Source: Marimonas lutisalis
Lineage (GTDB): Bacteria > Pseudomonadota > Alphaproteobacteria > Rhodobacterales > Rhodobacteraceae
Direction of reading: 5' to 3'
Assembly: GCF_005434965.1 (NCBI RefSeq)
Contig: NZ_SKCI01000002.1
Coordinates: 492,001-556,000 of the forward strand
Length of the DNA stretch: 64,000 nt
Notes under the pieces: model-generated
What the model was told of the DNA's origin: nothing
The model's input: the letters and a program-made list of their open reading frames with translations, nothing else
Databases searched by the model: none
Position numbers and translations under genes: made by a program
Shown here: positions 1 to 64,000 of the stretch, piece after piece
Numbering within the stretch: position 1 is the first letter of the stretch
Layout: each line of letters starts with the position of its first letter

Positions 1-1
1 G

Positions 2-184
2 TTCGAGGGCGACGGGTTCGACGAGGCCAGCGAGATCAGCCTGTTATATTACCAGATCGACCCGGCCCGGTTCATCGTCGAGTGCTACCGCCATTACGCC
101 AAGCATGAAAATGGTCCGGAATTCATTCGCCGGCTGATGCGCGGGGACACGGTTTTGAGCGATGGGCAAATTTACCTGCAATGA
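2..184 (+). CDS. C-terminal fragment of an unidentified protein
   Basis: The reading frame is open from the left edge and ends with TGA at 182-184, leaving about 60 residues. The fragment is acidic and aromatic-rich (LLYYQIDP, ECYRHYAKH) and ends in DGQIYLQ. I do not recognise the family. The codon choice looks like that of the neighbours, and it converges on rlmN with only 42 bases between them, so it is probably the true end of a gene that starts outside the window. Confidence 0.55.
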   Translation, partial: FEGDGFDEASEISLLYYQIDPARFIVECYRHYAKHENGPEFIRRLMRGDTVLSDGQIYLQ

Positions 185-226
185 AAGCAAAGCAGTCATC
201 CCGTGGCTGCGGGATCGCGCAGGGGG

Positions 227-1411
227 TCAGAGCCCGGCCTCGGCCTCGATCTGGGCGCGGGACTTGCGGGCGCGTTCGGTGGCGGATTTGAGCTGTCCGC
301 AGGCGGCCATGATGTCCTCTCCGCGCGGGGTGCGGATGGGAGAGGCATAGCCTGCCTTGTAGACGATGTTGGCGAAGCTCTCGATCCGTTCCCAATCGGA
401 GCGTTCATAGGGTGAGCCAGGCCATTCGTTGAACGGGATGAGGTTGATCTTGGCCGGGATGCCCTTGATCAGCTTGACCAGGCGGCGAGCATCTTCGTCG
501 CTGTCGTTCACGCCCTTGAGCATGACGTATTCAAAGGTGATCCGCTCGGAATTCGAGGCCTTGGGATAGGTGCGCAGCGCATCCAGAAGTTCGGCGATGT
601 TCCAACGCTTGTTGATCGGCACCAGCTTGTTGCGGGTCTCGTCTGTGGTGGCGTGGAAACTGACGGCGAGCTGGCAGCCGATCTCTTCGGCGGTGCGGGC
701 GATTTCGGGCACGACACCGGAGGTGGAGAGCGTGATGCGGCGGCGCGACAGCGAGATGCCCTCGGGGTCCATGGCGATTTTCATCGCGTCACGCACGTTT
801 TCGAAATTGTAGAGCGGTTCGCCCATGCCCATGAGCACGATGTTCGAGAGGAGCCGCGGGCGGGCATCGGAGCCTTCGCCGGGTTTGGGCCATTCGCCCA
901 GGTCATCACGGGCGACCATGATCTGGCCGACGATTTCGCCCGCCGTCAGGTTGCGCACCAGTTTCTGCGTGCCGGTATGGCAGAACGAGCAGGTCAGCGT
1001 GCAGCCGACCTGGGACGAGACGCAGAGCGTGCCGCGGTCTTCCTCGGGGATGTAGACGACCTCCACCTCGTGGCCGCCGGAAATGCGGACGAGGTATTTG
1101 CGTGTGCCATCGGCCGAGACCTGGCGCGAGACGACCTCGGGGCGTTCGATCACGAAGGCCGCGTCCAGGTCGGCGCGGTAGGCCTTGGCGAGGTTGGTCA
1201 TGGCGGCGAAGTCGGATTCGCCCTTCTGGTAGATCCACTGCCAGAGCTGATCGGCGCGCATCTTGGCCTGTTTTTCCGGCGTGCCGGCCGCGATCAGCGC
1301 TTCGCGCAGCTGCGGACGGGTGAGGCCCACGAGGTTGACCTTGCCATCGTCGCGCCGGGGGACGCGGGGCAGGGCTGTGACATCGGGTGTGATCGGGCTT
1401 TCGGGGGTCAT
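227..1411 (-). CDS. rlmN: RlmN, dual-specificity 23S rRNA/tRNA adenine-C2 methyltransferase
   Basis: A radical SAM enzyme that methylates C2 of A2503 in 23S rRNA and A37 of some tRNAs in the cytoplasm. The 394-residue product has the [4Fe-4S]/SAM cysteines as CTLTCSFC (C137, C141, C144). The two further cysteines needed for the ping-pong mechanism are also present: C130 in [10 protein letters not shown] and C371 in AACGQL. The 7-residue spacing between C130 and C137 equals that of E. coli C118/C125. The frame is open much further upstream, but ATG at 1411 (MTPESP) fits the family length; the upstream extension is low-complexity and overlaps the divergent gene that starts at 1562. It is likely transcribed alone. 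Confidence 0.95.
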
Positions 1412-1561
1412 GCGCGGAACCTTGGGTTGGATGCGCCTATATATGGGATTCGGCGGCCAAATCAAAACCCCGGTTTCAAATGCCAGAGCAGGGTACCGCA
1501 AAGTGGGCGGCTTTGTGTATTCTAAGGCATCGTTGTTTTGAGAATTTCGAGAGAGAAGGAC

Positions 1562-2233
1562 ATGTGCAGAGCTGTATTGTGGGCCGTTGCGTTTGCTTTT
1601 GTTTTTTCCCTTCCCATCGGCGCACGTGCGCAGATGGAAACGCTGCCGCTGCCCAATCCCGGGTTTTGCGATCCGCTGATGGCGGTCGGGGCCGAGGATT
1701 ATGAGGACGAGGGCGATGACGAGGACCTGATGGAACGTATTCGGCGCTTTGATCTGGAGAAGAGCGAAACGCTGACATCGGAGAAGGCCATATTGGAGGC
1801 TTTGGCTGAGGAATTGTGGGATCCCGCGACGGGAGAGACGATTGCACGGAACGAACTGTGTGAGGCCGAACCGAGTTACGTCGTGCATTGGAGCGAGTTG
1901 CTGGGCCGGGACGAGGGTGACCGACTGGTCGTGCTGGCCAAGGGGTTCTTCCAGTTCCGCAAGGACGGCAGTTTTGTGTTCGTCTACAACCAGCGGCCCT
2001 ATGAAGGGACCTGGGCGCTGGATGGTCAGAACGTCAAGCTGAGCGCCGATTGGCTTTATCGCGGCGAGGCGGTGAGTGCGCCGGTCGAACGCGTGTCGAC
2101 GCCGGTGATCCTGAAATACAACGACGGCAAAGAGGACACCTATGATGAGGAAGTCTTTCGCGTCGGCTGGTTCAGGTTCATGCGCCTGGCGACAACGGTG
2201 AAGGGGCAGACGCGGAACTGTGCCTGCCAATAG
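1562..2233 (+). CDS. secreted hypothetical protein
   Basis: A 223-residue protein of unknown function. ATG at 1562 is preferred because AGAAGGA lies just upstream; an in-frame TTG at 1538 would add eight residues with no signal. The N-terminus is a signal peptide (hydrophobic [10 protein letters not shown], then ARAQ cleavage), so a periplasmic location is likely. An acidic stretch rich in D/E follows (about residues 40-60). The C-terminal half has an [11 protein letters not shown]...YEGTWxLDG pattern that resembles lipocalin-like or DUF-type beta-sandwich proteins, but I cannot name the family. It is divergent from rlmN and converges on the SDR gene at 2245. Confidence 0.8.
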
Positions 2234-2244
2234 GGCTGCGGGGC

Positions 2245-3021
2245 CTAGACCAGGCCCTGCAGGTCGCCGTCGATTCCGATGGCCTGGCCTGAAATGGTTT
2301 TGCCGCGCGTTGAGGCCAGGAACAGCATCATGTCGGCCAGTTCCTGCGCGGTGACCATCTGCGGGATCGAGCATTGCGACATGATCTCGGCCTCGACCTC
2401 GTCGAAGCTCTTGTTCAGGGAGCGGGCCTTGGCGGCGATCACCCGGTCCTGCCTTTCACCAGCGACGATGCCGGGCAGGATGGCGTTGACGCGGATGCCG
2501 AAGGGACCGAGTTCGCGACTCAGCGACCTGGAAAAGCCGATGACGCCCCATTTGGCGGCGGCATAGGGCGTGCGGTTGCGAAAGCCGAAGCGGCCGGCGG
2601 CCGACGAAAGGTTGATGATCGAAGGATTGCCCGAGGCCTTGAGCGGTTCAACCGCAAGGCGGGTGCAGTTGAACTGAGAGGTCAGGCAGACAGCGAGGGT
2701 CTGGTCCCAGTCCTCGGGCTCGATCGCTTCGACCGGGGCGGTGGGCCCGGCGATGCCTGCGTTGTTGACCAGGCAATCAAGCCCGCCCAGATCCTCGAGC
2801 GCTTCTTCGAAGAAGGCGGTGACGGCGGCACGGTTCGACACGTCGCAATGGGTGCCGGGGATCGCGGGATCGGATTCGGCCAGCGCGTCGAGCGCGGCCT
2901 GGTCGACATCGCAGACCTGGACCCGCGCGCCCTCGGCGGCGAATGCGCGGGCGACGGCAAGGCCGATCCCGTTTGCCCCGGCGGTGACGATGACGCGGTG
3001 ACCCTTGAGACCCAGATCCAT
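2245..3021 (-). CDS. SDR family NAD(P)-dependent oxidoreductase
   Basis: A classical short-chain dehydrogenase of 258 residues. The cofactor motif TAGANGIG is at residues 13-20, NNAG at 86-89, catalytic Ser140, and YAAAK gives Tyr153 and Lys157. D38 after the second strand (VCDVD) favours NAD(H). The C-terminal [14 protein letters not shown] is typical of the sugar/hydroxyacid-dehydrogenase-like branch. The substrate cannot be read from sequence, and the neighbours (an IalB protein upstream, a secreted protein downstream) give no pathway hint. Confidence 0.88.
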
Positions 3022-3092
3022 GATGCTCCTCCCGGTTTTGCCCCATCAAAGGCAAAACCGGATGCAGGTGCAATTGCAAACCATGTAAGCGC

Positions 3093-3119
3093 GAAAAAAC
3101 GGCCCCGGAAACGGGGCCG
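3093..3119 (-). terminator. Rho-independent terminator of the IalB gene
   Basis: GGCCCCG (3101-3107) pairs with CGGGGCC (3112-3118) around a GAAA loop. On the minus strand the stem is followed by six T (3094-3099). It lies just past the stop of the minus-strand gene at 3147 and upstream of the SDR start. Confidence 0.85.
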
Positions 3120-3146
3120 CTGTTGCGCGCGTAGCAAAGCAGTGGA

Positions 3147-3674
3147 TTACTTGCAGCGTTTCTCGGCGTCTTCCACGGCTGCGGTAAAGCCCGACAGCGA
3201 GAACGTGTCCTTTGTCTGCGTCCCGCGCGAGGAGCGCGCACTGAGCACGGCCGAGCGACCGCGCTTCATTGCCGTGAGGATTTTCGCATCATCCGAGGGC
3301 GAGGCCGGCCAGGCCCATTCGCCTTCTGTGAAAAGCTCGAACTCGCTTCCGTCTATGTTGAGATTGACGGTGGAGCCGGAGGCGAAGGGATAGCCCCCGG
3401 TAAATGTGATCTGCCCGGCGACGCCGGCCTCGGGGCGGAAAAACGCCATCAGCAGGATTTCACCGCGACGCACGGCGACAACGCGGCCGTTCTTCGTGTT
3501 CACGGTTTCCTTGGGTGACGAGACCGCCCAGCATTCGCGTGGATTGTTGTCCTCGAACACCGACCAGTCGGTTTTCGCAGCGACCTGGTTGGTGCTTGTC
3601 TCTTGCGCGAAAACGCCGGTTGCGGCCAGCGCCATCAGGGCCCCGGCAAAGCCTTGCGCAAAACGTGATACCAT
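3147..3674 (-). CDS. invasion-associated locus B (IalB) family protein
   Basis: A 175-residue exported protein of the IalB family, which is widespread in alphaproteobacteria and not restricted to pathogens. The first 24 residues form a signal peptide (GALMALAATGVFAQE). The mature part begins with the WSVFEDNNPRECW block, has the glycine-rich beta core (GQITFTGGYPFASGS), and ends RCK. The two cysteines (REC and the near-terminal one) are placed to form the disulfide typical of the family. The molecular function is not established. It has its own downstream terminator. Confidence 0.85.
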   Translation of the reverse strand: MVSRFAQGFAGALMALAATGVFAQETSTNQVAAKTDWSVFEDNNPRECWAVSSPKETVNTKNGRVVAVRRGEILLMAFFRPEAGVAGQITFTGGYPFASGSTVNLNIDGSEFELFTEGEWAWPASPSDDAKILTAMKRGRSAVLSARSSRGTQTKDTFSLSGFTAAVEDAEKRCK

Positions 3675-3854
3675 ATATCCAGCCTCCAGCTGTCCTTTTG
3701 CCTCAATTCGTGTCCCTCACCGCCGGCCTTGACTGGCTTTTCATTATGGCGGGCGAGCGATTTTCTACTCGACATTGCTACAATAGCCTGAAATCTGCCA
3801 TGTGCGAAAGGGATTATTGGCGGAAATTTGCCTGATAATTGAAGGGAGAAGCCG

Positions 3855-4850
3855 GTGGGCGCAGCAGTTGAGATGGCAGAGGTCTGGCGCGGGCCGATCC
3901 GCGAATGCGTGCATATGGGGCACGCGGTAATCTGCGGCCCGGACGGCGAAATCGTCGAGGCCTGGGGCGATCCGGGGCTGGTGGTGTTGCCGAGATCGTC
4001 TTCGAAGATGATCCAGGCGCTGCCGCTGGTGGAAAGCGGCGCGGCCGCGGCGGCGGGTCTGGGCCCCGAGCAACTGGCACTGGCCTGCGCATCGCATAAC
4101 GGTGCGGCGATCCACGTGGACCGGGTACGCGCCTGGCTGAAGGAGCAGGGGCTGGGCGATGATGACCTGCGTTGCGGCGGGCACATGCCGCGCGACCCGG
4201 AGGAATCAAAACGCATCATCTGTACCGAGTGCGGGTTCGAGCAGGTGCATAACAACTGCTCGGGCAAGCATGCGGGGTTCCTGACGCTGACGCGGCACCT
4301 GCAGGCGGGGCCCGAGTATATCGAACTGGACCACCCGGTGCAGCGGGCGGTGAAAGCCACCTGGGAAGAGGTGGCGGGCGAGCCGACGCAGGGCCACGGC
4401 ATCGACGGATGCTCGGCCCCGAATTTTGCCACCACCCTGCATGGCATGGCGCGGGCGATGGCGTTTTTCGCCGCCGCCCGAGAGGATGGCGACACACGGT
4501 CGCGCGCCGCTGTGGCGTTGCGGCAGGCAATGGTGACCTGGCCGGAACTGGTGGCGGGCGAAGGCCGGTCCTGCACCGAGCTGATGCGGGCGATGGGCGG
4601 GCGCGTGGCGCTGAAAACCGGGGCGGAGGCATTTTTCGTCGCCATTATCCCGGAAAAGAAAATGGGCGTGGCGCTGAAGATCGTTGATGGAGGCACGCGG
4701 GGCGCGGAAAGCGCGATTGCCTCGATCCTGGTGCGGCTGGGAGTTCTGGACCCGGAGCATCCGGCGGCCAGGCAGTTCCGAAACCCGCCGGTCCCCAATT
4801 GCCGCGGGATCGAAGCGGCGCATATCCGGCCGGGAGCCGCCTTTCGGTAA
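3855..4850 (+). CDS. type III (Rhizobium etli-like) L-asparaginase
   Basis: Hydrolyses L-asparagine to aspartate and ammonia. The 331-residue protein belongs to the Asparaginase_II (R. etli AnsA/ReAV) family, which is unrelated to E. coli AnsA/B. Key residues are visible: RSSSK (Ser48, Lys51), Ser80 in CASHN, and NNCSGKH (Cys135, Lys138), at the same positions as the ReAV active site and zinc-binding residues. A further Cys186 lies in DGCSAPN. The start is GTG at 3855 with GAAGGGAG upstream. No partner genes for asparagine use are adjacent, and the gene is followed by a strong GC hairpin. Confidence 0.88.
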   Translation: MGAAVEMAEVWRGPIRECVHMGHAVICGPDGEIVEAWGDPGLVVLPRSSSKMIQALPLVESGAAAAAGLGPEQLALACASHNGAAIHVDRVRAWLKEQGLGDDDLRCGGHMPRDPEESKRIICTECGFEQVHNNCSGKHAGFLTLTRHLQAGPEYIELDHPVQRAVKATWEEVAGEPTQGHGIDGCSAPNFATTLHGMARAMAFFAAAREDGDTRSRAAVALRQAMVTWPELVAGEGRSCTELMRAMGGRVALKTGAEAFFVAIIPEKKMGVALKIVDGGTRGAESAIASILVRLGVLDPEHPAARQFRNPPVPNCRGIEAAHIRPGAAFR

Positions 4851-4867
4851 GGGCGAAGGCCGCTGGC

Positions 4868-4987
4868 CGCCCCCTCGGGCAAACGCCCGCCCACCCACCC
4901 CGTTTGCCCGAGGGGGCGGGGACCCGGCGCCGGGCCGGAGGCCGTGGGGCACCCGGGGGATTTCGAGTATTTGGATCCAAGAAAGAG
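4868..4987 (+). repeat. dispersed intergenic repeat, copy 1: long GC hairpin plus GAGTATTT tail
   Basis: A perfect 18-bp stem (4868-4885 with 4901-4918) encloses a loop containing CCCACCCACCC. A second short GC palindrome follows, then an AT-richer tail reading TTTCGAGTATTTGGATCCAA and GAAAGAG to 4987. The same layout recurs at 11225-11340 and, with a different stem, near 48895-48966. Here the hairpin could terminate the asparaginase transcript. Confidence 0.7.
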
Positions 4988-5041
4988 CAGGGTTCGCGCA
5001 TTCCTGTTGCAATGGGTGCGCGATCTGTCACTCTGAAGGTG

Positions 5042-5190
5042 TTCTCAGGGCGGGGTGAAATTCCCCACCGGCGGTGAGCGGTCTGATAAGCCGTAAGCCC
5101 GCGAGCGGCCCCGAACGGTTGTTCGGGGTGTCAGCAGACCCGGTGTGATTCCGGGGCCGACGGTGACAGTCCGGATGGAAGAGGACGCAC
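5042..5190 (+). promoter_or_regulatory. FMN riboswitch (RFN element)
   Basis: The conserved RFN core is plain: TCAGGGCGGGGTGAAATTCC, CACCGGCGGT, AGCCCGCGAGC, GTCAGCAGACCCGGT, then GACGGTGACAGTCCGGATGG and AAGAG. It binds FMN and lies directly upstream of ribH. Below the aptamer, CCTTTCGTC (5216-5224) is exactly complementary to GACGAAAGG (5267-5275), which contains the ribH Shine-Dalgarno. Control at translation initiation is therefore likely. A 16-base palindrome at 5200-5215 sits between the two. Confidence 0.96.
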
Positions 5191-5283
5191 GGCAGCAGAC
5201 GCAGGCACGCCTGCGCCTTTCGTCGTCGTTTGTCGCTCCGATCAAAGCTCTGGGGCAGGTGTCGATGACGAAAGGAGACTGAC

Positions 5284-5718
5284 ATGACACACGCCCTTTA
5301 CGCCTTTATCAAGGCCAACTGGCATGCCGATATCGTGGACCAGGCGCTGGCCGGGTTCTGCAAGATCATTCCCGAAACACAGGTCGAGGTGTTCGACGTG
5401 CCGGGCGCGTTCGAAATGCCGCTGATGGCGCGCGACTTGGCCGCGACCGGGCGCTATGCGGCGGTGGCGGCGGCCGCCCTGGTGGTGGATGGCGGCATTT
5501 ACCGTCACGACTTCGTGGCGCAGGCGGTGGTCGACGGGTTGATGCGCGCGGGCCTTGAGACCGGGGTGCCGGTGTTGAGCGTTTCACTGACCCCGCACCA
5601 GTACCAGGATACGCCGCATCATAACGCGGTCTTACGCGCGCATTTCGTCGAGAAGGGCCGCGAGGCCGCGGAGGCCGCGCTGATGATCGGGCGGACGCGG
5701 GCGCGGCTGGCCGCCTGA
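5284..5718 (+). CDS. ribH: 6,7-dimethyl-8-ribityllumazine synthase, type II (RibH2)
   Basis: Condenses 5-amino-6-ribitylaminouracil with 3,4-dihydroxy-2-butanone 4-phosphate in riboflavin synthesis. The 144-residue protein shows the substrate-binding Trp14 (ANWHADIV), the PGAFEMP loop (40-46), GGIYRHDFVA with the general-base His75, and SVSLTPHQ. GGIYRHxFVA and the short length are characteristic of the alphaproteobacterial type II enzymes. AAAGGAG ends 6 bases before ATG and is part of the predicted riboswitch sequestering helix. No other rib gene is adjacent, as expected for RibH2 regulons. Confidence 0.95.
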   Translation: MTHALYAFIKANWHADIVDQALAGFCKIIPETQVEVFDVPGAFEMPLMARDLAATGRYAAVAAAALVVDGGIYRHDFVAQAVVDGLMRAGLETGVPVLSVSLTPHQYQDTPHHNAVLRAHFVEKGREAAEAALMIGRTRARLAA

Positions 5719-5724
5719 GGCAGT

Positions 5725-5753
5725 CGGATGGCCGGGGCAGGCCCGGCCATCCG
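5725..5753 (+). terminator. GC hairpin between convergent genes
   Basis: CGGATGGCCGG (5725-5735) pairs perfectly with CCGGCCATCCG (5743-5753). It begins just after the ribH stop and ends just before the stop of the minus-strand LOG gene, so it could serve both. There is no T-run, so intrinsic termination is uncertain. Confidence 0.5.
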
Positions 5754-5756
5754 CAA

Positions 5757-6599
5757 TTACCGGCCGGGAAGTTCGTCGCGCTGGGGCGCGGGCTCCCATT
5801 GTTCGATGATTTCCATCGCCTCGTCTGCACTGTCGACATAGCGGAAGAGATCGAGATCCTCGTCCGAGATGGTGCCGGCCTCGGCTAGGGCTTTCCAGTT
5901 GACGATGCGGTGCCAGAAGTCGCGCCCGAAGAGCAGGAAGGGCACGCGCCGCATGCGGCCGGTCTGGATCAGCGTGAGGCTTTCGAACATTTCGTCCATC
6001 GTGCCGAAGCCGCCGGGGAAGATGCAGATGGCGCGGGCACGCATCAGGAAATGCATCTTGCGGATGGCGAAGTAGTGGAAATTGAAGCACAGGCCGGGGG
6101 TGACATACTCGTTCGGCGCCTGTTCGTGCGGCAGAACGACATTGAGTCCGATCGAGGCGCCGCCGGCATCGGCGGCACCGCGGTTGCCGGCCTCCATCAC
6201 GCCGGGGCCGCCGCCTGTGCAGATCACGAATTCGCGCCCGTAGGTTTTCATCGATTTCTCGGTGATGCGGCGGGAGAAATCGCGCGCCACGTCGTAGTAG
6301 TGCGACAGCTCGGCCAGTGTATCGGTGCGGGCCGTATGCTTTTTCGCGGGTTCGGGGATGCGCGCGCCGCCAAAGAGCACGATGGTGGATTCGATTCCGC
6401 GTTCATCGAGGATCATTTCCGGTTTCAGGAGTTCGAGTTGAAGCCGCACGGGGCGCAGTTCGTCGCGGCAGAGAAACTCGTCATCGGCGAAAGCCAGGCG
6501 ATAGGCTGGCGCCCGCGTCTGGGGGGTATCGGGGATCTGTTCGGCGGTGTCGCGATCGGTATGGGCGTCGCGAAACGGGCTGTGGCGATCGTCTTTCAT
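5757..6599 (-). CDS. LOG family (TIGR00730) Rossmann-fold protein
   Basis: A 280-residue member of the lysine-decarboxylase-like/LOG family. Related enzymes are cytokinin riboside 5'-monophosphate phosphoribohydrolases or nucleotide nucleosidases, releasing a base from its ribose 5-phosphate. Signature motifs are FGGARIP, the phosphate-binding GGGPGVMEAGNRGA, and PGGFGTMDEMFE. It is longer than the plant-LOG-like forms and has an about 70-residue charged N-terminal extension, like other large bacterial LOG proteins. The substrate is not predictable. It is divergent from the dehydratase gene at 6688. Confidence 0.88.
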   Translation of the reverse strand: MKDDRHSPFRDAHTDRDTAEQIPDTPQTRAPAYRLAFADDEFLCRDELRPVRLQLELLKPEMILDERGIESTIVLFGGARIPEPAKKHTARTDTLAELSHYYDVARDFSRRITEKSMKTYGREFVICTGGGPGVMEAGNRGAADAGGASIGLNVVLPHEQAPNEYVTPGLCFNFHYFAIRKMHFLMRARAICIFPGGFGTMDEMFESLTLIQTGRMRRVPFLLFGRDFWHRIVNWKALAEAGTISDEDLDLFRYVDSADEAMEIIEQWEPAPQRDELPGR

Positions 6600-6687
6600 G
6601 GGAACCTGGACCCTTCTTTGCCTGGTTGCGCGTTTTTTCCACGCCTATAGGGTTCGGGGAAACAAGGCCAGTAACGGGGACGCGAAG

Positions 6688-7608
6688 ATGGACTGGAAAG
6701 CGGCGATTGAGGCGGCAAGGGCACGCATCGCGGGGCATGTGCTGAAAACGCCGGTTGTGGCACCGCGCGGGTTCGGCCTGAACCACGCGATCGAGATGAA
6801 GCTGGAGCAGATGCAGCATACCGGAAGCTTCAAGGCGCGCGGAGCGTTCAACACGCTGTTGGCGGGGCCGGTGCCGCAGGCGGGGCTGGTGGCGGCCTCG
6901 GGGGGCAATCACGGGGCGGCGGTGGCCTATGCGGCGCGGGCGCTGGGCCACCAGGCGCATATTTTCGTGCCGGAAATGGCCGGGCCGTCGAAGATCGCCC
7001 TGATCCGCGAGACGGGCGCGCAGTTGACCGTGGTGTCCGGCGAATACGCCAACGCGCTGGCCGCAGCGCAGGAATACGAGGATGCCTCGGGGGCGATGCA
7101 GATCCATGCCTATGATGCGCCGGCCACGGTGGCCGGTCAGGGCACCTGCATGGCCGAGTGGGAGGCGCAGGGGCTTCAGGCCGATACGGTGCTGATCGCG
7201 GTCGGGGGTGGCGGACTGATTGCCGGGGCGCTGGCATGGCTGCAGGGTGCGCGCAAGGTGGTGGCGGTCGAGCCCGAGACCTCTTGTGCGCTCAATGCTG
7301 CGCTGAAGGCGGTGCAGCCGGTGGATGTGGATGTGTCCGGGGTGGCCGCTAATGCGCTGGGCGCGCGGCGGATCGGGGATATCTGTTTCGGCTTGGCGGT
7401 CGAGCATGGCGCGACCAGCGTGCTGGTCAGCGACGCGGCGATAACGGCAGCACAGACCGCGCTGTGGCGGGAATTGCGCCAGCTGGTGGAGCCGGCAGGC
7501 GCCACGGCGCTGGCAGCGCTGATGAGCGGCGCCTATCGGCCCGAGCCGGGCGAACGGGTGGCCGTTCTGGTTTGCGGGGCCAACGTGGCGCCGGATCCGC
7601 TGGCGTGA
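6688..7608 (+). CDS. PLP-dependent threonine/serine dehydratase
   Basis: A fold-type II PLP enzyme of 306 residues, without the C-terminal ACT regulatory domain of biosynthetic IlvA. The catalytic lysine is Lys49 in TGSFKARGAFN, the substrate loop is SGGNHG (71-76), and GGGGLIAG binds the PLP phosphate. The C-terminal EPAGATALAAL is also typical. It probably deaminates L-threonine or L-serine to the 2-oxoacid, although racemase activity is known in this group. ATG at 6688 (MDWKAAI) is preferred over upstream in-frame starts by alignment with the family. Confidence 0.85.
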   Translation: MDWKAAIEAARARIAGHVLKTPVVAPRGFGLNHAIEMKLEQMQHTGSFKARGAFNTLLAGPVPQAGLVAASGGNHGAAVAYAARALGHQAHIFVPEMAGPSKIALIRETGAQLTVVSGEYANALAAAQEYEDASGAMQIHAYDAPATVAGQGTCMAEWEAQGLQADTVLIAVGGGGLIAGALAWLQGARKVVAVEPETSCALNAALKAVQPVDVDVSGVAANALGARRIGDICFGLAVEHGATSVLVSDAAITAAQTALWRELRQLVEPAGATALAALMSGAYRPEPGERVAVLVCGANVAPDPLA

Positions 7609-7700
7609 GCGCGCGGGCAGGGCAAAGGCCGCATTGATTGCGGCGTGCCTTGCCAGTATAGGCGGTCGCGACCACAGGACACCGACAGGGGAGACGAGAC

Positions 7701-8528
7701 ATGTCGAATGCGCAACTGGAAGCGGCGATCGAGGCCGCATGGGAAAACCGTGATCAGATCACGCCGGCCACCACGGGCGAGACCCGCGAGGCGATCGAGG
7801 ACACGCTGAATGCGCTGGATGGCGGTGGGCTGCGGGTGGCCGAGCGCCAGGATGACGGCAACTGGCATGTCAATCAGTGGGCCAAGAAGGCGGTTCTGTT
7901 GGGCTTTCGCCTGAAGGACATGGAACAGCAGTCGGGCGGCCCGCAGGGTGGCGGCTGGTGGGACAAGGTGGACAGCAAGTTCGCCGGTTGGGGCGAGAAC
8001 CAGTGGAAGGCCGGTGGATTCCGCGCCGTGCCCAACTGCGTGGTGCGCAAATCGGCCTATATCGCGCCGGGCGTGGTACTGATGCCGAGCTTCGTGAACC
8101 TTGGCGCCTATGTCGACGAGGGCACGATGGTGGATACATGGGCCACGGTCGGCTCGTGCGCGCAAATCGGCAAAAACGTGCACCTGTCGGGCGGCGTGGG
8201 CATCGGCGGCGTGCTGGAGCCGATGCAAGCGGGCCCCACGATTATCGAGGACAATTGCTTTATCGGCGCGCGTTCGGAAGTGGTCGAGGGCTGCATCATC
8301 CGCGAGGGCTCGGTCCTTGGCATGGGCGTGTTCATCGGCCAGTCGACCAAGATCGTCGACCGCGAGACCGGCGAGGTGATGTATGGCGAGGTACCGGCAG
8401 GATCGGTCGTCGTGGCGGGTTCGATGCCCAGCAAGAACGGAATCAACCTTTACTGCGCGGTTATCGTGAAGCGCGTGGACGAGAAGACCCGCTCCAAGAC
8501 GTCGATCAACGAGCTTCTGCGCGACTGA
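7701..8528 (+). CDS. dapD: tetrahydrodipicolinate N-succinyltransferase
   Basis: Transfers succinyl from succinyl-CoA to tetrahydrodipicolinate in the succinylase branch of lysine/diaminopimelate synthesis. The 275-residue length is standard. The central part is a left-handed beta-helix of hexapeptide repeats ([51 protein letters not shown]). The N-terminal helical domain and the C-terminal [10 protein letters not shown] are as expected. GGGGAGACGAGAC precedes the ATG. dapE is not adjacent. The 90 bases upstream contain no gene. Confidence 0.95.
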
Positions 8529-8592
8529 GCCGAGCGACGGAAACCTGTCAGCGGCGCGTATCAGCCCCGAATTCCGCAAGGGAGGGTGGGAG

Positions 8593-8715
8593 ATGATACG
8601 CGCCGTTTTGCTTGGACTGCTGATTGTTATCGGCCTTGGTGCGCGCGATGCGATGGCCGCGCGGGGCGACAATCACGGTTGGGCGCCGAAATACTGCGCC
8701 CGGAGTTCCGAGTAA
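8593..8715 (+). CDS. possible small secreted protein or gene remnant
   Basis: A 40-residue frame with a strong GGGAGGGTGGGAG ribosome site. The first 23 residues form a convincing signal peptide (VLLGLLIVIGLGARDAMA). The remaining 17 residues run into the 3' end of the convergent receptor gene (8673-9746) and stop. It could be a genuine tiny exported protein, or the start of a gene whose remainder was lost when the receptor gene arrived. No family is recognised. Confidence 0.35.
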   Translation: MIRAVLLGLLIVIGLGARDAMAARGDNHGWAPKYCARSSE

Positions 8716-9746
8716 CGACCGGATTCGCGCAGGGACAGAAGCGCGCGGTTGATCTCTTCGGTCAGCGGGCTGTCCGTGGGCAGGGCGATGCCGTAGTTTT
8801 CCCGCTTGAACACCCGCGGCAGAAGCCGGCCGCTTTCCGGATGAATGCGCAGATGATGGGCCAAGATCGGGCCGTCGAAGACGACGGCATCGAGGTGGCC
8901 TGCTTCGAAGCCGTCGAGCAACTCCTGCAGCGAGGCCGCGCGGGCGTGGTGGATGCCGCGGCTGTCGAGGAAGGCCGAGGCGGTGGAGCCTTCGATCGTC
9001 GCGATATGTCGCCCGTCGAGATCCGAGAGGGTTTCGATATTGCTTGTGATCGCCTCGACCGTCATGGCCGCGGTGATGCGGGCGACAAAGATCGAGACGA
9101 TGAACAGCGACGAGATCACCAGCAGCACGGCAAAGACGCGACCTGGACGGGATTGCGGAACACGCTCCTCGAAGCCGCCATTCACGACGAGGTTGAGCGC
9201 CCACCAGAAGGAGGGAAAGAGCGCCGAACGCGCTGGACGGTCGAAATAGGGCTGGCGGTGGCGTTCGAACGCCCACATGGCCATTCCGCCGGCAAAGAGA
9301 AGAGCACCCGCGGCAAGGATCGCCAGCAGGATGTCACGCGAAAAGAGCGCGCTTAACAGGCTTCCGCCGCTGGCATCAGCCGGGATCATGATCTGGAGCC
9401 CGGCCTCGAAGATCGGCTGGGAGAAGTCCATGATCTCTTCGCGCGTGGAGGTGATCGAGATGTTCGCGATGGCACCGTCGACGCGCCCGGCCTGGACGGC
9501 GTCGAACATGTCCGCGAATTTTTCCACCCGCGTGAACGAGACATCGCGCCCGATCTCGGTTGCGATGGCGCGCATGAGGTCGATGGAGAACCCGGTATGG
9601 GCGTCGCCCATCTGGTGCGAAAACGGCACGCGTTCAACGGTGGCGAAGGTCAGTGGTTCATCCTGGGCGCGGGGTGGTGTGCCGGTTGCGGCGGTGAACA
9701 GGAAAACACTTACAAGCGCGGCAAGGCGCAACAGGATGGATTGCAT
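8673..9746 (-). CDS. GluR0-like ligand-gated ion channel / substrate-binding receptor
   Basis: A 357-residue protein with the layout of prokaryotic ionotropic glutamate receptors. A signal peptide (to about 28) is followed by the first half of a periplasmic amino-acid binding domain (30-125, with ISITSTREEIMDFSQP). Then come a transmembrane helix (about 138-159), a re-entrant pore segment (about 176-193), a second helix (203-225), and the other half of the binding domain (236-355). Pore and TM2 read FWWALNLVVNGGFEERVP. The TVGYG potassium filter of GluR0 is not there, so ion selectivity is unknown, and it might act as a receptor rather than a channel. It is divergent from 9870. Confidence 0.75.
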   Translation of the reverse strand: MQSILLRLAALVSVFLFTAATGTPPRAQDEPLTFATVERVPFSHQMGDAHTGFSIDLMRAIATEIGRDVSFTRVEKFADMFDAVQAGRVDGAIANISITSTREEIMDFSQPIFEAGLQIMIPADASGGSLLSALFSRDILLAILAAGALLFAGGMAMWAFERHRQPYFDRPARSALFPSFWWALNLVVNGGFEERVPQSRPGRVFAVLLVISSLFIVSIFVARITAAMTVEAITSNIETLSDLDGRHIATIEGSTASAFLDSRGIHHARAASLQELLDGFEAGHLDAVVFDGPILAHHLRIHPESGRLLPRVFKRENYGIALPTDSPLTEEINRALLSLRESGRYSELRAQYFGAQP

Positions 9747-9869
9747 AGATACCTGCCCCGAACAGATCGATGCGATCGATTAGCATAGCGGTGCGCCGCG
9801 TGGCCAGAGGCGTGATGCTGGACCTTTGGGCCGCAATCGGTCATGGCTGGCGCAAGGAGGTGCCGCGAG

Positions 9870-10202
9870 ATGGCGAAGACGGACAAAGTGTCAAAACAGC
9901 AGGTCTATACGCTGCTGGTGCAGATCGGGCGCAAGGACGGCGACGGCCTGCCCGAGGGTGCGACAGGCGCGGCCCTGATGATCTATGCCAGCGGCGTGGA
10001 CGAGGCCGAAGCGGTGCGCGAGACGGTTGCGATCCTGAAACAGGCGGACACGGCGCCGCTGGATGTGACGGGCTATGGCACGCTTGAGGAGCGCCTGGCC
10101 GAGGGGCATGACATTTCCGACGAGGAGCGTGCGCTGATGGACCGCGCGCTGGAGGAAAACGCGGTGATCGTGGCGCAGATGACGCCGTTTTTCGAGGATT
10201 GA
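9870..10202 (+). CDS. conserved hypothetical protein upstream of gap
   Basis: A 110-residue soluble, acidic protein. The start is ATG at 9870, preceded by a near-perfect AAGGAGGTG. It is predicted mostly helical in the C-terminal half (EERLAEGHDISDEERALMDRALEENA) and has no signal or membrane segment. I do not recognise the family. It lies 32 bases upstream of gap in the same direction and is probably co-transcribed with it. Confidence 0.7.
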   Translation: MAKTDKVSKQQVYTLLVQIGRKDGDGLPEGATGAALMIYASGVDEAEAVRETVAILKQADTAPLDVTGYGTLEERLAEGHDISDEERALMDRALEENAVIVAQMTPFFED

Positions 10203-10234
10203 AGGGAGAGGCGCGTTCCCGCGGGGCTTTGCGA

Positions 10235-11224
10235 ATGACGAAGATTGCGATCAATGGCTTTGGCCGCATCGGGCGGTCGATCCTGCGGATGCTGATGACA
10301 TCGCGCGCCGCCGAGGGCTTTGATCTGGTGGCGATCAACGACATCGCGCCGCTGGAAAGCTGTGCCTACCTTTTTGCCTATGACAGCGTGTTCGGGCCGT
10401 TTCCGGGTGACGTCTCGCACGAGGCGGGCGCGATCATCGTCGATGGCCGGCGTATTCCGTTTCATTCCGTCAGCGATATTCGCGAGGTCGACCTGGCGGG
10501 GGTGGATGTTCTGCTGGAATGCACGGGCGCGGCGGGTAACCGGGCGGATGTGGAACGCGGTATCGAGGCGGGCGCGAAGAGTGTTCTGATCTCGGGCCCG
10601 TCGGATGTGGCGGATGTGACGGTGGTGCTGGGCGCGAACGAGGACGACCTGGGCGCGCACCGGATCGTTTCGAATGCCAGCTGCACGACAAACGCGCTGG
10701 CGCCGCTGCTGAAGCTGCTGGACGCGCATTGGGGCGTGGAAAGCGGGCACATGACGACGGTGCATTGCTATACCGGCAGCCAGCCGACGATCGACAAGCC
10801 GAAGGAAAACCTGGTGCGGTCGCGCGCGGCGGCCTTGTCGATGGTGCCGACGACGACCAGCGCGGCGCGGCTGATCGGGGAGGTGCTGCCGGCGCTGAAA
10901 GGCCGGATCGAGGCGCGCGCGGTGCGGGTGCCGACGGCGAGCGTGTCGGCCATCGACCTGACAGTGCAGACCCGCGAAGCGGTGACGGTGGAGGCTGTGA
11001 ACGCCTTGCTGGAGCAGGCGGCCAAGGAGAGCCCGGTTTTCGGCTGGATCACGATGCCGCTGGTTTCGACCGATCTGCGGATGCGGCCGGAATCGATCGT
11101 GATGAGCGGGCGGGAGACATCGGTTTCGGTGGGCGGGTTGCTGCGCGTTTTCGGCTGGTATGACAATGAATGGGGGTTTTCCAACCGGATGCTGGACATG
11201 GCCGCGCGGATGGCGGCGCGGTAA
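10235..11224 (+). CDS. gap: type I glyceraldehyde-3-phosphate dehydrogenase, diverged paralogue
   Basis: An NAD(P)-dependent GAPDH of 329 residues with INGFGRIGRS at the N-terminus, catalytic Cys150 in SNASCTTNALAP, and WYDNEWGFSNRM near the end. Several usually constant positions differ: YDSVFGPF in place of the common DSVHGRF, and HCYTGSQP where most have SYTGDQ or AYTNDQ. This suggests a second, specialised GAPDH (gluconeogenic, or acting on another phosphorylated aldehyde such as erythrose 4-phosphate) rather than the main glycolytic enzyme. The start at 10235 is chosen by homology; ribosome binding is weak, with GAAGGGAGAGG 24 bases upstream. Confidence 0.88.
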   Translation: MTKIAINGFGRIGRSILRMLMTSRAAEGFDLVAINDIAPLESCAYLFAYDSVFGPFPGDVSHEAGAIIVDGRRIPFHSVSDIREVDLAGVDVLLECTGAAGNRADVERGIEAGAKSVLISGPSDVADVTVVLGANEDDLGAHRIVSNASCTTNALAPLLKLLDAHWGVESGHMTTVHCYTGSQPTIDKPKENLVRSRAAALSMVPTTTSAARLIGEVLPALKGRIEARAVRVPTASVSAIDLTVQTREAVTVEAVNALLEQAAKESPVFGWITMPLVSTDLRMRPESIVMSGRETSVSVGGLLRVFGWYDNEWGFSNRMLDMAARMAAR

Positions 11225-11340
11225 AGGGCCCGGGCAGGCGGCCGTCCCACCCACCCGCCCCCGGCCACCTGCCCGGGCCCTGCGTGCAGCGACGCGCTGT
11301 GCGGAGAGGACAGATTTTGAGTATTTTTGCCAAGAAAGAG
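11225..11340 (+). repeat. dispersed intergenic repeat, copy 2: GC hairpin plus GAGTATTT tail
   Basis: A 20-bp stem with one mismatch (11225-11244 with 11262-11281) holds a loop that again contains CCCACCCACCC. About 35 bases later comes the tail TTTTGAGTATTTTTGCCAAG and AAAGAG. The layout and tail match the copy at 4868-4987, while the stem sequence differs. It directly follows the gap stop codon and probably terminates that transcript. Confidence 0.7.
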
Positions 11341-11434
11341 CGGCGATTTTCTGGTCTGATTTGAAAGTGATCGTGGGCGCGAAGGGCTTGGGCGGCGCGC
11401 ATGTTCGCGGCAGTATGGGGCAAACGGAGGGAGT

Positions 11435-11791
11435 ATGATGGCGGGATTTCTGACGACGCATGTTCTGGACACCGCGCGGGGATGCCCGGCGCAAGGGCTG
11501 ACGATCGCGCTTTACCGGATCGAGGGCGGAGAGCGGCGGCACCTGCGCACGCTGGTGACCAATGACGATGGCCGCACGGATGAGCAGATCCTGCCCGCAT
11601 CGGAATTCAGGATCGGGGACTACGAGCTGGTATTCCAGGCCGGCGACTATCTGCGGGCCACCGGGCAGGCGGGGGACGCACCGCTGTTCATCGACGAGGT
11701 GCCGATCCGCTTTGGCATGAACGAGGCGACGCATTACCACGTGCCGCTGCTGCTGTCGCCCTATGGCTATTCGACCTATCGCGGCAGCTGA
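11435..11791 (+). CDS. uraH: 5-hydroxyisourate hydrolase
   Basis: Hydrolyses 5-hydroxyisourate, the product of urate oxidation, to OHCU. The 118-residue transthyretin-like protein has the N-terminal [13 protein letters not shown] histidine motif, a central RT ([13 protein letters not shown]), and the C-terminal YRGS tetrapeptide that marks HIU hydrolases rather than transthyretins. Two consecutive ATGs (11435, 11438) follow CGGAGGGAGT, and either may be used. The 3' end overlaps the convergent LysR gene by 16 bases. It begins the purine-degradation block. Confidence 0.92.
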
Positions 11792-12687
11792 AGCGCGTCG
11801 GCCATGCGGGTGGCCATGAAATCGAGAAAGAGACGCATTTTCGGATCCTGCCGGCGGCGGTGGGCGTAGAGTGCACCGAGTGTCACCGGCACAGGCGGGG
11901 TGTGTTCAAGCACCGGGACCAGCGCGCCTGTGGCAAGGTGATCGGCCACCTCGAAGACGGGTTTGAGGATGATGCCCTGGCCATCGAGCGCCCAGTTGGT
12001 GAGCACGTCGCCATCGTCGGATTCGAACGGGCCGGTGACGGCGAAGCGTTTCACGCCGTCGGGCATTTGCAGCGGCCATTGAAACTCGGGCGCGCCGGGA
12101 TAGCGCAGGTTGAGGCAGTCATGCGCGCCGGTGGTCAGATCAGCGGGCGTGGCCGGGGTGCCGCGCGCGGCAAGGTAGGAAGGGGCTGCACAAAGCAGGC
12201 GCGGGCAATCGGCGATCTTGCGGATGCGCAGGGTGCTGTCTTCGGGCTGGCCGAGGAAGAAGACGATGTCGAGCCCTTCGGCGGTGAGGTCGAGCTTGCG
12301 ATCCGACAGGCGCAGGCGGATGTTGATGAGCGGGTATTGCGCCTTGAAGGCGGGCACCAGCGGCGCGATGAGGCGGCGACCGATGCCGAGAGGCGCGGCG
12401 ACATAGATCGTGCCGCGGGGATCTGCGGTGATCGAGGTGACGGCTGCCTCGGCCTCGGTCACCGCGTCAAGAATGCGCTGGGCGCCTTCGTAGAAAATGC
12501 GGCCCTGTTCGGTTGCGTTGAGCATCCGTGTCGTGCGCTGGAAGAGGCGGACGTTCAGGTGTTCCTCGAGCGTGGAGATGCGGGCCGAGGCGACGGCAGG
12601 TGAAATGCGCTGATCGCGCGCGGCCGCGGACATGGAGCCAAGTTCGTAGACGCGGACGAATGTGCGGATATTGTCGAGATAGGACAT
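11776..12687 (-). CDS. LysR family transcriptional regulator, purine cluster copy 1
   Basis: A 303-residue regulator with an N-terminal winged helix-turn-helix ([20 protein letters not shown], about 17-36) and a C-terminal inducer-binding domain. The start ATG at 12687 ([10 protein letters not shown]) fits the family. It is divergent from puuD with a 109-base shared control region, so it probably regulates puuD and perhaps uraH. It is clearly paralogous to the LysR at 14027: both have DDGDVLTxWAL and matching linker motifs. The likely inducer is a purine or urate derivative, an inference from context. Confidence 0.88.
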
Positions 12688-12711
12688 GGTGCGACCGTTT
12701 TTCAGGATTTT

Positions 12712-12720
12712 TTGAAAGTG
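12712..12720 (+). promoter_or_regulatory. candidate shared motif TTGAAAGTG in the lysR/puuD control region
   Basis: TTGAAAGTG occurs here, 77 bases before the puuD ATG, and again at 14990-14998, 79 bases before the xdhA ATG. Both lie in LysR-divergent intergenic regions of the same pathway. It could be a -35-like element or part of a shared operator. Confidence 0.35.
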
Positions 12721-12796
12721 CTGGGCTTTTTTCGGCAGTTCAAGGGAAAACCGCGCTGCGCTAGACTGCGGCAATTGCGACAGGGGAGATGGCGGG

Positions 12797-14041
12797 ATGA
12801 TGGAAACGGCGATCCTTTGGGACTGGCTGGCCTTCGCGGTGCGATGGCTTCACGTGATCACGGCGATCGCGTGGATCGGCTCGTCCTTCTACTTCATCGC
12901 GCTGGACCTGGGCCTGCGCCGCGACGGCGAGCTGGGCGGCGCCGATGGCGAGGAATGGCAGGTGCATGGCGGCGGGTTCTATCACATCCGCAAATACCTG
13001 GTGGCGCCCGAGGCAATGCCCGAGCACCTGACATGGTTCAAATGGGAGAGCTATTCGACCTGGCTGTCGGGGGCGGCGCTGTTGATGATCGTCTACTGGG
13101 CTGGAGGAGAGCTTTACCTGCTGGACCAGCACAAGGCGGAGCTGGCGCTGTGGCAGGGGATCCTGATTTCGGCGGCATCGCTGACCATCGGCTGGCTGGT
13201 GTATGATTTCCTGTGCAAGAGCGGGCTGGGCGAGAAACCAACGGCATTGATGCTGTTGCTGTTCGTGCTGCTGGTGGCGATGGGCTGGGGCTATAACCAG
13301 ATCTTCACCGGGCGGGCGATGATGCTGCACCTGGGCGCGTTCACCGCCACGATCATGACGGCCAACGTGTTCTTCATCATCATGCCGAACCAGAGGATCG
13401 TGGTGGCCGACCTGAAGGCGGGCCGCAAGCCCGATCCGAAATACGGCAAGATCGCCAAGCTGCGCTCGACCCACAACAACTATCTGACGCTGCCGGTGAT
13501 CTTCCTGATGTTGTCGAACCATTACCCGCTGGCCTTTGCCACCCAATACAACTGGGTGATCGCGGCGCTGGTGTTCCTGATGGGTGTGACGATCCGGCAT
13601 TTCTTCAATTCGATGCACGCCCGCAAAGGGATGCCGTGGTGGACCTGGGGCGTGACCGCGATGCTGTTCCTGGCGATCGTCTGGCTGTCCAGCCTTGGAA
13701 ATGGGGCCGCGCCGGAGGAAGAAGCGGCGCTGACCCCCGCGCAGGCGCGGTTTGCCGAGGCCGAGGGCTTTGGCGATGTGGTGGACCTGGTGATGGGCAA
13801 TTGTTCGATGTGCCATGCGACCGAGCCGGGATATCCGGGGATCGGGCATGCGCCCAAGGGCGTGATCCTGGAGACCGAGGCCCAGGTGGCCGCGCATGCG
13901 CGCGAGATCTACCTGCAGGCGGGGCTGAGCAACGCGATGCCGCCGCCGAATGCCAGCTGGCTTGAAGCCGCGGACCGCCGGGTGATCCAGCGGTGGTACC
14001 GTGCGGCGACGGGGACCGATCTGGCCCTAGCCGGGGAATAA
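12797..14041 (+). CDS. puuD: urate hydroxylase PuuD with C-terminal cytochrome c domain
   Basis: A membrane enzyme that oxidises urate to 5-hydroxyisourate and passes electrons to its own cytochrome domain instead of O2. The N-terminal about 310 residues hold eight or so hydrophobic helices with conserved histidines (WLHVITAIAWIGSSFYF, FYHIRKY, MMLHLGAFTA, STHNNYLTLP). The C-terminal about 90 residues are a heme-binding domain with CSMCH (C336, C339, H340). Length 414. It sits between its LysR and the xdh operon. The last 15 bases overlap the convergent LysR gene. Confidence 0.95.
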   Translation: MMETAILWDWLAFAVRWLHVITAIAWIGSSFYFIALDLGLRRDGELGGADGEEWQVHGGGFYHIRKYLVAPEAMPEHLTWFKWESYSTWLSGAALLMIVYWAGGELYLLDQHKAELALWQGILISAASLTIGWLVYDFLCKSGLGEKPTALMLLLFVLLVAMGWGYNQIFTGRAMMLHLGAFTATIMTANVFFIIMPNQRIVVADLKAGRKPDPKYGKIAKLRSTHNNYLTLPVIFLMLSNHYPLAFATQYNWVIAALVFLMGVTIRHFFNSMHARKGMPWWTWGVTAMLFLAIVWLSSLGNGAAPEEEAALTPAQARFAEAEGFGDVVDLVMGNCSMCHATEPGYPGIGHAPKGVILETEAQVAAHAREIYLQAGLSNAMPPPNASWLEAADRRVIQRWYRAATGTDLALAGE

Positions 14042-14929
14042 GCCGCGGGTTTCATCGACGACATAGTCGATGAAGAGGCGCAGCTTCGGGTCCTGCAGTT
14101 TGCGGTGGGGATAGAGGCAGGCGAAGGTCGAGGGCATGGGGGGCGTGCGCGGCAGAACCTCGACCAAAGCCCCGGATGCGATATGCTCGTCGACATCGAA
14201 ACGGGGCTTGTTGGCGATGCCGTGGCCGGCGAGTGCCCAATCGGTGAGCACATCGCCATCGTCCGCGTCGAACCGTCCGGAGACATCGAGTCTGACAGGG
14301 CCGTCCGGGGCCTGAAGCGTCCAGAAATACTCGGGGCTGCGTGGAAAGCGCAGCAGCAGGCAATTGTGGTTTTCAAGCAGGTCCTGCGGTGACTTTGGGG
14401 TGCCATGACTCTCGAGATAGCCGGGAGCCGCGACCAGAACACGGGGGCATGTCGCGATCTTGCGCAGTTTCAGGGTGCTGTCCTGGAGTTCGCCCAGGAA
14501 GAATGCGAGGTCGAGCCGGTCTTCGAGCATGTCGATCTTGCGGTCCGAGAGGCGCAGCTGGATCTGAACATCGGGGTAGATGGCGTTGAAGGCGGGCACC
14601 AGCGGGGCGATGATGCGTCGCCCGACGCCCAGCGGAGCCGAGACCCGCACCGCCCCACGCGGGGCGCCGGCGAAGCCCGCGACGACGGCCTCGGCTTCGT
14701 CGAGGGTGTCGATGACGCGGCGCGCGTGGTTGTAGAAGAGTTCGCCCGCTTCGGTCGGGCGCAGCTTGCGGGTGGTGCGGTTGAAGAGGCGTACGCCGAG
14801 GCGCTTTTCCAGTTCCTTGATGCGGTTGGAAGCGACGGCGGGGGTGAGCCGCATGTCGCGCCCGCCCGCCGTGATCGAACCCAGTTCGACCACGCGCACG
14901 AAAACCTTGAGACTTTCAACATAAGGCAT
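14027..14929 (-). CDS. LysR family transcriptional regulator, purine cluster copy 2
   Basis: A 300-residue LysR regulator with HTH residues GSITAGGRDMRLTPAVASNR and effector domain motifs (RLSDRKIDM, DDGDVLTDWALAGHG). It is divergent from xdhA with 147 bases between, and is therefore the likely regulator of xdhABC-guaD. It overlaps the end of puuD by 15 bases, mirroring the uraH/LysR overlap 2.2 kb upstream. Its resemblance to the first LysR suggests that the two arose by duplication within the cluster. Confidence 0.88.
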   Translation of the reverse strand: MPYVESLKVFVRVVELGSITAGGRDMRLTPAVASNRIKELEKRLGVRLFNRTTRKLRPTEAGELFYNHARRVIDTLDEAEAVVAGFAGAPRGAVRVSAPLGVGRRIIAPLVPAFNAIYPDVQIQLRLSDRKIDMLEDRLDLAFFLGELQDSTLKLRKIATCPRVLVAAPGYLESHGTPKSPQDLLENHNCLLLRFPRSPEYFWTLQAPDGPVRLDVSGRFDADDGDVLTDWALAGHGIANKPRFDVDEHIASGALVEVLPRTPPMPSTFACLYPHRKLQDPKLRLFIDYVVDETRGLFPG

Positions 14930-14989
14930 TGCGTTGTGCTCCGTGCGTCAGGGTATCATCAAAAGAGTCGCCTGATTTTAAATGTTTCG

Positions 14990-14998
14990 TTGAAAGTG
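14990..14998 (+). promoter_or_regulatory. candidate shared motif TTGAAAGTG in the lysR/xdhA control region
   Basis: The second copy of the nine-base motif seen before puuD. Upstream lies an A/T-richer stretch (GATTTTAAATG) suited to LysR binding. The spacing to the downstream ATG is nearly the same as in the puuD copy. Confidence 0.35.
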
Positions 14999-15076
14999 TC
15001 CAAGAAATGGCGTGCTTTAGAACCAGAGAGTCACAGCTTAGACTGAGCGGCGGCTTGCGCGGGGAGACGTTTCGAG

Positions 15077-16546
15077 ATGACGCAGATACGGCGGGAAATC
15101 CGGTTTCTTCTGAACGGGGAAGAGGTGCGTTTGCAGACGGTTGGTGCGCGCGACACGTTGTTGGATTTCCTGCGGATCGAGCAGCGGTTGACCGGCACCA
15201 AGGAAGGCTGCGCCGAAGGCGATTGCGGCGCGTGCACCGTGCTGGTGGGGCGGCTGGCCGATGGCAGATTGCGTTACGAGCCGGTGAACGCCTGCATCCG
15301 GTTCCTGGCCAGTGTCGATGGCTGCCACGTGGTCACGGTTGAGCATCTGCGCGGGGCTGATGGCGGGCTGCACCCGGTGCAGCGTGCGATGGTCGAGCAT
15401 CACGGCAGCCAGTGCGGGTTCTGCACGCCGGGGATCGTGATGGCGCTTTATGCGCTGTGGATGGAAAACCCGCGGCCAGGCGAAGTTGAGGTGGAGATCG
15501 CGCTGCAGGGCAACCTGTGCCGCTGCACGGGCTATGCGCCCATCGTGAAGGCGGCGATGGCCGTGGCCGAGCATGGTGGACCCGAGGGTGATCTGCTGCT
15601 GCGCGAGCGCGAAGTGGTGACGGAGCGGTTGCACGCGATCAAGGACGGCGCACGCGTCGAGGTGGAGCGCGACGGCGACTGTGCGGTGCTGCCCGCGGAT
15701 GTTGAGGATTTCGCCGCAGTTTACGAGGCGGAGCCGGAGGCCACGGTAGTGGCCGGGGCAACCGATGTTGGGCTGTGGGTGACGAAGTTCCTGCGCGATA
15801 TCGGGCCCGCGGTATTCATTGGCCATTTGGACGGGTTGCGGCAGATCGAGCCGGGATCGGAGGCGCTGCGCATTGGCGCCGGGGTGAGCTATTCCGATGC
15901 GGAGGACGTGCTAATGCAGCATTTCCCGCACCTGCAGGAATATTGGCGGCGCATTGCCGGCTGGCAGGTGCGCAATGCCGGCACGATCGGCGGGAATATC
16001 GCTAACGGGTCGCCGATTGGGGATACGCCGCCGGTTCTGATCGCGCTGGATGCACGGCTTATCCTGCGCAAAGGGGCAGATCGGCGCGAGATGCCGCTGG
16101 AAGAGTTTTTCATCGATTATGGCAAGCAGGACCGGCGGCCGGGAGAGTTCGTAGAGGCCGTTGTGCTGCCCCATGCGGCGGCTGGCACGCTGCATTCGGC
16201 CTGGAAAATCACGAAACGGCGGGACGAGGACATTTCGGCCCTGGCGGCGGGCTTTGCCGTGACGGTGCGAGACGGGCGGATTGCCGGGGCGCGCATCGCC
16301 TTTGGCGGCATGGCCGCAGTGCCCAAAAGAGCCGGCGCGGCCGAGGCCGCTCTGTCGGGCGCGCCATTCGAGAAAGCCAGTTTCGAGGCCGCAGCCGCCG
16401 CGCTGCCTGAGGATTTTTCACCGCTGAGCGATTGGCGGGCGAGTGCGGAGTATCGCATGCGTGCGGCGCAGAACCTGTTTGCCCGCTTTTGGGCGGTGCA
16501 CGGCGAGGGCAAGGTGGCGGAACTTGAGCGGGGGATGCCGGCATGA
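15077..16546 (+). CDS. xdhA: xanthine dehydrogenase small (Fe-S/FAD) subunit
   Basis: Carries electrons from the molybdenum site to NAD+ during oxidation of hypoxanthine and xanthine to urate. The 489 residues contain a plant-type [2Fe-2S] domain (C45, C50, C53, C73), a second [2Fe-2S] domain (C113, C116, C148, C150 in QCGFCTPG and LCRCTGY), and an FAD-binding domain from about 200 (VVAGATDVGLWVTK, NAGTIGGNIANGSPIGD). The stop overlaps the xdhB start by four bases (ATGA), so translation is coupled. It is the first gene of xdhABC-guaD. Confidence 0.97.
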   Translation: MTQIRREIRFLLNGEEVRLQTVGARDTLLDFLRIEQRLTGTKEGCAEGDCGACTVLVGRLADGRLRYEPVNACIRFLASVDGCHVVTVEHLRGADGGLHPVQRAMVEHHGSQCGFCTPGIVMALYALWMENPRPGEVEVEIALQGNLCRCTGYAPIVKAAMAVAEHGGPEGDLLLREREVVTERLHAIKDGARVEVERDGDCAVLPADVEDFAAVYEAEPEATVVAGATDVGLWVTKFLRDIGPAVFIGHLDGLRQIEPGSEALRIGAGVSYSDAEDVLMQHFPHLQEYWRRIAGWQVRNAGTIGGNIANGSPIGDTPPVLIALDARLILRKGADRREMPLEEFFIDYGKQDRRPGEFVEAVVLPHAAAGTLHSAWKITKRRDEDISALAAGFAVTVRDGRIAGARIAFGGMAAVPKRAGAAEAALSGAPFEKASFEAAAAALPEDFSPLSDWRASAEYRMRAAQNLFARFWAVHGEGKVAELERGMPA

Positions 16547-18849
16547 CGCGCGTGAAAGGGGCCGCACATCAGGATCTGGCGCATGACAGCGCGGTAAAGC
16601 ATGTGAGCGGGGCGGCGGAATACACGGACGACATTCCCGAACCGGTTGGCACGCTTCATGCCTATCTGGGCTTGTCCGACGTCGCCCATGGCCGCATCGC
16701 TGCGATGGACCTGACCGCGGTTCGCGCCGCGCCGGGCGTGGTGGGGGTGCTGACGGCCGAAGATATCCCCGGCGCGAATGATATCAGCCCGACCGGATCG
16801 GGCGATGATCCGGTGTTTCCCGAAAAGACCGTCGAGTTTCACGGCCAGCCGCTTTTCGCCGTTGTCGCGACAAGCCGGGACGCGGCGCGACGGGCCGCGG
16901 CGCAGGCGCGGATCGAGATCGAGCCGCTCCCGCACGCGCTCGATCCGCTGGCCGCCATCGAGGCGGGCTATCCCGAGGTGACGGCGCCCCTGACGCTGCA
17001 ACGAGGCGCGGTGGAAGACGGCATGGCCGCTGCGCCGCACCGCATACGTGGACGTATGGTAATCGGTGGGCAAGATCACATGTACCTGGAAGGGCATATC
17101 GCCTTTGCCCATCCGGGCGAGGACGAAGACGTGGTTGTCTATTCGTCGTCCCAGCACCCGAGCGAAGCGCAGCACATGGTGGCGCATGTCCTGGGCGTGC
17201 CATCGCATTCGGTGGTGGTGAATGTCCGGCGCATGGGCGGCGGGTTTGGCGGCAAGGAAACGCAGATGAACCTGTTCGCCGCCGTGGCGGCCATGGCGGC
17301 GAAGAAATGGAACCGCCCGGTAAAGATCCGTCCGGACCGCGACCAGGACATGGTGGCAACGGGCAAACGGCACGATTTCGTGGCCGATTATGCTGTTGGC
17401 TATGATGATAACGGGCGTATCCAGGCGGTGGACGGCATATTCGCCGCGCGCTGCGGCTTCTCGGCCGATTTGTCGGGCCCGGTGACGGACCGGGCGCTGT
17501 TTCATGCCGACAATGCCTATTTCTATCCGCATGTGCGGCTGACTTCGCGCCCGATGAAGACGAATACGGTATCGAACACGGCATTCCGGGGCTTTGGTGG
17601 GCCGCAGGGGGTGATCGTGGCCGAGCGGATGATCGAGGAGATTGCCTATGCTCTGGGGCGCGATCCGCTGGAAATCCGGAAGGCGAATTTCTATCGCGAT
17701 GGTGGTGACGTGACACCCTATCACCAGGTCGTGGAAGACAACATACTTGAGCGTATTGTTGGGGAGCTTGAAAACAGCGCCGATTATCAGGCCCGACGAA
17801 AGGCGGTGATCGCGGCGAATGCCAAGGGCGACATCATCCGGCGGGGTATTGCCCTGACGCCGGTGAAGTTCGGCATTTCGTTTACCGCCACCTGGTACAA
17901 CCAGGCAGGTGCGCTGGTGCATGTCTACAATGACGGGTCGATCATGCTGAACCATGGCGGCACGGAGATGGGCCAGGGACTGAACATCAAGGTGGCGCAG
18001 GTGGTGGCGGACGCGTTCCAGGTGGATATCGACCGGATCAAGATCACCCGGACCACGACCGAAAAAGTGCCCAACACGTCTGCAACGGCGGCTTCGTCGG
18101 GCACTGATCTGAACGGTATGGCGGCGTTGGACGCCTGTGAGCAGATCAAGAGCCGGCTGGTGGAGTTTGCCTGTGAAACCAGGGGGGTAGAGCCCGGGCA
18201 GGTCGAGTTCCTGCCAGGGCGCCTGCGTATTGGTGACGAGGAAATCGGATTCGATGCGCTGATCAAGCAAGCCTATATGGCGCGGGTGCATCTGTCGGCT
18301 GCGGGCTTTTACAAAACGCCGAAAATCCATTGGGACCGGGAAGAGGGTAAGGGCCGGCCGTTCTATTATTTTGCTTATGGTGCGGCCTGCGCCGAGGTGG
18401 CGGTGGACACGTTGACCGGGGAATACCGGGTCGAGCGCGTCGATATCCTGCACGATGTCGGCAAGTCGCTGAATCCGGTGATTGACCGGGGGCAGGTTGA
18501 AGGCGGGTTCATCCAGGGGATGGGATGGCTGACCACGGAGGAGTTGTGGTGGGACGAGGCGGGACGGCTGCGCACGCATGCGCCTTCGACCTACAAGATC
18601 CCGCTCGCCTCGGACCGGCCGCGTGTGTTCAACGTGGCGCTGGCCGACTGGTCCCAGAATGCCGAGCGAACGATCAAACGATCGAAAGCGGTGGGCGAGC
18701 CGCCCTTCATGCTGGGCATTTCCGTGTTCGAAGCGTTGTCGATGGCGGTGGCAAGCGTGGCGGACTATCGCGAATGCCCCCGGCTGGATGCGCCGGCCAC
18801 GCCGGAACGCGTGCTGATGGCAATTGAACGGTTGAAGGGGACGGCATGA
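16543..18849 (+). CDS. xdhB: xanthine dehydrogenase molybdopterin-binding (large) subunit
   Basis: The catalytic subunit that hydroxylates hypoxanthine and xanthine at the molybdenum centre. At 768 residues it has the standard length. Molybdopterin contacts are visible in RRMGGGFGGKE and in the NHGGTEMGQGLNIKV segment, and the catalytic glutamate is in VGEPPFMLGISVFEAL near the C-terminus. It starts inside the xdhA stop and ends inside the xdhC start (both ATGA overlaps), so the three are one translationally coupled unit. Confidence 0.97.
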   Translation: MTRVKGAAHQDLAHDSAVKHVSGAAEYTDDIPEPVGTLHAYLGLSDVAHGRIAAMDLTAVRAAPGVVGVLTAEDIPGANDISPTGSGDDPVFPEKTVEFHGQPLFAVVATSRDAARRAAAQARIEIEPLPHALDPLAAIEAGYPEVTAPLTLQRGAVEDGMAAAPHRIRGRMVIGGQDHMYLEGHIAFAHPGEDEDVVVYSSSQHPSEAQHMVAHVLGVPSHSVVVNVRRMGGGFGGKETQMNLFAAVAAMAAKKWNRPVKIRPDRDQDMVATGKRHDFVADYAVGYDDNGRIQAVDGIFAARCGFSADLSGPVTDRALFHADNAYFYPHVRLTSRPMKTNTVSNTAFRGFGGPQGVIVAERMIEEIAYALGRDPLEIRKANFYRDGGDVTPYHQVVEDNILERIVGELENSADYQARRKAVIAANAKGDIIRRGIALTPVKFGISFTATWYNQAGALVHVYNDGSIMLNHGGTEMGQGLNIKVAQVVADAFQVDIDRIKITRTTTEKVPNTSATAASSGTDLNGMAALDACEQIKSRLVEFACETRGVEPGQVEFLPGRLRIGDEEIGFDALIKQAYMARVHLSAAGFYKTPKIHWDREEGKGRPFYYFAYGAACAEVAVDTLTGEYRVERVDILHDVGKSLNPVIDRGQVEGGFIQGMGWLTTEELWWDEAGRLRTHAPSTYKIPLASDRPRVFNVALADWSQNAERTIKRSKAVGEPPFMLGISVFEALSMAVASVADYRECPRLDAPATPERVLMAIERLKGTA

Positions 18850-19670
18850 CCGGTCTTGAACGGTTCTTCGAAGACTGCGGCGAGGTGATCGAAGTGCGGA
18901 TCACCCGCCTGAGCGGTTCCGGCCCGCGCGAGGAAGGCGCGGTGATGTATGTTGCCGCCCGGGCGGATTGGGGCACGATAGGTGGCGGTCAACTGGAGTA
19001 CATGGCGCTGGATGAGGCGCGAAAACTGCTATCCAGCGGGAATAACCATACGCAAATGTATGTTACCTTGGGTCCGGACAGCGGGCAGTGTTGCGGCGGG
19101 CAGGTGGACTTGGTGCTGACCCGGTTGGGAGACGCGGAAAAGACCGATGCCCTGGCTGCGAGGGAAAGGCAGCTGGCAACGCAGCCGGAGGTGCTGATCT
19201 TCGGCGCGGGACATGTCGGGCGGGCCCTGGCGCGGGCGTTGATGCCGTTGCCGCTGCGCCCGGTGTTGATCGACAGCCGTGCAGAGGAGTTGGCAAAGGC
19301 CGCTAGCGATATTCCTAAAACACTGATTGCATTACCTGAATCTCAAATACATACGTCCAAGTATGCCGTGGCTGCGGTGATCCTGACCCATGACCATGCG
19401 CTGGACTTTCTATTGGCAGCCGAGGCTATGAGACGCGGGACCTTTCGGTATGTCGGGATGATTGGCTCAAAGACAAAGCGCGCGGCGTTTGCAGGATGGA
19501 TGCGCCGGAATGAGCCGGACCTGGATGTCGAGACGTTGATCTGCCCGATGGCGGCGGCGCATAAAGGTGACAAGAGGCCCGAGGTGATCGCGGCGTTTGT
19601 CGCGGCCGAAATCCTGCAGGCGGTTTTGAGCACCAAAAACATACTAAAGAGTATGGAGGCAAGCAGATGA
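18846..19670 (+). CDS. xdhC: xanthine dehydrogenase accessory protein XdhC
   Basis: Binds molybdenum cofactor, promotes its sulfuration and inserts it into XdhB. The 274-residue protein has GTIGGGQLEYMALDEAR and the PDSGQCCGG cysteine motif in the XdhC N-terminal domain, then a Rossmann-like domain with FGAGHVGRALARAL and VILTHDHALD. It overlaps xdhB and guaD by four bases each. A local run of AT-richer codons around 19300-19370 is the only compositional irregularity. Confidence 0.95.
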   Translation: MTGLERFFEDCGEVIEVRITRLSGSGPREEGAVMYVAARADWGTIGGGQLEYMALDEARKLLSSGNNHTQMYVTLGPDSGQCCGGQVDLVLTRLGDAEKTDALAARERQLATQPEVLIFGAGHVGRALARALMPLPLRPVLIDSRAEELAKAASDIPKTLIALPESQIHTSKYAVAAVILTHDHALDFLLAAEAMRRGTFRYVGMIGSKTKRAAFAGWMRRNEPDLDVETLICPMAAAHKGDKRPEVIAAFVAAEILQAVLSTKNILKSMEASR

Positions 19671-20965
19671 CCGTCAAAATCCTGCGCAGCAGGGTTCTGA
19701 GCTTTGACCGTGCCCCGCAGGGCCCGCAGGATGGAGACGCCTTTACCTATATCGAGGACGGAGCCCTGTTGCTGCGCGACGGGGTGATCGCGGCGCGCGG
19801 GGCATATCTGGATATTTCGCGCCAGGAACCCGCGGCCGAGATCATCGATCACCGTCCGCATCTGCTGATGCCGGGGTTCATCGATCCCCACCTGCATTTT
19901 CCGCAGGTCCAGGTGATCGCGAGCTGGGGTGAGCAGTTGCTGGACTGGCTGAGCGATTACACCTTTCCCGAGGAGATGCGGTTTTCGGATCCGGAGCATG
20001 CGGCACGCATGGCGACCGCATTTTTCGATCTGCTGACGGCGCATGGCACCACGACGGCGGTGGCCTATTGCTCGGCGCACAAGACATCGGCCGAGGCGTT
20101 CTTTACCGAGGCCGCGCGCCGCAACATGTGCATGGCGGGCGGCAAGGTGATGATGGACCGGAACGCCCCGGACGGATTGGTGGACGAGGCGCAATCGAGC
20201 CATGACGACAGTGCCGCCTTGATCGAAGCATGGCATGGCAAGGGGCGGTTGCGCTACGCAATCACGCCGCGGTTTGCCATCACCTCGAGCCCGGCGCAGC
20301 TGGAGGCCGCGGGGGCGCTGGCGCAGGCGCATCCGGATTGTTTCGTCCAGACGCATCTATCAGAAAACAAAAACGAAATCGCCGAAACGCTGCGGCTTTT
20401 TCCTGACGCGCCGGACTATATCGGGGTTTACGAGATGCACGGGCTTCTGGGGCCCAAAGCGCTCTTGGGGCATTGCATCCACCTTGAGTCGCGCGAGATC
20501 GATGTCCTGGCCGAAACTGGATCGCACCCGGTATTTTGCCCCACATCGAACCTGTTTCTGGGCAGCGGGTTGTTCGATGATGCCGGGCTGCGCGCGCGGG
20601 GCATTGGCAACGCGATCGCCACGGATATCGGCGGCGGGACCAGTTACTCGATGCTGCAGACGCTGAACGAGGGCTACAAGGTGCTGCAATTGCAGCGCCA
20701 GCAGATGCACCCCTATACGGCGTTCCACTGGATCACGCGCGGCAACGCCGAAGTCATGGGGATGGCAGACCGGATCGGCACGCTGGATGTGGGCAGCGAC
20801 GCGGATATCGTGGTACTGAACTCGGCGGCGACGCCGGCGATGGCGCTGCGGGCGGAGCGGATCGAAACGCTGGCAGAAGAGCTTTTCCTACTGATGATCC
20901 TTGGCGATGACCGCGCTGTGGTGCAGACATACGTGGCTGGTGTGGCGATGAAGGCCGCGGGCTGA
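19667..20965 (+). CDS. guaD: guanine deaminase
   Basis: Deaminates guanine to xanthine and so feeds XdhAB. The 432-residue amidohydrolase has the metal-binding PGFIDPHLHFPQ, the HLSENKNEIAE histidine, HCIHL, and FCPTSNLFLGSGLF. The C-terminal NGxAEVMGxxDRIGTLDVGSDADIVVL segment is typical of the family. It starts within the xdhC stop (ATGA), which places it firmly in the operon. Confidence 0.95.
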   Translation: MTVKILRSRVLSFDRAPQGPQDGDAFTYIEDGALLLRDGVIAARGAYLDISRQEPAAEIIDHRPHLLMPGFIDPHLHFPQVQVIASWGEQLLDWLSDYTFPEEMRFSDPEHAARMATAFFDLLTAHGTTTAVAYCSAHKTSAEAFFTEAARRNMCMAGGKVMMDRNAPDGLVDEAQSSHDDSAALIEAWHGKGRLRYAITPRFAITSSPAQLEAAGALAQAHPDCFVQTHLSENKNEIAETLRLFPDAPDYIGVYEMHGLLGPKALLGHCIHLESREIDVLAETGSHPVFCPTSNLFLGSGLFDDAGLRARGIGNAIATDIGGGTSYSMLQTLNEGYKVLQLQRQQMHPYTAFHWITRGNAEVMGMADRIGTLDVGSDADIVVLNSAATPAMALRAERIETLAEELFLLMILGDDRAVVQTYVAGVAMKAAG

Positions 20966-20983
20966 CATCCGGGAATGAGGCCG

Positions 20984-22348
20984 ATGACGAAACATATCCA
21001 TGAACCGGCGCGCGAAACGCCGGTGGTGCACGAAGCCGATGTTCTGGTCGTGGGGTCCGGTCCTGGCGGGCTGGCCGCAGCGCTGGCGGCGGCGCGGGCG
21101 GGCGCTCGCGTCGCGCTGGTCGAAAGGTTCGGTTGTTTCGGCGGCAATATCACCGTTGTCGGCGTGGAAGGGTTTGCCTGGTATCGGCATGAGGCGACGG
21201 TCGAGGCCGGCGGCATCGGCCGTGAGTTCGAGGACCGGGCCAAAGCGATGGGCGCGGCCGTGCCCGAGAGCCAGAGCCTGAGCTACGAGCTGGACAGCGA
21301 GGGTTTCAAGCTGGTAGCCGACGCGCTGGTCGAGGAGGCGGGCATTCACCCGATGCTGCACCGGCAGTTCGTCGCCCCGGTGATGGAAGGCGACACGATC
21401 CGCGGAATCGTCGTGGAATCGAAGGCCGGGCGCGAGGCGATCCTGGCCCGGATGGTGATTGATGCCACGGGCGATGCGGACGTGGCCCACCGTGCCGGGG
21501 CGCCGACCATCAAGACGCCGCTGGAGGAGGTGCAGGCCGCGAGCGTCATGTTTCACCTGGCAGGCGTGGAAAAGGCGCGTTTCATGGCGGGGGTGCGGGC
21601 CGATCCGCAGACCTACAAGGACTGGTCGAGCGGGGAATGGGTGGTCGAGACGGACGGGAAAGAGGACGACATGTTCAGCCCGTTCCTGGGCAAGCCGTTC
21701 GAAACGGCGATCCGTGACGGGGTGATCCCGGCGCATCTGAATACCATTGGCGGCACCTGGGGCGCGGTGCATGACAGTGGCGAGATGACCTATATGAACC
21801 TGGTGCACCTGGCCGGCTGCGATGGCGTGGACCCCGACAGCCTGACGCATTTCGAGATCGAGGGACGCCGTCAGGCGATGCACGCGATCGAAGCGCTGCG
21901 GCGTTATACGCCGGGCTGTGAAAACGTGCGGCTACGCAATTTCGGAATGAGCATTGGCATCCGCGACAGCCGCAAGATCGACGCGCTCTACAACAAGACC
22001 GAAGAGGACGTCCGCCAGGAAGGGCGCTTTGGCGACAGTATCGGCATATACGCCGAGTTCATCGACGGCTATGGCGTGCTGATCATCCCGACGACAGGGC
22101 GATATATGCAGGTGCCGTTCCGGGCGCTCTTGCCAAAAGGGGTGCGCAACCTGGCCGTGGCGGGACGCGCGATCGGCGGGGACAAGATGGCCCATGCCGC
22201 GACGCGCAACATGGCGTGTTGCGCGGTTACCGGTCAGGGCGCGGGGATCGCCGCGGCGCTGGCCGTCAGGGCGGGGTGCGAGTTGGCCGCGGTGGATATT
22301 TCCGCCGTTCAGGGCGAGCTGACGCGACAGGGCGTGCGGATCGACTGA
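20984..22348 (+). CDS. FAD-dependent oxidoreductase at the end of the purine operon
   Basis: A flavoprotein of about 454 residues with the dinucleotide motif VVGSGPGGLAAALAAARAG and RFGCFGGNITVVGVEGF, a pattern of the FAD_oxidored (PF12831) family. MVIDATGDADVAHRAG and the late AVAGRAIGGDKMAHAATRNM are also typical. The substrate is unknown. It lies only about 20 bases past guaD, so it is probably in the same transcript and may act on a purine-derived compound. ATG at 20984 follows a TGAGG ribosome site; an in-frame ATG nine bases earlier (20975) is possible. Confidence 0.85.
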   Translation: MTKHIHEPARETPVVHEADVLVVGSGPGGLAAALAAARAGARVALVERFGCFGGNITVVGVEGFAWYRHEATVEAGGIGREFEDRAKAMGAAVPESQSLSYELDSEGFKLVADALVEEAGIHPMLHRQFVAPVMEGDTIRGIVVESKAGREAILARMVIDATGDADVAHRAGAPTIKTPLEEVQAASVMFHLAGVEKARFMAGVRADPQTYKDWSSGEWVVETDGKEDDMFSPFLGKPFETAIRDGVIPAHLNTIGGTWGAVHDSGEMTYMNLVHLAGCDGVDPDSLTHFEIEGRRQAMHAIEALRRYTPGCENVRLRNFGMSIGIRDSRKIDALYNKTEEDVRQEGRFGDSIGIYAEFIDGYGVLIIPTTGRYMQVPFRALLPKGVRNLAVAGRAIGGDKMAHAATRNMACCAVTGQGAGIAAALAVRAGCELAAVDISAVQGELTRQGVRID

Positions 22349-22358
22349 GCCGTCGCGA

Positions 22359-23060
22359 TCAGCCGATGGCTTCGACGAGGGCGGGCAGTTCGCCGAGGTC
22401 TACCAATTCGGCAAAGCGGGAAGACCCCGTTGGCGGGTCGGCTTTTTCCAGCTCCCATTCCAGCCCGTGGGGCACGTAAACGCCCCATCCGCCGGCTTCG
22501 ATTGCCGGGACGACATCGGATTTCAGCGAGTTGCCTACCATCATCGCGTGCGTCGGCCCGTCGCCATGGCGGGCAAAGGTATCGTGGTAGGTCTGGAACG
22601 TTTTGTCCGAGACGATTTCGACCGCGTCGAAAAGCTCGCCCAGGCCGGACTGGGCGAGCTTGCGCTCCTGATCCAGCAGATCGCCCTTGGTGATCAGCAC
22701 GAGCTGATAGCCCGGGGCAAGCTGTTCGATCGCATCGCGGGCATGCGGCAGAAGCTCGATCGGATGGCGCAGCATGTCCTGCCCGGCCAGAATTATTTCG
22801 TGGATCACCGAACCCGGAACCCGGTCACCCGTGACTTCGAGTGCGGTTTCGATCATCGACAGCATGAACCCCTTGATGCCGAAACCGTAGTGGCCGAGGT
22901 TGCGGCGTTCGGCTTCGAGCAGGCGCTCGGCCAGGTGGTCAGGATCGGCGAAATCGCGCAGAAGATCGGCGAATCGCTCTTGTGTCATCTGGAAGAAGCG
23001 TTCGTTGTGCCAGAGCGTATCGTCTGCATCGAACCCGATTGTCGTAAGATTCCGGGGCAT
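22359..23060 (-). CDS. HAD family hydrolase
   Basis: A 233-residue HAD subfamily IA phosphatase-like protein. Motif I is GFDADDTLWHN (nucleophile Asp11, acid/base Asp13), motif II is VLITKGD, the motif III lysine is in SDKTF, and motif IV is MVGNSLKSDVVPA. The alpha-helical cap lies between about 20 and 95. The substrate is unknown; the closest characterised relatives are phosphoglycolate- or nucleotidase-like. It converges on the FAD oxidoreductase with ten bases between stops, and is divergent from clpS. Confidence 0.88.
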   Translation of the reverse strand: MPRNLTTIGFDADDTLWHNERFFQMTQERFADLLRDFADPDHLAERLLEAERRNLGHYGFGIKGFMLSMIETALEVTGDRVPGSVIHEIILAGQDMLRHPIELLPHARDAIEQLAPGYQLVLITKGDLLDQERKLAQSGLGELFDAVEIVSDKTFQTYHDTFARHGDGPTHAMMVGNSLKSDVVPAIEAGGWGVYVPHGLEWELEKADPPTGSSRFAELVDLGELPALVEAIG

Positions 23061-23139
23061 TAAGCCTCTCCTGCGCGGTCACCCTCTTTTCTCGGGCCGT
23101 TCAGAAGTTATATAGAACGCCCGAGGTAGAGAAACCCAA

Positions 23140-23496
23140 ATGACAAGCGGTGGGGCCATGAGCCTTTGGAATGTGACCATGTCGGACGAGCGCGAAGGCG
23201 ACGGTGATACGTCGGTCGTGGTCGAAACGCGGCCAAAGACCAAGCGGCCACCGCTCTACAAGGTGCTGCTTTTGAACGACGACTACACGCCGATGGAATT
23301 CGTCGTGCACGTGCTTGAGCGGTTTTTCGGGATGAACCACGCGCAGGCCTTCGAGGTGATGCTGACGGTGCACAAGAAGGGCATTGCCGTGGTCGGCGTG
23401 TTCTCGCACGAGATTGCCGAGACCAAGGTGACGCAGGTGATGGATTTCGCGCGCCGCCACCAGCACCCGCTGCAATGCACCATGGAAAAGGAATGA
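23140..23496 (+). CDS. clpS: ATP-dependent Clp protease adaptor ClpS
   Basis: Delivers N-end-rule substrates to the ClpAP protease. The family core starts at [20 protein letters not shown] and continues [20 protein letters not shown] to [14 protein letters not shown], including the N-degron pocket residues (the NDD of LLNDDYTPM and the H of TVHKKG). The N-terminal extension of about 35 residues is acidic. Several in-frame ATGs (23140, 23158, 23179) are possible. clpA is not adjacent here. Confidence 0.93.
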
Positions 23497-23518
23497 GGGC
23501 CCTGCGCCCCGGTTTTTC

Positions 23519-24511
23519 ATGAGTGATCCGCGTCTGGCCCAGTTTCTGGAAGATGGATGGTACGATCTGCCCGAAGAGGGCGTGATTGCCGTGTTCGGCG
23601 CGGTGACCTCGACGGCGCTGGCGGCGTTGCCGAAAGACCGGGTGCAGGTGATCTCCCGCTTGAAGCCTGACTACGATGATCTGGCTGCGGCGGGGTTTGC
23701 CGTGGCGGTCGCGCCGCCTGGGTCCGCAGCCGTTTCCGTTGTGTTCCTGCCTCGCGCCAAGGCGCAGGCGCGGGCGCAGTTGGCGCAAGCTATGGCGCTG
23801 TCGGGCGTTGTCATCGTGGATGGGCAGAAGACGGACGGTGTGGACAGCCTGCTGCGCGAGATGAAAAAGCGCGCGGAGTGCAGTGCGGCCTTTTCCAAGG
23901 CGCATGGCAAGACCTTTGTCGCGCGGGGAAAGGCCGGGGATTTCGCCGACTGGATGCAGGCGGGCGAACCGCGCGAGATCGAGGGCGGGTTCGAGACCTG
24001 CGCGGGCGTGTTCTCGGCAGATGGCATAGATCCGGCCTCGGCGCTTCTGGCGGGCGCATTGCCGGCGCGTTTGGGCGCGCATGTCGCCGACCTGGGGGCA
24101 GGCTGGGGATACCTGGCGCGGCGGATCCTGACACATGAGGGGGTCGAGACCCTTGACCTGGTCGAAGCCGATCACGCCGCGCTGGACTGTGCGCGGCGTA
24201 ACGTGGCCGACGCACGGGCGCGGTTTCACTGGGCCGATGCCACGCGCTGGATGCCGGATGCGCCGGTGGATGCGGTGGTGATGAACCCGCCGTTTCACGA
24301 GGGCCGCAAGGGCGTGCCGGAGCTGGGGCAGCAATTCATCGCCGCGGCGGCGCGGATGTTGGCGCCAGGCGGACGGCTCTGGATGGTGGCCAATCGGCAC
24401 CTGCCCTATGAGAAAGCCTTGCACGCCCATTTCCGCGAGGTCGAGGAGATCGGGGGCGACACGCGGTTCAAACTGTTTCGCGCGGCGCGGCCGTCTCGCA
24501 CGCGGGGCTGA
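23519..24511 (+). CDS. RsmC-like class I SAM-dependent rRNA methyltransferase
   Basis: A 330-residue methyltransferase of the RsmC/RlmG type: an N-terminal degenerate methyltransferase-like domain (about 1-165) followed by a catalytic domain. The SAM-binding motif is VADLGAGWGYLARRIL, and the N2-guanine catalytic motif is MNPPFHEG. The likely product is m2G in 16S rRNA (position 1207 in E. coli numbering), but the exact target is inferred. It begins 22 bases after clpS in the same direction. Confidence 0.85.
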   Translation: MSDPRLAQFLEDGWYDLPEEGVIAVFGAVTSTALAALPKDRVQVISRLKPDYDDLAAAGFAVAVAPPGSAAVSVVFLPRAKAQARAQLAQAMALSGVVIVDGQKTDGVDSLLREMKKRAECSAAFSKAHGKTFVARGKAGDFADWMQAGEPREIEGGFETCAGVFSADGIDPASALLAGALPARLGAHVADLGAGWGYLARRILTHEGVETLDLVEADHAALDCARRNVADARARFHWADATRWMPDAPVDAVVMNPPFHEGRKGVPELGQQFIAAAARMLAPGGRLWMVANRHLPYEKALHAHFREVEEIGGDTRFKLFRAARPSRTRG

Positions 24512-24552
24512 TTTCCCGTAACGTTTCCCGACGAATCAAGAAAGGTGGGCTG

Positions 24553-25353
24553 ATGACGCTCTCGATTGCCGGAAAGACCGCCATTGTCACGGGCGCAGCC
24601 AACGGCGTGGGCCTGGCGATTGCCCGACATTTCGCGGACAAGGGCGCGAACGTGATGTTTGCGGACATGGACGAAGAAGGCCTTGCGCGCGAGGTGGGTG
24701 ACACCGGCGACGAAAGCAATATCCGCTATTTCTCGGGCGATCTGCGCGAAAAGCTGACCATCGCCAACCTGCTGTCGGCCACGATCGACGCTTTTGACCG
24801 TGTCGATGTTCTGGTGAATGCCTCGCGGCAGGTGGTGCGCTCGAATCCGCTCAACCCCGATGACGACGCGGTTGAGACGTTGATCCAGCAGAATCTGATG
24901 ACCGCGCTGAGGCTGAGCCAGGTCGTGGCCAAGCGTATGATCAAACAGGCCGAGGGCAACGGGGAAGGGCCTGTGGGCTCGATCATCAATCTGAGCTCGA
25001 TCCTTGCGATCCGGGCCCATCCCGAACTGATGGCGCTGTCGATTTCCAATGCCGCGCTTGAGCAGATGACCCGATCGCTTGCCGTGGCACTTGCCGGCCA
25101 AAGGATCCGTGTGAACGCGGTGGCGATGGGCTCGGTCATGAGCGCGAGCCTGCAGGAGCATCTGAAAGAGCATCCCGATTTCCGGGGGGTCATCGAGGCG
25201 GGCACGCCGCTGGGCCGGATCGCGAGCCCGACGGAACTGGCCGAGTCGGTACAGTTCCTGGCCAGCGACGGATCGGGGTTCATGACGGGGCAGGTTCTGA
25301 CGGTGGATGGCGGGCGCACCCTGCTGGATCCGGTCACCGCGCCGGCACATTGA
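24553..25353 (+). CDS. SDR-fold protein with lost catalytic residues, upstream of hemF
   Basis: A 266-residue protein with the SDR cofactor motif intact (TGAANGVGLAIARHF, from residue 13). The active site is not. NNAG is replaced by VNASRQ (88-93), Ser149 is kept in NLSS, but the positions of the catalytic Tyr and Lys (13 and 17 residues later) are Leu162 and Asn166 in ELMALSISNAALEQ. The C-terminal GQVLTVDGGRTLL is normal. It may bind NAD(P) without catalysis, or use other residues. It ends 16 bases before the hemF start and is likely co-transcribed with it. Confidence 0.82.
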   Translation: MTLSIAGKTAIVTGAANGVGLAIARHFADKGANVMFADMDEEGLAREVGDTGDESNIRYFSGDLREKLTIANLLSATIDAFDRVDVLVNASRQVVRSNPLNPDDDAVETLIQQNLMTALRLSQVVAKRMIKQAEGNGEGPVGSIINLSSILAIRAHPELMALSISNAALEQMTRSLAVALAGQRIRVNAVAMGSVMSASLQEHLKEHPDFRGVIEAGTPLGRIASPTELAESVQFLASDGSGFMTGQVLTVDGGRTLLDPVTAPAH

Positions 25354-25369
25354 CAGGGAAGGGAGCAGT

Positions 25370-26263
25370 ATGAGCGACGCAATGGACAGCGAAAAGGCGC
25401 GCGCGAGCGCCTGGTTCCGGCAGCTGCGGGATGAAATTGTTGCGGCTTTCGAGGCACTTGAAGACACGCAGGCCGAGGGCCCGTTCGCCGATGCGCCGGC
25501 GGGCCGCTTTGAGGTGAGCGAGACGAAACGCGCCAGCGAAGACGGCAGCGATGCCGGCGGCGGGTTGATGAGCGTGATGCGCGGAGGACGGGTATTCGAG
25601 AAGGTGGGCGTGAACGTATCCACCGTCTATGGCACGCTGGGCGAGCGGGCGCAGGCGGCGATGGCGGCGCGCAAGGGCATGCCGGGGATGAAGGATGACC
25701 CGCGCTTCTGGGCCAGCGGCATCAGCCTGGTGGCGCATATGCAGAACCCGCACACGCCGGCGGTGCACATGAACACGCGGATGTTCTGGACGCCGCATGG
25801 CTGGTGGTTCGGGGGGGGATCGGATCTGAATCCCTGCATTGAATATCAAGAGGATACCGAGCATTTCCATGCGGTTCAGAAGGCGCATTGCGACCGGCAT
25901 GACCCCGGGTATTACCCGCGGTTCAAGGCCTGGGCGGACGAGTATTTCTATGTGCCGCACCGGCACCGGGCGCGGGGGGTCGGGGGCATTTTCCTGGACG
26001 ATCACAACACCGGCGACTGGGACGCGGATTTCGCCTTTATCCAGGATGTGGGCCGGGCGTTCCTGCCTGCCTTTCTGCCGGTGACCGAGCGGCGGCGGAA
26101 CACGCCATGGACCGACGAGGACCGCGACACGCAGTTGATCCAGCGCGGGCTTTATGCGGAATACAACTTGGTCTACGACCGGGGCACCAAGTTCGGCCTG
26201 GAGACCGGGCATGATGCCAACGCGGTTTTGATGAGCCTGCCGCCCTTGGCGAAGTGGGTTTGA
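25370..26263 (+). CDS. hemF: oxygen-dependent coproporphyrinogen III oxidase
   Basis: Converts coproporphyrinogen III to protoporphyrinogen IX in aerobic heme synthesis. The 297-residue protein carries the family signatures GVNVSTVYGTLGE, the PHTPAVHMNTRMF histidine loop, WWFGGGSDLNP, and FLDDHNTGDWD. GAAGGGAG lies just before ATG 25370; in-frame upstream starts would overlap the SDR gene. It sits with two SDR genes, and hemE and hemC lie 4-6 kb away. Confidence 0.96.
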   Translation: MSDAMDSEKARASAWFRQLRDEIVAAFEALEDTQAEGPFADAPAGRFEVSETKRASEDGSDAGGGLMSVMRGGRVFEKVGVNVSTVYGTLGERAQAAMAARKGMPGMKDDPRFWASGISLVAHMQNPHTPAVHMNTRMFWTPHGWWFGGGSDLNPCIEYQEDTEHFHAVQKAHCDRHDPGYYPRFKAWADEYFYVPHRHRARGVGGIFLDDHNTGDWDADFAFIQDVGRAFLPAFLPVTERRRNTPWTDEDRDTQLIQRGLYAEYNLVYDRGTKFGLETGHDANAVLMSLPPLAKWV

Positions 26264-26290
26264 TTTCAACGTCTTGAGGGAGGACAGGCA

Positions 26291-27037
26291 ATGAAGGTGG
26301 CACTTGTGACGGGCGCGGCCAGGGGGATCGGGCTGGCTACGACGAAGCTGTTTCTGCGCGACGGATGGCGCGTGGTGATGGTGGACCGCGATGCGCCGGA
26401 ACTGGAAAAGGTGGCGGCGGAGCTGGAGGGGGTTCTGCCGATCGTCTGCGATGTCAGCCAGCCCAGCCAGGTGGAGGCGATGGTGGCCGAGACCGTGGAA
26501 AAGGAAGGCCGGATCGACGCGCTGATCAACAATGCGGGCGTGGCCGATTTCGGGCCCATAGACGAGACCGATTTCAAGCGCTGGCGCACGGTGATGGAGA
26601 CCAATCTGGACGGGGTTTTTCTTTGTTCCCAAGCGGTTGCGCCCCATCTGAAAGAGGCGTCCGGGGCGATCGTGAATATTGCGTCGATCAGCGGGTTGCG
26701 GGCCTCGACGCTGCGGGTGGCCTATGGCACGTCGAAGGCCGGCGTGATGCACCTGACCCAGCAGCAGGCGGCCGAGTGGGGCGAATGGGGGGTGCGGGCA
26801 AACTGTGTCTGCCCCGGCCCGGTGCGCACCAAGTTGGCAATGGCGGTGCATACGCAGGAAATTATCGATGCATATCATGATGCTATCCCGCTGAACCGCT
26901 ATGGCAGCGAGGAAGAAATCGGAGAGGTTATCGTGTTCCTGTGTTCGGAGAAAGCGAGTTTCGTCTCGGGCCAGATCATCGCCGTGGATGGCGGTTTTGA
27001 AAGCACGGGCATCGGTCTGCCGGCGCTGCGGCGCTGA
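26291..27037 (+). CDS. SDR family oxidoreductase
   Basis: A 248-residue classical SDR with all catalytic motifs: TGAARGIGLA (7-16), NNAGVADFG, Ser in NIASISG, and YGTSK. Asp after the second strand (MVDRD) suggests NAD(H). The substrate is unknown. It follows hemF by 27 bases with an AGGGAGGACAGG ribosome site, so it probably belongs to the same transcript as the degenerate SDR and hemF. Confidence 0.88.
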   Translation: MKVALVTGAARGIGLATTKLFLRDGWRVVMVDRDAPELEKVAAELEGVLPIVCDVSQPSQVEAMVAETVEKEGRIDALINNAGVADFGPIDETDFKRWRTVMETNLDGVFLCSQAVAPHLKEASGAIVNIASISGLRASTLRVAYGTSKAGVMHLTQQQAAEWGEWGVRANCVCPGPVRTKLAMAVHTQEIIDAYHDAIPLNRYGSEEEIGEVIVFLCSEKASFVSGQIIAVDGGFESTGIGLPALRR

Positions 27038-27066
27038 GAGGTTAACGCCACCGCACGGTCGAAAAC

Positions 27067-27113
27067 CGGGGGGTGACCTGCGTGCACCCCCCGGCTGACA
27101 TCCGGCTGCTGGG
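27067..27113 (+). repeat. 47-bp dispersed intergenic repeat, copy A
   Basis: The segment runs from CGGGGGGTGACCTGCGTGCA to CCGGCTGACATCCGGCTGCT plus GGG. It matches 42 of 47 bases with 46435-46481. It contains a short inverted repeat (GGGGGG...CCCCCC) and is followed in both copies by GTTAAC/TTAA-rich sequence (here GGTTAATGCGCGTTAAGG). The rest of the 316-base gap 27038-27352 holds no gene that I recognise. Confidence 0.65.
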
Positions 27114-27352
27114 CAAATCGGGCCGGGTTAATGCGCGTTAAGGTTAACGCGGCGTTCGGTCGGGGTGGGTGCCCCGCGGGTGTTGGATCCTGCGCCGGGC
27201 GATTTTTCTGCGAAAAATCGGGTGGGGAACGGGCGTGGCGTCGTGCTGTCGGGACATGGCGCACGGTGCCGATTGCCGCAGGTCGCGCGGGACGGGTTGA
27301 ACCGGCGCAGGCGATTTCCTAGGTGCGCAGGAGATCATATAAGGATATCGGA

Positions 27353-27772
27353 ATGCGTCGACGTTTCTTCATGATTGGTGCGGCCCTCTGCGCCGCTGCC
27401 GGTGGCTGGGCCTATGTGAGCGCGACCGCGACGCCGTCGCGAGTGCGTCTGGTCAAGGCGACGGGGCAGGAGTTGGCCGAAGACGCCAGCACGCTGCTGG
27501 TGGATATCCGCCGCCCCGAGGAATGGAAGCAGACCGGTGTGGTGGAGGGCGCTTTGCTGGTCACCTACGGGAACGCGGAAAGCTTTCTGAAGGCCGTGCG
27601 TCCCCATCTGAAGGACGGTCAATCCCTGTCGCTGATCTGCCGCTCGGGCAACAGGACCTCGCGCGCAGCGCAACAGTTGGCGGCGGCAGCTCCGGAGCTT
27701 GAGATCATTGATGTTGCCGGGGGTATGCTGCGTGTCATGCGCGAAGGTTATCAGACGGTACGTCCACGCTGA
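27353..27772 (+). CDS. rhodanese-like domain protein, membrane-anchored or secreted
   Basis: A 139-residue protein with a positively charged N-terminus and a hydrophobic segment (FFMIGAALCAAAGGWAYVSA), then one rhodanese domain. The active-site loop is CRSGNRTS with Cys96, and VDIRRPEEW and DVAGGM are family features. It probably handles sulfane sulfur on the periplasmic side, which is an inference. AAGGA lies nine bases before ATG 27353; a GTG 30 bases further up is less likely. Confidence 0.85.
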   Translation: MRRRFFMIGAALCAAAGGWAYVSATATPSRVRLVKATGQELAEDASTLLVDIRRPEEWKQTGVVEGALLVTYGNAESFLKAVRPHLKDGQSLSLICRSGNRTSRAAQQLAAAAPELEIIDVAGGMLRVMREGYQTVRPR

Positions 27773-27940
27773 ACCGCGGGCGGCGCAGGTCCTTGTTTGT
27801 GGGCGTGCGGGTGCCGGGATATGCCCGGGATGGTTTATCCGCCAGTTGCTTTGATTTTGCCTTAGCAAAGATATATTGAAATTTATTCATTTGTTAACTA
27901 TCTGAATATAATGAATAAAATCCGAAAATCATATTTAGAA

Positions 27941-27954
27941 TTGATCTAAATCAT
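27941..27954 (+). promoter_or_regulatory. FNR/FnrL-like box upstream of cytochrome c peroxidase
   Basis: TTGAT-CTAA-ATCAT matches the FNR consensus TTGAT-N4-ATCAA at nine of ten positions. It lies in a strikingly AT-rich stretch (27850-27950), 86 bases before the peroxidase ATG. In Rhodobacterales such peroxidases are commonly under FnrL control at low oxygen. Confidence 0.6.
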
Positions 27955-28039
27955 GGTCGCCTTGGTGGTGTGCTCCTACGGTCGCGGGTTGAGGACCGCG
28001 CGATTTTCCTGACCAAGGCTGAGGGAGGCCTTACCCTAG

Positions 28040-29083
28040 ATGAGACCGTTACACCTGATTTCCACGACAGCACTGACACTTTCGATTGCGGGCGCCGTGG
28101 CCGCGAACGAGTTGCGCGATGCGGCCAAGGACATGTTCGAGCCGCTGCCCTCGACCATCCCGGCAATGACTGACAACCCCGTCACGCCCGAGAAGATCGA
28201 CCTAGGCAAGGCGCTCTTCTTTGATCCGCGCATGTCGGCCTCGGGGGTTTTCTCGTGCAACTCGTGCCACAACCTGGCGACGGGGGGCGATGACAACATG
28301 CCGACCTCGATCGGGCATGGCTGGCAAAAGGGGCCGCGCAACTCGCCCACCGTGTTGAACGCCGTGTTCAACGTGGCGCAGTTCTGGGATGGCCGGGCCG
28401 AGGACCTGAAGGCGCAGGCCAAGGGGCCGGTCCAGGCCGGTGTGGAAATGGCCAACACGCCGGAAAACGTGGTCGCCACGCTGAATTCGATGCCGCAATA
28501 CCAGGAGTGGTTCAAGGCGTCCTTCCCGGGCGAAGAGGACCCGGTGAGCTTTGACAACTTCGCCAAGGCGATCGAGGCGTTCGAGGCGACGCTGACCACG
28601 CCCGCGCCGTTCGATGCCTGGCTGAACGGGGACGACAACGCGCTGAACGAAGACCAGCTGGCCGGTCTGCAGCTGTTCATGGACAAGGGATGCGCCAGCT
28701 GCCACAGCGGCGTGAACCTGGGCGGCAACGGGTATTACCCGTTCGGCCTGGTCGAGAAACCCGGGGCGGACATCCTGCCAGAAGGTGACAAGGGCCGCTT
28801 TGCCGTGACCGAAACGGCGGATGACGAATACGTGTTCCGCGCCGCGCCGCTGCGCAACATCGACCAGACCGCGCCCTATTTCCACTCGGGCCTGGTGTGG
28901 GATCTGAAGGTGGCCGTGCAGATCATGGGCGAAAGCCAGCTGGGCGAGGACCTGAGCGACGAGGAAGCCGACAAGATCGTGGCCTTCCTGGGATCGCTGA
29001 CAGGCGCGGTGCCGGAAGTGACCTATCCAGTGCTGCCGGCGGAAACCGCAGGCACGCCGCGCCCCACGGGTGAGGTGAAGTAA
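28040..29083 (+). CDS. di-heme cytochrome c peroxidase (CcpA/MauG family)
   Basis: A periplasmic enzyme that reduces H2O2 using electrons from c-type cytochromes. The 347-residue precursor has a signal peptide (LTLSIAGAVAANE) and two c-type heme sites: CNSCH (C73, C76, H77) for the peroxidatic heme and CASCH (C218, C221, H222) for the electron-transfer heme. NSPTVLNAVF and FWDGRAEDLKAQA are family landmarks. An FNR-like box precedes it and a terminator follows. The electron donor could be the cytochrome c2 encoded at 57628. Confidence 0.95.
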   Translation: MRPLHLISTTALTLSIAGAVAANELRDAAKDMFEPLPSTIPAMTDNPVTPEKIDLGKALFFDPRMSASGVFSCNSCHNLATGGDDNMPTSIGHGWQKGPRNSPTVLNAVFNVAQFWDGRAEDLKAQAKGPVQAGVEMANTPENVVATLNSMPQYQEWFKASFPGEEDPVSFDNFAKAIEAFEATLTTPAPFDAWLNGDDNALNEDQLAGLQLFMDKGCASCHSGVNLGGNGYYPFGLVEKPGADILPEGDKGRFAVTETADDEYVFRAAPLRNIDQTAPYFHSGLVWDLKVAVQIMGESQLGEDLSDEEADKIVAFLGSLTGAVPEVTYPVLPAETAGTPRPTGEVK

Positions 29084-29088
29084 GACGA

Positions 29089-29120
29089 CAGCCCGGCGGC
29101 TTCGGGCGCCGGGCTTCCCT
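29089..29120 (+). terminator. terminator after the peroxidase gene
   Basis: AGCCCGGCG (29090-29098) pairs with CGCCGGGCT (29107-29115), followed by TCCCTTCGTTTT. It starts six bases after the peroxidase stop codon. Confidence 0.7.
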
Positions 29121-29167
29121 TCGTTTTCACTGGCGCGTCCTGTGGGGCGCGCCTTTTTCGTGGGGTG

Positions 29168-30133
29168 CTATGCGGCCAGCAGGGTGAGCGCGATGTAGAC
29201 GGCATAGGCGGTGACGAGCACGAGGCCTTCGCGGCGGTCGATGCGCCAGCCGGTGACGGCAAAGACGGTCATGGCAAGGGTTGCCGCCAGCATAACCCAG
29301 ACATCGACGGCGGCCACCTGTGGGGGCACGGCAAGTGGCTGCACCAGCGCGGTGATCCCGAGGATGCCGAGGATGTTGAAGATGTTGCTGCCCACGATGT
29401 TGCCGAAGGCGACATCGCCCTGGCCCTTGCGCACCGCGATGAGCGAGGTGACGAGCTCGGGCATGGAGGTGCCGATGGCCACGATGGTAAGGCCGATGAC
29501 CGTTTCCGAGACGCCCGCGGCGGCGGCGAGGCCAACGGCGCCTGACACAAGGAAGCGCGCGCCGAGTATGGTAAGCGCGAGCCCGGCCAGCGCGAGGAGC
29601 AAATGGGTGAGCAGCGCCCGGGCAACGAGAGGCGGCAGAAGGTCGGCCTCGGCGGTGTAGAGGGCGACGGCGGGTGACGCGGCCCGCCGTTCCATCGCCA
29701 GGGTGAAGCCCAGGTAGAGTGCGAGCAGGCCCAGCATGACCGCGCCGCTGACCCGGCCCAGAACGCCTTGCAGGATCACGATGGTGCAGATCAGAGTGGC
29801 CGTGGCCATGACGGTGCCGTCGCGGCGCAGCGCCGCCGGATCGACCGCGACCGGGCGCAGCAGCGCGGCAAGACCGAGGATCAACAGGATGTTGCCGATG
29901 TTGCTGCCGACGACGTTGCCGATCGCGATGCCGGGTGAGCCCGCGAGCGCGGCCTGCAGGCTGGTGACAAGTTCGGGGGTGGAGGTGCCGAAGCCGACAA
30001 GGGTGAGGCCGATGACCAGCGGCGAGATGCGAAAGGCCTGGGCCACGGCGACGGCGCCGCGCACCAGAAGATCGCCGCCTGTTACCAGGCCGGCAAGACC
30101 TGCGATGACCCAGAAGATATCCAGCATGCCCAT
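29168..30133 (-). CDS. CaCA-family calcium/sodium antiporter
   Basis: A 321-residue inner-membrane exchanger with about ten transmembrane helices arranged as two inverted halves. Each half carries the alpha-repeat signature: GFGTSTPELVTSLQAAL...GNVVGSNIGNI in the first and AIGTSMPELVTSLIAV...GNIVGSNIFNI in the second. This matches the YrbG/K+-dependent Na+/Ca2+ exchanger family. It presumably exports Ca2+. It is followed by the peroxidase terminator region and lies downstream of hemE on the same strand. Confidence 0.9.
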   Translation of the reverse strand: MGMLDIFWVIAGLAGLVTGGDLLVRGAVAVAQAFRISPLVIGLTLVGFGTSTPELVTSLQAALAGSPGIAIGNVVGSNIGNILLILGLAALLRPVAVDPAALRRDGTVMATATLICTIVILQGVLGRVSGAVMLGLLALYLGFTLAMERRAASPAVALYTAEADLLPPLVARALLTHLLLALAGLALTILGARFLVSGAVGLAAAAGVSETVIGLTIVAIGTSMPELVTSLIAVRKGQGDVAFGNIVGSNIFNILGILGITALVQPLAVPPQVAAVDVWVMLAATLAMTVFAVTGWRIDRREGLVLVTAYAVYIALTLLAA

Positions 30134-30208
30134 GTCCCGGACGAGGCGAGCCTATCAACCCTTCGGGGTTAAATGGGGTGTCTGGAGAGGTGCGTCAATC
30201 GGCGTGCC

Positions 30209-31240
30209 CTAGCCGCCGCGCACCGTATCGATCATCAGCTGAACGTTCTCGGGATCGGCATCCGGGGTGATGCCGTGGCCGAGGTTGAAGATGTGCGGAC
30301 CGTGCGAAAACGCCTTCACGATGCGGCGGGTTTCGTCGACCAGGGCCTGGCCGCCGGTGACCATGTGCGAGGAGGCGAGGTTGCCCTGCACGCAGCCGTC
30401 TTTCTGCACGTTCGCGGCGGCCCATTCGGGCGTGACGCTGTCATCGAGCGCCACGCAATCGGCGCCGGTGGCGGCGTGGAAGCCCACGTATTTTTCGCCC
30501 GCTTCACGCGGGAAGGCGATGACGGGGGTGCCCGGGTGGCGGGATTTCAGCTCGGTGATGATGCGTTTGGCGGGCGCCGTGGCGTATTTGTCGAAATCGT
30601 CGCCCGAGAGCGAGCCGGCCCAGCTGTCGAAGAGTTTGACGCATTCGGCGCCGGCGTCGATCTGATGGCTGAGGTATTCGATCGTGGCCTCGGTGATGCG
30701 GTCGAGGAGCGCCTCGAACAGCGGGCGGTTTTCATCCTTGAGCGCATGGGCCGGGCCCTGGTCGGGGGTGCCGCGCCCGGCGATCATGTAGGTGGCCACC
30801 GTCCAGGGCGCGCCGGCAAAGCCGATGAGGGCGGTTTCCGACGGCAGTTCGCGGGTGAGGATGCGCACCGTTTCGTAGATCGGGTTCAGGGTTTCGTGGA
30901 TGGCGTCGGCCGGTTTCAGGGCGTCGAAATCGGATTGCTGCGTGATGGTCGAAAGGCGCGGGCCTTCGCCGGTGACGAACCACAGATCGGCGCCCAGCGC
31001 CTGCGGCACCAGCAGGATGTCGGCAAAAAGGATCGCGGCATCGAAGCCATAGCGGCGGATGGGTTGCAGCGTGACCTCGGCCGCGAGTTCGGAATTGTAG
31101 CACAGCGACAGGAAATCCCCGGCCTGGGCGCGGGTGGCGCGGTACTCGGGCAGGTAGCGCCCGGCCTGCCGCATCATCCAGATCGGCGGTGTCGGCAGGG
31201 TTTCGCCCGCGAGTGCGCGCAGAAGTTTCTTTTCGGCCAT
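30209..31240 (-). CDS. hemE: uroporphyrinogen decarboxylase
   Basis: Decarboxylates the four acetate side chains of uroporphyrinogen III. The 343-residue protein has the N-terminal [17 protein letters not shown] signature, [12 protein letters not shown] with the catalytic Asp region, and [16 protein letters not shown] at 31240 (MAEKKLL) has GGAAAGGAAACACG upstream, and longer frames would run into the divergent hemC region. hemE and hemC are divergent with about 105 bases between the starts. Confidence 0.96.
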
Positions 31241-31345
31241 GTCGTGTTTCCTTTCCCGTGTTAGGGGGTTGGTGGAAGGGCTGGGCCGCGATGTCAAGCG
31301 CGGCGCGGCTTGCAAGGACAACTCGACGCGCTTAAGAGCGGCGAC

Positions 31346-32308
31346 ATGACGAAAGATTTACCGACCCCCGCCGCACCCCTGAAGATCGGCACCCGTGGAT
31401 CGCCGCTGGCGCTGGCGCAGGCGCATGAGACACGCGACCGTCTGGCAAGCGCGTTCGAGTTGCCGCAGGAGGCGTTCGAGATCGTGGTGATCAAGACCAC
31501 GGGCGACGATGCCGCGCTGATCGCGCGGGACAAACCGTTGAAGGAGCTGGGTGGCAAGGGCCTGTTCACGAAAGAGATCGAGGAGCAGCTGCTGCAGGGC
31601 GGGATCGATATTGCCGTGCATTCGATGAAGGACATGCCGGTGGCGCAGCCCGAGGGGCTGATCCTGGATTGCTACCTGCCGCGCGAGGATGTGCGCGATG
31701 CCTTCATTTCGCCTGGGTTCGAGCGGGTCAAGGACCTGCCCGAGGGCGCGGTGGTGGGCACGTCGAGCCTGCGGCGGCGCGCGCAGCTGTTGGTGGCGCG
31801 GCCCGACCTGCAGGTGGTGGAGTTCCGCGGCAACGTGCAGACGCGGCTGAAGAAGCTGAACGATGGCGTGGCGAGCTGTTCGTTCCTGGCGATGGCCGGG
31901 CTGCGGCGGCTGGGCATGCTGGACGAGGTGCCGGCGACGGCGATCGAACCCGAGGACATGCTGCCCGCCGTGGCGCAGGGCGCGATCGGGATCGAGCGGC
32001 GCACGGATGACACGCGCATGGCCGAAATGCTGGACGCCATTCACGATGGGCCCACGGGCGAGCGGCTGGCGGCCGAGCGCGCGTTCCTGGCGCGGCTGGA
32101 CGGCAGTTGCGAGACGCCGATTGCCGGGCTGGCCGAACTGGACGGCGGCAGCCTGCGACTGCGCGGCGAAATCCTGCGCCCCGATGGCAGCGAGCGTCTG
32201 GAGGACGCGGTGACCGGGGCCGTGGAAGACGGCACCGAGATGGGCCGCGAGATGGCCGTGCGCCTGCTGGAGCGCGCGGGGCCGGGGTTCTTCGACTGGC
32301 GGGCATGA
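31346..32308 (+). CDS. hemC: porphobilinogen deaminase (hydroxymethylbilane synthase)
   Basis: Polymerises four porphobilinogens to hydroxymethylbilane. The 320-residue protein shows [14 protein letters not shown] at the N-terminus, HSMKDMP in the substrate site, [10 protein letters not shown], and the dipyrromethane-cofactor cysteine Cys255 in [14 protein letters not shown] 31346 is chosen by family alignment. Its stop overlaps the next start (ATGA). Confidence 0.96.
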
Positions 32309-32811
32309 TCGAGCGCACGCATATCAAGGGCGATGCGCCGTCGACGGCGATTTATTCGGATTGCGAGCGGTATCGCTACATGCTGACGCGGACATGGGAC
32401 GCGGCGGGCAAGCGCGCGCTGTTCATCATGCTGAACCCGTCGACCGCTACGGAAGTGCAGAACGATCCGACGGTCGAGCGCTGCGAGCGCCGGGCGCGGG
32501 CGCTGGGCTTTGGCGCGTTCCGGGTGCTGAACATTTTTGCCTGGCGCGAAACCGACCCGCGCAAGATGCGCGCGGCGGCCGATCCGGTGGGGCCGGAGAA
32601 CGATGCGGCGATTGCCGAAAGCTGCCCCTGGGCGGACCAGATCATCGCCGCCTGGGGCACCCATGGCGCGCATCTGGAGCGCGGCGCGGCGGTAGAGCGC
32701 CTGCTGCGCGACACGGCGCTGCCGGTGTTTCACCTGGGCCTGACCAAGGATGGCCACCCGAAGCATCCGTTGTATATTGCCTATGCCCAGCAGCCCGAAC
32801 GCTGGTTCTGA
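32305..32811 (+). CDS. DUF1643 domain protein
   Basis: A 168-residue cytoplasmic protein of the DUF1643 family, function unknown. Family landmarks are RYMLTRTWD, LFIMLNPSTATEVQNDPTV, RCERRARALGFGAFRVLNIF, and AAWGTHG. It starts inside the hemC stop codon (ATGA overlap), so its translation is tied to hemC. The reason for the coupling is not evident. Confidence 0.88.
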   Translation: MIERTHIKGDAPSTAIYSDCERYRYMLTRTWDAAGKRALFIMLNPSTATEVQNDPTVERCERRARALGFGAFRVLNIFAWRETDPRKMRAAADPVGPENDAAIAESCPWADQIIAAWGTHGAHLERGAAVERLLRDTALPVFHLGLTKDGHPKHPLYIAYAQQPERWF

Positions 32812-32825
32812 CAGAGGAGGGGCAT

Positions 32826-33110
32826 ATGCAGGAGAGCGAAACGGCAATCGACGCGCAGACCCAGGCGATTGCCCGGCTGACGCAGGAGGTCGAGCGGCTG
32901 AACACGCATCGCTTTGTCACCATGCACAATTCGATCTGGCGGCTGGTGCTGTTCCAGTTCACCCGCGGCCTGGCCTTTGGGCTGGGCTCAGTGCTGGGGG
33001 CGACGATCCTGGTGTCCCTTCTGGGCTGGTGGGTGGCGCAGTTCGAATTCATCCCGATCATCGGGGACTGGGCCGGGCAGATCGTCGAGCAGATCGAAAG
33101 CGAGCGTTAA
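32826..33110 (+). CDS. small DUF5665-type membrane protein
   Basis: A 94-residue protein. The N-terminus is an amphipathic coiled-coil-like helix (QTQAIARLTQEVERLNTHRF), followed by two hydrophobic segments: FGLGSVLGATILVSLLGWWV and a weaker FIPIIGDWAGQIV. This matches the DUF5665 pattern. AGAGGAGGGGCAT gives a strong ribosome site. It lies 14 bases after the DUF1643 gene and is probably the third gene of the hemC transcript. Confidence 0.82.
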   Translation: MQESETAIDAQTQAIARLTQEVERLNTHRFVTMHNSIWRLVLFQFTRGLAFGLGSVLGATILVSLLGWWVAQFEFIPIIGDWAGQIVEQIESER

Positions 33111-33188
33111 CCATTTCGTGAGAGACTCTTTGACCGGGCCATGGCGTTGTGGCCCAATTCCGTGTGCTTTCGGGCTGGAGCGTGGTTG

Positions 33189-34139
33189 ATGCTGTTTCTT
33201 GCGGGTTTGATGGGGATGGTCCTGGTCGGGGCGGCGACGTTTGTCGGGATCGAGGATGGCGGCGACATACAGGCCCCGGATGCCGAACAGCAGGCGGAGA
33301 CCGGCGACACGGCCGAAGGTGAGCTTCAGAGCATCGGTGACATCATATCGGGCGTGGATCAGGCCGAGACGCTGACCGGTGGCGACGGTGTTGACCAGGT
33401 GAACGGCGCGGCAGGTGATGACAGCCTGTCGGGTGGCGCGGGGGACGACCAACTTTTCGGCGGCGAAGGCGGAGATGTGCTGAGCGGCGATGCAGGCGAT
33501 GACGTGCTGCATGGCGAGGGCGGGCAGGACAGCCTGTCGGGTGGCGAAGGTGACGACCACCTGTTCGGGCATGAGGGTGATGACCTGCTGGCGGGTGGCG
33601 CGGGCCAGGACACGCTGGAGGCCGGCGGCGGGCATGACAGCCTGACCGGCGGGGCCGGGGACGATGCGCTGCACGGATACCTGGGCGATGATACGCTCGA
33701 TGGTGGTGCGGGGGCCGATACGCTTTTTGGCGGCTGGGGCGATGACGTGCTCTCGGGTGTTGAGCCGCCGGGCGTGGCGCCGGTGCCGGATTTCCTGAAC
33801 GGCGGCGGCGGGGCCGACATGATCACCGCAGGGGCCGGCGACGTGGCGAGCGGTGGTAGCGGGGCCGATACCCTGGCCGGGGGTGACTGGATGGCCGATG
33901 GCCCGGAGGCGATGATCAGCGACTTTGACGCGGAAGAGGACACGCTGGTGGTGCTGTTCGACGACAGCACCGAAGGCCCCGAGCCCGAGATCACGCTGGA
34001 GCCCGACGAAGCGGACGCAGACGTGATGCATATCCTGCTGAACGGGGCGCGGATCATGGCGGTGGAGGGCGCGCCGGGGCTGAGCCTTGCCGATATCCAG
34101 CTGGTGCCGCAATCGGCGGCCGAGGCGCTGATCGGCTAG
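33189..34139 (+). CDS. RTX-repeat calcium-binding protein with N-terminal membrane segment
   Basis: A 316-residue acidic protein. The first about 20 residues are hydrophobic (MLFLAGLMGMVLVGAATFVG), and then from about residue 62 to 190 there are roughly ten RTX nonapeptide repeats of the GGxGxDxLx type (GGAGDDQLF, GGEGGDVLS, GGAGDDALH and others), which form a Ca2+-filled parallel beta-roll. The C-terminal about 100 residues (ISDFDAEEDTLVVLF...) resemble the end domain of roseobacter RTX proteins. ATG 33189 is preferred because GGAG lies 12 bases upstream; an ATG at 33141 would add 16 residues. Confidence 0.8.
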   Translation: MLFLAGLMGMVLVGAATFVGIEDGGDIQAPDAEQQAETGDTAEGELQSIGDIISGVDQAETLTGGDGVDQVNGAAGDDSLSGGAGDDQLFGGEGGDVLSGDAGDDVLHGEGGQDSLSGGEGDDHLFGHEGDDLLAGGAGQDTLEAGGGHDSLTGGAGDDALHGYLGDDTLDGGAGADTLFGGWGDDVLSGVEPPGVAPVPDFLNGGGGADMITAGAGDVASGGSGADTLAGGDWMADGPEAMISDFDAEEDTLVVLFDDSTEGPEPEITLEPDEADADVMHILLNGARIMAVEGAPGLSLADIQLVPQSAAEALIG

Positions 34140-34195
34140 GCATGCGCCGCGCAGTTTTCGCTTTTCATCGCGCGAAATATCTCCTATACGCGCCC

Positions 34196-34222
34196 ATCCC
34201 CGCCTGATCGCGGGGATTTCTC
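34196..34222 (+). terminator. hairpin between the RTX gene and rpsO
   Basis: ATCCCCGC (34196-34203) pairs with GCGGGGAT (34210-34217), followed by TTCTCT. A TATACG -10-like element lies just upstream, so this is either the RTX-gene terminator or a leader hairpin of rpsO. Confidence 0.45.
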
Positions 34223-34284
34223 TATGGACCTTGCTGGACGACATCCCGGCCTGTGCCCGACCCTGAAACGAAAAGGAGACCCCG

Positions 34285-34554
34285 ATGTCGATTACCGCGG
34301 AAGAAAAAACCCGCCTGATGAAGGAATATGCCACCAAGGACGGCGACACCGGTTCGCCCGAGGTCCAGGTGGCGATCCTGAGCTCGCGTATCGCGACGCT
34401 GACCGAGCATTTCAAGACCCACAAGAAGGACAACCACGGCCGCCGTGGCCTTCTGAAAATGGTGGCCCAGCGCCGTAAGCTGCTGGATTACCTGAAAGGC
34501 AAGGACGAGGGCCGTTACCAGGACCTGATCCAGCGCCTGGGCCTGCGCCGCTAA
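34285..34554 (+). CDS. rpsO: 30S ribosomal protein S15
   Basis: The 89-residue S15 binds 16S rRNA helices 20-22 early in small-subunit assembly. The sequence is canonical: [38 protein letters not shown], and [31 protein letters not shown] is a strong ribosome site. Unlike in many bacteria, pnp does not follow directly; it lies 2.9 kb away beyond three minus-strand genes. Confidence 0.98.
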
Positions 34555-34578
34555 GAGTTTCGTTCCGGTAGGAACAGG

Positions 34579-34611
34579 AAACGCCCGCTCGGATCCGAGC
34601 GGGCGTTTTTC
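34579..34611 (+). terminator. rpsO terminator, probably bidirectional
   Basis: A perfect palindrome AACGCCCGCTCGG/ATCCGAGCGGGCGTT (34580-34606) is followed by a five-T run on the plus strand. It also lies ten bases beyond the stop of the convergent TetR gene, so it may serve both. Confidence 0.9.
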
Positions 34612-34620
34612 TTTGCGCCG

Positions 34621-35244
34621 TCAGGTTCGGTCGAGGACCAGGTTGACCTGGGCCATGATGGTCCTGTGGCAGTCGAGCGCGGTCGCCTGGTCGAAAATCG
34701 CCGCCCGCACGCCCCAGGTGTAGATCGCCCAGATTGCCCGTGCCGCAGTGCCCGCATCGAGCGCGCGGTTGAACTCGCCACGCTCCTGGCCATCGGCGAC
34801 GATCTGTTGCAGCGCACCGGTGAACATGTCGCGCACGGTTCGGTTGTCGGCCTCGGTCTCGTCCGGCCATACCCAGGAATAGGAGTGCATCACGGCCAGG
34901 AGCCGGGGGTCGGCGGTGTCACCCTCGACCCAAAACAGGAGGACCGCACCGAGCCGGTCGAACGCCGGGCCCGGGCCCTCGGCCAGTTTCATCGTTTCTT
35001 CGTATTGCGACCCGTTGGTTTCGCGGACGATTTCGTAGAGAAGCCCTGGTTTGCCGCCGAAATAGACATTGATCATGCCGTGGGTCACGCCGGCCTCGCG
35101 CGCGATTTCGGTGACCGAGACCGCATCATACCCATAGTCGGAAAACAGCTGCCGCGCGGCGGAGAGAAGCCGCGCGCGGGTTTCTTCGCGGCGTTTGTCC
35201 TTGGCTGTCTTGCGAGGGTTCGCTTTGCGCGTCGGAGCCTTCAT
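34621..35244 (-). CDS. TetR/AcrR family transcriptional regulator
   Basis: A 207-residue regulator with a basic N-terminal tail. The HTH spans LLSAARQLFSDYGYDAVSVTEIAREAGVTHGMINVYFGGK (about 26-65). The C-terminal ligand-binding domain includes the VMHSYSWVW and AIWAIYTWGVRAAIF helices. The ligand is unknown. It likely represses its own promoter through the inverted repeat just upstream. It is the distal gene of a minus-strand block lying between rpsO and pnp. Confidence 0.88.
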   Translation of the reverse strand: MKAPTRKANPRKTAKDKRREETRARLLSAARQLFSDYGYDAVSVTEIAREAGVTHGMINVYFGGKPGLLYEIVRETNGSQYEETMKLAEGPGPAFDRLGAVLLFWVEGDTADPRLLAVMHSYSWVWPDETEADNRTVRDMFTGALQQIVADGQERGEFNRALDAGTAARAIWAIYTWGVRAAIFDQATALDCHRTIMAQVNLVLDRT

Positions 35245-35272
35245 GCAGGTTTGATAACACGGGGCGACAATC

Positions 35273-35295
35273 TGTCAATGTCACTGTTATTGACA
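35273..35295 (-). promoter_or_regulatory. candidate TetR operator/promoter
   Basis: A perfect 7-bp inverted repeat TGTCAAT-N9-ATTGACA. On the minus strand it contains TTGACA as a -35 hexamer, and TTATCA lies 15 bases further on as a -10. It sits 29 bases before the TetR start, which is suited to autoregulation. The surrounding 35245-35330 is unusually AT-rich for this window. Confidence 0.5.
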
Positions 35296-35444
35296 ATGTT
35301 AGTAACAATGTTTACTTAAGCCTTGTTGCCAGTGTCCATTGTCCCAAAACCGACCAGACCCGGCGACAGTGTCTCGGGCGGCCGGTGGACCCAACAGTCC
35401 CCCAGCGGCCGCCGGTCCGCCCGGGCACGCGAAGCTGCGCCAGG

Positions 35445-36503
35445 TCAGCTGGACGCAGGCGCAGATGTCATTTCGGTGAGAACCTGGATTTCCTGTGCAT
35501 CGGCGCGTTCGAGGCGAAAGCGTCGGCGGCGATAGGCCAGTTTTTCGAGACGGATCAGGCGGCCGCGCCCGGGCGCGATGTCGAGGATGTAGGCGAGGCC
35601 GAGATCGGGGTGATAGTCCGCGTGCCCGCCGATGCCTTCGTAATCGTTGATCAGGTCGCCGGCGCCGTAGAAAATGATCCGGTCGCGATAGGTCTCGATC
35701 GCTTTCGGATGATGCGAGGAATGACCGAACACGATATCGGCCCCGACTTCGTCGATCAGGGCATGGGCCAGGGCGCGCTGCCCGGCGGGGATGTCGAAGC
35801 CCCAGTTGCCGCCCCAGTGAAGCGAGATCAGCAGAAGATCGCCGGGCTGGCGGATCGGGCCGATTTGCGCGCGGACTTGGGCCAGGGTGTCTTCGGGCGC
35901 GTCGGCGAGGCGATTGACGCCCGGCCAGGTTTCCGTTGCGGCCCAGTGGCGGGGCACGCCGCTGGTGCCGGCGCCGAAGGCGAGGATCAGCAGGCGCCCG
36001 CCACCAGGCAGGGGCAGGATGGCCGGAAGGGCCGCCGCGTGCGCGTCGCGGCCCGCGCCCACAGTGGCGATGCCGGCGCCGGCGAGAGTGTCGAGCGTAT
36101 CGGTGAGACCGGCGGTACCCCAGTCAAGCACATGGTTGTTGGCCAGGATACAGGCGTCGATGCGTGCGGCGGTGAGCACGTCGATATTGGCCGGGTGCAT
36201 GCGGTAGTTGATACCCTTGGGTTCGGGCGTGCCCTGGGCGGTGATCGCGGTTTCGAGGTTGACGATGCGCAGATCGATATCGCGCGCGTCGAGATCGGCA
36301 AGCAGATCGCCCCAGACATAAGGCGGAGCGACGCCGCGCGGCAGATCGCCCGAGCGGCGTTCAGCCAGCGTGACGTAGCCAGTGGCGGACGTCATGTAGC
36401 CCTCAAAGAGGCGGGGATCGCCGGGATGGGCCAGGATCTGGTCCACCCCGCGGCCCAGCATCACGTCGCCGGCGAGCATCAGGCGGTGGGCGCGTGCGGT
36501 CAT
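35445..36503 (-). CDS. CapA family metallophosphatase-like protein
   Basis: A 352-residue member of the CapA/PgsA family (calcineurin-like fold), related to poly-gamma-glutamate synthesis and capsule proteins. Motifs are MLAGDVMLGRGVDQ, NLETAIT, ILANNHVLDWG, SLHWGGNWGF, and VFGHSSHHPKAIE, matching the metal-site histidines and aspartates of the fold. No signal peptide or poly-gamma-glutamate synthetase genes are seen, so a capsule role is doubtful. The ATG overlaps the stop of the upstream hydrolase gene by four bases. Confidence 0.87.
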   Translation of the reverse strand: MTARAHRLMLAGDVMLGRGVDQILAHPGDPRLFEGYMTSATGYVTLAERRSGDLPRGVAPPYVWGDLLADLDARDIDLRIVNLETAITAQGTPEPKGINYRMHPANIDVLTAARIDACILANNHVLDWGTAGLTDTLDTLAGAGIATVGAGRDAHAAALPAILPLPGGGRLLILAFGAGTSGVPRHWAATETWPGVNRLADAPEDTLAQVRAQIGPIRQPGDLLLISLHWGGNWGFDIPAGQRALAHALIDEVGADIVFGHSSHHPKAIETYRDRIIFYGAGDLINDYEGIGGHADYHPDLGLAYILDIAPGRGRLIRLEKLAYRRRRFRLERADAQEIQVLTEMTSAPASS

Positions 36504-37171
36504 GCGGCGGACGCAGGGCAGCCCAGATGGGTGCAGAACCAATCGCTCGAGCGCTCGATGACCTGTTCCAGCGTGCCGGGTTCTTCGAAGAGATGCGTGG
36601 CGCCGGGCACGATTTCGAGTTGCGAGATACAGGTGAGGCGGGCCTGCGCGGCCTTGTTGAGGTCGATCACCACGTAATCGGCGCCGCCCACGACAAGAAG
36701 AACGGGCGCACGCACCCGGGCAAGCGCATCGCCCGCCAGATCAGGGCGCCCCCCGCGCGAGACCACGGCGGAGACGTTATCGGGCATATGCGCGGCCGCG
36801 GTCAGCGCGGCGGCAGCGCCGGTACTGGCGCCGAAGAGGCCGATGTTCAGTTCGCGCAGTCCGGCCTCAGCCTGAACCCAGCGGATCGCGGTTTCGACAC
36901 GACCGCCTAGAAGCGGGATGTCGAAGACATTGGCGCGATCCGCGGCCTCGCCCGGAGTGAGCAGATCGAAAAGCAGCGTGCCCAGGCCCTTCGCATTCAA
37001 GCCGCGGGCAACGAAGCGGTTGCGCGGGCTGAGCCGCGAGGAGCCACTGCCATGGGCGAAGATGACCAGACCGCGCGCGCCATCGGGCAACGACAGGTCG
37101 CCTTCGAGTTCGACCCCTGCACTGACGGGCAGGCGCAGGCTGCGGGTTGTGACGTGTTCCATGGCGTTCAT
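36500..37171 (-). CDS. dienelactone hydrolase-like alpha/beta hydrolase
   Basis: An about 223-residue alpha/beta hydrolase. The oxyanion motif is VIFAHGSGSSR, the nucleophile elbow is LFGASTGAAA (Ser), Asp is in VVGGADYVV, and the catalytic His is in GATHLFEEPG. It belongs to the small dienelactone-hydrolase-like group often encoded beside phosphoribosyltransferases; the substrate is unknown. The start is either ATG 37171 or 37162. It is translationally coupled to capA and divergent from pnp. Confidence 0.82.
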   Translation of the reverse strand: MNAMEHVTTRSLRLPVSAGVELEGDLSLPDGARGLVIFAHGSGSSRLSPRNRFVARGLNAKGLGTLLFDLLTPGEAADRANVFDIPLLGGRVETAIRWVQAEAGLRELNIGLFGASTGAAAALTAAAHMPDNVSAVVSRGGRPDLAGDALARVRAPVLLVVGGADYVVIDLNKAAQARLTCISQLEIVPGATHLFEEPGTLEQVIERSSDWFCTHLGCPASAA

Positions 37172-37370
37172 CTCGCGGGATTTTTCCGTGCGATGCATTG
37201 ACCCCTGTCAACATTCGGCGCGGCGCCACGGGCCTTGCGCGAAAAAACTCTCGCCTTTGCAAACTGGCAAAACTCCTGTATGGCCCCCACATCTGAGACG
37301 TGACGCCTTTGGCCCCCGGGCGCGTGCATGAGGATGAGGGGGCGGCGGCAATGGGGCCGCCATGACAATC

Positions 37371-37401
37371 GGAGGACCCGGGAGCGCCCGGGAGTGCCTC
37401 C
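37371..37401 (+). promoter_or_regulatory. pnp leader hairpin
   Basis: GGAGG and CCCGGG pair with CCCGGG and CCTCC around an AGCG loop, ending just before the AAGGACG ribosome site of pnp. Structured leaders next to pnp are RNase III/PNPase autoregulation sites in enterobacteria, and a similar role here is an inference. Confidence 0.4.
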
Positions 37402-37416
37402 AGACAAGGACGCAAG

Positions 37417-39570
37417 ATGTTCAACATTACGAAGAAGTCGATGGAGTGGGGCGAAGAAACCCTCACTCTGGAAACGGGCAAGGTTGCCCGCCAGGCCGAT
37501 GGGTCTGTTATTGCGACGCTGGGCGAAACCAGTGTCATGGCGAACGTGACATATGCACGTGAGCAGAAACCGGGGCAGGATTTCTTTCCGCTCACGGTTC
37601 ACTACCAGGAAAAATACTATGCCGCGGGCAAGGTGCCCGGCGGGTTCTTCAAGCGCGAGGCGCGCCCGACCGAGAAGGAAACGCTGACCGCGCGCCTGAT
37701 CGACCGGCCGATCCGCCCGCTCTTTGTGCCGGGCTTCAAGAACGAAGTGCTGGTGATGTGCACGGTGCTGAGCCACGACCTGGTCAACGATCCGGACATG
37801 GTGGCGATGATCGCCGCCAGCGCTGCGCTGACCATTTCGGGCGTGCCGTTCATGGGCCCGATCGCGGGTTGCCGCGTTGGTTTCGTCGATGGCGAATACG
37901 TGCTGAACCCCGATGTCGAGGACATGCACGAGCTGCGCCTGAACCCCGAACAGCGCCTGGACCTGGTTGTCGCCGGCACCAAGGACGCCGTGATGATGGT
38001 GGAATCGGAAGCCTATGAGCTGACCGAAGAGGAAATGCTGGGCGCGGTGACCTTTGCGCATGAGCAGATCCAACCGGTGATCGACCTGATCATTTCGCTG
38101 GCCGAGGAAGCCGCGAAAGAGCCGTTCGACTTCCAGCCCCCGGATTACAGCGACCTCTACGAGGCGGTGAAGAAGGCCGGCGAGAAAGAGATGCGCGCGG
38201 CATTTGCCATCACCGACAAACAGCAGCGCACGGCCGCCGTGGCCGCGGCACGCGAAACGATCAAGGCCGCACTGAGTGAGGAACAGCTGGAAGACGCCAA
38301 CCTCGGCTCGGCGATGAAGAGGCTGGAAGCCAGCATCCTGCGCGGTGACGTGGTGAAAGGCGGTAAGCGGATCGACGGACGCAGCACCACCGACGTGCGC
38401 CCGATCATCTGCGAAACCGGCCTTCTGCCGCGGACGCACGGTTCGGCGCTTTTCACCCGGGGCGAGACCCAGGGCCTGGTGGTGACCACGCTGGGCACGG
38501 GCGACGATGAGCAGTTCATCGACGCGCTGCACGGCACGTTCAAATCGAACTTCCTGCTGCACTACAACTTCCCGCCCTATTCGGTTGGCGAAGTCGGCCG
38601 CGTTGGTCCTCCGGGCCGTCGTGAAGTTGGCCATGGCAAGCTGGCCTGGCGCGCGCTGCAGGCGGTTCTGCCGGCACCGACGGATTTCCCCTACACGATC
38701 CGGATCGTCAGCGAGATCACCGAGTCGAACGGCTCGTCCTCGATGGCGTCGGTCTGTGGCGGGTCGCTGTCGATGATGGATGCCGGTGTGCCGCTGAAAT
38801 CGGCCGTGGCCGGTGTGGCAATGGGCCTGATCCTGGAAGAGGATGGCGACTATGCGATCCTGACCGACATCCTGGGTGACGAAGACCACCTGGGCGACAT
38901 GGACTTCAAGGTGGCCGGCACCGAGAATGGTATCACCAGCCTGCAGATGGACATCAAGGTTGCCGGGATCACCCCGGAAATCATGAAGAACGCCCTGGCG
39001 CAGGCCAAGGACGGCCGGATGCACATCCTGGGCGAGATGAACAAGGCGCTTTCGGGCGCTGGCGACTTCTCGATCCACGCGCCGCGCATCGAGACGATGC
39101 AGATCCCGACCGACAAGATCCGCGAAGTGATCGGCTCGGGCGGTAAGGTGATCCGCGAGATCGTCGAGGTGTCGGGCGCCAAGGTCGACATCAACGATGA
39201 CGGTGTCATCAAGATCGCGTCGCCCAACGGTGAAGCCATCCAGAAGGCCTATGACATGATCCATTCGATCGTGGCGGAGCCGGAAGAAGGCCACATCTAC
39301 AAGGGCACGGTCGTGAAGATCGTCGATTTCGGCGCCTTCGTGAACTTCTTCGGCAAGCGAGACGGCCTGGTGCATGTCAGCCAGATCGAGAACCGCCGCC
39401 TGAACCACCCCTCGGACGTTCTGAAGGAAGGCCAGGAAGTGTGGGTCAAGCTCCTGGGCTTTGACGATCGCGGCAAGGTGCGCCTGTCGATGAAGGTTGT
39501 CGACCAGGAGACCGGTGAAGAGCTTCCGCCGGAAGAGAAGAAGAAAAAGAAGCAGGACGACGAAGACTGA
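37417..39570 (+). CDS. pnp: polynucleotide phosphorylase
   Basis: A 3'-to-5' phosphorolytic exoribonuclease of the degradosome. The 717 residues run as follows: first RNase PH domain ([20 protein letters not shown]..., [11 protein letters not shown]), helical linker, second catalytic RNase PH domain ([35 protein letters not shown]), KH domain ([20 protein letters not shown]), S1 domain ([21 protein letters not shown]), and a lysine-rich tail. Length and order are standard. A terminator follows. Confidence 0.98.
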
Positions 39571-39592
39571 TCCGTCGCTTTGCTGACATAAC

Positions 39593-39623
39593 GGGCCCCG
39601 GTGGAAACGCCGGGGCCTTTTTC
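39593..39623 (+). terminator. pnp terminator
   Basis: GGCCCCG (39594-39600) pairs with CGGGGCC (39611-39617), followed by TTTTTC, 23 bases after the pnp stop. Confidence 0.88.
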
Positions 39624-39742
39624 ATTGCATGGCGGTTACGCACGGTCATGGATGCAGACGCGCGATTATTCCCCCTTATTTTCCCGTCAGGGTAATTTAA
39701 GTCGCTTTTCAGGCGAAAGTTGATGTGCGCGTCAGCGGCTAT

Positions 39743-39784
39743 ATCACTCACGGTTTCGCCGGAATCACTCACGGTTTCGCCGGA
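39743..39784 (+). repeat. tandem duplication of a 21-bp unit
   Basis: ATCACTCACGGTTTCGCCGG plus A occurs twice back to back. It lies in the 385-base gene-free stretch between pnp and lrgA, which also holds a GGGGCC...GGCCCC hairpin near 39842-39875. I see no gene in this stretch. Confidence 0.8.
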
Positions 39785-39954
39785 CCCTGTGGCGAACGGA
39801 AGAGGACCCCCACTCGCGGGGATGCCCCGGTTTCGGGGTGGACAGGGGCCTTGTCGGGATGGGCAGGGCCCCTGTTCGTTTGCCGCCATGACGGTGGCGC
39901 GCGGCGGGCGACCGCAATAAGCTGAGCGCGGGACAGCCGGAGAAGGGCCTGCGC

Positions 39955-40299
39955 ATGCTGAGTTACCTGACATTGATATTCGTCTGCCAGTTGCTGGGAG
40001 AGCTGATAACCGGGGCGCTGGCGATCCCGGTTCCGGGGCCCGTGCTGGGCATGGTTTTGTTGCTGGGTTTCCTGGTGCTGCGGCGGCAGGTGCCCGAGGA
40101 GCTGGACCGCACGGCAACGGGGCTTCTGGGGGCGATGTCGCTTCTCTTTGTGCCGGCGGGGGCGGGGGTGATGATGCATTTCCGCCTGCTGGGCGAGGCG
40201 CTGGTGCCGCTGGGCGTGGCGCTGATCCTCAGCACTGTTCTGACCATTCTGGTGACCGGGCTGATGATGCGGTGGTTGGGCAAGGGGGCGGAAGAATGA
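39955..40299 (+). CDS. lrgA: CidA/LrgA family membrane protein
   Basis: A 114-residue holin-like inner-membrane protein with four hydrophobic helices. Family features are LTLIFVCQLLGELI, IPVPGPVLGMVLLLGFL, and MSLLFVPAGAGVM. Together with LrgB it forms a two-component system; relatives are linked to murein-hydrolase control or to glycolate/pyruvate transport. The stop overlaps the lrgB start (ATGA). Confidence 0.9.
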   Translation: MLSYLTLIFVCQLLGELITGALAIPVPGPVLGMVLLLGFLVLRRQVPEELDRTATGLLGAMSLLFVPAGAGVMMHFRLLGEALVPLGVALILSTVLTILVTGLMMRWLGKGAEE

Positions 40300-41012
40300 G
40301 CAACCTGCAGGAAACCTGGGTCTACCTGAGCGCGTCGCCGCTGTTTCACCTGACGCTTACGCTGGTGGCGTTCCAGGCGGCGCTGAAGCTGTTCGAGAAG
40401 GCCGGGCGCAATCCGTTGCTGAACCCGGTTCTGGGTGCAGTTTTGATCGTCGTGGCGGTGCTTTGGGCGACGGGGACGGACTACGGCACCTATTTCGAGG
40501 GTGCGCAATTCGTGCATTTCCTGCTGGGGCCGGCCACTGTGGCGCTGGCTGTGCCGCTTTATCGCCAGCTGCACCGCGTGCGGCAATCGGCGCTGGCCAT
40601 CGTGGCCAGCCTGCTGACGGGATCGTTCGTGGCGATGATCAGCGCGGTGCTTCTGGTGCGGGTCATGGGTGGGGCTGAGGAGATCATGATTTCCATCGCA
40701 CCGAAATCGGTGACCGCGCCGGTGGCGATGGGGATTGCCGAACAGCTGGGCGGGGTGCCGTCGCTGACGGCGGTTCTGGTGATCGTGACGGGCATTTTCG
40801 GGGCGATGTTCGGGCCGATGATCCTGACGGTGGCCGGGGTGCGCGATTGGAGCGCGCGGGGGCTGGCCATCGGCACGGCGAGCCATGGGATCGGCACCGC
40901 GCGGGCGCTGCAGGTGAACGAAACAGCGGGCGCCTTTGCGGGGCTGGCGATGGGGCTGAATGCGCTGGCCACGGCGATCCTGCTGCCGGTCCTCTGGGCG
41001 TTGTTCTTCTGA
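40296..41012 (+). CDS. lrgB: LrgB family membrane protein
   Basis: A 238-residue polytopic membrane protein and partner of the upstream LrgA. Characteristic segments are FLLGPATVALAVPLYRQ, APKSVTAPVAMGIAEQLGG, VTGIFGAMFGP, and GTASHGIGTARALQ. Plant and bacterial relatives transport glycolate/glycerate or modulate autolysis, and the role here is not known. ATG 40296 overlaps the lrgA stop, which supports a stoichiometric pair. Confidence 0.92.
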   Translation: MSNLQETWVYLSASPLFHLTLTLVAFQAALKLFEKAGRNPLLNPVLGAVLIVVAVLWATGTDYGTYFEGAQFVHFLLGPATVALAVPLYRQLHRVRQSALAIVASLLTGSFVAMISAVLLVRVMGGAEEIMISIAPKSVTAPVAMGIAEQLGGVPSLTAVLVIVTGIFGAMFGPMILTVAGVRDWSARGLAIGTASHGIGTARALQVNETAGAFAGLAMGLNALATAILLPVLWALFF

Positions 41013-41046
41013 AACGAAAACGGGCCGCGCAAGGCGGCCCGTTTCG
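41011..41046 (+). terminator. bidirectional terminator between lrgB and peroxiredoxin
   Basis: AAACGGGCCGC (41018-41028) pairs with GCGGCCCGTTT (41034-41044). A-runs on the left and the TTT on the right allow use from both convergent genes. Confidence 0.8.
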
Positions 41047-41066
41047 TAGATTGCCGGTTTGCGCGG

Positions 41067-41720
41067 TTACGCCGGGTCGGCGGTGGTGCGCAGGTAGGGC
41101 AGCTTGACATCGACATCGCCGAATTTCGCCTTGGCGTCCTCGGTCGAGAGGGTCAGCGCCACGATCACGTCCTGGCCCGGGGTCCAGTTGGCACCGGTGG
41201 CCAGCGGCACGCCATAGGTCTTCTGCAGACCGTCGAGGGCACGCAGCACTTCGGCGAAGTTACGGCCGACCGACATCGGGTAGGTCATGATCAGCTGGAC
41301 CTTCTTGTCGGGCGAGATGATGAAGACCGAGCGCACGCTGGCCGAGTCGGCGGCAGTGCGGCCATCGGGCAGGTAGGCCTCGGCCGGAAGCATGTCGAAC
41401 TGTTTCGATACTTCGAGCGATTCATCGGCGATGATCGGGAAGCCCGCCTTGGCGCCGGCATAGCCCTCGATGTCGGATTTCCATTTCACGTGCTCCTCGG
41501 CGCTGTCGACGCTGAGGCCGATCACCTTGGTGTTACGCTTTTCCCATTCGTCGGCCAGTTGGGCAACGGCGCCGAACTCGGTCGTGCAGACGGGGGTGAA
41601 ATCCTTGGGGTGCGAGAACAGGATCGCCCAGCTATCGCCGATCCAGTCGTGGAAGGTGATCGTGCCCTGATCGGTTTCGGCGGTGAAGTTGGGGACGATA
41701 TCGTTGATGCGAAGGCCCAT
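41067..41720 (-). CDS. 1-Cys peroxiredoxin (Prx6 type)
   Basis: Reduces H2O2 and organic peroxides. The 217-residue protein has the peroxidatic Cys45 in HPKDFTPVCTTE and lacks a second conserved resolving cysteine. The C-terminal dimerisation region (GANWTPGQDVIVALTLSTEDAK) is typical of the Prx6 subfamily. An inverted repeat GAATA-CCA-TATTC (41744-41756) lies about 25 bases upstream of the start. The electron donor is unknown; trxC lies 2.8 kb away. Confidence 0.93.
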   Translation of the reverse strand: MGLRINDIVPNFTAETDQGTITFHDWIGDSWAILFSHPKDFTPVCTTEFGAVAQLADEWEKRNTKVIGLSVDSAEEHVKWKSDIEGYAGAKAGFPIIADESLEVSKQFDMLPAEAYLPDGRTAADSASVRSVFIISPDKKVQLIMTYPMSVGRNFAEVLRALDGLQKTYGVPLATGANWTPGQDVIVALTLSTEDAKAKFGDVDVKLPYLRTTADPA

Positions 41721-41743
41721 GTGACAGGCTCCTTTCCTGTTGC

Positions 41744-41756
41744 GAATACCATATTC
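41744..41756 (-). promoter_or_regulatory. inverted repeat upstream of the peroxiredoxin gene
   Basis: GAATA-CCA-TATTC is an AT-rich palindrome within the promoter region of the peroxiredoxin gene, a candidate operator for a redox or stress regulator. The regulator is unknown. Confidence 0.35.
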
Positions 41757-41885
41757 AAAAACTCAGATATATCGTTCCGCAACGTTTTACACCCCCTCTC
41801 TTGCGGTAGATGGGGTGGAGTGACAGAGTGTCGCGAATCCGGAAATCCGGGTGATTTTACCCGGGACGAGAATGGGAGTGATCAG

Positions 41886-43331
41886 ATGATCGAGAAGCGT
41901 CAGTTCTATATCAATGGCCAGTGGGTGGACCCGATCGAGGGCCGCGATCACCACGTGATCGACCCGTCGACCGAAGAGCCGGTGGCGGTGATTTCGCTGG
42001 GTGGCCAGGCCGATACCGATGCGGCGGTGGCCGCGGCGAAGGCTGCTTTCCCGTCCTGGATGGCGACGCCCAAGGAAGAGCGCATCGCGATGCTGGAAAA
42101 GCTGATCGACATCTACAAGGCGCGGGCCGAGGAGATGGCCGAGGCGATCACGCTGGAAATGGGTGCGCCGATCGACATGGCCAAGACCCAGCAATGGGGC
42201 GCGGGCTTTGGCCACCTGAAAAACTTCGTGCGTGCCGCCAAGGGGTTCGAGTTCATCAAGCCGCTGGGCGATCACGCGCCGAATGACCGGATCATTTACG
42301 AGGCAGTGGGCGTGACCGCGCTGATCACGCCGTGGAACTGGCCGATGAACCAGATCACGCTGAAGGTGGGCGCGGCGGCGGTTGCCGGCTGCACGATGAT
42401 CCTGAAGCCGAGCGAGGAAACCCCACTCGATGCGATGCTGTTTGCCGAGATGATGCACGAGGCGGGTTTCCCGCCGGGCGTGTTCAACCTGGTCAATGGC
42501 GACGGCGTGGGCGTGGGCAGCCAACTGACTGCGCATGCGGATGTGGACATGGTGAGCTTTACCGGCTCGACCCGGGCCGGCATCCTGATTTCGAAATCCG
42601 CGGCCGACACGTTGAAAAAGGTGCATCTGGAGCTGGGCGGCAAAGGCGCCAACGTGATCTTTGACGACGCCGATGAAAAGGCCGTGAAGCGTGGCGTCAT
42701 CCACATGATGAACAACTCGGGCCAGAGCTGTAACGCGCCGAGCCGGATGCTGGTGCAGCGCGGGGTGTATGACCAGGCGGTGGAAACCGCCGCCGAGGTG
42801 GCCCAATCGATCAAGGTGGGCAATGCCCATGAGGAGGGCCGCCATATCGGCCCCGTGGTCAACGAGGTGCAGTGGAACAAGATCCAGGACCTGATCCAGG
42901 CCGGTATCGACGAGGGCGCGAAGCTGATCGCCGGGGGCACCGGGCGGCCCGAGGGCCTGAACAAGGGCTTTTATGTGCGGCCGACGGTGTTTGCCGATGT
43001 GAACAACCAGATGCGCATCGCCCGCGAGGAAATCTTCGGCCCGGTCCTGACGATCATTCCGTTCGACAGCGAGGAAGAGGCGATCGAGATCGCCAATGAC
43101 ACACCTTACGGCCTGACCAACTATGTCCAGACGCAGGATGGTGCGCGGCTCAACCGGATGGCGCGCAGCTTGCGCTCGGGCATGGTGGAAATGAACGGCC
43201 AGCCGCGCGGTGCGGGCTCGCCCTTTGGCGGGATGAAGCAATCGGGCAATGGCCGCGAAGGCGGCGTGTTCGGGATCGAGGATTTCCTCGAGGTGAAGGC
43301 GGTTTCGGGCTGGTCGAACGAGAACGACTGA
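41886..43331 (+). CDS. aldehyde dehydrogenase family protein
   Basis: An NAD(P)+-dependent aldehyde dehydrogenase of 481 residues. The cofactor and active-site motifs are TPWNWPMNQ, FTGSTRAGILISK, LELGGKGANVIF (Glu249) and NNSGQSCNAPSRML (catalytic Cys282), with EEIFGPVLTIIPFD near the end. ATG 41886 (MIEKRQFYINGQWV) follows GGGAGTGATCAG; the much longer open frame upstream is spurious. The substrate is unknown. It is divergent from the peroxiredoxin, which could suggest a stress-related aldehyde, an inference only. Confidence 0.92.
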   Translation: MIEKRQFYINGQWVDPIEGRDHHVIDPSTEEPVAVISLGGQADTDAAVAAAKAAFPSWMATPKEERIAMLEKLIDIYKARAEEMAEAITLEMGAPIDMAKTQQWGAGFGHLKNFVRAAKGFEFIKPLGDHAPNDRIIYEAVGVTALITPWNWPMNQITLKVGAAAVAGCTMILKPSEETPLDAMLFAEMMHEAGFPPGVFNLVNGDGVGVGSQLTAHADVDMVSFTGSTRAGILISKSAADTLKKVHLELGGKGANVIFDDADEKAVKRGVIHMMNNSGQSCNAPSRMLVQRGVYDQAVETAAEVAQSIKVGNAHEEGRHIGPVVNEVQWNKIQDLIQAGIDEGAKLIAGGTGRPEGLNKGFYVRPTVFADVNNQMRIAREEIFGPVLTIIPFDSEEEAIEIANDTPYGLTNYVQTQDGARLNRMARSLRSGMVEMNGQPRGAGSPFGGMKQSGNGREGGVFGIEDFLEVKAVSGWSNEND

Positions 43332-43395
43332 TCCTGCGTAGACTTTGTATGCGATCCGGGGCTATGACGGCCCCGGATTTTCTTTTGGATGAGCG

Positions 43396-44436
43396 ATGCC
43401 TGACGCGCCCGATACCCTGACATTCGTGCCCGAGACGGTGCTGAAGCGTGATGTATTTTCCGAAACCATCACCGGGCACCTGGCCGAGGACCCGGAGCGG
43501 AAGGTGGTGCTGCGCAAGCTGGACGGCGTGCCGTGGTGGGCGCGCCCCATCGCGATGTTCCTGGCGCGCAAGGAAATCCGCGGGTTGCGAGCGGTGCATG
43601 GGATCGAGGGCGTGCCCGAGCTTCTGAAAGTGGACAAGGTGGGGCTGCTGCGCAGCTGGTCCTATGGCACGCCCCTGCAGCTGGCCCGACCGGACAAGGC
43701 CGAGTGGTACCGCGATGCCAAGCGCCTGTTGCGCGAGATGCGCCGACGCGGGGTGACGCATAACGACATCGCCAAGCCGCAGAACTGGCTGAGCACGCCG
43801 GACGGGCGCGCGGCGGTCATCGATTTCCAGTTGGCCAGCGTGCATCGACGGCGCGGCCCGCTTTATCGCGTGATGGCGCGCGAGGATCTGCGCCACCTTT
43901 TGAAACAGAAGCGCAATTTCGCGCCGCATCTTCTGACGGCGTCGGAAAAGCGGGTGCTGGCGCGCAAGTCGCTGCCGACGCGGATCTGGATGGCGACGGG
44001 CAAGCGGGCCTATAATTTCGTCACAAGGCGGTTGATGAACTGGCAGGATGCCGAGGGCACCGAGGACCGGTTGGTGCGTGATGGCGCGGCGGTGCGCAAG
44101 GCGCTGAGCGCCGCCCCGGGGGTGCGGGATGTGGCGCTGTGCACTTATGCGCTGCCCTCGAAGGGCGTGGGGATTTACGCCTTTGCCGAGACCGATCTGG
44201 ACCAGGCGGCGCTGCGCGCGCTGGTGAGCGAGGACCAGGCGGAACTGGTGCAGGGGGTGGCGCATCTGCCCCGCCGCGCCGATGGCAGCCTGCGCGAAGA
44301 TGCGCTGCAACTGGTGGCGACGAACCGGCTTGATGAGCTGGAGATGATGATGCAAGCCGAACCCGACCTGGCCCCGCTGTTGCAGCCGATCATTGCCGGG
44401 CGGCAGAACCTGACCGACCGGATTTTGAAGGGTTGA
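43396..44436 (+). CDS. kinase-like protein fused to an ANL C-terminal-lid-like domain
   Basis: A 346-residue protein. Residues about 35-200 look like a RIO/small serine-threonine kinase: Lys-rich VVLRKLD, RGVTHNDIAKPQNWL (HND at 122-124, Asn130) and AAVIDFQLA (DFQ at 143-145 in place of DFG). Residues about 228-320 resemble the AMP_binding_C lid of acyl-CoA synthetases (APGVRDVALCTYALP, LDQAALRALVSED, VAHLPRRADGSLREDALQ), although no adenylating core is present. The order of domains and the altered HRD and DFG motifs make the activity uncertain. It is monocistronic. Confidence 0.75.
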   Translation: MPDAPDTLTFVPETVLKRDVFSETITGHLAEDPERKVVLRKLDGVPWWARPIAMFLARKEIRGLRAVHGIEGVPELLKVDKVGLLRSWSYGTPLQLARPDKAEWYRDAKRLLREMRRRGVTHNDIAKPQNWLSTPDGRAAVIDFQLASVHRRRGPLYRVMAREDLRHLLKQKRNFAPHLLTASEKRVLARKSLPTRIWMATGKRAYNFVTRRLMNWQDAEGTEDRLVRDGAAVRKALSAAPGVRDVALCTYALPSKGVGIYAFAETDLDQAALRALVSEDQAELVQGVAHLPRRADGSLREDALQLVATNRLDELEMMMQAEPDLAPLLQPIIAGRQNLTDRILKG

Positions 44437-44469
44437 GCCGGCAGGGCCTTCCATTCGGCCTGGCGAAAC

Positions 44470-44491
44470 ATATATTGCCTTCCGAATATAT
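44470..44491 (+). promoter_or_regulatory. perfect inverted repeat before trxC
   Basis: ATATATT-GCCTTCCG-AATATAT, a 7-bp perfect AT-rich dyad 15 bases before the trxC ATG. Its position overlaps the likely transcription or translation start, so it would suit a repressor site. The regulator is unknown. Confidence 0.4.
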
Positions 44492-44506
44492 CAGATGGAG
44501 GCTGAG

Positions 44507-44941
44507 ATGGCCCAATCGAAGAAAGTAACCTGTCTGGACTGCGGCCAGGTGAACCGCGTGCCGGCGGACCGGCTGAGCGCGGGGGCGAAATGCGGCACCT
44601 GCGGGGCGAAGCTGATTACCGGGAAGGTGGCCGAGGTGGACCTGGCCACGTTGCAGAAGGCCGCGCGCAACGATGAAATTCCTCTGGTGGTGGATTTCTG
44701 GGCGCCGTGGTGCGGGCCCTGCCGGATGATGGCGCCGGAGTTTTCCAAGGCGGCGCAGGAGCTGAGCGGTGAGGCGCGGTTGGTCAAGCTGAACACCGAG
44801 GAGCATCCGCAGGCCGGAGCGAAATACAACATCCGCGGCATTCCGACGATGGCCGGGTTCGCGGGCGGGCGCGAAAAAGCGCGTCAATCCGGAGCGATGC
44901 CGGCCGCGCAGATCGTGAATTGGGTGAAAGCGTCGGTCTGA
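44507..44941 (+). CDS. trxC: thioredoxin 2 (TrxC)
   Basis: A cytoplasmic zinc-containing thioredoxin. The 144-residue protein has an N-terminal zinc ribbon with two CxxC pairs (CLDCG, CGTCG), then a thioredoxin fold with DFWAPWCGPCRMM and the cis-Pro RGIPTM. ATG 44507 has GGAGG seven bases upstream; an ATG at 44495 overlaps that ribosome site. The dyad just upstream suggests stress control. Confidence 0.94.
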   Translation: MAQSKKVTCLDCGQVNRVPADRLSAGAKCGTCGAKLITGKVAEVDLATLQKAARNDEIPLVVDFWAPWCGPCRMMAPEFSKAAQELSGEARLVKLNTEEHPQAGAKYNIRGIPTMAGFAGGREKARQSGAMPAAQIVNWVKASV

Positions 44942-44945
44942 CCGC

Positions 44946-45170
44946 TTAGACGCGGGGGGAATGCGCCCGCGCTTCTCCATCGGGGGTGGTCAGGGCGCGG
45001 GTGATCTGCATATGCAGGTACAATCCGGCCATGACCAGCGCCGCCGGGACGATGGAGGTGACGAGATAGATCGCCAATGCGTTGGACCAGGAGACGTTGA
45101 ATAGGATCAGCGCGGTGAGAGAGGTGACCACCCCGGCCATGCCGGAAAGAAACATCACTGCGAGCGCCAT
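44946..45170 (-). CDS. small two-helix membrane protein
   Basis: A 74-residue protein with two strong hydrophobic helices (ALAVMFLSGMAGVVTSLTAL and LAIYLVTSIVPAALVMAGLY) and a short charged cytoplasmic tail. AAAGGATGGACTC is a good ribosome site before its ATG. No family is recognised. It converges on trxC with four bases between stops. Confidence 0.68.
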   Translation of the reverse strand: MALAVMFLSGMAGVVTSLTALILFNVSWSNALAIYLVTSIVPAALVMAGLYLHMQITRALTTPDGEARAHSPRV

Positions 45171-45326
45171 GAGTCCATCCTTTCAAAAACCGTCTTCTTG
45201 CCGTCTTCCCCCCATTCTTTGACCGCAAATGCGCCGGAAATAAGGCGGGAAGGCGGTGACGGCGTGGCGGGTGGATTTCCGCCGGTTCCGGACAGGCTAG
45301 ATGCAAAGCCTTTCAAAATGGTAAAC

Positions 45327-45357
45327 GAAAGGCCCGCGCGAAGGGCGCGGGCCTTTT
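45327..45357 (-). terminator. terminator after the DUF302 gene
   Basis: AAAGGCCCGCGC (45328-45339) pairs with GCGCGGGCCTTT (45345-45356). On the minus strand it is followed by TTTCGTTT, and it lies 22 bases after the DUF302 stop. Confidence 0.8.
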
Positions 45358-45378
45358 CGACACAATAGGAGCGTTTCT

Positions 45379-45765
45379 TCAGATCGCGTTGACGGCCTCT
45401 TGCAGCATGTCGCGGACCTGGGCGGCGACCTTCTTGAGCTCGTCATTGTCGATGGCGGCCATCGAGGCGACGGGGTCGACCGCCGAGACCTCGACCCCGT
45501 CCTCGACGGCGCGCAGGATGACATTGCAGGGCAGCATGGTGCCGAGCTTGGGCTCGAACCCGATGGCCTGGTAGGCGAGATTCGGGTTGCAGGCGCCAAG
45601 GATGCGGTAGTGATCCATGTCCTTGTCGATCTTCGTCTTCATCGTCGCCTTGACGTCGATTTCGGTCAGCACGCCGAAGCCTTTGTCGGCCAATGCCTTG
45701 CGGGTGCGTTCATCGACCTCGTCAAAGCTGGCATTAGTGATGATACGGTCGAGCGTGTAGGACAT
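45379..45765 (-). CDS. DUF302 domain protein
   Basis: A 128-residue soluble DUF302 protein. The family pattern is clear: FDEVDERTRKALADKGFGVLTEIDVKATM, YRILGACNPNLAYQAI, and GTMLPCNVILR with the two conserved cysteines. The function is not established; relatives have been linked to copper or redox stress and to polymerase subunits. It is downstream of the L,D-transpeptidase gene on the other side of a 16-base gap, so it is not clear whether they share a transcript. Confidence 0.9.
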   Translation of the reverse strand: MSYTLDRIITNASFDEVDERTRKALADKGFGVLTEIDVKATMKTKIDKDMDHYRILGACNPNLAYQAIGFEPKLGTMLPCNVILRAVEDGVEVSAVDPVASMAAIDNDELKKVAAQVRDMLQEAVNAI

Positions 45766-45781
45766 GGGACCTCCTGTAGGG

Positions 45782-46336
45782 TTAAATGACCGTCACCGGT
45801 GTGCCGATCGGCACGCGCTGGTAAAGGTCGATCACGTGGTCGTTGATCATGCGGATGCAGCCATTGGACACCGAGCGCCCGATCGAGCTGGGCTGGGTCG
45901 TGCCGTGGATGCGGAAATAGGTGTCGCGGCCGTTCTGGAACAGGTAAAGCGCCCGTGCGCCCAAGGGGTTACCGGGCCCGCCGGGCTGGACATAGTCGTT
46001 GTCCTTGAACTTGGCATAGGTGCGCGGCTCGCGCTCGATCATCTCGTTCGTGGGGCGCCAGGTGGGCCATTCCTTTTTCACGTCGATGGTGGCGGTGCCG
46101 GTAAATTCGAGCCCGGCCTTGCCCACGCCCACGCCATAGCGCATCGCCTGGCGGGGGGCAGTGACGAAATAAAGGAAATGCGCCTTGGGCAGGATCAACA
46201 GCTGGCCTGGCTGCAGCGCCGGGCCGACCTTGACCGGTTGCGGCGCGAAAATCGGGTTGAGTTCGAAGGCGCGGACCACGTGCGGCGCGGCGAGCGTGGC
46301 GGCGGTGGCGGTGAGGAACGTACGACGGTTGAACAT
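45782..46336 (-). CDS. Tat-exported L,D-transpeptidase
   Basis: A peptidoglycan L,D-transpeptidase (YkuD domain) of 184 residues. The N-terminus is a twin-arginine signal (NRRTFLTATAATLAAPHVVRA), so the protein is exported folded. The catalytic motif reads HGTTQPSSIGRSVSNGCIRM, with Cys160. No LysM or other wall-binding domain is present. ATG 46336 is placed so that the Tat motif is at the N-terminus; longer frames bury it. A second, Sec-type L,D-transpeptidase lies at 51210. Confidence 0.92.
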   Translation of the reverse strand: MFNRRTFLTATAATLAAPHVVRAFELNPIFAPQPVKVGPALQPGQLLILPKAHFLYFVTAPRQAMRYGVGVGKAGLEFTGTATIDVKKEWPTWRPTNEMIEREPRTYAKFKDNDYVQPGGPGNPLGARALYLFQNGRDTYFRIHGTTQPSSIGRSVSNGCIRMINDHVIDLYQRVPIGTPVTVI

Positions 46337-46434
46337 GACTGGCCCCAAGGTTTCTTTCCCGGTGATTTTGCCATCTGGGACGGAAAAATCAACGTGCCGC
46401 ACGAAATCGTTAAATCGGGCGTTCGGCGGCGACT

Positions 46435-46481
46435 CGGGGGGTGATTTGCGTGCACCGGCCGGCTGACATCCGGCTGCCGGG
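46435..46481 (+). repeat. 47-bp dispersed intergenic repeat, copy B
   Basis: Matches 27067-27113 at 42 of 47 positions (GGTGA-YY-TGCGTGCACC ... GGCTGACATCCGGCTG). As in copy A, GTTAAC-rich sequence follows. It lies between the L,D-transpeptidase gene and the RAYT gene. Confidence 0.65.
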
Positions 46482-46528
46482 AGATCTGGCCCCCGCGCGG
46501 GCCCGCGCGGGTTAACGCTCCGCGCGGT

Positions 46529-46544
46529 TTAACCGGGCGTTAAC
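46529..46544 (+). promoter_or_regulatory. CtrA-like binding site
   Basis: TTAA-CCGGGCG-TTAAC is an exact match to the CtrA full-site consensus TTAA-N7-TTAAC. It is 23 bases before the RAYT start, within the TTAA-rich flank of repeat copy B. Whether CtrA uses it is unknown. Confidence 0.4.
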
Positions 46545-46567
46545 CCTGCGCGCGGCAGGGTTGGGGT

Positions 46568-47104
46568 ATGTCGCAATACATTCGCCCCCGGGTGCCCGGC
46601 GCATCGGTCTTTTTCACGGTCAACCTGCAGGCCCGCGGGTCGGCCCTGTTGCTCGATGAGATTTGCCACCTGCGCGAGGCGGTGCGCAGGACGCGGGCCG
46701 AGCGGCCGTTCCGCATAGACGCCTGGGTTGTGATGCCCGATCACATTCATGCGGTGTGGACCCTGCCCGAGGGGGACGCGGATTTCTCGACCCGGTGGGG
46801 CGCGATCAAGGCGCGGTTTACCATGAGTTTGCGTAAGGCGGGCTTCAGCCCGCCATCCGATCTGCCGGTGGTGCAATCCGGAAGGTATGCCGGGCTGAAG
46901 CCCGGCCTACGCGTGGCGAAACGCGAGTGCGGTATCTGGCAGCGGCGGTTCTGGGAGCATCACATCCGCGGGCCGGAGGATTTCGCCGCCTGCGTTCACT
47001 ATTGCCATATGAACCCGGTGAAACACGGGGTCGTCGCGCGGCCCGAGGATTGGCTTTATTCCTCGGTTCACCGGGAGATCCGATTGGGGCGCTTTGCGGC
47101 GTAG
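46568..47104 (+). CDS. REP-associated tyrosine transposase (RAYT)
   Basis: A 178-residue single-strand transposase of the Y1/IS200-like RAYT family, thought to mobilise REP palindromes. The HUH motif is in VVMPDHIHAVW, the catalytic Tyr region in CVHYCHMNPVKHG, and the family hallmark is GIWQRRFWEHHIR. Residues between KARFTMSLRK and AKRECGIWQRR are longer than usual because the DNA there carries an inverted pair of REP-like palindromes read through in frame. The TAG stop lies in a third such element. It is a single-copy domesticated element rather than an IS: no terminal repeats are seen. Confidence 0.9.
   Translation: MSQYIRPRVPGASVFFTVNLQARGSALLLDEICHLREAVRRTRAERPFRIDAWVVMPDHIHAVWTLPEGDADFSTRWGAIKARFTMSLRKAGFSPPSDLPVVQSGRYAGLKPGLRVAKRECGIWQRRFWEHHIRGPEDFAACVHYCHMNPVKHGVVARPEDWLYSSVHREIRLGRFAA
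46833..46910 (+). repeat. inverted pair of REP palindromes inside the RAYT coding sequence
   Basis: GTAAGGCGGGCTTCAGCCCG (first, 46833-46854 with final CC) and, on the other strand, GTAGGCCGGGCTTCAGCCCG (46889-46910 with final GC). The two are about 86% identical in opposite orientation with 34 bases between, the layout of a BIME. Both are in frame within the RAYT gene. Confidence 0.8.
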
Positions 47105-47127
47105 GGCGCGCGCTGAGGCGCGCGCCC
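47101..47127 (+). repeat. REP-like palindrome at the RAYT stop codon
   Basis: GTAG followed by GGGCGCGCGC-TGAG-GCGCGCGCCC, a perfect 10-bp stem. The TAG of the RAYT gene is part of the GTAG head. It could also act as a weak terminator between the convergent RAYT and ettA genes. Confidence 0.6.
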
Positions 47128-47150
47128 CGGGTGTATCCGAAAGAAACAGA

Positions 47151-48806
47151 TTACCGCGTGAACTTTTTGAACTTGATCCGCTTGGGCTCAAGCGCGTCCG
47201 CGCCCAGGCGGCGTTTCTTGTCTTCCTCGTAATCCTCGAAATTGCCTTCGAACCATTCGACATGGGCGTCGCCCTCGAAGGCGAGGATGTGGGTGCAGAT
47301 GCGATCAAGGAAGAAACGGTCGTGCGAGATGACGACGGCGCAGCCGGCGAAATCGACGAGGGCGTCTTCCAAAGCGCGCAGGGTTTCGACATCGAGGTCG
47401 TTGGTCGGTTCGTCGAGGAGCAGCACGTTGCCGCCCGATTTCAGCAGACGGGCCATGTGCACGCGGTTGCGTTCGCCGCCCGAGAGCAGGTTGACCTTTT
47501 TCTGCTGGTCGCCGCCGCGGAAGTTGAAGGCCGAGCAATAGGCGCGGCTGTTCACCTCGGCATCGCCGAGCTGGATGATGTCCTGGCCGTCGGAGATCAC
47601 CTCCCACACGGTCTTGTTGTCGGGCAGCGCGTCGCGGGTCTGGTCGACATAGGAGAGCTCGACCGTGTCGCCATATTCGATGGTGCCGGAATCGGGCTGT
47701 TCCTGGCCTGTCAGCATGCGGAAGAGCGTGGTTTTACCTGCGCCGTTGGGGCCGATCACGCCGACGATGCCGCCGGGCGGCAGCGAAAATGTGAGATCTT
47801 CGATCAGGAGCTTGTCGCCCATGTGTTTCGAGATACCATTCACGTCGATCACCTTGGAGCCGAGGCGCTTGCCGTTGGGGATGACGATCTGGGCGCGGGT
47901 GATCTTTTCACGCTCGGACTGGTTGGCGAGCTCGTTGTAGCGGTCGATCCGGGCCTTCTGCTTGGACTGGCGCGCCTTCTGGCCCTGGCGCATCCATTCC
48001 AGTTCGCGCTCAAGCGTCTTCTGGCGCGACTTGTCCTCGCGGGCCTCCTGTTCGAGCCGCTTGGCCTTCTGTTCGAGCCAGGCGGAATAGTTGCCTTCGT
48101 AGGGGATGCCGCGGCCGCGGTCGAGCTCGAGAATCCAGCCGGTGATGTCGTCGAGGAAATAGCGGTCGTGCGTGACGATGAGGCAGGTGCCCTTGTAGTC
48201 GATCAGGTGCTGTTGCAGCCAGGCGATGGTTTCGGCATCGAGGTGGTTGGTGGGTTCGTCCAGCAGCAGCATGTCGGGCTGTTCCAGCAGCAGCTTGCAG
48301 AGCGCGACGCGGCGTTTTTCGCCGCCCGAGAGAGTGGTGACGTCGGCATCGTCGGGCGGGCAGCGCAGCGCCTCCATCGCGACGTCGATCTGGGCGTCGA
48401 GATCCCAGAGGCCCGCGCTGTCGATCTCGTCCTGCAGCTGGGCCATCTCGTCGGCGGTCTCATCCGAGTAGTTCATCGCCAGTTCGTTGAAGCGGTCGAG
48501 CTTGGCCTTCTTCTCGGCCACGCCGAGCATGACGTTGCCGCGCACGTCGAGCGCGGGGTCGAGTTCTGGCTCCTGCGGCAGGTAGCCCACGTTGACGCCC
48601 TGGGCCGACCAGGCTTCACCCTGGAAGTCCTTGTCGAGGCCGGCCATGATTTTCAGCAGGGTGGATTTGCCCGCGCCGTTCACGCCGACGACGCCGATCT
48701 TCACGCCGGGCAGGAAGCTGAGATGGATGTTCTCGAAGCATTTCTTGCCGCCCGGGTAGGTCTTGGAGACGCCCTGCATGAAGTAGACATATTTGTGGTT
48801 GGCCAT
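47151..48806 (-). CDS. ettA: energy-dependent translational throttle protein EttA
   Basis: An ABC-F ATPase that binds the ribosomal E site and gates entry into elongation according to ATP level. The 551-residue protein has two ABC domains: Walker A GVNGAGKSTLL and GPNGAGKTTLF, signatures LSGGEKRRVAL and LSGGERNRVHM, and Walker B LLLDEPTNHLD and LLLDEPTNDLD. The linker contains the arm and P-site tRNA-interaction motif region (ERELEWMRQGQKARQSKQKAR). There are no membrane segments. Length is standard. Confidence 0.96.
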   Translation of the reverse strand: MANHKYVYFMQGVSKTYPGGKKCFENIHLSFLPGVKIGVVGVNGAGKSTLLKIMAGLDKDFQGEAWSAQGVNVGYLPQEPELDPALDVRGNVMLGVAEKKAKLDRFNELAMNYSDETADEMAQLQDEIDSAGLWDLDAQIDVAMEALRCPPDDADVTTLSGGEKRRVALCKLLLEQPDMLLLDEPTNHLDAETIAWLQQHLIDYKGTCLIVTHDRYFLDDITGWILELDRGRGIPYEGNYSAWLEQKAKRLEQEAREDKSRQKTLERELEWMRQGQKARQSKQKARIDRYNELANQSEREKITRAQIVIPNGKRLGSKVIDVNGISKHMGDKLLIEDLTFSLPPGGIVGVIGPNGAGKTTLFRMLTGQEQPDSGTIEYGDTVELSYVDQTRDALPDNKTVWEVISDGQDIIQLGDAEVNSRAYCSAFNFRGGDQQKKVNLLSGGERNRVHMARLLKSGGNVLLLDEPTNDLDVETLRALEDALVDFAGCAVVISHDRFFLDRICTHILAFEGDAHVEWFEGNFEDYEEDKKRRLGADALEPKRIKFKKFTR

Positions 48807-48894
48807 GATCGTCGTCCTTGCGCGTAAAGCATGTGTTGCCGGTCTAGATAGTCGCTTGGGCGGGCGGGGGCAATGTAGAGATGCGGCGCGCAGG

Positions 48895-48966
48895 GGGGGC
48901 CAGCCCCCCAGTCACAAAACCGGGGGTTTTGTGACATCCCCCCGAGGTATTTGAGGTCAGATGAAG
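48895..48966 (+). repeat. dispersed intergenic repeat, copy 3: hairpins plus GAGGTATTT tail
   Basis: A G-run/C-run palindrome and a perfect GTCACAAAACC-GGG-GGTTTTGTGAC hairpin (48911-48935) are followed by CCCCCCGAGGTATTTGAGGT and CAGATGAAG. The tail resembles those at 4961-4987 and 11314-11340. It lies between the divergent ettA and nadD genes, and its end supplies a misleading ATG at 48961. Confidence 0.6.
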
Positions 48967-49035
48967 CGGGGGATCGGGCGTATGCCTGGCGGGTTGCGCG
49001 TTGACAGGGGCGCGGGGCGGGGCGACAACGCGGCG

Positions 49036-49644
49036 ATGAGACATGGAGTGCCATATGCGCGGGCGGGCCAGGTGGTGGGCCTGCTGGGCGGGTCGTTCGA
49101 CCCGGCCCACGAGGGGCACGCCCATATCAGCCGCGAGGCGTTGAAGCGGTTCGGGCTGGACCAGCTGTGGTGGCTGGTGAGCCCGGGCAACCCGCTGAAG
49201 ACACGGGGGCCGGCGCCGCTGGCGGCACGGATGGCGCGTGCGCGGGAGGTGATGGACCATCCGCGGGTGAAGATCACCGATTTCGAGGCGCGCGCGGGCA
49301 CGCGGTTCACCGCCGAGACGCTGCGCGCGCTGATGCGGGCGCGTCCGGGCGTGCGGTTCGTCTGGATCATGGGGGCGGACAACCTGGCGCAGTTCGACCA
49401 GTGGCAGGACTGGCGCTGGATCATCGAAACCGTGCCTGTGGGGGTGTTGGCGCGGCCGGGGCAGAGGATTGCCGCACGCCACGCCAAGGCGGCCGACATC
49501 TATCGCTTTGCCCGTCTGGGCGGGCGGCAGTGCCGGGTGCTGGCCCGGGGCGAAGCGCCGCGCTGGTGTTTCGTGAACGTGCCGATGGTCGACGTGTCGT
49601 CGACGGAAATCCGCGCACGCGGCGGCTGGTCCACGCGGGCGTGA
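49036..49644 (+). CDS. nadD: nicotinate-nucleotide adenylyltransferase
   Basis: Adenylylates nicotinate mononucleotide to deamido-NAD. About 202 residues from ATG 49036. The nucleotidyl-transferase motif is [18 protein letters not shown], the second motif is [11 protein letters not shown], and [10 protein letters not shown] and [14 protein letters not shown] are NadD signatures. The open frame runs up to an ATG at 48961, but that codon belongs to the dispersed repeat, so the shorter start is preferred. Confidence 0.93.
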
Positions 49645-49691
49645 TGATTGGCCGCTTGTGCGCTGCGCGCGCATTGGGTTAACTCGGCCCC

Positions 49692-51203
49692 ATGACGAGC
49701 GCCTTTTCAAGACGTGGATTCCTGGGTGCCGCGCTGGCCGGGCTGGCGGGGCCGGTTCTGGCCAATCCGCCGGCGACATCCTTGCGGCCGGTGCTGCGGC
49801 CGGGGGCGGGCAACATGCCCGCGAAAGTGGCGAGCAAATCGCGGGTGCCCGGGGCTGGCGCGCTGATCGACGAGGCGCGGCTGGGTGGCCGGGTGGCCTT
49901 TACCGTGGCCGATGCACGCACGGGGCTGATCCTGGAAAAGCACGATTCGGGGCTGGCGCAGCCGCCGGCGAGCGTGACCAAGGCGGTGACCGCGCTTTAT
50001 GCGCTGGACGCGCTGGGGCCGTCGCATCGCTTTGTCACGCAGCTCTTTGCGACGGGACCGGTGCAGGGCGGTGTCCTGAAGGGGGACCTGGTGCTGGCGG
50101 GGGGCGGCGATCCGACGCTTGATACCAACGCGCTGGCCGAGATGGCGCGGCAGCTGAAGGCCGCCGGCGTGCGCGAGGTGAAGGGCCGGTTCGAGGTCTG
50201 GGGGGGCGCGCTGCCCTTTGCCCACGAGATCGACCGCGCGCAGCCCGAGCACGTGGGATACAACCCGGCGATTTCGGGACTGAGCCTGAATTTCAACCGG
50301 GTGCATTTCGAGTGGAAGCGCGGCGGCAACGGCTGGCGCGTGAGCATGGATGCACGCAGCGACAAGTACCGCCCCAAGGTGCGCGTGGCGAAGATGCGCG
50401 TCGCACGGCGCGATCTGCCGGTCTATACCTACGAGGAACGGAACGGCGAGGACCACTGGACGGTGGCCAGTGGCGCGCTGGGCAAGGGCGGATCGCGCTG
50501 GTTGCCGGTGCGCCAGCCCGAGATATATGCCGGCGAGGTGTTTCGCACATTCGCGCGGAGCCAGGGCATCGTGTTGAAGGCGCCGGCCAAGACGAACCGT
50601 GCGCCGGGGGGCACGGTGCTGGCCCGGCATGCGAGCCCGGAGCTGCGCATCATCCTGCGCGACATGCTGAAATTCTCGAACAACCTGACCGCCGAGATGG
50701 TGGGACTGGCGGCGACGGTGAAACGCAAGGGCCGCGTGGCGGGCCTGCGCGCGAGCGGCAGCGAGATGAGCCGCTGGGCCGCGCAAACGTTGGGCATGAA
50801 CCGCGCGAAACTGGTCGATCATTCAGGGCTTGGCGATGCCTCGCGGTTGACGGCGGAGGACATGGCGCTGGCGCTGGTCAGGGTGCATCGCAACGGGGCG
50901 CTGAAGCCCATCCTGAAGCCGATCGCGATGCGCCACGCGAACGGCAAGGTGAACAAGGGGCACCCGATCAAGGTTTATGCCAAAACTGGCACGCTGAATT
51001 TCGTGAGCGGGCTGGCGGGATACATGCAGGCGGCGGACGGGACCGAACTGGCCTTTGCTATTTTCGCCGCCGACGAGGGCAAGCGCGCGCAGATCCGGCA
51101 GGGCGACCGCGAGCGGCCGCAGGGATCGCGCGGGTGGAACAAGCGCGCCAAGCAGTTGCAGCAGAAGCTGATCGAGCGCTGGGGCGCGCTTTACGGCAGC
51201 TGA
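49692..51203 (+). CDS. dacB: D-alanyl-D-alanine carboxypeptidase/endopeptidase (PBP4, DacB)
   Basis: A class C penicillin-binding protein acting on periplasmic peptidoglycan. The 503-residue precursor begins with a twin-arginine-like signal (SRRGFLGAALAGLAG). The active-site triad is PASVTK (Ser94, Lys97), SNN in LKFSNNLTAE, and KTGTLNF. The long insertion between SxxK and SNN is typical of PBP4. The C-terminus is basic (WNKRAKQLQQK). It converges on the L,D-transpeptidase at 51210, so two wall enzymes face each other with six bases between. Confidence 0.93.
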   Translation: MTSAFSRRGFLGAALAGLAGPVLANPPATSLRPVLRPGAGNMPAKVASKSRVPGAGALIDEARLGGRVAFTVADARTGLILEKHDSGLAQPPASVTKAVTALYALDALGPSHRFVTQLFATGPVQGGVLKGDLVLAGGGDPTLDTNALAEMARQLKAAGVREVKGRFEVWGGALPFAHEIDRAQPEHVGYNPAISGLSLNFNRVHFEWKRGGNGWRVSMDARSDKYRPKVRVAKMRVARRDLPVYTYEERNGEDHWTVASGALGKGGSRWLPVRQPEIYAGEVFRTFARSQGIVLKAPAKTNRAPGGTVLARHASPELRIILRDMLKFSNNLTAEMVGLAATVKRKGRVAGLRASGSEMSRWAAQTLGMNRAKLVDHSGLGDASRLTAEDMALALVRVHRNGALKPILKPIAMRHANGKVNKGHPIKVYAKTGTLNFVSGLAGYMQAADGTELAFAIFAADEGKRAQIRQGDRERPQGSRGWNKRAKQLQQKLIERWGALYGS

Positions 51204-51209
51204 GCCGCG

Positions 51210-51623
51210 TCAGCGCGTGATGTGGATGGTGGTATGCGCGCGCCCGTATTGCAGGATCAGCCGGTAGAGCGTTTCGGCATTCGCGGGGTGCAGGCGCACG
51301 CAGCCGGCGCTGGCGGGCCGGCCCAGGCGGTTAATCTGGTCTGTGCCGTGGATGGCGAAATTGCCGGAGAAGAAGATCGACCAGGGCATCGGTGCGTTGT
51401 GATAGAGCGTCGAGTAATGCATCCGCTTCATCGACTGCACGGCGTAAAGCCCGATCGGGGTGAATTTCCCCGCGCGCGCGGTCGAAACCGGCCAGAAATA
51501 GAGCGCCTGGCCGTCGAGATAGACCGTCATCTGCTGGTCGGAAAGGTCGATATGGGCTTCGAGTTCGCCCGCGTCGGTCCTTGAGGCGAGCAGAACGACC
51601 AGCAGCGCGAGCCGGGCAAGCAT
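51210..51623 (-). CDS. small secreted L,D-transpeptidase family protein
   Basis: A 137-residue YkuD-domain protein with a Sec signal (LARLALLVVLLASRTDAGE). The catalytic motif is FAIHGTDQINRLGRPASAGCVRL with Cys108. It is much smaller than typical enzymes of the family. The ATG shares one base with the stop of the upstream TerB gene (TAATG), so the two are translationally coupled. Confidence 0.88.
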   Translation of the reverse strand: MLARLALLVVLLASRTDAGELEAHIDLSDQQMTVYLDGQALYFWPVSTARAGKFTPIGLYAVQSMKRMHYSTLYHNAPMPWSIFFSGNFAIHGTDQINRLGRPASAGCVRLHPANAETLYRLILQYGRAHTTIHITR

Positions 51624-52048
51624 TACGCCGTCAAATGCCGCGCGCGGGCGCCACGTTCGATCGCGGCGGCGTGCAGCCGATCGATATTGAGCTCGTAGCG
51701 GATCTCCTCGAGCAGGCGCAGCTCTTCCTCGAGCAGGGTGCCATCGGCGGCGGCGACATCGCAGGCCAGCGCATAGGCGGTTTCCCACAGCCGTTCGGGA
51801 AGGTTGTCGCGCACGAGGCCGAAGAGTGCATCGAGCCCGTCTTCCTGCTCGAACAGGTCGAACACGGTCTGGGCCATCATGTTCATCCGGTCGATATCGT
51901 AATCGGCGAAGACCGGCAGGTTGTTCACCGCCGACTGGATCTTGACCAGTTCGGAGGTGCGGATGTTTTCGTCAGACGCCGATACCGCGATCATGACCGC
52001 GACAAGACAGTCCTGGGGGGACAGTGGGTGGGGAATGGTATCGTTCAT
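51623..52048 (-). CDS. TerB family protein
   Basis: A 141-residue all-helical protein of the TerB (tellurite resistance) family. The acidic metal-binding residues of the fold are apparent in SASDENIRTSELVKIQ and AADGTLLEEELRLLEEI. It is cytoplasmic, and the function of stand-alone TerB proteins is unclear. No other ter genes are present. It directly precedes and is coupled to a secreted L,D-transpeptidase, and is divergent from lysS. Confidence 0.85.
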   Translation of the reverse strand: MNDTIPHPLSPQDCLVAVMIAVSASDENIRTSELVKIQSAVNNLPVFADYDIDRMNMMAQTVFDLFEQEDGLDALFGLVRDNLPERLWETAYALACDVAAADGTLLEEELRLLEEIRYELNIDRLHAAAIERGARARHLTA

Positions 52049-52167
52049 CTCGGCGCTCCGGTTTGGCGTGTCTCAGTGTTGTAAATATTGACCTCTGCGC
52101 TGCAGCACAATAGGAACGCCAAGCCCGCGCCGCGATGGCGGCGGCGGGGAAGAATCGGAGATTTCCC

Positions 52168-53811
52168 ATGACAGAACTGCGCGACGCCGCCCTTGCAAGC
52201 AAAGCCTGGCCCTTTGAAGAGGCCCGCCGGGTATTGAAACGCTATGCCAAGGCCGCGCCCGAGAAGGGCTATGTGCTGTTCGAAACCGGCTATGGCCCGT
52301 CGGGCCTGCCGCATATCGGCACCTTTGGCGAGGTGGCGCGCACGACCATGGTGCGCCGGGCGTTCGAGCTGATCTCGGACATCCCGACCAAGCTGATCTG
52401 CTTTTCCGATGACATGGACGGACTGCGCAAGGTGCCGGGCAACGTGCCGAACCAGGAGCAGATGAAAGAGGATCTGAACCTGCCGCTGACCAAGGTGCGC
52501 GACCCGTTCGGCACGCATGACAGCTTCGGTGCGCATAACAACGCGCGTCTGAATGCGTTCCTCGACAGTTACGGGTTCGAGTACGAGTTCGCCAGTGCGA
52601 CCGAGTATTACAAGAGCGGCAAGTTCGACGAGGCGCTGCTGAAGGCGCTGCACGAGTTCGACAAGATCATGGAGATCATGCTGCCGACGCTGGGCAAGGA
52701 ACGGCAGGAGACCTATTCGCCGTTCCTGCCGGTGAGCCCGAAGACCGGCCATGTGCTGCAGGTGCCGACGCTGGAGCGGAACCTGGAGAAAGGCACGATC
52801 GTTTACGAGGAACCCGACGGTGAGCGGGTGGAAGTGCCGGTGACGGGTGGCAATGTCAAGCTGCAGTGGAAGCCCGACTGGGGCATGCGCTGGGCGGCGC
52901 TTGGCGTGGATTACGAAATGTTCGGGAAAGACCTGATCCCGTCGGCCGAGCTGAGCTCGAAAATCTGCCGGGTGCTGGGGACGCAGCCGCCGGAGCTGTT
53001 CAATTACGAGCTGTTCCTGGATGAAGAAGGTCAGAAGATCTCGAAATCGAAGGGCAATGGCCTGTCGATGGAAGAGTGGCTTACCTATGCCGCGCCCGAG
53101 AGCCTGTCGTATTTCATGTACCAGAAACCGAAGACGGCGAAGCGGCTGTATTTCGACGTGATTCCCAAGGCAGTGGACGAGTATCACCAGCAGCTGCGCG
53201 CCTATCCGGGCCAGGACCTGAAGGCGCAGCTGAACAACCCGGTGTTCCACATCCACGGCGGCGATGTGCCCGCCTCGGACATGGTTGTGCCGTTCTCGAT
53301 GCTGTTGAACCTGGCCAGCGCGTCGAGCGCCGAGGACAAAGCGACGATGTGGGGCTTTATCGGAAAATACGCCCCCGACGCGACGCCGGAGACGCATCCG
53401 GGCATGGATGCGGCGGCGAGATACGCGGTGCGCTATTTCAATGATTTCGTGAAGCCCGAGAAGGTGTATCGCGCACCCGACGTGCAGGAGCTCGCGGCGC
53501 TGGAGGACCTGGTGGCGGCGCTGAAATCGCCCGAGGCGGCGCTGGAGCAGATTGCGAAGAAGAACGCGGTTATGGGCAATGACGAGCCGCTGCCGGAGGC
53601 CGATTACGGCGACGAGGACTTCCTGCAGTCGATCGTGTTCGCCGTGGGCAAGAACCACGGGTTTGAGCCGCTGCGCGACTGGTTCAAGGCGATCTACGAG
53701 GTGTGCCTGGGCGCGAGCCAGGGGCCGCGCTTTGGCGGGTTCATCGCGCTTTACGGCGTGGACGAGACCATCGCACTGATCGAGAAGGCGCTGGCCGGCG
53801 AGCTGGGTTGA
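52168..53811 (+). CDS. lysS: class I lysyl-tRNA synthetase
   Basis: Charges tRNA-Lys. This is the archaeal-type class I enzyme (LysK), not the class II LysS, and is common in alphaproteobacteria. The 547-residue protein has [12 protein letters not shown] (HIGH-like, 48-51) and [11 protein letters not shown] (KMSKS-like, about 290), with no class II motifs. ATG 52168 (MTELRDAAL) follows GGAGATTTCCC; an in-frame ATG 33 bases earlier is less likely. It is the only lysyl-tRNA synthetase in the window. Confidence 0.96.
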
Positions 53812-53814
53812 CCC

Positions 53815-53841
53815 AAGGTGGGGTGAAACCCCACCCTACGG
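53815..53841 (+). repeat. REP-like palindrome between lysS and the DUF4336 gene
   Basis: GGTGGGGT-GAA-ACCCCACC followed by CTACGG. Read on the other strand it is GTAGGGTGGGGTTTCACCCC plus ACC, with the same GTAG head and TTCA centre as the REPs inside the RAYT gene. It occupies almost the whole intergenic space. Confidence 0.65.
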
Positions 53842-53843
53842 CC

Positions 53844-54583
53844 ATGGCGACCGGGTATGAACCGCTGAACACGCCGAAACCGGTGGGGCCGGGGATCTGG
53901 ATCGTGGATGGTCCGGCGATCCGGTTTTTCGGAATGCCGTTTTCGACGCGGGCGACGGTGGTGCAGCTGGATAACGGTGATCTGTGGGTGCATTCGCCCA
54001 CGCAACTGAGCGATGGTTTGCGCGATGAGGTTGCGGCACTGGTGCCGGTGGCGCATCTGATCGCGCCGAACTGGATCCATTATGCCTATGTCGCCGACTG
54101 GCAGGCGGCGTTTCCGAGGGCCCTGGCCTGGGCCGCGCCGGGGGTGGCCCAGCGGGCGGCGAAGAAGGGCATGGAGTTGCGTTTCGATCATGACCTGGGG
54201 CGCAGGGGGCCGAGGCCGCCTGGGCCGGGCAGATCGCGCAGATAATCGTCGAGGGCAGCCCGGTGCACCGCGAGGCGGTGTTTTTCCATCGCGCGTCGAG
54301 GACGCTGATCCTGACCGACCTGATCGAGAATTTCGAAGCGGCGAAATTGCCGTGGTGGATGCGGATCGCGGCGCGGATGGGCGGGATCCTGGACCCGGAC
54401 GGACAGATGCCGCGGGACATGCGGGCGACGTTCCGGGGCCATCATGACCAGCTGCGCGCCGCGGTCGAGCGGATGATCGGCTGGGACCCGGAGCGGGTGA
54501 TCGTGGCGCATGGGCGATGGTACCGGCGCGACGGCGCGGCGGAGCTGCGCCGGGCGTTCCGGTTCCTCTGGTCGGAAAAGTGA
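53844..54583 (+). pseudogene. DUF4336 (metallo-beta-lactamase-like) gene with a frameshift
   Basis: The first part, [15 protein letters not shown]... to RFDHDLG, is an N-terminal DUF4336 domain ([32 protein letters not shown]). The frame then shifts within CTGGGGCGCAG near 54200-54208. The continuation [15 protein letters not shown]...VHREAVFFHRASRTLILTDL to FLWSEK is in the next frame. One missing G in a G-run would restore a 246-residue protein. Codon use is normal on both sides, so this is either a recent mutation or a sequencing error. The REP-like element lies just before its start. Confidence 0.82.
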
Positions 54584-54632
54584 TCCGGCGCCCCTGCCGC
54601 TGCGTAAACATGGGCAGACAGGGGGTAGACAG

Positions 54633-55046
54633 ATGAAACAGATCGTTCTTGCCATTCTGATCGTCGTTGGCTTTGCCGCACGCGACGTAGAGGCCGATGA
54701 GGCCCGCAGCCCGGCGGTCGAGGATGTGATCAGCCAGCAGATCGAAGCCTTCAAGGCCGATGATTTCACCCGCGCCTTCGGGTTCGCCAGCCCCAACATC
54801 AAGCGCATTTTCCGCACGCCCGAGATGTTCGGGCACATGGTGCAGCATGGCTATCCGATGGTGTGGCGGCCGGCGAATGTGGAGTTCCTGGAGCTGCGCG
54901 AGATCGACGGCCGGCTGTGGCAGAAGGTGCGTATCAGCGATGCCAAGGGTGATTTGCACATGCTGGACTACCAGATGATCGAGCTGCCGGGCGGCTGGAA
55001 GATCAACGGTGTGCAGCTCTTGGAAATGCCGGGGATGACGGCCTGA
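54633..55046 (+). CDS. secreted DUF4864 protein
   Basis: A 137-residue protein with a signal peptide (QIVLAILIVVGFAARDVEA) and a DUF4864 domain (VISQQIEAFKADDFTRAFGFASPNIKRIF, then MIELPGGWKINGVQLL). The fold is NTF2/SnoaL-like. The function is unknown. ATG 54633 follows GGGGGTAGACAG. It abuts the convergent DUF2244 gene with no space between the stops. Confidence 0.88.
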   Translation: MKQIVLAILIVVGFAARDVEADEARSPAVEDVISQQIEAFKADDFTRAFGFASPNIKRIFRTPEMFGHMVQHGYPMVWRPANVEFLELREIDGRLWQKVRISDAKGDLHMLDYQMIELPGGWKINGVQLLEMPGMTA

Positions 55047-55538
55047 TCAGCCTTTGCCGGCGAGGTCCTTCAGCGCCTCTTTCAACTCACCAATCAGGAT
55101 CTTGCGTTCCTTTTCCGACAGGAAGCGGCCTATTTCCACTTCGCGCCCGTTGCCCGACAGGGTGACGTAATGCTCAACCGGGCCGCCGGTGAGGTAGATT
55201 TGGGCACGGGTCCAGTAGGTGTTGCATTCCCATGTCAGGACATCGCCCTTGGGCGGCTGGTGCACCAGCCGCGTCTGTTCGGGCGTAATGGTGAGCGTTT
55301 CGAGTACTTCCGCGGTCTTGTAGGTGTGTTCGAGCGCCCACCAGAGCCCGGCCACGGCCAGCAGCAGGAAGGGCAGTAGACCCCAGAGGAACACAGTTCC
55401 CAGAAGCCCGTAGAGCGGCACGGTGGCCAGAAGGAAGGCCATGAGGATGATCGCCGCGAAGCCGCGGCGCGGCAGCGAGCGGTGGGGCCAGAGCGTGACC
55501 TGGCGTTCGTCGGTGGTGTTGGACCAGCGGTGGGGCAT
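55047..55538 (-). CDS. DUF2244 membrane protein
   Basis: A 163-residue inner-membrane protein of the DUF2244 family. Two transmembrane helices (FAAIILMAFLLATVPLYGLL and FLWGLLPFLLLAVAGLWWAL) are followed by a C-terminal cytoplasmic beta domain (ETLTITPEQTRLVHQPPKGD, then YVTLSGNGREVEIGRFLSE). In Rhodobacterales and related groups this gene is often found near cytochrome oxidase subunit I, as it is here, which suggests a link to oxidase biogenesis (an inference). Confidence 0.9.
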   Translation of the reverse strand: MPHRWSNTTDERQVTLWPHRSLPRRGFAAIILMAFLLATVPLYGLLGTVFLWGLLPFLLLAVAGLWWALEHTYKTAEVLETLTITPEQTRLVHQPPKGDVLTWECNTYWTRAQIYLTGGPVEHYVTLSGNGREVEIGRFLSEKERKILIGELKEALKDLAGKG

Positions 55539-55623
55539 CGGTGTTCCGGCGGGTAGCTTGCCTGCCCTGCCGGGCGATCGCGCGAAAGGGTGCGGAAAGG
55601 CCGGGAGAGCGGTTGAAGAATTG

Positions 55624-55654
55624 AAAAGGGCCCCAGGTTGTCACCTGGAGCCCT
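55624..55654 (-). terminator. terminator after ctaD
   Basis: GGGCCCCAGGT and ACCTGGAGCCC pair (one mismatch/bulge) around GTTGTC or TGTC. On the minus strand the stem is followed by CTTTTCAA. It is about 30 bases past the ctaD stop. Confidence 0.75.
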
Positions 55655-55684
55655 GTTCGCGCGTTTTCTCAGGTCCAGGCCCGG

Positions 55685-57358
55685 TTAGTGGGCGTGACCC
55701 TTGTCCCAGTCCTCACGCTTGGGGAGCTGTTCGAAGGTGTGCTCCGGCGGCGGCGAGGGCAGGGTCCACTCGAGCGTGTCGGCATATTCGTTCCAGTAGT
55801 TGGCTTCGGTCACGCGGGCGCCGCGGAACAGCGTGTAGAACACGATGCCGAAGAACAGGACGAAGGATGCGAAGCTGAGCAGAGCGCCCCAGCTGGAGAT
55901 GTAGTTCCAGTAGGCGAACGCCTCGGGGTAGTCGATGTAGCGGCGCGGCATGCCCTGACGGCCCAGGAAGTGCTGGGGGAAGAAGGTCAGGTTGACGCCG
56001 ATGAAGAACATCCAGAAGTGAACCTTGGCCCAGAATTCCGGATACTGGCGGCCCGTCATCTTGCCCATGTAGAAATAGATCCCGGCAAAGATGGTGAAGG
56101 CTGCGCCCATCGACATGGTGTAGTGGAAGTGCGCCACGACGTAGTAGGTATCGTGATAGGCGCGGTCTACGCCGGCCTGCGACAGAACGATGCCCGTCAC
56201 GCCACCGATGGTGAAGAGGATCAGGAAGCCGATGGCAAACAACATCGGTGCCTTGAACTCGAGCGAGCCGCCCCACATCGTGGCGATCCACGAGAAGATC
56301 TTGATCCCTGTCGGAACGGCGATGACCATCGTGGCCAGCATGAAGTAGGACTGCTGGGTCAGCGACATGCCCACGGTGTACATGTGGTGCGCCCATACGA
56401 CAAAGCCCAGAGCGCCGATCGCGATGATCGCCCAGACCATCGGCAGGTAGCCGAAGACGGGCTTGCGCGAGAAGGTGGCGAACACGTGGCTGACGAGGCC
56501 GAAGCCCGGCAGGATCACGATGTAGACTTCGGGGTGACCGAAGAACCACAGGATGTGCTGGTAGAGGATCGGGTCACCGCCACCGGCCGGATCGAAGAAC
56601 GTGGTTCCGAAGTTCCGGTCGGTCAGCAGCATGGTGATGGCGCCGGCCAGAACGGGCAGCGACAGCAGGATCAGCCATGCGGTGACGAAGATCGACCACG
56701 AGAACAGCGGCACCTTGAAGAGCGTCATGCCCGGGGCCCGCATGTTCAGGAAGGTGGTGATCATGTTGATGGCACCCAGGATCGAGGATGCGCCCGAGAC
56801 GTGCACGGCAAAGATCGCGAGGTCCATCGACATGCCGCCTTCGAGGGTGGAAAGCGGCGGGTAGAGCACCCAGCCGACGCCCGAGCCCATCTGGCCGTTG
56901 CCGCCCGGTGCGAAGAGCGAGGCGACGCCCAGCGACACACCGGCGACATACATCCAGAAGCTAAGGTTGTTCATCCGCGGGAACGCCATGTCCGGCGCGC
57001 CGATCTGCAGCGGCATGAAGTAGTTACCGAAGCCGCCAAAGAGCGCGGGAATCACCACGAAGAACATCATCAGAACACCGTGATAGGTGATCATGACGTT
57101 CCAGAGGTGCCCGTTGGGCGTGCAATCCGCGGTTCCACCGCCAAACAGGCGGAAGCCTTCGAGACACATGTGCTGCACCCCGGGGTGCATCAGCTCGATC
57201 CGCATGAAAACGGTGAAAAGAACGGCGATCAGGCCCACGAGGGCCGAGACGATCAGGTAGAGAATCCCGATGTCTTTGTGGTTGGTCGACATGAACCACC
57301 GGGTAAAGAACCCGCGGTTGTCTTCATGTTCGTGCCCGTGAATGGCTGCATCTGCCAT
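55685..57358 (-). CDS. ctaD: cytochrome c oxidase subunit I (aa3 type)
   Basis: The catalytic subunit of the aa3 oxidase, binding heme a and the heme a3-CuB centre in the inner membrane. At 557 residues it has twelve predicted helices. Ligand motifs are [28 protein letters not shown] (CuB His and the crosslinked Tyr), [10 protein letters not shown], and [11 protein letters not shown]. The D- and K-channel segments are conserved. ATG 57358 ([11 protein letters not shown]) suits the family. Subunits II and III are not in the window. An FNR-like box lies 107 bases upstream. Confidence 0.97.
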
Positions 57359-57464
57359 GCTGCGGTGCCTCCTGTTGAATTCGATTGCGCGCAGAAGCGT
57401 GGAATCCGCGCACGTGTCCACCTTCGGTTTTAATTTGTGGCGCGGTGGGGGGCAACGGTGGAAA

Positions 57465-57478
57465 TTGACCTAGATCAA
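57465..57478 (-). promoter_or_regulatory. FNR/FnrL-like box upstream of ctaD
   Basis: TTGAC-CTAG-ATCAA matches TTGAT-N4-ATCAA at nine of ten positions. It is 107 bases upstream of the ctaD ATG and in the gap between ctaD and the cytochrome c2 gene. FnrL represses aa3 oxidase in some Rhodobacter species, so a repressing role is plausible. Confidence 0.6.
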
Positions 57479-57555
57479 ATAATTTTGTCGCACCCCTGGG
57501 CCTCGGCCAATTATCAGGCAGGCCCGGGCCGCTGTTAACAAGTATCTGGCGTGCA

Positions 57556-57587
57556 ACAAAAAAACGGAGGGCGTGGCCCTCCGTTTC
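57556..57587 (-). terminator. terminator after the cytochrome c2 gene
   Basis: AAACGGAGGGC (57562-57572) pairs perfectly with GCCCTCCGTTT (57576-57586) around GTG. On the minus strand a seven-T run follows. It isolates this gene from ctaD. Confidence 0.9.
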
Positions 57588-57627
57588 GATATTCAGGTGA
57601 TTCCCGGCGAACCGGAAGCCCGCGGGA

Positions 57628-58041
57628 TTATTCCGCCGGTTTGAGCGAGGCCAGATAGGCCGCGACGTCTTCGCCGCCCTTCTTCAGCTTGAAGGTCATT
57701 TTCGACTTGTTGTTGTAGCCCTTGTCGCTGAGCCAGCCGCGGGGATCGGCCACGTACGTGGCGATTTCTTCTTCGGTCCAGACAAACTCGGCTTCGGCGG
57801 CTTCTTTCAGGCCGTTGCCGTATTTGAAATCTTCGACCGAGCCGGCCACGCGGCCGACGACGCCGTAGAGGTTCGGGCCGGTTTTACCGCCCTTGACGAT
57901 GGTTTCACCCTCGTCCGAGACGATCATGTGGCAGGATTTGCACTTCTTGAACTCTTTCTCGCCGGCGGCGGCGTCGCCTTCGGCGAAGGCCGGAGCGGCA
58001 AGGGCCAGGAGTGCGGCGGTGGTCGTCAGTACGGTTTTCAT
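57628..58041 (-). CDS. cytochrome c2-like soluble cytochrome c
   Basis: A periplasmic electron carrier. The 137-residue precursor has a signal peptide (LTTTAALLALAAPAFAEGD), the heme site CKSCH (C34, C37, H38), GKTGPNLYGVVGRVAG, and the sixth ligand Met115 in NKSKMTFKLK. It aligns closely with Rhodobacter cytochrome c2. It probably shuttles electrons from the bc1 complex to the aa3 oxidase encoded next door, and perhaps to the di-heme peroxidase. It is its own transcription unit on the evidence of the terminator. Confidence 0.92.
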   Translation of the reverse strand: MKTVLTTTAALLALAAPAFAEGDAAAGEKEFKKCKSCHMIVSDEGETIVKGGKTGPNLYGVVGRVAGSVEDFKYGNGLKEAAEAEFVWTEEEIATYVADPRGWLSDKGYNNKSKMTFKLKKGGEDVAAYLASLKPAE

Positions 58042-58178
58042 GTCTACCTCATTGTGTTGAGAACCGGGTGAGTCCGCGTCTTGATATATTTTCAAGGCCC
58101 CGCGTGACAAGCGCAACCGCCCGGGTGATTTGTCGCACATAGATGTTTTTTCATTACATCTTTGTGAATTCGCAGCGG

Positions 58179-58829
58179 TCAGTCGCCGAAAACCGGGTCG
58201 AACCTGCGTTGCAGCGCGGTGTCGAGATCGCTCATGCTGACCGGCAGGCCGAGATCGACGAGGCTGGTAACGCCGTGGCCGGTGATGCCGCAGGGCACGA
58301 TGCCGGAAAAATGCGAAAGATCGGGATCGACGTTGATCGAGATGCCGTGGAAGCTGACCCATTTGCGCAGGCGGATGCCGATAGCGGCGATTTTGTCTTC
58401 GCGGGGGCTGCCATCGGGCAGGGGCGGTTTTTCCGGGCGGGTGACCCAGACGCCGACGCGGCCCTCGCGGATTTCGCCGCGGATGTTGAACTCATCTAGG
58501 GTGGCGATCACCCACTCTTCGAGTTGCTGGACAAAGCGGCGCACGTCGTGGCCGCGTTTGCCCACGTTCAGCATCACGTAGACGACGCGCTGGCCGGGGC
58601 CATGATACGTGTACTGGCCGCCGCGCCGGGCCTCAAAGACCGGGAAGCGGTCGGGGTCGGTGAGATCCTCGCGTTTGGCCGAGGTGCCGGCGGTATAGAG
58701 CGGCGGGTGTTCCAGCAGCCAGATGCATTCCGGCGCCTTCCCGGCGGCGATCGCCTCGGCGCGGGTCTCCATGAAGGCCAGGGCCTCTTCATAGTCGGTA
58801 AGCCCGTCGGAGATTTTCCATTCGATCAT
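58179..58829 (-). CDS. lipB: lipoyl(octanoyl) transferase
   Basis: Moves octanoyl from acyl-carrier protein to lipoyl domains of 2-oxoacid dehydrogenases. The 216-residue protein has [19 protein letters not shown], the catalytic Lys146 in [24 protein letters not shown], and Cys180 in [13 protein letters not shown]. lipA is not adjacent. Confidence 0.95.
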
Positions 58830-58976
58830 GGGGGTGCCGGTGTGCTGGAGTGTGCGCAGATGTCTTTAGACCGGAGCGACGGAAATGTCAGCCCGCGGCG
58901 TAGAACTTGAGCAGGCTCAAGGCGGATGGGCGATTCGGCGGGCAATGATAAGTTGTTGCATTGTGGAGCGTAACGG

Positions 58977-60218
58977 ATGACCACGAAACAGGATGAGATC
59001 GAGCAGCGGCTGGGGTTGGACCGCAGCCCGCACCGGCACTGGTGGCTGTTGCTGCCGGTGCTGGCGGTTTTGGGCGCGGCGGCTCTGTGGTGGTGGATGG
59101 CCGGAGAGGCCGAGCGCAGCGCGCCGCGATACACCACCGTGGCGGCGGCCAAGGGTGATCTGACCGTCGCGGTGACGGCGACGGGCACGGTGGAGCCGAC
59201 GAACCTGGTGACGATTTCGAGCGAGTTGAGCGGCACGGTAGAAAGCGTGAGCGCCGATTTCAACGACGTGGTATCGGCGGGCCAGGAACTGGCGCGGCTG
59301 GATACCGCGAAATTGCAGGCGCAGGTGGCTGTGCAACAGGCCAGCCTGCGCGCCGCCGAGGCCCGCGTTATCAGCGCCGAGGCATCGCTGGCCGAGACGA
59401 TGGAGGCCTACGAGACCACCCGTGAGCTGGACCGACGCGGCGTGGCCAGCCACACGGCGCTGATCAACGCGAAGGCGGCGTTTGACCGGGCGCGGGCGAG
59501 CCTGCAGGTCGCGAATGCCGACCGGCAACTGGCCGAGGCGACGCTGAAGCTGACCCAGGCGGACCTGGAAAAGGCGTGTATCTGCAGCCCGATCAATGGC
59601 GTTGTGCTGGACCGGCAGGTGGACCCGGGGCAGATCGTGGCCTCGTCTCTGAATGCGCCGACGCTGTTTACGGTGGCTGAGGACCTGACCAAGATGGAAT
59701 TGCAGGTCTATGTGGACGAGGCCGATATCGGCAAGCTGCGCCGGGGCAACCGCAGCACCTTTACCGTGGACGCCTATGACGACCGGGTGTTCCCGGCCGA
59801 GATCGAGACGATCCGCTATGCCTCGGAGACGGTGGACGGGGTGGTGAGCTATCTTGCGACGCTGACGCTGGAGAATGCCGATATGGCCCTGCGCCCCGGC
59901 ATGACCGCGACCGCCGAGATCGTGGTGGCCGAGTTGCGCGATGTGCTGTTGGTGCCCAATGCCGCGTTGCGCTTTGCCCCGCCGCAGCTGGCCGATACGC
60001 AGGACGAAGACGATGACCGCAGCGGTCTTCTGGGGATGATCATGCCGCACCGGCCGCAAGAGGCGGCGAAACGTTCGCTCAACACGCTGTGGGTGCTGCG
60101 CGATGGCATGGCCACCGAGACCGCGGTGGAAACCGGCGAGAGCGACGGATCGGTGACCCAGATCACCGGCGGCGACCTGGCCGCGGGCGACATGGTGATC
60201 ACGGATCAGGACGAGTGA
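58977..60218 (+). CDS. efflux periplasmic adaptor (MacA/HlyD-like)
   Basis: The membrane-fusion subunit of an ABC efflux system. The 413-residue protein has a short cytoplasmic N-terminus, one transmembrane helix (WWLLLPVLAVLGAAALWWWM), a lipoyl/barrel-sandwich domain (VAVTATGTVEPTNLVTISSE, then ADFNDVVSAGQELARLD), an alpha-hairpin (about 110-190), and a beta-barrel part. The family signature ICSPINGVVLDRQVDPGQIV is present. The substrate is unknown. It is followed at once by the ATPase and permease genes. Confidence 0.9.
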   Translation: MTTKQDEIEQRLGLDRSPHRHWWLLLPVLAVLGAAALWWWMAGEAERSAPRYTTVAAAKGDLTVAVTATGTVEPTNLVTISSELSGTVESVSADFNDVVSAGQELARLDTAKLQAQVAVQQASLRAAEARVISAEASLAETMEAYETTRELDRRGVASHTALINAKAAFDRARASLQVANADRQLAEATLKLTQADLEKACICSPINGVVLDRQVDPGQIVASSLNAPTLFTVAEDLTKMELQVYVDEADIGKLRRGNRSTFTVDAYDDRVFPAEIETIRYASETVDGVVSYLATLTLENADMALRPGMTATAEIVVAELRDVLLVPNAALRFAPPQLADTQDEDDDRSGLLGMIMPHRPQEAAKRSLNTLWVLRDGMATETAVETGESDGSVTQITGGDLAAGDMVITDQDE

Positions 60219-60219
60219 G

Positions 60220-60965
60220 ATGACCGCAGACGCGATGCCGCCCCTGATCCGTTTCACGGATGTTGCCCGGGTCTATGGCACCGGCGAGGCCGAGGTGCGC
60301 GCGCTGGACGGGGTCAGCTTTGACATCATGCCGGGCGAGTTCGTCGCGATCATGGGGCCATCGGGCAGCGGCAAGTCGACGGCGATGAACGTGATCGGAT
60401 GCCTCGACCGGCCCACGGCGGGGCATTATTTCTTCAACGGCGTGGACGTGGCCGGTTTGAGCCGGGACCAGCGTGCGCTGTTGCGGCGGCATTACCTGGG
60501 ATTCGTTTTCCAGGGCTTCAACCTGCTGCCCCGCACGACGGCGCTGGAAAATGTGGAGCTGCCGCTGATCTACAAGGGGCTGCCGGCGCGGGAGCGGATC
60601 GCGATGGCGCGCGAGGTGCTGGCGCTTGTGGGGCTTGAAGGGCGCGAGCATCACGATCCGAGCGCGCTTTCGGGTGGTCAGCAGCAGCGGGTGGCGATCG
60701 CCCGCGCGCTGGCCGGTGCGCCCGAGGTGGTGCTGGCCGATGAGCCGACCGGCAACCTGGACACCAGGACATCGCTGGAAATCATGGACCTGCTGGTACG
60801 GTTGCGGCGCGAGCGTGATCTGACGATCGTCATGGTCACGCATGAGGAGGACATGGCGCGCTATGCCGACCGCCTGATCTGGATGGTGGACGGCAAGGTG
60901 GCACGCGATGAGCCGATGCCGGAAGGGCCGTTGCACGCGGCCCCACGGCACCAGGAGGCCGGGGC

Positions 60966-60969
<4 letters not shown>
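60220..60969 (+). CDS. MacB-type ABC transporter ATPase
   Basis: The ATPase of a MacB-like exporter, encoded separately from its permease. The 249-residue protein has Walker A MGPSGSGKSTAMN, the Q-loop VFQGFNLLPRTTALENV, the signature SGGQQQRVAIARAL, Walker B VVLADEPTGNLD, and the H-loop VMVTHEEDMA. The stop overlaps the permease start (ATGA), and it begins one base after the adaptor stop. Confidence 0.94.
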
Positions 60970-62177
<1,208 letters not shown>

Positions 62178-62840
62178 TCAGACTGCCCCCTGCGCCGAAA
62201 ATCGGGTGAGAAGCTGCGCGTAGGTGTCGGCGCCCTGCGCACCGGTGACGAGATGCGTGAGATCGAACACCATCGCGGGCACGCCGCGCACGCCCTTGTC
62301 GATCCAAAAACGCTGAATCGTGCGCACCTCGGGGGCGAACCGGCCGGTTTCGAGCGCGGCGCGGGCATCGGCCGCGTCGAGCCCCAGTTCGCCCGCGATG
62401 GCGGCGAGCGTGCCGATGTCCGACACATCGCGCCCATCGGTGAAATGCGCCTTGAAAAGCGCGAGCTTCATGTCGGTCTGGCGGCCCTGCGCCTCGGCCC
62501 ACTCGATGAGTTGATGGGCGCGGAAGGTGTTCACCATGCGGCTGTCATCGGTGAAGTTGAAGGTGAAGCCCAGCGATGCGCCCAGCTCGGAGAGCCGGGC
62601 CCGGGCGCGATCGCTGTCGTCGCGGGTGGTGCCGTATTTCTCGGCAAGGTGTTCGCGCAGGTTCTGGCCCTCGGGGGGCATCTGCGGGTTCAGTTCGAAC
62701 GGGTGCCAGAGGAACTGGGGCGTGATCCCGGTGGCCGCGATGGCCTGTGACAGCTGACGGTAACCGATAATGCACCAGGGGCAAACGACATCTGAGACGA
62801 TGTCGATTCGCAGAGGGTTTTCCGGGGCCGGGTCGGACAT
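62178..62840 (-). CDS. DsbA family oxidoreductase (FrnE-like)
   Basis: A 220-residue cytoplasmic member of the DsbA/2-hydroxychromene-2-carboxylate isomerase superfamily. The redox site is CPWC (C20, C23) in VSDVVCPWCIIGYRQL, and GVRGVPAMVFD provides the cis-Pro loop. HPFELNPQMPPEG is a FrnE signature. There is no signal peptide. ATG 62840 (MSDPAPENP) suits the family. It probably acts in thiol-disulfide exchange. Confidence 0.92.
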   Translation of the reverse strand: MSDPAPENPLRIDIVSDVVCPWCIIGYRQLSQAIAATGITPQFLWHPFELNPQMPPEGQNLREHLAEKYGTTRDDSDRARARLSELGASLGFTFNFTDDSRMVNTFRAHQLIEWAEAQGRQTDMKLALFKAHFTDGRDVSDIGTLAAIAGELGLDAADARAALETGRFAPEVRTIQRFWIDKGVRGVPAMVFDLTHLVTGAQGADTYAQLLTRFSAQGAV

Positions 62841-63028
62841 GGCGGGCCTTTCTGAGCTGCCCGAAGCATGGGCCACGCGGACCTGGGCCGGCAAGTCCCG
62901 GGAAAGCACGGTTTCGTGACTGGGAGCTTCGGCCCGGAGAATGCGGCTTTGCCGGCGAAAAGCCGGTTATTTACTCTTCACATCCGATGGGCGCTTCGCT
63001 ATATGCCGCTTCACCAAGCCTAGACAGT

Positions 63029-63115
63029 GCGGTCGTGGCGGAATTGGTAGACGCGCAGCGTTGAGGTCGCTGTGGGGTAACACCCGTGGAAGTTCGAGTC
63101 TTCTCGACCGCACCA
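63029..63115 (+). tRNA. tRNA-Leu (anticodon GAG)
   Basis: An 87-base class II tRNA. The acceptor arm GCGGTCG pairs with CGACCGC, followed by A and an encoded CCA. The D-loop contains AATTGGTAGACGC, the anticodon arm is CAGCG-TTGAGGT-CGCTG with GAG at the anticodon, a long variable arm (TGGGGTAACACCCG) follows, and the T-arm carries TTCGAGTC. It reads CUC and CUU codons. Confidence 0.97.
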
Positions 63116-63329
63116 ATACTCAAAAATCTTTTCTTTTCTGATGTTTGCTTTGTTGATCGGCGGGAGTAACCCCCAATTTGCTCCCCAAAAGCCAGCCTGT
63201 TGAATGGCGTCGAATCCTCTGTGGAGTAGGCATTTCCACCTGACCATGCCCCAGCATTGGCTATGTGGTGGCGTTTTTCCTTCCGCGCGCCCTGATTCTG
63301 GGCCTGCGCTCTGTAAAGCCGGCATCCAT

Positions 63330-63771
63330 CGGAATTGAGCGTTATGTCTGGGAGAGAGGCCAGAGGGAGGTGTGGTTGGACCGATACCCGGCCTATTTTC
63401 GGGCTATAACATGCAAAATGGTGCCCTAGTCTACGGTGCAAAGGTTGGCGCTTGGTCCACCGATGCTTCTTTCAATGCAGCGTAAGAACTGAGTCGTCTT
63501 GCCGATCTTCGCGCGCGTTGGTTGAGCAAGCGGTGACGCCATTTTCTACGGAGCGTTTGTCTGATCTTGGGGTGCGCGGGAAAATGTCAATTCCGGGTTC
63601 GAAGTGGACGTAGACGGATACGGTTGGGGGCTCGGCGCGGAGTACAACATGACCGAAACCCTCTTATTTGGGCTGGAATATACTACTAGGAGCCTTGAGG
63701 TGTCTGAGGGCGCCTTCAAGCTTGACGTAGACGTCAATACGCTCACACTTAGAGGTGGATTTCACTTCTAA
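63330..63771 (+). pseudogene. decayed outer-membrane beta-barrel protein (OMP_b-brl/OmpA-like)
   Basis: Three frames give pieces of one barrel protein in order. PEGGVVGPIPGLFSGYN and QNGALVYGAKVGAW (63360-63484) end at a stop. SGDAIFYGAFV, an in-frame TGA, then SWGARENVNSGFEVDVDGYG follow in another frame. GWGLGAEYNMTETLLFGLEY...LTLRGGFHF ends at TAA 63769-63771. The terminal phenylalanine and alternating aromatic pattern are typical of outer-membrane porin-like barrels. The signal peptide region upstream is not recognisable. At least one frameshift and two stops make it non-functional. Confidence 0.75.
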
Positions 63772-63880
63772 ACTCCGACTAGGGTCGGCTTGGCAATAGA
63801 GTTCAAGCCGACGAAGTCGCCTGATCCAACCTTGATTTATTCGCGGAGCGGAACCGGTGGCCGCCTCTAAGCCGGGTGAA

Positions 63881-64000
63881 TTAGAAAACCTTACAACCGC
63901 TTTCGATAACGTCACCTTCATGCACTTCGTAATGCGGCGCGGGATGCATGATCACCATCTGAATCGCTGTAATCAAGTCTTGGCATCTTGCAGAGGCGGT
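63881..64000 (-). CDS. possible C-terminal fragment of an unidentified protein
   Basis: Open from the right edge on the minus strand to TAA at 63881-63883, about 39 residues ending HPAPHYEVHEGDVIESGCKVF. Codon choice is plausible but the stretch is short and I do not recognise it. Between the tRNA and the barrel pseudogene (63116-63330), and between the pseudogene and this frame, I see only a hairpin GTCGGCTTG/CAAGCCGAC (63788-63816). Confidence 0.35.
   Translation of the reverse strand, partial: TASARCQDLITAIQMVIMHPAPHYEVHEGDVIESGCKVF

Follow-up and report, generated by a model that had tools for sequence, protein, structure and literature searches.

Among bacterial glutamate receptors, Synechocystis GluR0 (ligand core 1ii5) and Nostoc NpGluR0 (ligand core 2pyy) have two transmembrane (TM) helices and neither an M4 helix nor an N-terminal domain. 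GluR0 has the filter TVGYG and is K+-selective, as stated in extracts of two papers (PMC6385376, PMC12226733). An extract of Ger et al. 2010 (PMC2950845) contrasts 12 prokaryotic receptors carrying a K+ filter, Group 1, with 10 whose P regions are unrecognised, 'Group 2', and describes Group 2 as closer than Group 1 to the human iGluRs. The receptor described here is likewise of the two-TM build of GluR0 and NpGluR0, but it has NGGFEE where GluR0 has TVGYG. With Group 2 it has in common the order S1-TM-P-TM-S2, a P region unlike any known selectivity, and the retained binding Arg and Asp; the same extract (PMC2950845) gives the 10 sequences by accession and describes neither NGGFEE nor a Q/R/N layout. 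With the animal AMPA and NMDA receptors (GluA2, GluN1) it shares the pore fold, an amide at the Q/R/N site and Gly at +2. Unlike them, it is a protein of 357 aa with two TM helices, in which the N-terminal domain and M4 are absent, and the identity in structure alignments is only about 20%. Plant GLR3.4 has a related pore, but other filter residues and further domains. The amino-acid ABC substrate-binding proteins (GlnH and GlnP domains) have the same fold of the ligand domain without an inserted pore.

The gene is located at 8673–9746 of the window, i.e., the whole stretch of 64,000 nucleotides of Marimonas lutisalis DNA that was analysed. The original prediction had named this ORF without a strand; it exists on the minus strand, with ATG at 9746 and the stop at 8673, and encodes 357 aa (P0001), while the plus strand of the same interval has an in-frame stop and no equivalent protein. 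A search of the whole source genome gave no other match of this kind. In Pfam, SBP_bac_3 (residues 38–354, E 4.8e-25) is interrupted by a membrane segment, and Lig_chan (residues 148–244, E 7.8e-12) and Lig_chan-Glu_bd (residues 48–122, E 1.3e-8) are also found; all three are above their cut-offs and occur in 62/62 receptor family members scanned.

An AlphaFold2 model of the receptor was built from 62 sequences (mean pLDDT 87.4, pTM 0.67). From the N-terminus, and always on the minus strand, the chain begins with a hydrophobic segment (residues 1–27, 9666–9746), probably a signal peptide (model helix 2–20; by eye), followed by S1, the first ligand-binding half (residues 30–127, 9366–9659), assigned by SBP_bac_3 and Lig_chan-Glu_bd. 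Then come the modelled M1 helix (residues 137–161, 9264–9338), the pore helix (residues 172–188, 9183–9233) with the conserved FWWALNLVV, and a loop (residues 189–199), the pore helix stopping in the model exactly at the start of NGGFEER. The modelled M2 helix (residues 200–234, 9045–9149), with the gate region, is the counterpart of the animal-receptor M3, as HMMER aligns it to the GluA2 region SYTANLAAFLTVE, and S2, the second ligand-binding half (residues 235–354, 8685–9044), closes the chain and is assigned by Pfam and the 2pyy alignment. Foldseek gave AMPA receptors as the top full-length matches of the model among those listed (E 1.9e-21), and VIA aligned the AMPA receptor 8ss7_A with Z 24.3 and 3.8 A across 318 residues; both match lists are taken up by one family, and families missing there may still match.

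By Pfam, the AlphaFold2 model and the structural matches to AMPA receptors, the protein is a prokaryotic ionotropic glutamate receptor of the two-TM type. The order S1, TM1, pore loop, TM2, S2 proposed in the original prediction was confirmed by Pfam and the model. Two doubts raised there were also checked, namely that the central segments might not span the membrane and that the protein might belong to a non-channel two-TM family: the segments are modelled as M1, a re-entrant pore helix and M2, and the homology is to Lig_chan, AMPA receptors, GLR3.4 and MlotiK1, with no non-channel two-TM family seen. A continuous, soluble, two-lobed ABC substrate-binding protein was ruled out, since M1-P-M2 is inserted between the lobes (Pfam, AlphaFold2); the NCBIfam scores of the receptor for amino-acid ABC substrate-binding proteins are far under the equivalog cut-offs.

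The ligand core matches 2pyy, i.e., NpGluR0 with L-glutamate, with phmmer 7.5e-34 and VIA Z 26.7, and 1ii5 (GluR0) with VIA Z 24.9. Arg102 in S1 and Asp291 in S2 are invariant in 62/62 rows of alignment A2, which comprises 61 of 80 named loci (L087 was dropped for a stop in its range and 18 others for size), and the alignment with 2pyy preserves both. In the extract of Ger et al. (PMC2950845), the matching Arg binds the alpha-carboxyl and the matching Asp the alpha-amino group of the ligand.

As for the filter, the segment LVVNGGFEERVP quoted in the original prediction was found at residues 186–197, and its claim of a missing K+ signature stands: NGGFEE (residues 189–194) takes the place of a TVGYG-type filter, and the TVGYG-type sequence of the K+-selective GluR0 group is absent. 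The pore loops align ungapped (WW..NGGFEERVP vs WW..TVGYGDKxP of the TVGYGD-type relatives), so that NGGFEE replaces TVGYGD in register, with the WW-to-P spacing unchanged. The filter position NGGFEER (residues 189–195, 9162–9182, minus strand) corresponds to TVGYGDK of GluR0-type relatives.

The conservation of the filter was measured in a whole-protein search of 295 Rhodobacteraceae-type genomes, which gave 64 places in 63 genomes with at least 48% identity, taken as orthologues (24 of the other 63 matches form alignment A1). NGGFEER is exact in 61 of these 64, and the other three read NGGFEVN (L055), NGSFEER and SGGFGQN (L084). This is the fair sample, since the 80 named loci were fetched by the patterns NGGFEERxP or FP[SA]FWWAL and their 79/80 NGGFEER is therefore biased. 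Some of the Group 2 accessions, e.g., YP_168531.1, are presumably orthologues from the Roseobacter group. Across the 64 orthologues, no 16-residue window of the protein is more conserved than FWWALNLVVNGGFEER, which includes the filter (0.979, against 0.685 for the median window); in alignment A2, E193 is invariant and E194 nearly so. Moreover, the 61 NGGFEER copies are encoded by 49 distinct DNA strings, so the constraint acts on the protein. A pore loop that is the most conserved part, with varying codons and fixed residues, argues against a pore without use, and these alignments identify NGGFEE as a conserved filter and not a product of decay.

In a single-sequence search of solved structures, residues 128–245 alone match GluA2 (2.8e-5), plant GLR3.4 (6.6e-5) and the K+ channel MlotiK1 (8.4e-5), and because the membrane segment gives these matches without the binding domain, the match to P-loop channels is not due to chance. 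The MlotiK1 match and an Ion_trans_2 match below its Pfam cut-off mean that the resemblance is not exclusively eukaryotic. When a membrane-segment profile of 51 family members was used (alignment A3, with 50 of the 61 loci of A2), the best 60 of 173 PDB rows were all eukaryotic glutamate receptors (top 3e-7), with GLR3.4 the second-nearest kind of pore among the matches listed (2.5e-6), although this match rests also on M2 and the S2 linker, beyond the filter itself. In contrast, the same segment from 12 TVGYG-/TIGYG-type bacterial relatives, used as a control, finds K+ channels (top 2.6e-14, best 60 of 469 rows).

HMMER pairs three residues with GluA2: N189 with the Gln of the Q/R site, G191 with the +2 Gly and E193 with the +4 Asp. 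The pore alignment that the original prediction had suggested as a check is thus ungapped to the TVGYGD relatives, and the one with GluA2 puts N189 at the Q/R/N site and E193 at the position of the +4 acid. By eye, NSGIGEGAP of GluN1 (the fragment was confirmed against the PDB) overlays NGGFEERVP ungapped, and the acid, which lies at +4 in GluA2, lies at +5 in NSGIGE. The likeness in Asn, Gly and acid consists of three positions only, and Gly at +2 is also present in TVGYG.

With a probability of roughly 0.7, the protein would be an amino-acid-gated, two-TM prokaryotic iGluR whose pore is a non-K+-selective cation channel, possibly Ca2+-permeable and polyamine-sensitive. Here we infer the tetramer, ligand, gating, conduction and selectivity as follows. 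Four subunits probably assemble into one channel, and glutamate or a similar amino acid would bind in the periplasm between S1 and S2. The clamshell would close on the amino acid and pull the M2 helices apart, so that the pore opens. Cations would then pass the Q/R/N position, where the Asn (N189) of the four subunits would form a ring, with G191 as the Gly at +2, while E193 (+4) and E194 (+5) would lie at the cytoplasmic side of the pore; the M1-P linker is Arg-rich by eye, as expected of a cytoplasmic loop. With NGGFEE, strict K+ selectivity should be lost and the pore should be non-selective among cations, and what passes is probably cations other than K+ alone, e.g., sodium or calcium. According to the extract of PMC12226733, the residue at a Q/R/N site governs Ca2+ permeation and the +4 acid is critical to polyamine block. 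The absence of the binding Arg from some more distant relatives (mixed alignment, 52 rows) counts against this reading, as does the divergent filter SGGFGQN of the orthologue L084.

It is also conceivable, but improbable, that the acidic rings of E193 and E194 give the pore a preference for divalent cations or sodium, i.e., Ca2+ or Na+, and that it is not non-selective. Rings of Glu or Asp occur in bacterial Na+ and Ca2+ channels, the comparison on which this idea draws. Both acids are kept within NGGFEER in 61/64 orthologues, and the NMDA receptor filter is described in an extract (PMC13246513) as an Asn cage that dehydrates and passes Ca2+. Nevertheless, the acids vary in NGGFEVN and SGGFGQN, and the nearest solved pores by profile, among the matches listed, are AMPA and plant glutamate receptors and not voltage-gated Na+ or Ca2+ channels.

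The original prediction had offered two alternatives, a channel of other selectivity or a receptor that has lost conduction and, as we phrase it, signals by conformational change. The latter could appeal to the missing K+ signature, and no electrical recording of a current from an NGGFEE-type member was found in a literature search that covered few subscription papers. However, the fixed residues under varying codons are the opposite of decay, and at the 80 loci neither a partner domain nor a constant signalling neighbour was seen. Of the two alternatives we prefer other selectivity, since the pore loop in the 64 orthologues is the most conserved part and is constrained at the protein level, as the 49 DNA spellings indicate; the non-conducting receptor is accordingly rated rather unlikely, and conduction is predicted. 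Least likely is a channel that is still K+-selective and works like GluR0, since T→N, V→G and second Gly→Glu have changed, and the family profile leads to eukaryotic receptors where the TVGYG-type control leads to K+ channels (best 60 rows each), even though Gly is kept at the first Gly of GYG, Phe is an aromatic at the Tyr position and the single-sequence query matches MlotiK1.

In the genomes searched, the NGGFEE receptor is found only in Rhodobacteraceae-type bacteria, where its constant site adjoins dapD. Each of the 80 named loci carries either the label Rhodobacteraceae or the broader one Alphaproteobacteria. Among 289 genomes across the class, five of seven matches lie outside the Rhodobacteraceae and none of the five has NGGFEE, one of them being without a pore in the aligned part. 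In the order, 40/196 genomes, all Rhodobacteraceae, contain the NGGFEER DNA pattern, and in the phylum 8/398 do, four in Rhodobacteraceae and four outside in unrelated reading frames. Among plasmids, 138 records of a collection match, all below 60% identity, and the ten fetched carry other filters.

A tree of 48 rows gives the NGG rows a single origin (support 100/99) with SGGFGQN nested inside; their nearest relatives there are the NASF-type receptors, and the TVGYG and TIGYG rows likewise need one change; this tree has long branches and a root for drawing only, and L169, L171, L173 and L072 were dropped beforehand. The NASF-type receptors closest to the NGGFEE clade (L031 and L032, Rhodobacteraceae-type) have the filter NASFTIF.

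Other filters were also observed. In a big group of two-TM receptors from Rhizobiaceae, Paracoccus and others (L176, L178, L180–L183, L039, L040), an SGK/SGR-type loop replaces TVGYG, and the SGK-type pore profile matches almost nothing solved (GLR3.4 at 0.013). Receptor-like proteins of Vibrio campbellii and Photobacterium (L177, L179) have KGPFN at the filter position. Four receptor-like genes of another family of the class (L169, L172–L174) stand in a row on one contig (G427:C64:3954-9538) and have unusual filters, e.g., TSENVVDGE and VLNEAGDV. NGGFEER and TVGYGDK receptors occur together in one genome in G003 (L082 and L034) and G102 (L027 and L035).

At the genomic site, dapD is convergent and downstream of the receptor in 70/80 loci (69/76 with a 1.5 kb flank). 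A 110-aa protein (9870–10202, plus strand, in the window) adjoins the receptor in 71/80 loci, 53 upstream and 18 downstream, and a LOG-like protein is further off in 64/80. These, the only stable neighbours at the 80 loci, suggest no function for the receptor. All of 12 genomes picked for lacking a close receptor have dapD, and the 110-aa protein was found beside it in 8/12; in those eight it is about 30 to 1000 bases from dapD, with no room for a receptor gene. Since dapD and the 110-aa protein stay close without it, the receptor is an intermittent occupant of one fixed site. Elsewhere in the window, 11435–14929 holds probable urate-degradation genes, named from their translations: an HIU-hydrolase-like gene (11435–11791), a membrane protein with a c-type haem motif (12797–14041), and LysR-type regulators on either side (11776–12774 and 14027–14929, both minus).

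Prokaryotic receptors with unrecognised pore regions are already known as Group 2 in the extract of Ger et al. 2010 (PMC2950845). A literature text search found no paper with NGGFEE, NGGFEER or VNGGFEE in its text. What appears to be new, as read from the sequences, is the NGGFEE filter as a trait that the family conserves, the way it lines up with the Q/R/N and +4 sites, the difference in profile matches from the TVGYG relatives, and the taxa and genomic site in which the receptor occurs. The architecture, the homology, the register of the filter and its conservation are demonstrated here. More tentatively, and with the odds against it, the filter may have the animal layout (Asn at Q/R/N, Gly at +2, acid at +4) in a Na+/Ca2+ channel that is gated by an amino acid and blocked by polyamines, which would then be a simple bacterial model, perhaps a relative, of the ancestral pore of eukaryotic receptors.

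In the extracts consulted, the bacterial receptor that comes up repeatedly as functionally characterised is GluR0, which is K+-selective; the filter of animal receptors is non-selective and Ca2+-permeable. A two-TM receptor of 357 residues with Asn at Q/R/N and an acid at +4 would make the change from a K+ filter to the animal one directly testable, with TVGYG relatives for comparison, some of which share genomes with NGGFEER receptors. If the reading is true, some marine bacteria would respond to an amino acid by cation entry.

Follow-up and report, generated by a model that had tools for sequence, protein, structure and literature searches.

The stretch of DNA analysed here, referred to as the window, comprises 64,000 nucleotides and carries on its plus strand an open reading frame at 43396-44436, which starts with the ATG at 43396, ends with the stop codon at 44434-44436 and encodes a product of 346 aa. 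This ORF joins a PKL domain to a C-terminal domain homologous to the lid of acetyl-CoA synthetase (Acs). The features of the locus are as follows:

43353-43379, plus strand: hairpin resembling an intrinsic terminator, in the gap that separates the aldehyde dehydrogenase gene from the kinase-lid gene; conserved at 17 of the 80 related loci
43396-44436, plus strand: kinase-lid fusion gene, 346 aa; ORF with homologues along its entire length and a whole-length NF006620 match of 456 bits
43417-44043, plus strand: PKL kinase domain, about residues 8-216, from fold matches to the CurKC kinase and Rio2 and the NF008910 match
43513-43515, plus strand: Arg40, at the beta-3 lysine position of canonical kinases, placed by alignment with distant relatives having Lys; invariant in 81 of 81
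43759-43785, plus strand: catalytic loop H122-N-D-I-A-K-P-Q-N130, with H122, N123, D124, K127 and N130 invariant
43822-43830, plus strand: DFQ motif, residues 143-145, with the metal-binding Asp143; invariant in 81 of 81
44065-44430, plus strand: Acs-derived lid and Acs-type tail, about residues 224-345, from hhalign, fold match and lid tree
44266-44301, plus strand: LPRRADGSLRED, residues 291-302, equivalent of Acs LPKTRSGKIMRR, with the catalytic Lys replaced by Ser298 in the alignment column
44401-44421, plus strand: conserved C-terminal tail R336-x-N-L-T-D-R342, with R336, N338, T340 and D341 invariant and its end of low confidence in the model

Homologues of the kinase-lid protein were found in at least 80 other genomes, with 63-82% identity over nearly the whole length, in Roseovarius, Nioella, Pseudooceanicola, Thalassovita and related Rhodobacteraceae. 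The NCBIfam model NF006620 (PRK09188, 'serine/threonine protein kinase') aligned residues 7-343 with its positions 17-360 of 365 (E 7.9e-137), and the score of 456.1 bits lies below the curated equivalog cut-off of 490 bits; the window protein is an NF006620 homologue with the same architecture along the whole length and, by NCBI's own rule, a non-member. Proteins of a second family reached scores of up to 625.9 bits with this model, the name of which is silent on the lid. The AlphaFold2 model of the window protein, built on a 63-sequence alignment, had a mean pLDDT of 86.6, with a value of 33 for residues 341-346. An Rfam search gave nothing credible inside the gene, and a plasmid search gave no match.

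The preliminary description of this DNA had proposed an HND/DFQ kinase-like domain, and the kinase assignment proved sound, both motifs (HND at residues 122-124 and DFQ at 143-145) lying where it had placed them and being invariant in 81 of 81 homologues. The model NF008910 (PRK12274, also 'serine/threonine protein kinase') matched residues 12-222 with an E-value of 1.2e-57, and the closest solved folds to the N-terminal part of the model were the kinase domain of the class III lanthipeptide synthetase CurKC and archaeal Rio2, both with Z 17.2. Similarly, a profile of nine diverse kinase domains compared with solved structures retrieved StkP (4.2e-7), Rio2 (3.6e-6) and CurKC (1.1e-5), and a PDB search with the single full-length sequence returned only kinases and one unrelated-looking ABC-transporter. 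NF008910 proteins have a homologous kinase domain, with the HND, DFQ and EDLRHLLK-KR motifs in common, whereas they are about 220 aa long, lack the lid and occur outside Alphaproteobacteria in the sample. Compared with RIO2 and CurKC, the window protein has an Arg at the beta-3 Lys position and one more residue in the catalytic loop, and neither the RIO winged helix nor the lanthionine cyclase domain was seen in it.

Among the canonical kinase features, the HxD Asp (D124), the loop Asn (N130) and the DFx Asp (D143) are all present and invariant. The canonical beta-3 ATP-binding Lys appears to be absent, the aligned column being occupied by the invariant Arg40, and the catalytic loop exceeds HRDxKxxN by one residue, as seen from a gap in the alignment with StkP. 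Since both peculiarities are also found in kinase-only relatives, they belong to the family. With Arg instead of Lys, the protein could be a pseudokinase; the N-terminal domain of about 210 residues is thus best described as a predicted ATP-binding protein-kinase-like enzyme, the phosphotransfer itself being putative given Arg40 and the longer loop.

The C-terminal region had been described as patterned like AMP_binding_C but devoid of the adenylation core, and both statements held: the motifs APGVRDVAL (240-248) and LPRRADGSLRED occur at the positions given, the N-terminus is a PKL kinase and no adenylation core is present. Pfam AMP-binding_C (PF13193, gathering cut-off of 24.5 bits) gave no match in the window protein, nor in its C-terminus searched alone, which indicates that a single-sequence search misses the lid; among its 63 close homologues nine were matched, weakly, and the cut-off was passed in two relatives, a second-family member (26.8 bits) and the protein of genome G087 (71.5 bits). 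Profile comparison was more informative. In most of 289 alphaproteobacterial genomes, positions 244-355 of NF006620 match a protein about 650 aa long; 222 of the genomes have some match to the model, and those of the long proteins whose sequence was read out contain the Acs motif LPKTRSGKIMRR. In hhalign comparisons with Acs lids, E-values of 7.6e-12 and 5e-23 were obtained for the fused lids of Rhodobacteraceae and of the second family plus G087, respectively. Moreover, when the profile of all fused lids was compared with the 20 AMP-binding_C places in the genome that holds the window, Acs ranked first (E 4.7e-13, the next at 7e-5), and the profile extended along Acs to residue 617/618 of the frame, Acs-type tail included. 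PDB profile matches to Acs had an E-value of 0.0064, and of 6.9e-26 for the G087 relative.

As the structure search with the full model yielded kinases, the lid was predicted and searched by itself. The isolated lid was modelled with a pLDDT of 88.7 and superposed on Acs lids with Z up to 12.8 (120 residues aligned, rmsd 3.1; Foldseek and VIA-align, with Acs lids in the top rows). In the lid tree, fused lids and Acs stood apart (99/85) from 17 other ANL lids encoded by the same genome, and the complete set of fused lids, G087 included, formed one clade (97/87) sister to the Acs lids, which points to a single old fusion event from Acs as the origin of the kinase-lid protein. Profile search and structure prediction, both proposed beforehand as checks, therefore agree that the C-terminal domain is an ANL lid, specifically Acs-derived, without an adenylation core; neither a match to another family nor the lack of an ANL fold emerged when these outcomes were looked for. 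The lid thus has in common with that of the AMP-forming acetyl-CoA synthetase (ANL superfamily, Pfam AMP-binding_C) the fold, the sequence ancestry and the C-terminal extension. An unrelated C-terminal domain with a chance likeness, or a fusion created by annotation or assembly, might be suspected from the subthreshold Pfam result in the window protein and the weak matches in its close homologues, but it is ruled out by an architecture repeated in 80 loci of one collection and in 119 second-family genomes, by the intermediate G087 lid with its 71.5 bits, by the lid fold and by the lid tree, and its probability is considered negligible.

The fusion was found in 27 of 394 sampled Rhodobacteraceae genera (about 7%), in 119 of 198 genomes (60%) of a second alphaproteobacterial family (f159, from its size and richness perhaps the Bradyrhizobium family) and, in a third family, in one genome, G087, which is one of four genomes of its order. 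The fusion is old, and the lid was retained across two large alphaproteobacterial families. Proteins with the kinase alone are found in two families of the phylum that lie outside the class, and are sister to G087 in the kinase tree (96/69), so that a loss of the lid in the kinase-only lineage is possible, if weakly supported. The least diverged fused lid is that of G087 (L150 / L084, G087:C235), in which Ala replaces the catalytic Lys. Two second-family loci, L209 (G1048:C295:37500-40000) and L210 (G1035:C31:21300-23300), encode a kinase followed by two lids in tandem.

In 75 of 80 related loci the kinase-lid gene is preceded, on its own strand, by an aldehyde dehydrogenase gene, and beyond the latter there is usually a peroxiredoxin gene on the opposite strand. 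A GT11-like glycosyltransferase gene, named by eye, is present in 33 of these 80 loci, mostly between the dehydrogenase and the kinase-lid gene; it is not beside the kinase-lid gene in the window. The second family has other neighbours, among them a TrmFO-like gene in two genera, and the G087 copy lies near lpxB-like and PAP2-like genes, these assignments having been made by eye. Because neighbours vary between families, the context gives no firm function. The hairpin ATCCGGGGC-TATGA-CGGCCCCGGAT ends 16 bases upstream of the kinase-lid ATG and may be a terminator of the dehydrogenase gene only or an attenuator of the kinase gene. The 17 loci, which belong to several genera, have an almost identical hairpin sequence, also in the loop, and some of them (L006-L008) show paired changes. 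In the genome this sequence has no other occurrence apart from one site with two mismatches.

ANL lids are generally regarded as mobile elements that depend on their core. Compared with the Acs lid, the fused one is attached to a kinase and has lost the adenylation core, the A8 hinge loop, the CoA-arginine stretch and the catalytic Lys. The alignment of fused lids with Acs begins downstream of the A8 hinge region, and the hhalign comparison placed a deletion in the Rhodobacteraceae fusions at the stretch aligned to VRKEIGPIA of Acs, which presumably holds the CoA-contacting Arg584 of the Salmonella enzyme (counted back from Lys609); R584 mutants appear among the PDB titles of the structure matches. 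In the column of the catalytic residue, Lys is present in 28 of 28 Acs and in only 1 of 63 Rhodobacteraceae fusions, the window protein having Ser298. These sequence comparisons characterise the fused lid of the window protein as dead as an enzyme part. The second family often keeps this residue, which was found in 9 of the 11 members first examined and in 22 of the 50 of a wider, non-random set (30 best-scoring proteins plus 20 chosen for spread), all 22 in the best-scoring part, a PxxxxGK motif resulting; a lysine-dependent role may therefore exist there. Moreover, the fused lids have conserved residues of their own, namely GxGLYAFVE, LPRxxxGxxR, N[RQ]xxD and the RxNLxDR tail. The lid is under purifying selection, weaker than that on the kinase (median dN/dS of 0.41 and 0.21, with dS near saturation), and its evolution at about twice the rate of the kinase would also fit a spacer.

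Taken as a whole, these observations are best explained by a kinase in which a dead Acs lid is reused as a non-catalytic docking or regulatory module, a reading that we hold to be somewhat better than an even bet. An old fusion would have added the C-terminal lid of Acs, Acs-type tail included, to a PKL kinase; the lid would no longer be able to serve adenylation or the transfer to CoA, and would act instead as a docking or regulatory module, most likely by recruiting a partner or substrate of the kinase or by locking the kinase in a given state. Such a role is favoured because catalysis was lost and yet the fold and the lid's own conserved residues were kept.

The preliminary description had suggested a use in ligand binding or in lipid or acyl sensing, which found no support, the A8 loop, the CoA-arginine stretch and the catalytic Lys being missing or unconserved; a role in protein docking would be at least as good a fit. 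Because these contacts are missing, direct sensing of CoA or acyl-AMP would be less likely in the window protein. In a wider form of this proposal, the lid would switch the kinase in response to acyl-CoA, AMP or the acetylation state, and the PxxxxGK motif of the second family could be acetylated by a Pat-type acetyltransferase, the kinase reading the acetyl-CoA state. The lysine kept in 22 of 50 second-family proteins is consistent with this, as is the solved complex of the Acs lid with Pat (4u5y). It has been reported that the isolated C-terminal domain of Salmonella Acs is acetylated by a Pat enzyme, and an acetylation-sensitive role might on that account be possible where PxxxxGK is kept; however, Pat requires several regions of the lid, the Lys alone not being enough (PMC4053389), and 62 of 63 Rhodobacteraceae proteins, that of the window among them, lack this residue, which is variable elsewhere. 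A sensor of this kind is considered unlikely. The same low standing is given to a lid that docks in trans on the core of the cell's Acs or of another acyl-CoA synthetase, or that competes with the lid of this enzyme, which would thereby become the target of the kinase. The descent of the fused lid from Acs itself and the full Acs gene in the window's genome would agree with such docking, but Acs is present in most genomes whether they have the fusion or not, which gives its co-occurrence little weight; the hinge region by which a lid is tethered to its core is gone, and the 20 AMP-binding_C places of the genome all lie outside the 64-kb window.

Slightly less probable again is an activity of the Kdo-kinase type, in which the protein would phosphorylate small molecules or saccharides and act on the cell envelope, the lid being only a structural or dimerisation part. 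A kinase-only relative matched the Kdo kinase model NF002475 over residues 100-166 (E 2.5e-6), and the glycosyltransferase-like gene of 33 loci and the lpxB-like and PAP2-like proteins near the G087 copy would suit an envelope function. Nevertheless, this relative scored 26.7 bits and the window protein 14.7, far below the cut-off of 142, a lanthionine-synthetase kinase scored about equally well, and the neighbours differ between families, with no glycosyltransferase beside the window gene. The reading preferred here thus remains that of a docking or regulatory module. A more far-reaching idea, in which a dead Acs lid recruited once by a kinase constitutes a new type of regulatory domain, the kinase reading or controlling acyl-CoA metabolism through a lid that mimics the moving part of the enzyme and that is acetylation-sensitive where the Lys is kept, is put forward as a speculation with perhaps one chance in five.

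The family is already recorded as a kinase in NCBIfam, and the lid is detectable by Pfam in some members; in the open-licence literature, to which the search was limited, no publication on the fusion or its use was found for this protein family. The relevance of these proteins lies in an ANL lid module that was long kept on a kinase, evolving separately, with a tandem duplication in addition. Should the lid direct the kinase, phosphorylation and acetyl-CoA metabolism would be connected in Alphaproteobacteria that are widespread in the sea and in soil, and the lid would be an example of a catalytic domain turned into an adaptor.

Two minor observations concern individual loci. At G297:C3:2383113-2384116 the kinase-lid gene is apparently split by a frameshift into frames of 321 aa and 118 aa, which would represent a pseudogene or a sequencing error. 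In the window itself, an ORF of 178 aa at 46568-47104 resembles, by eye, a REP-associated (IS200-like) transposase.
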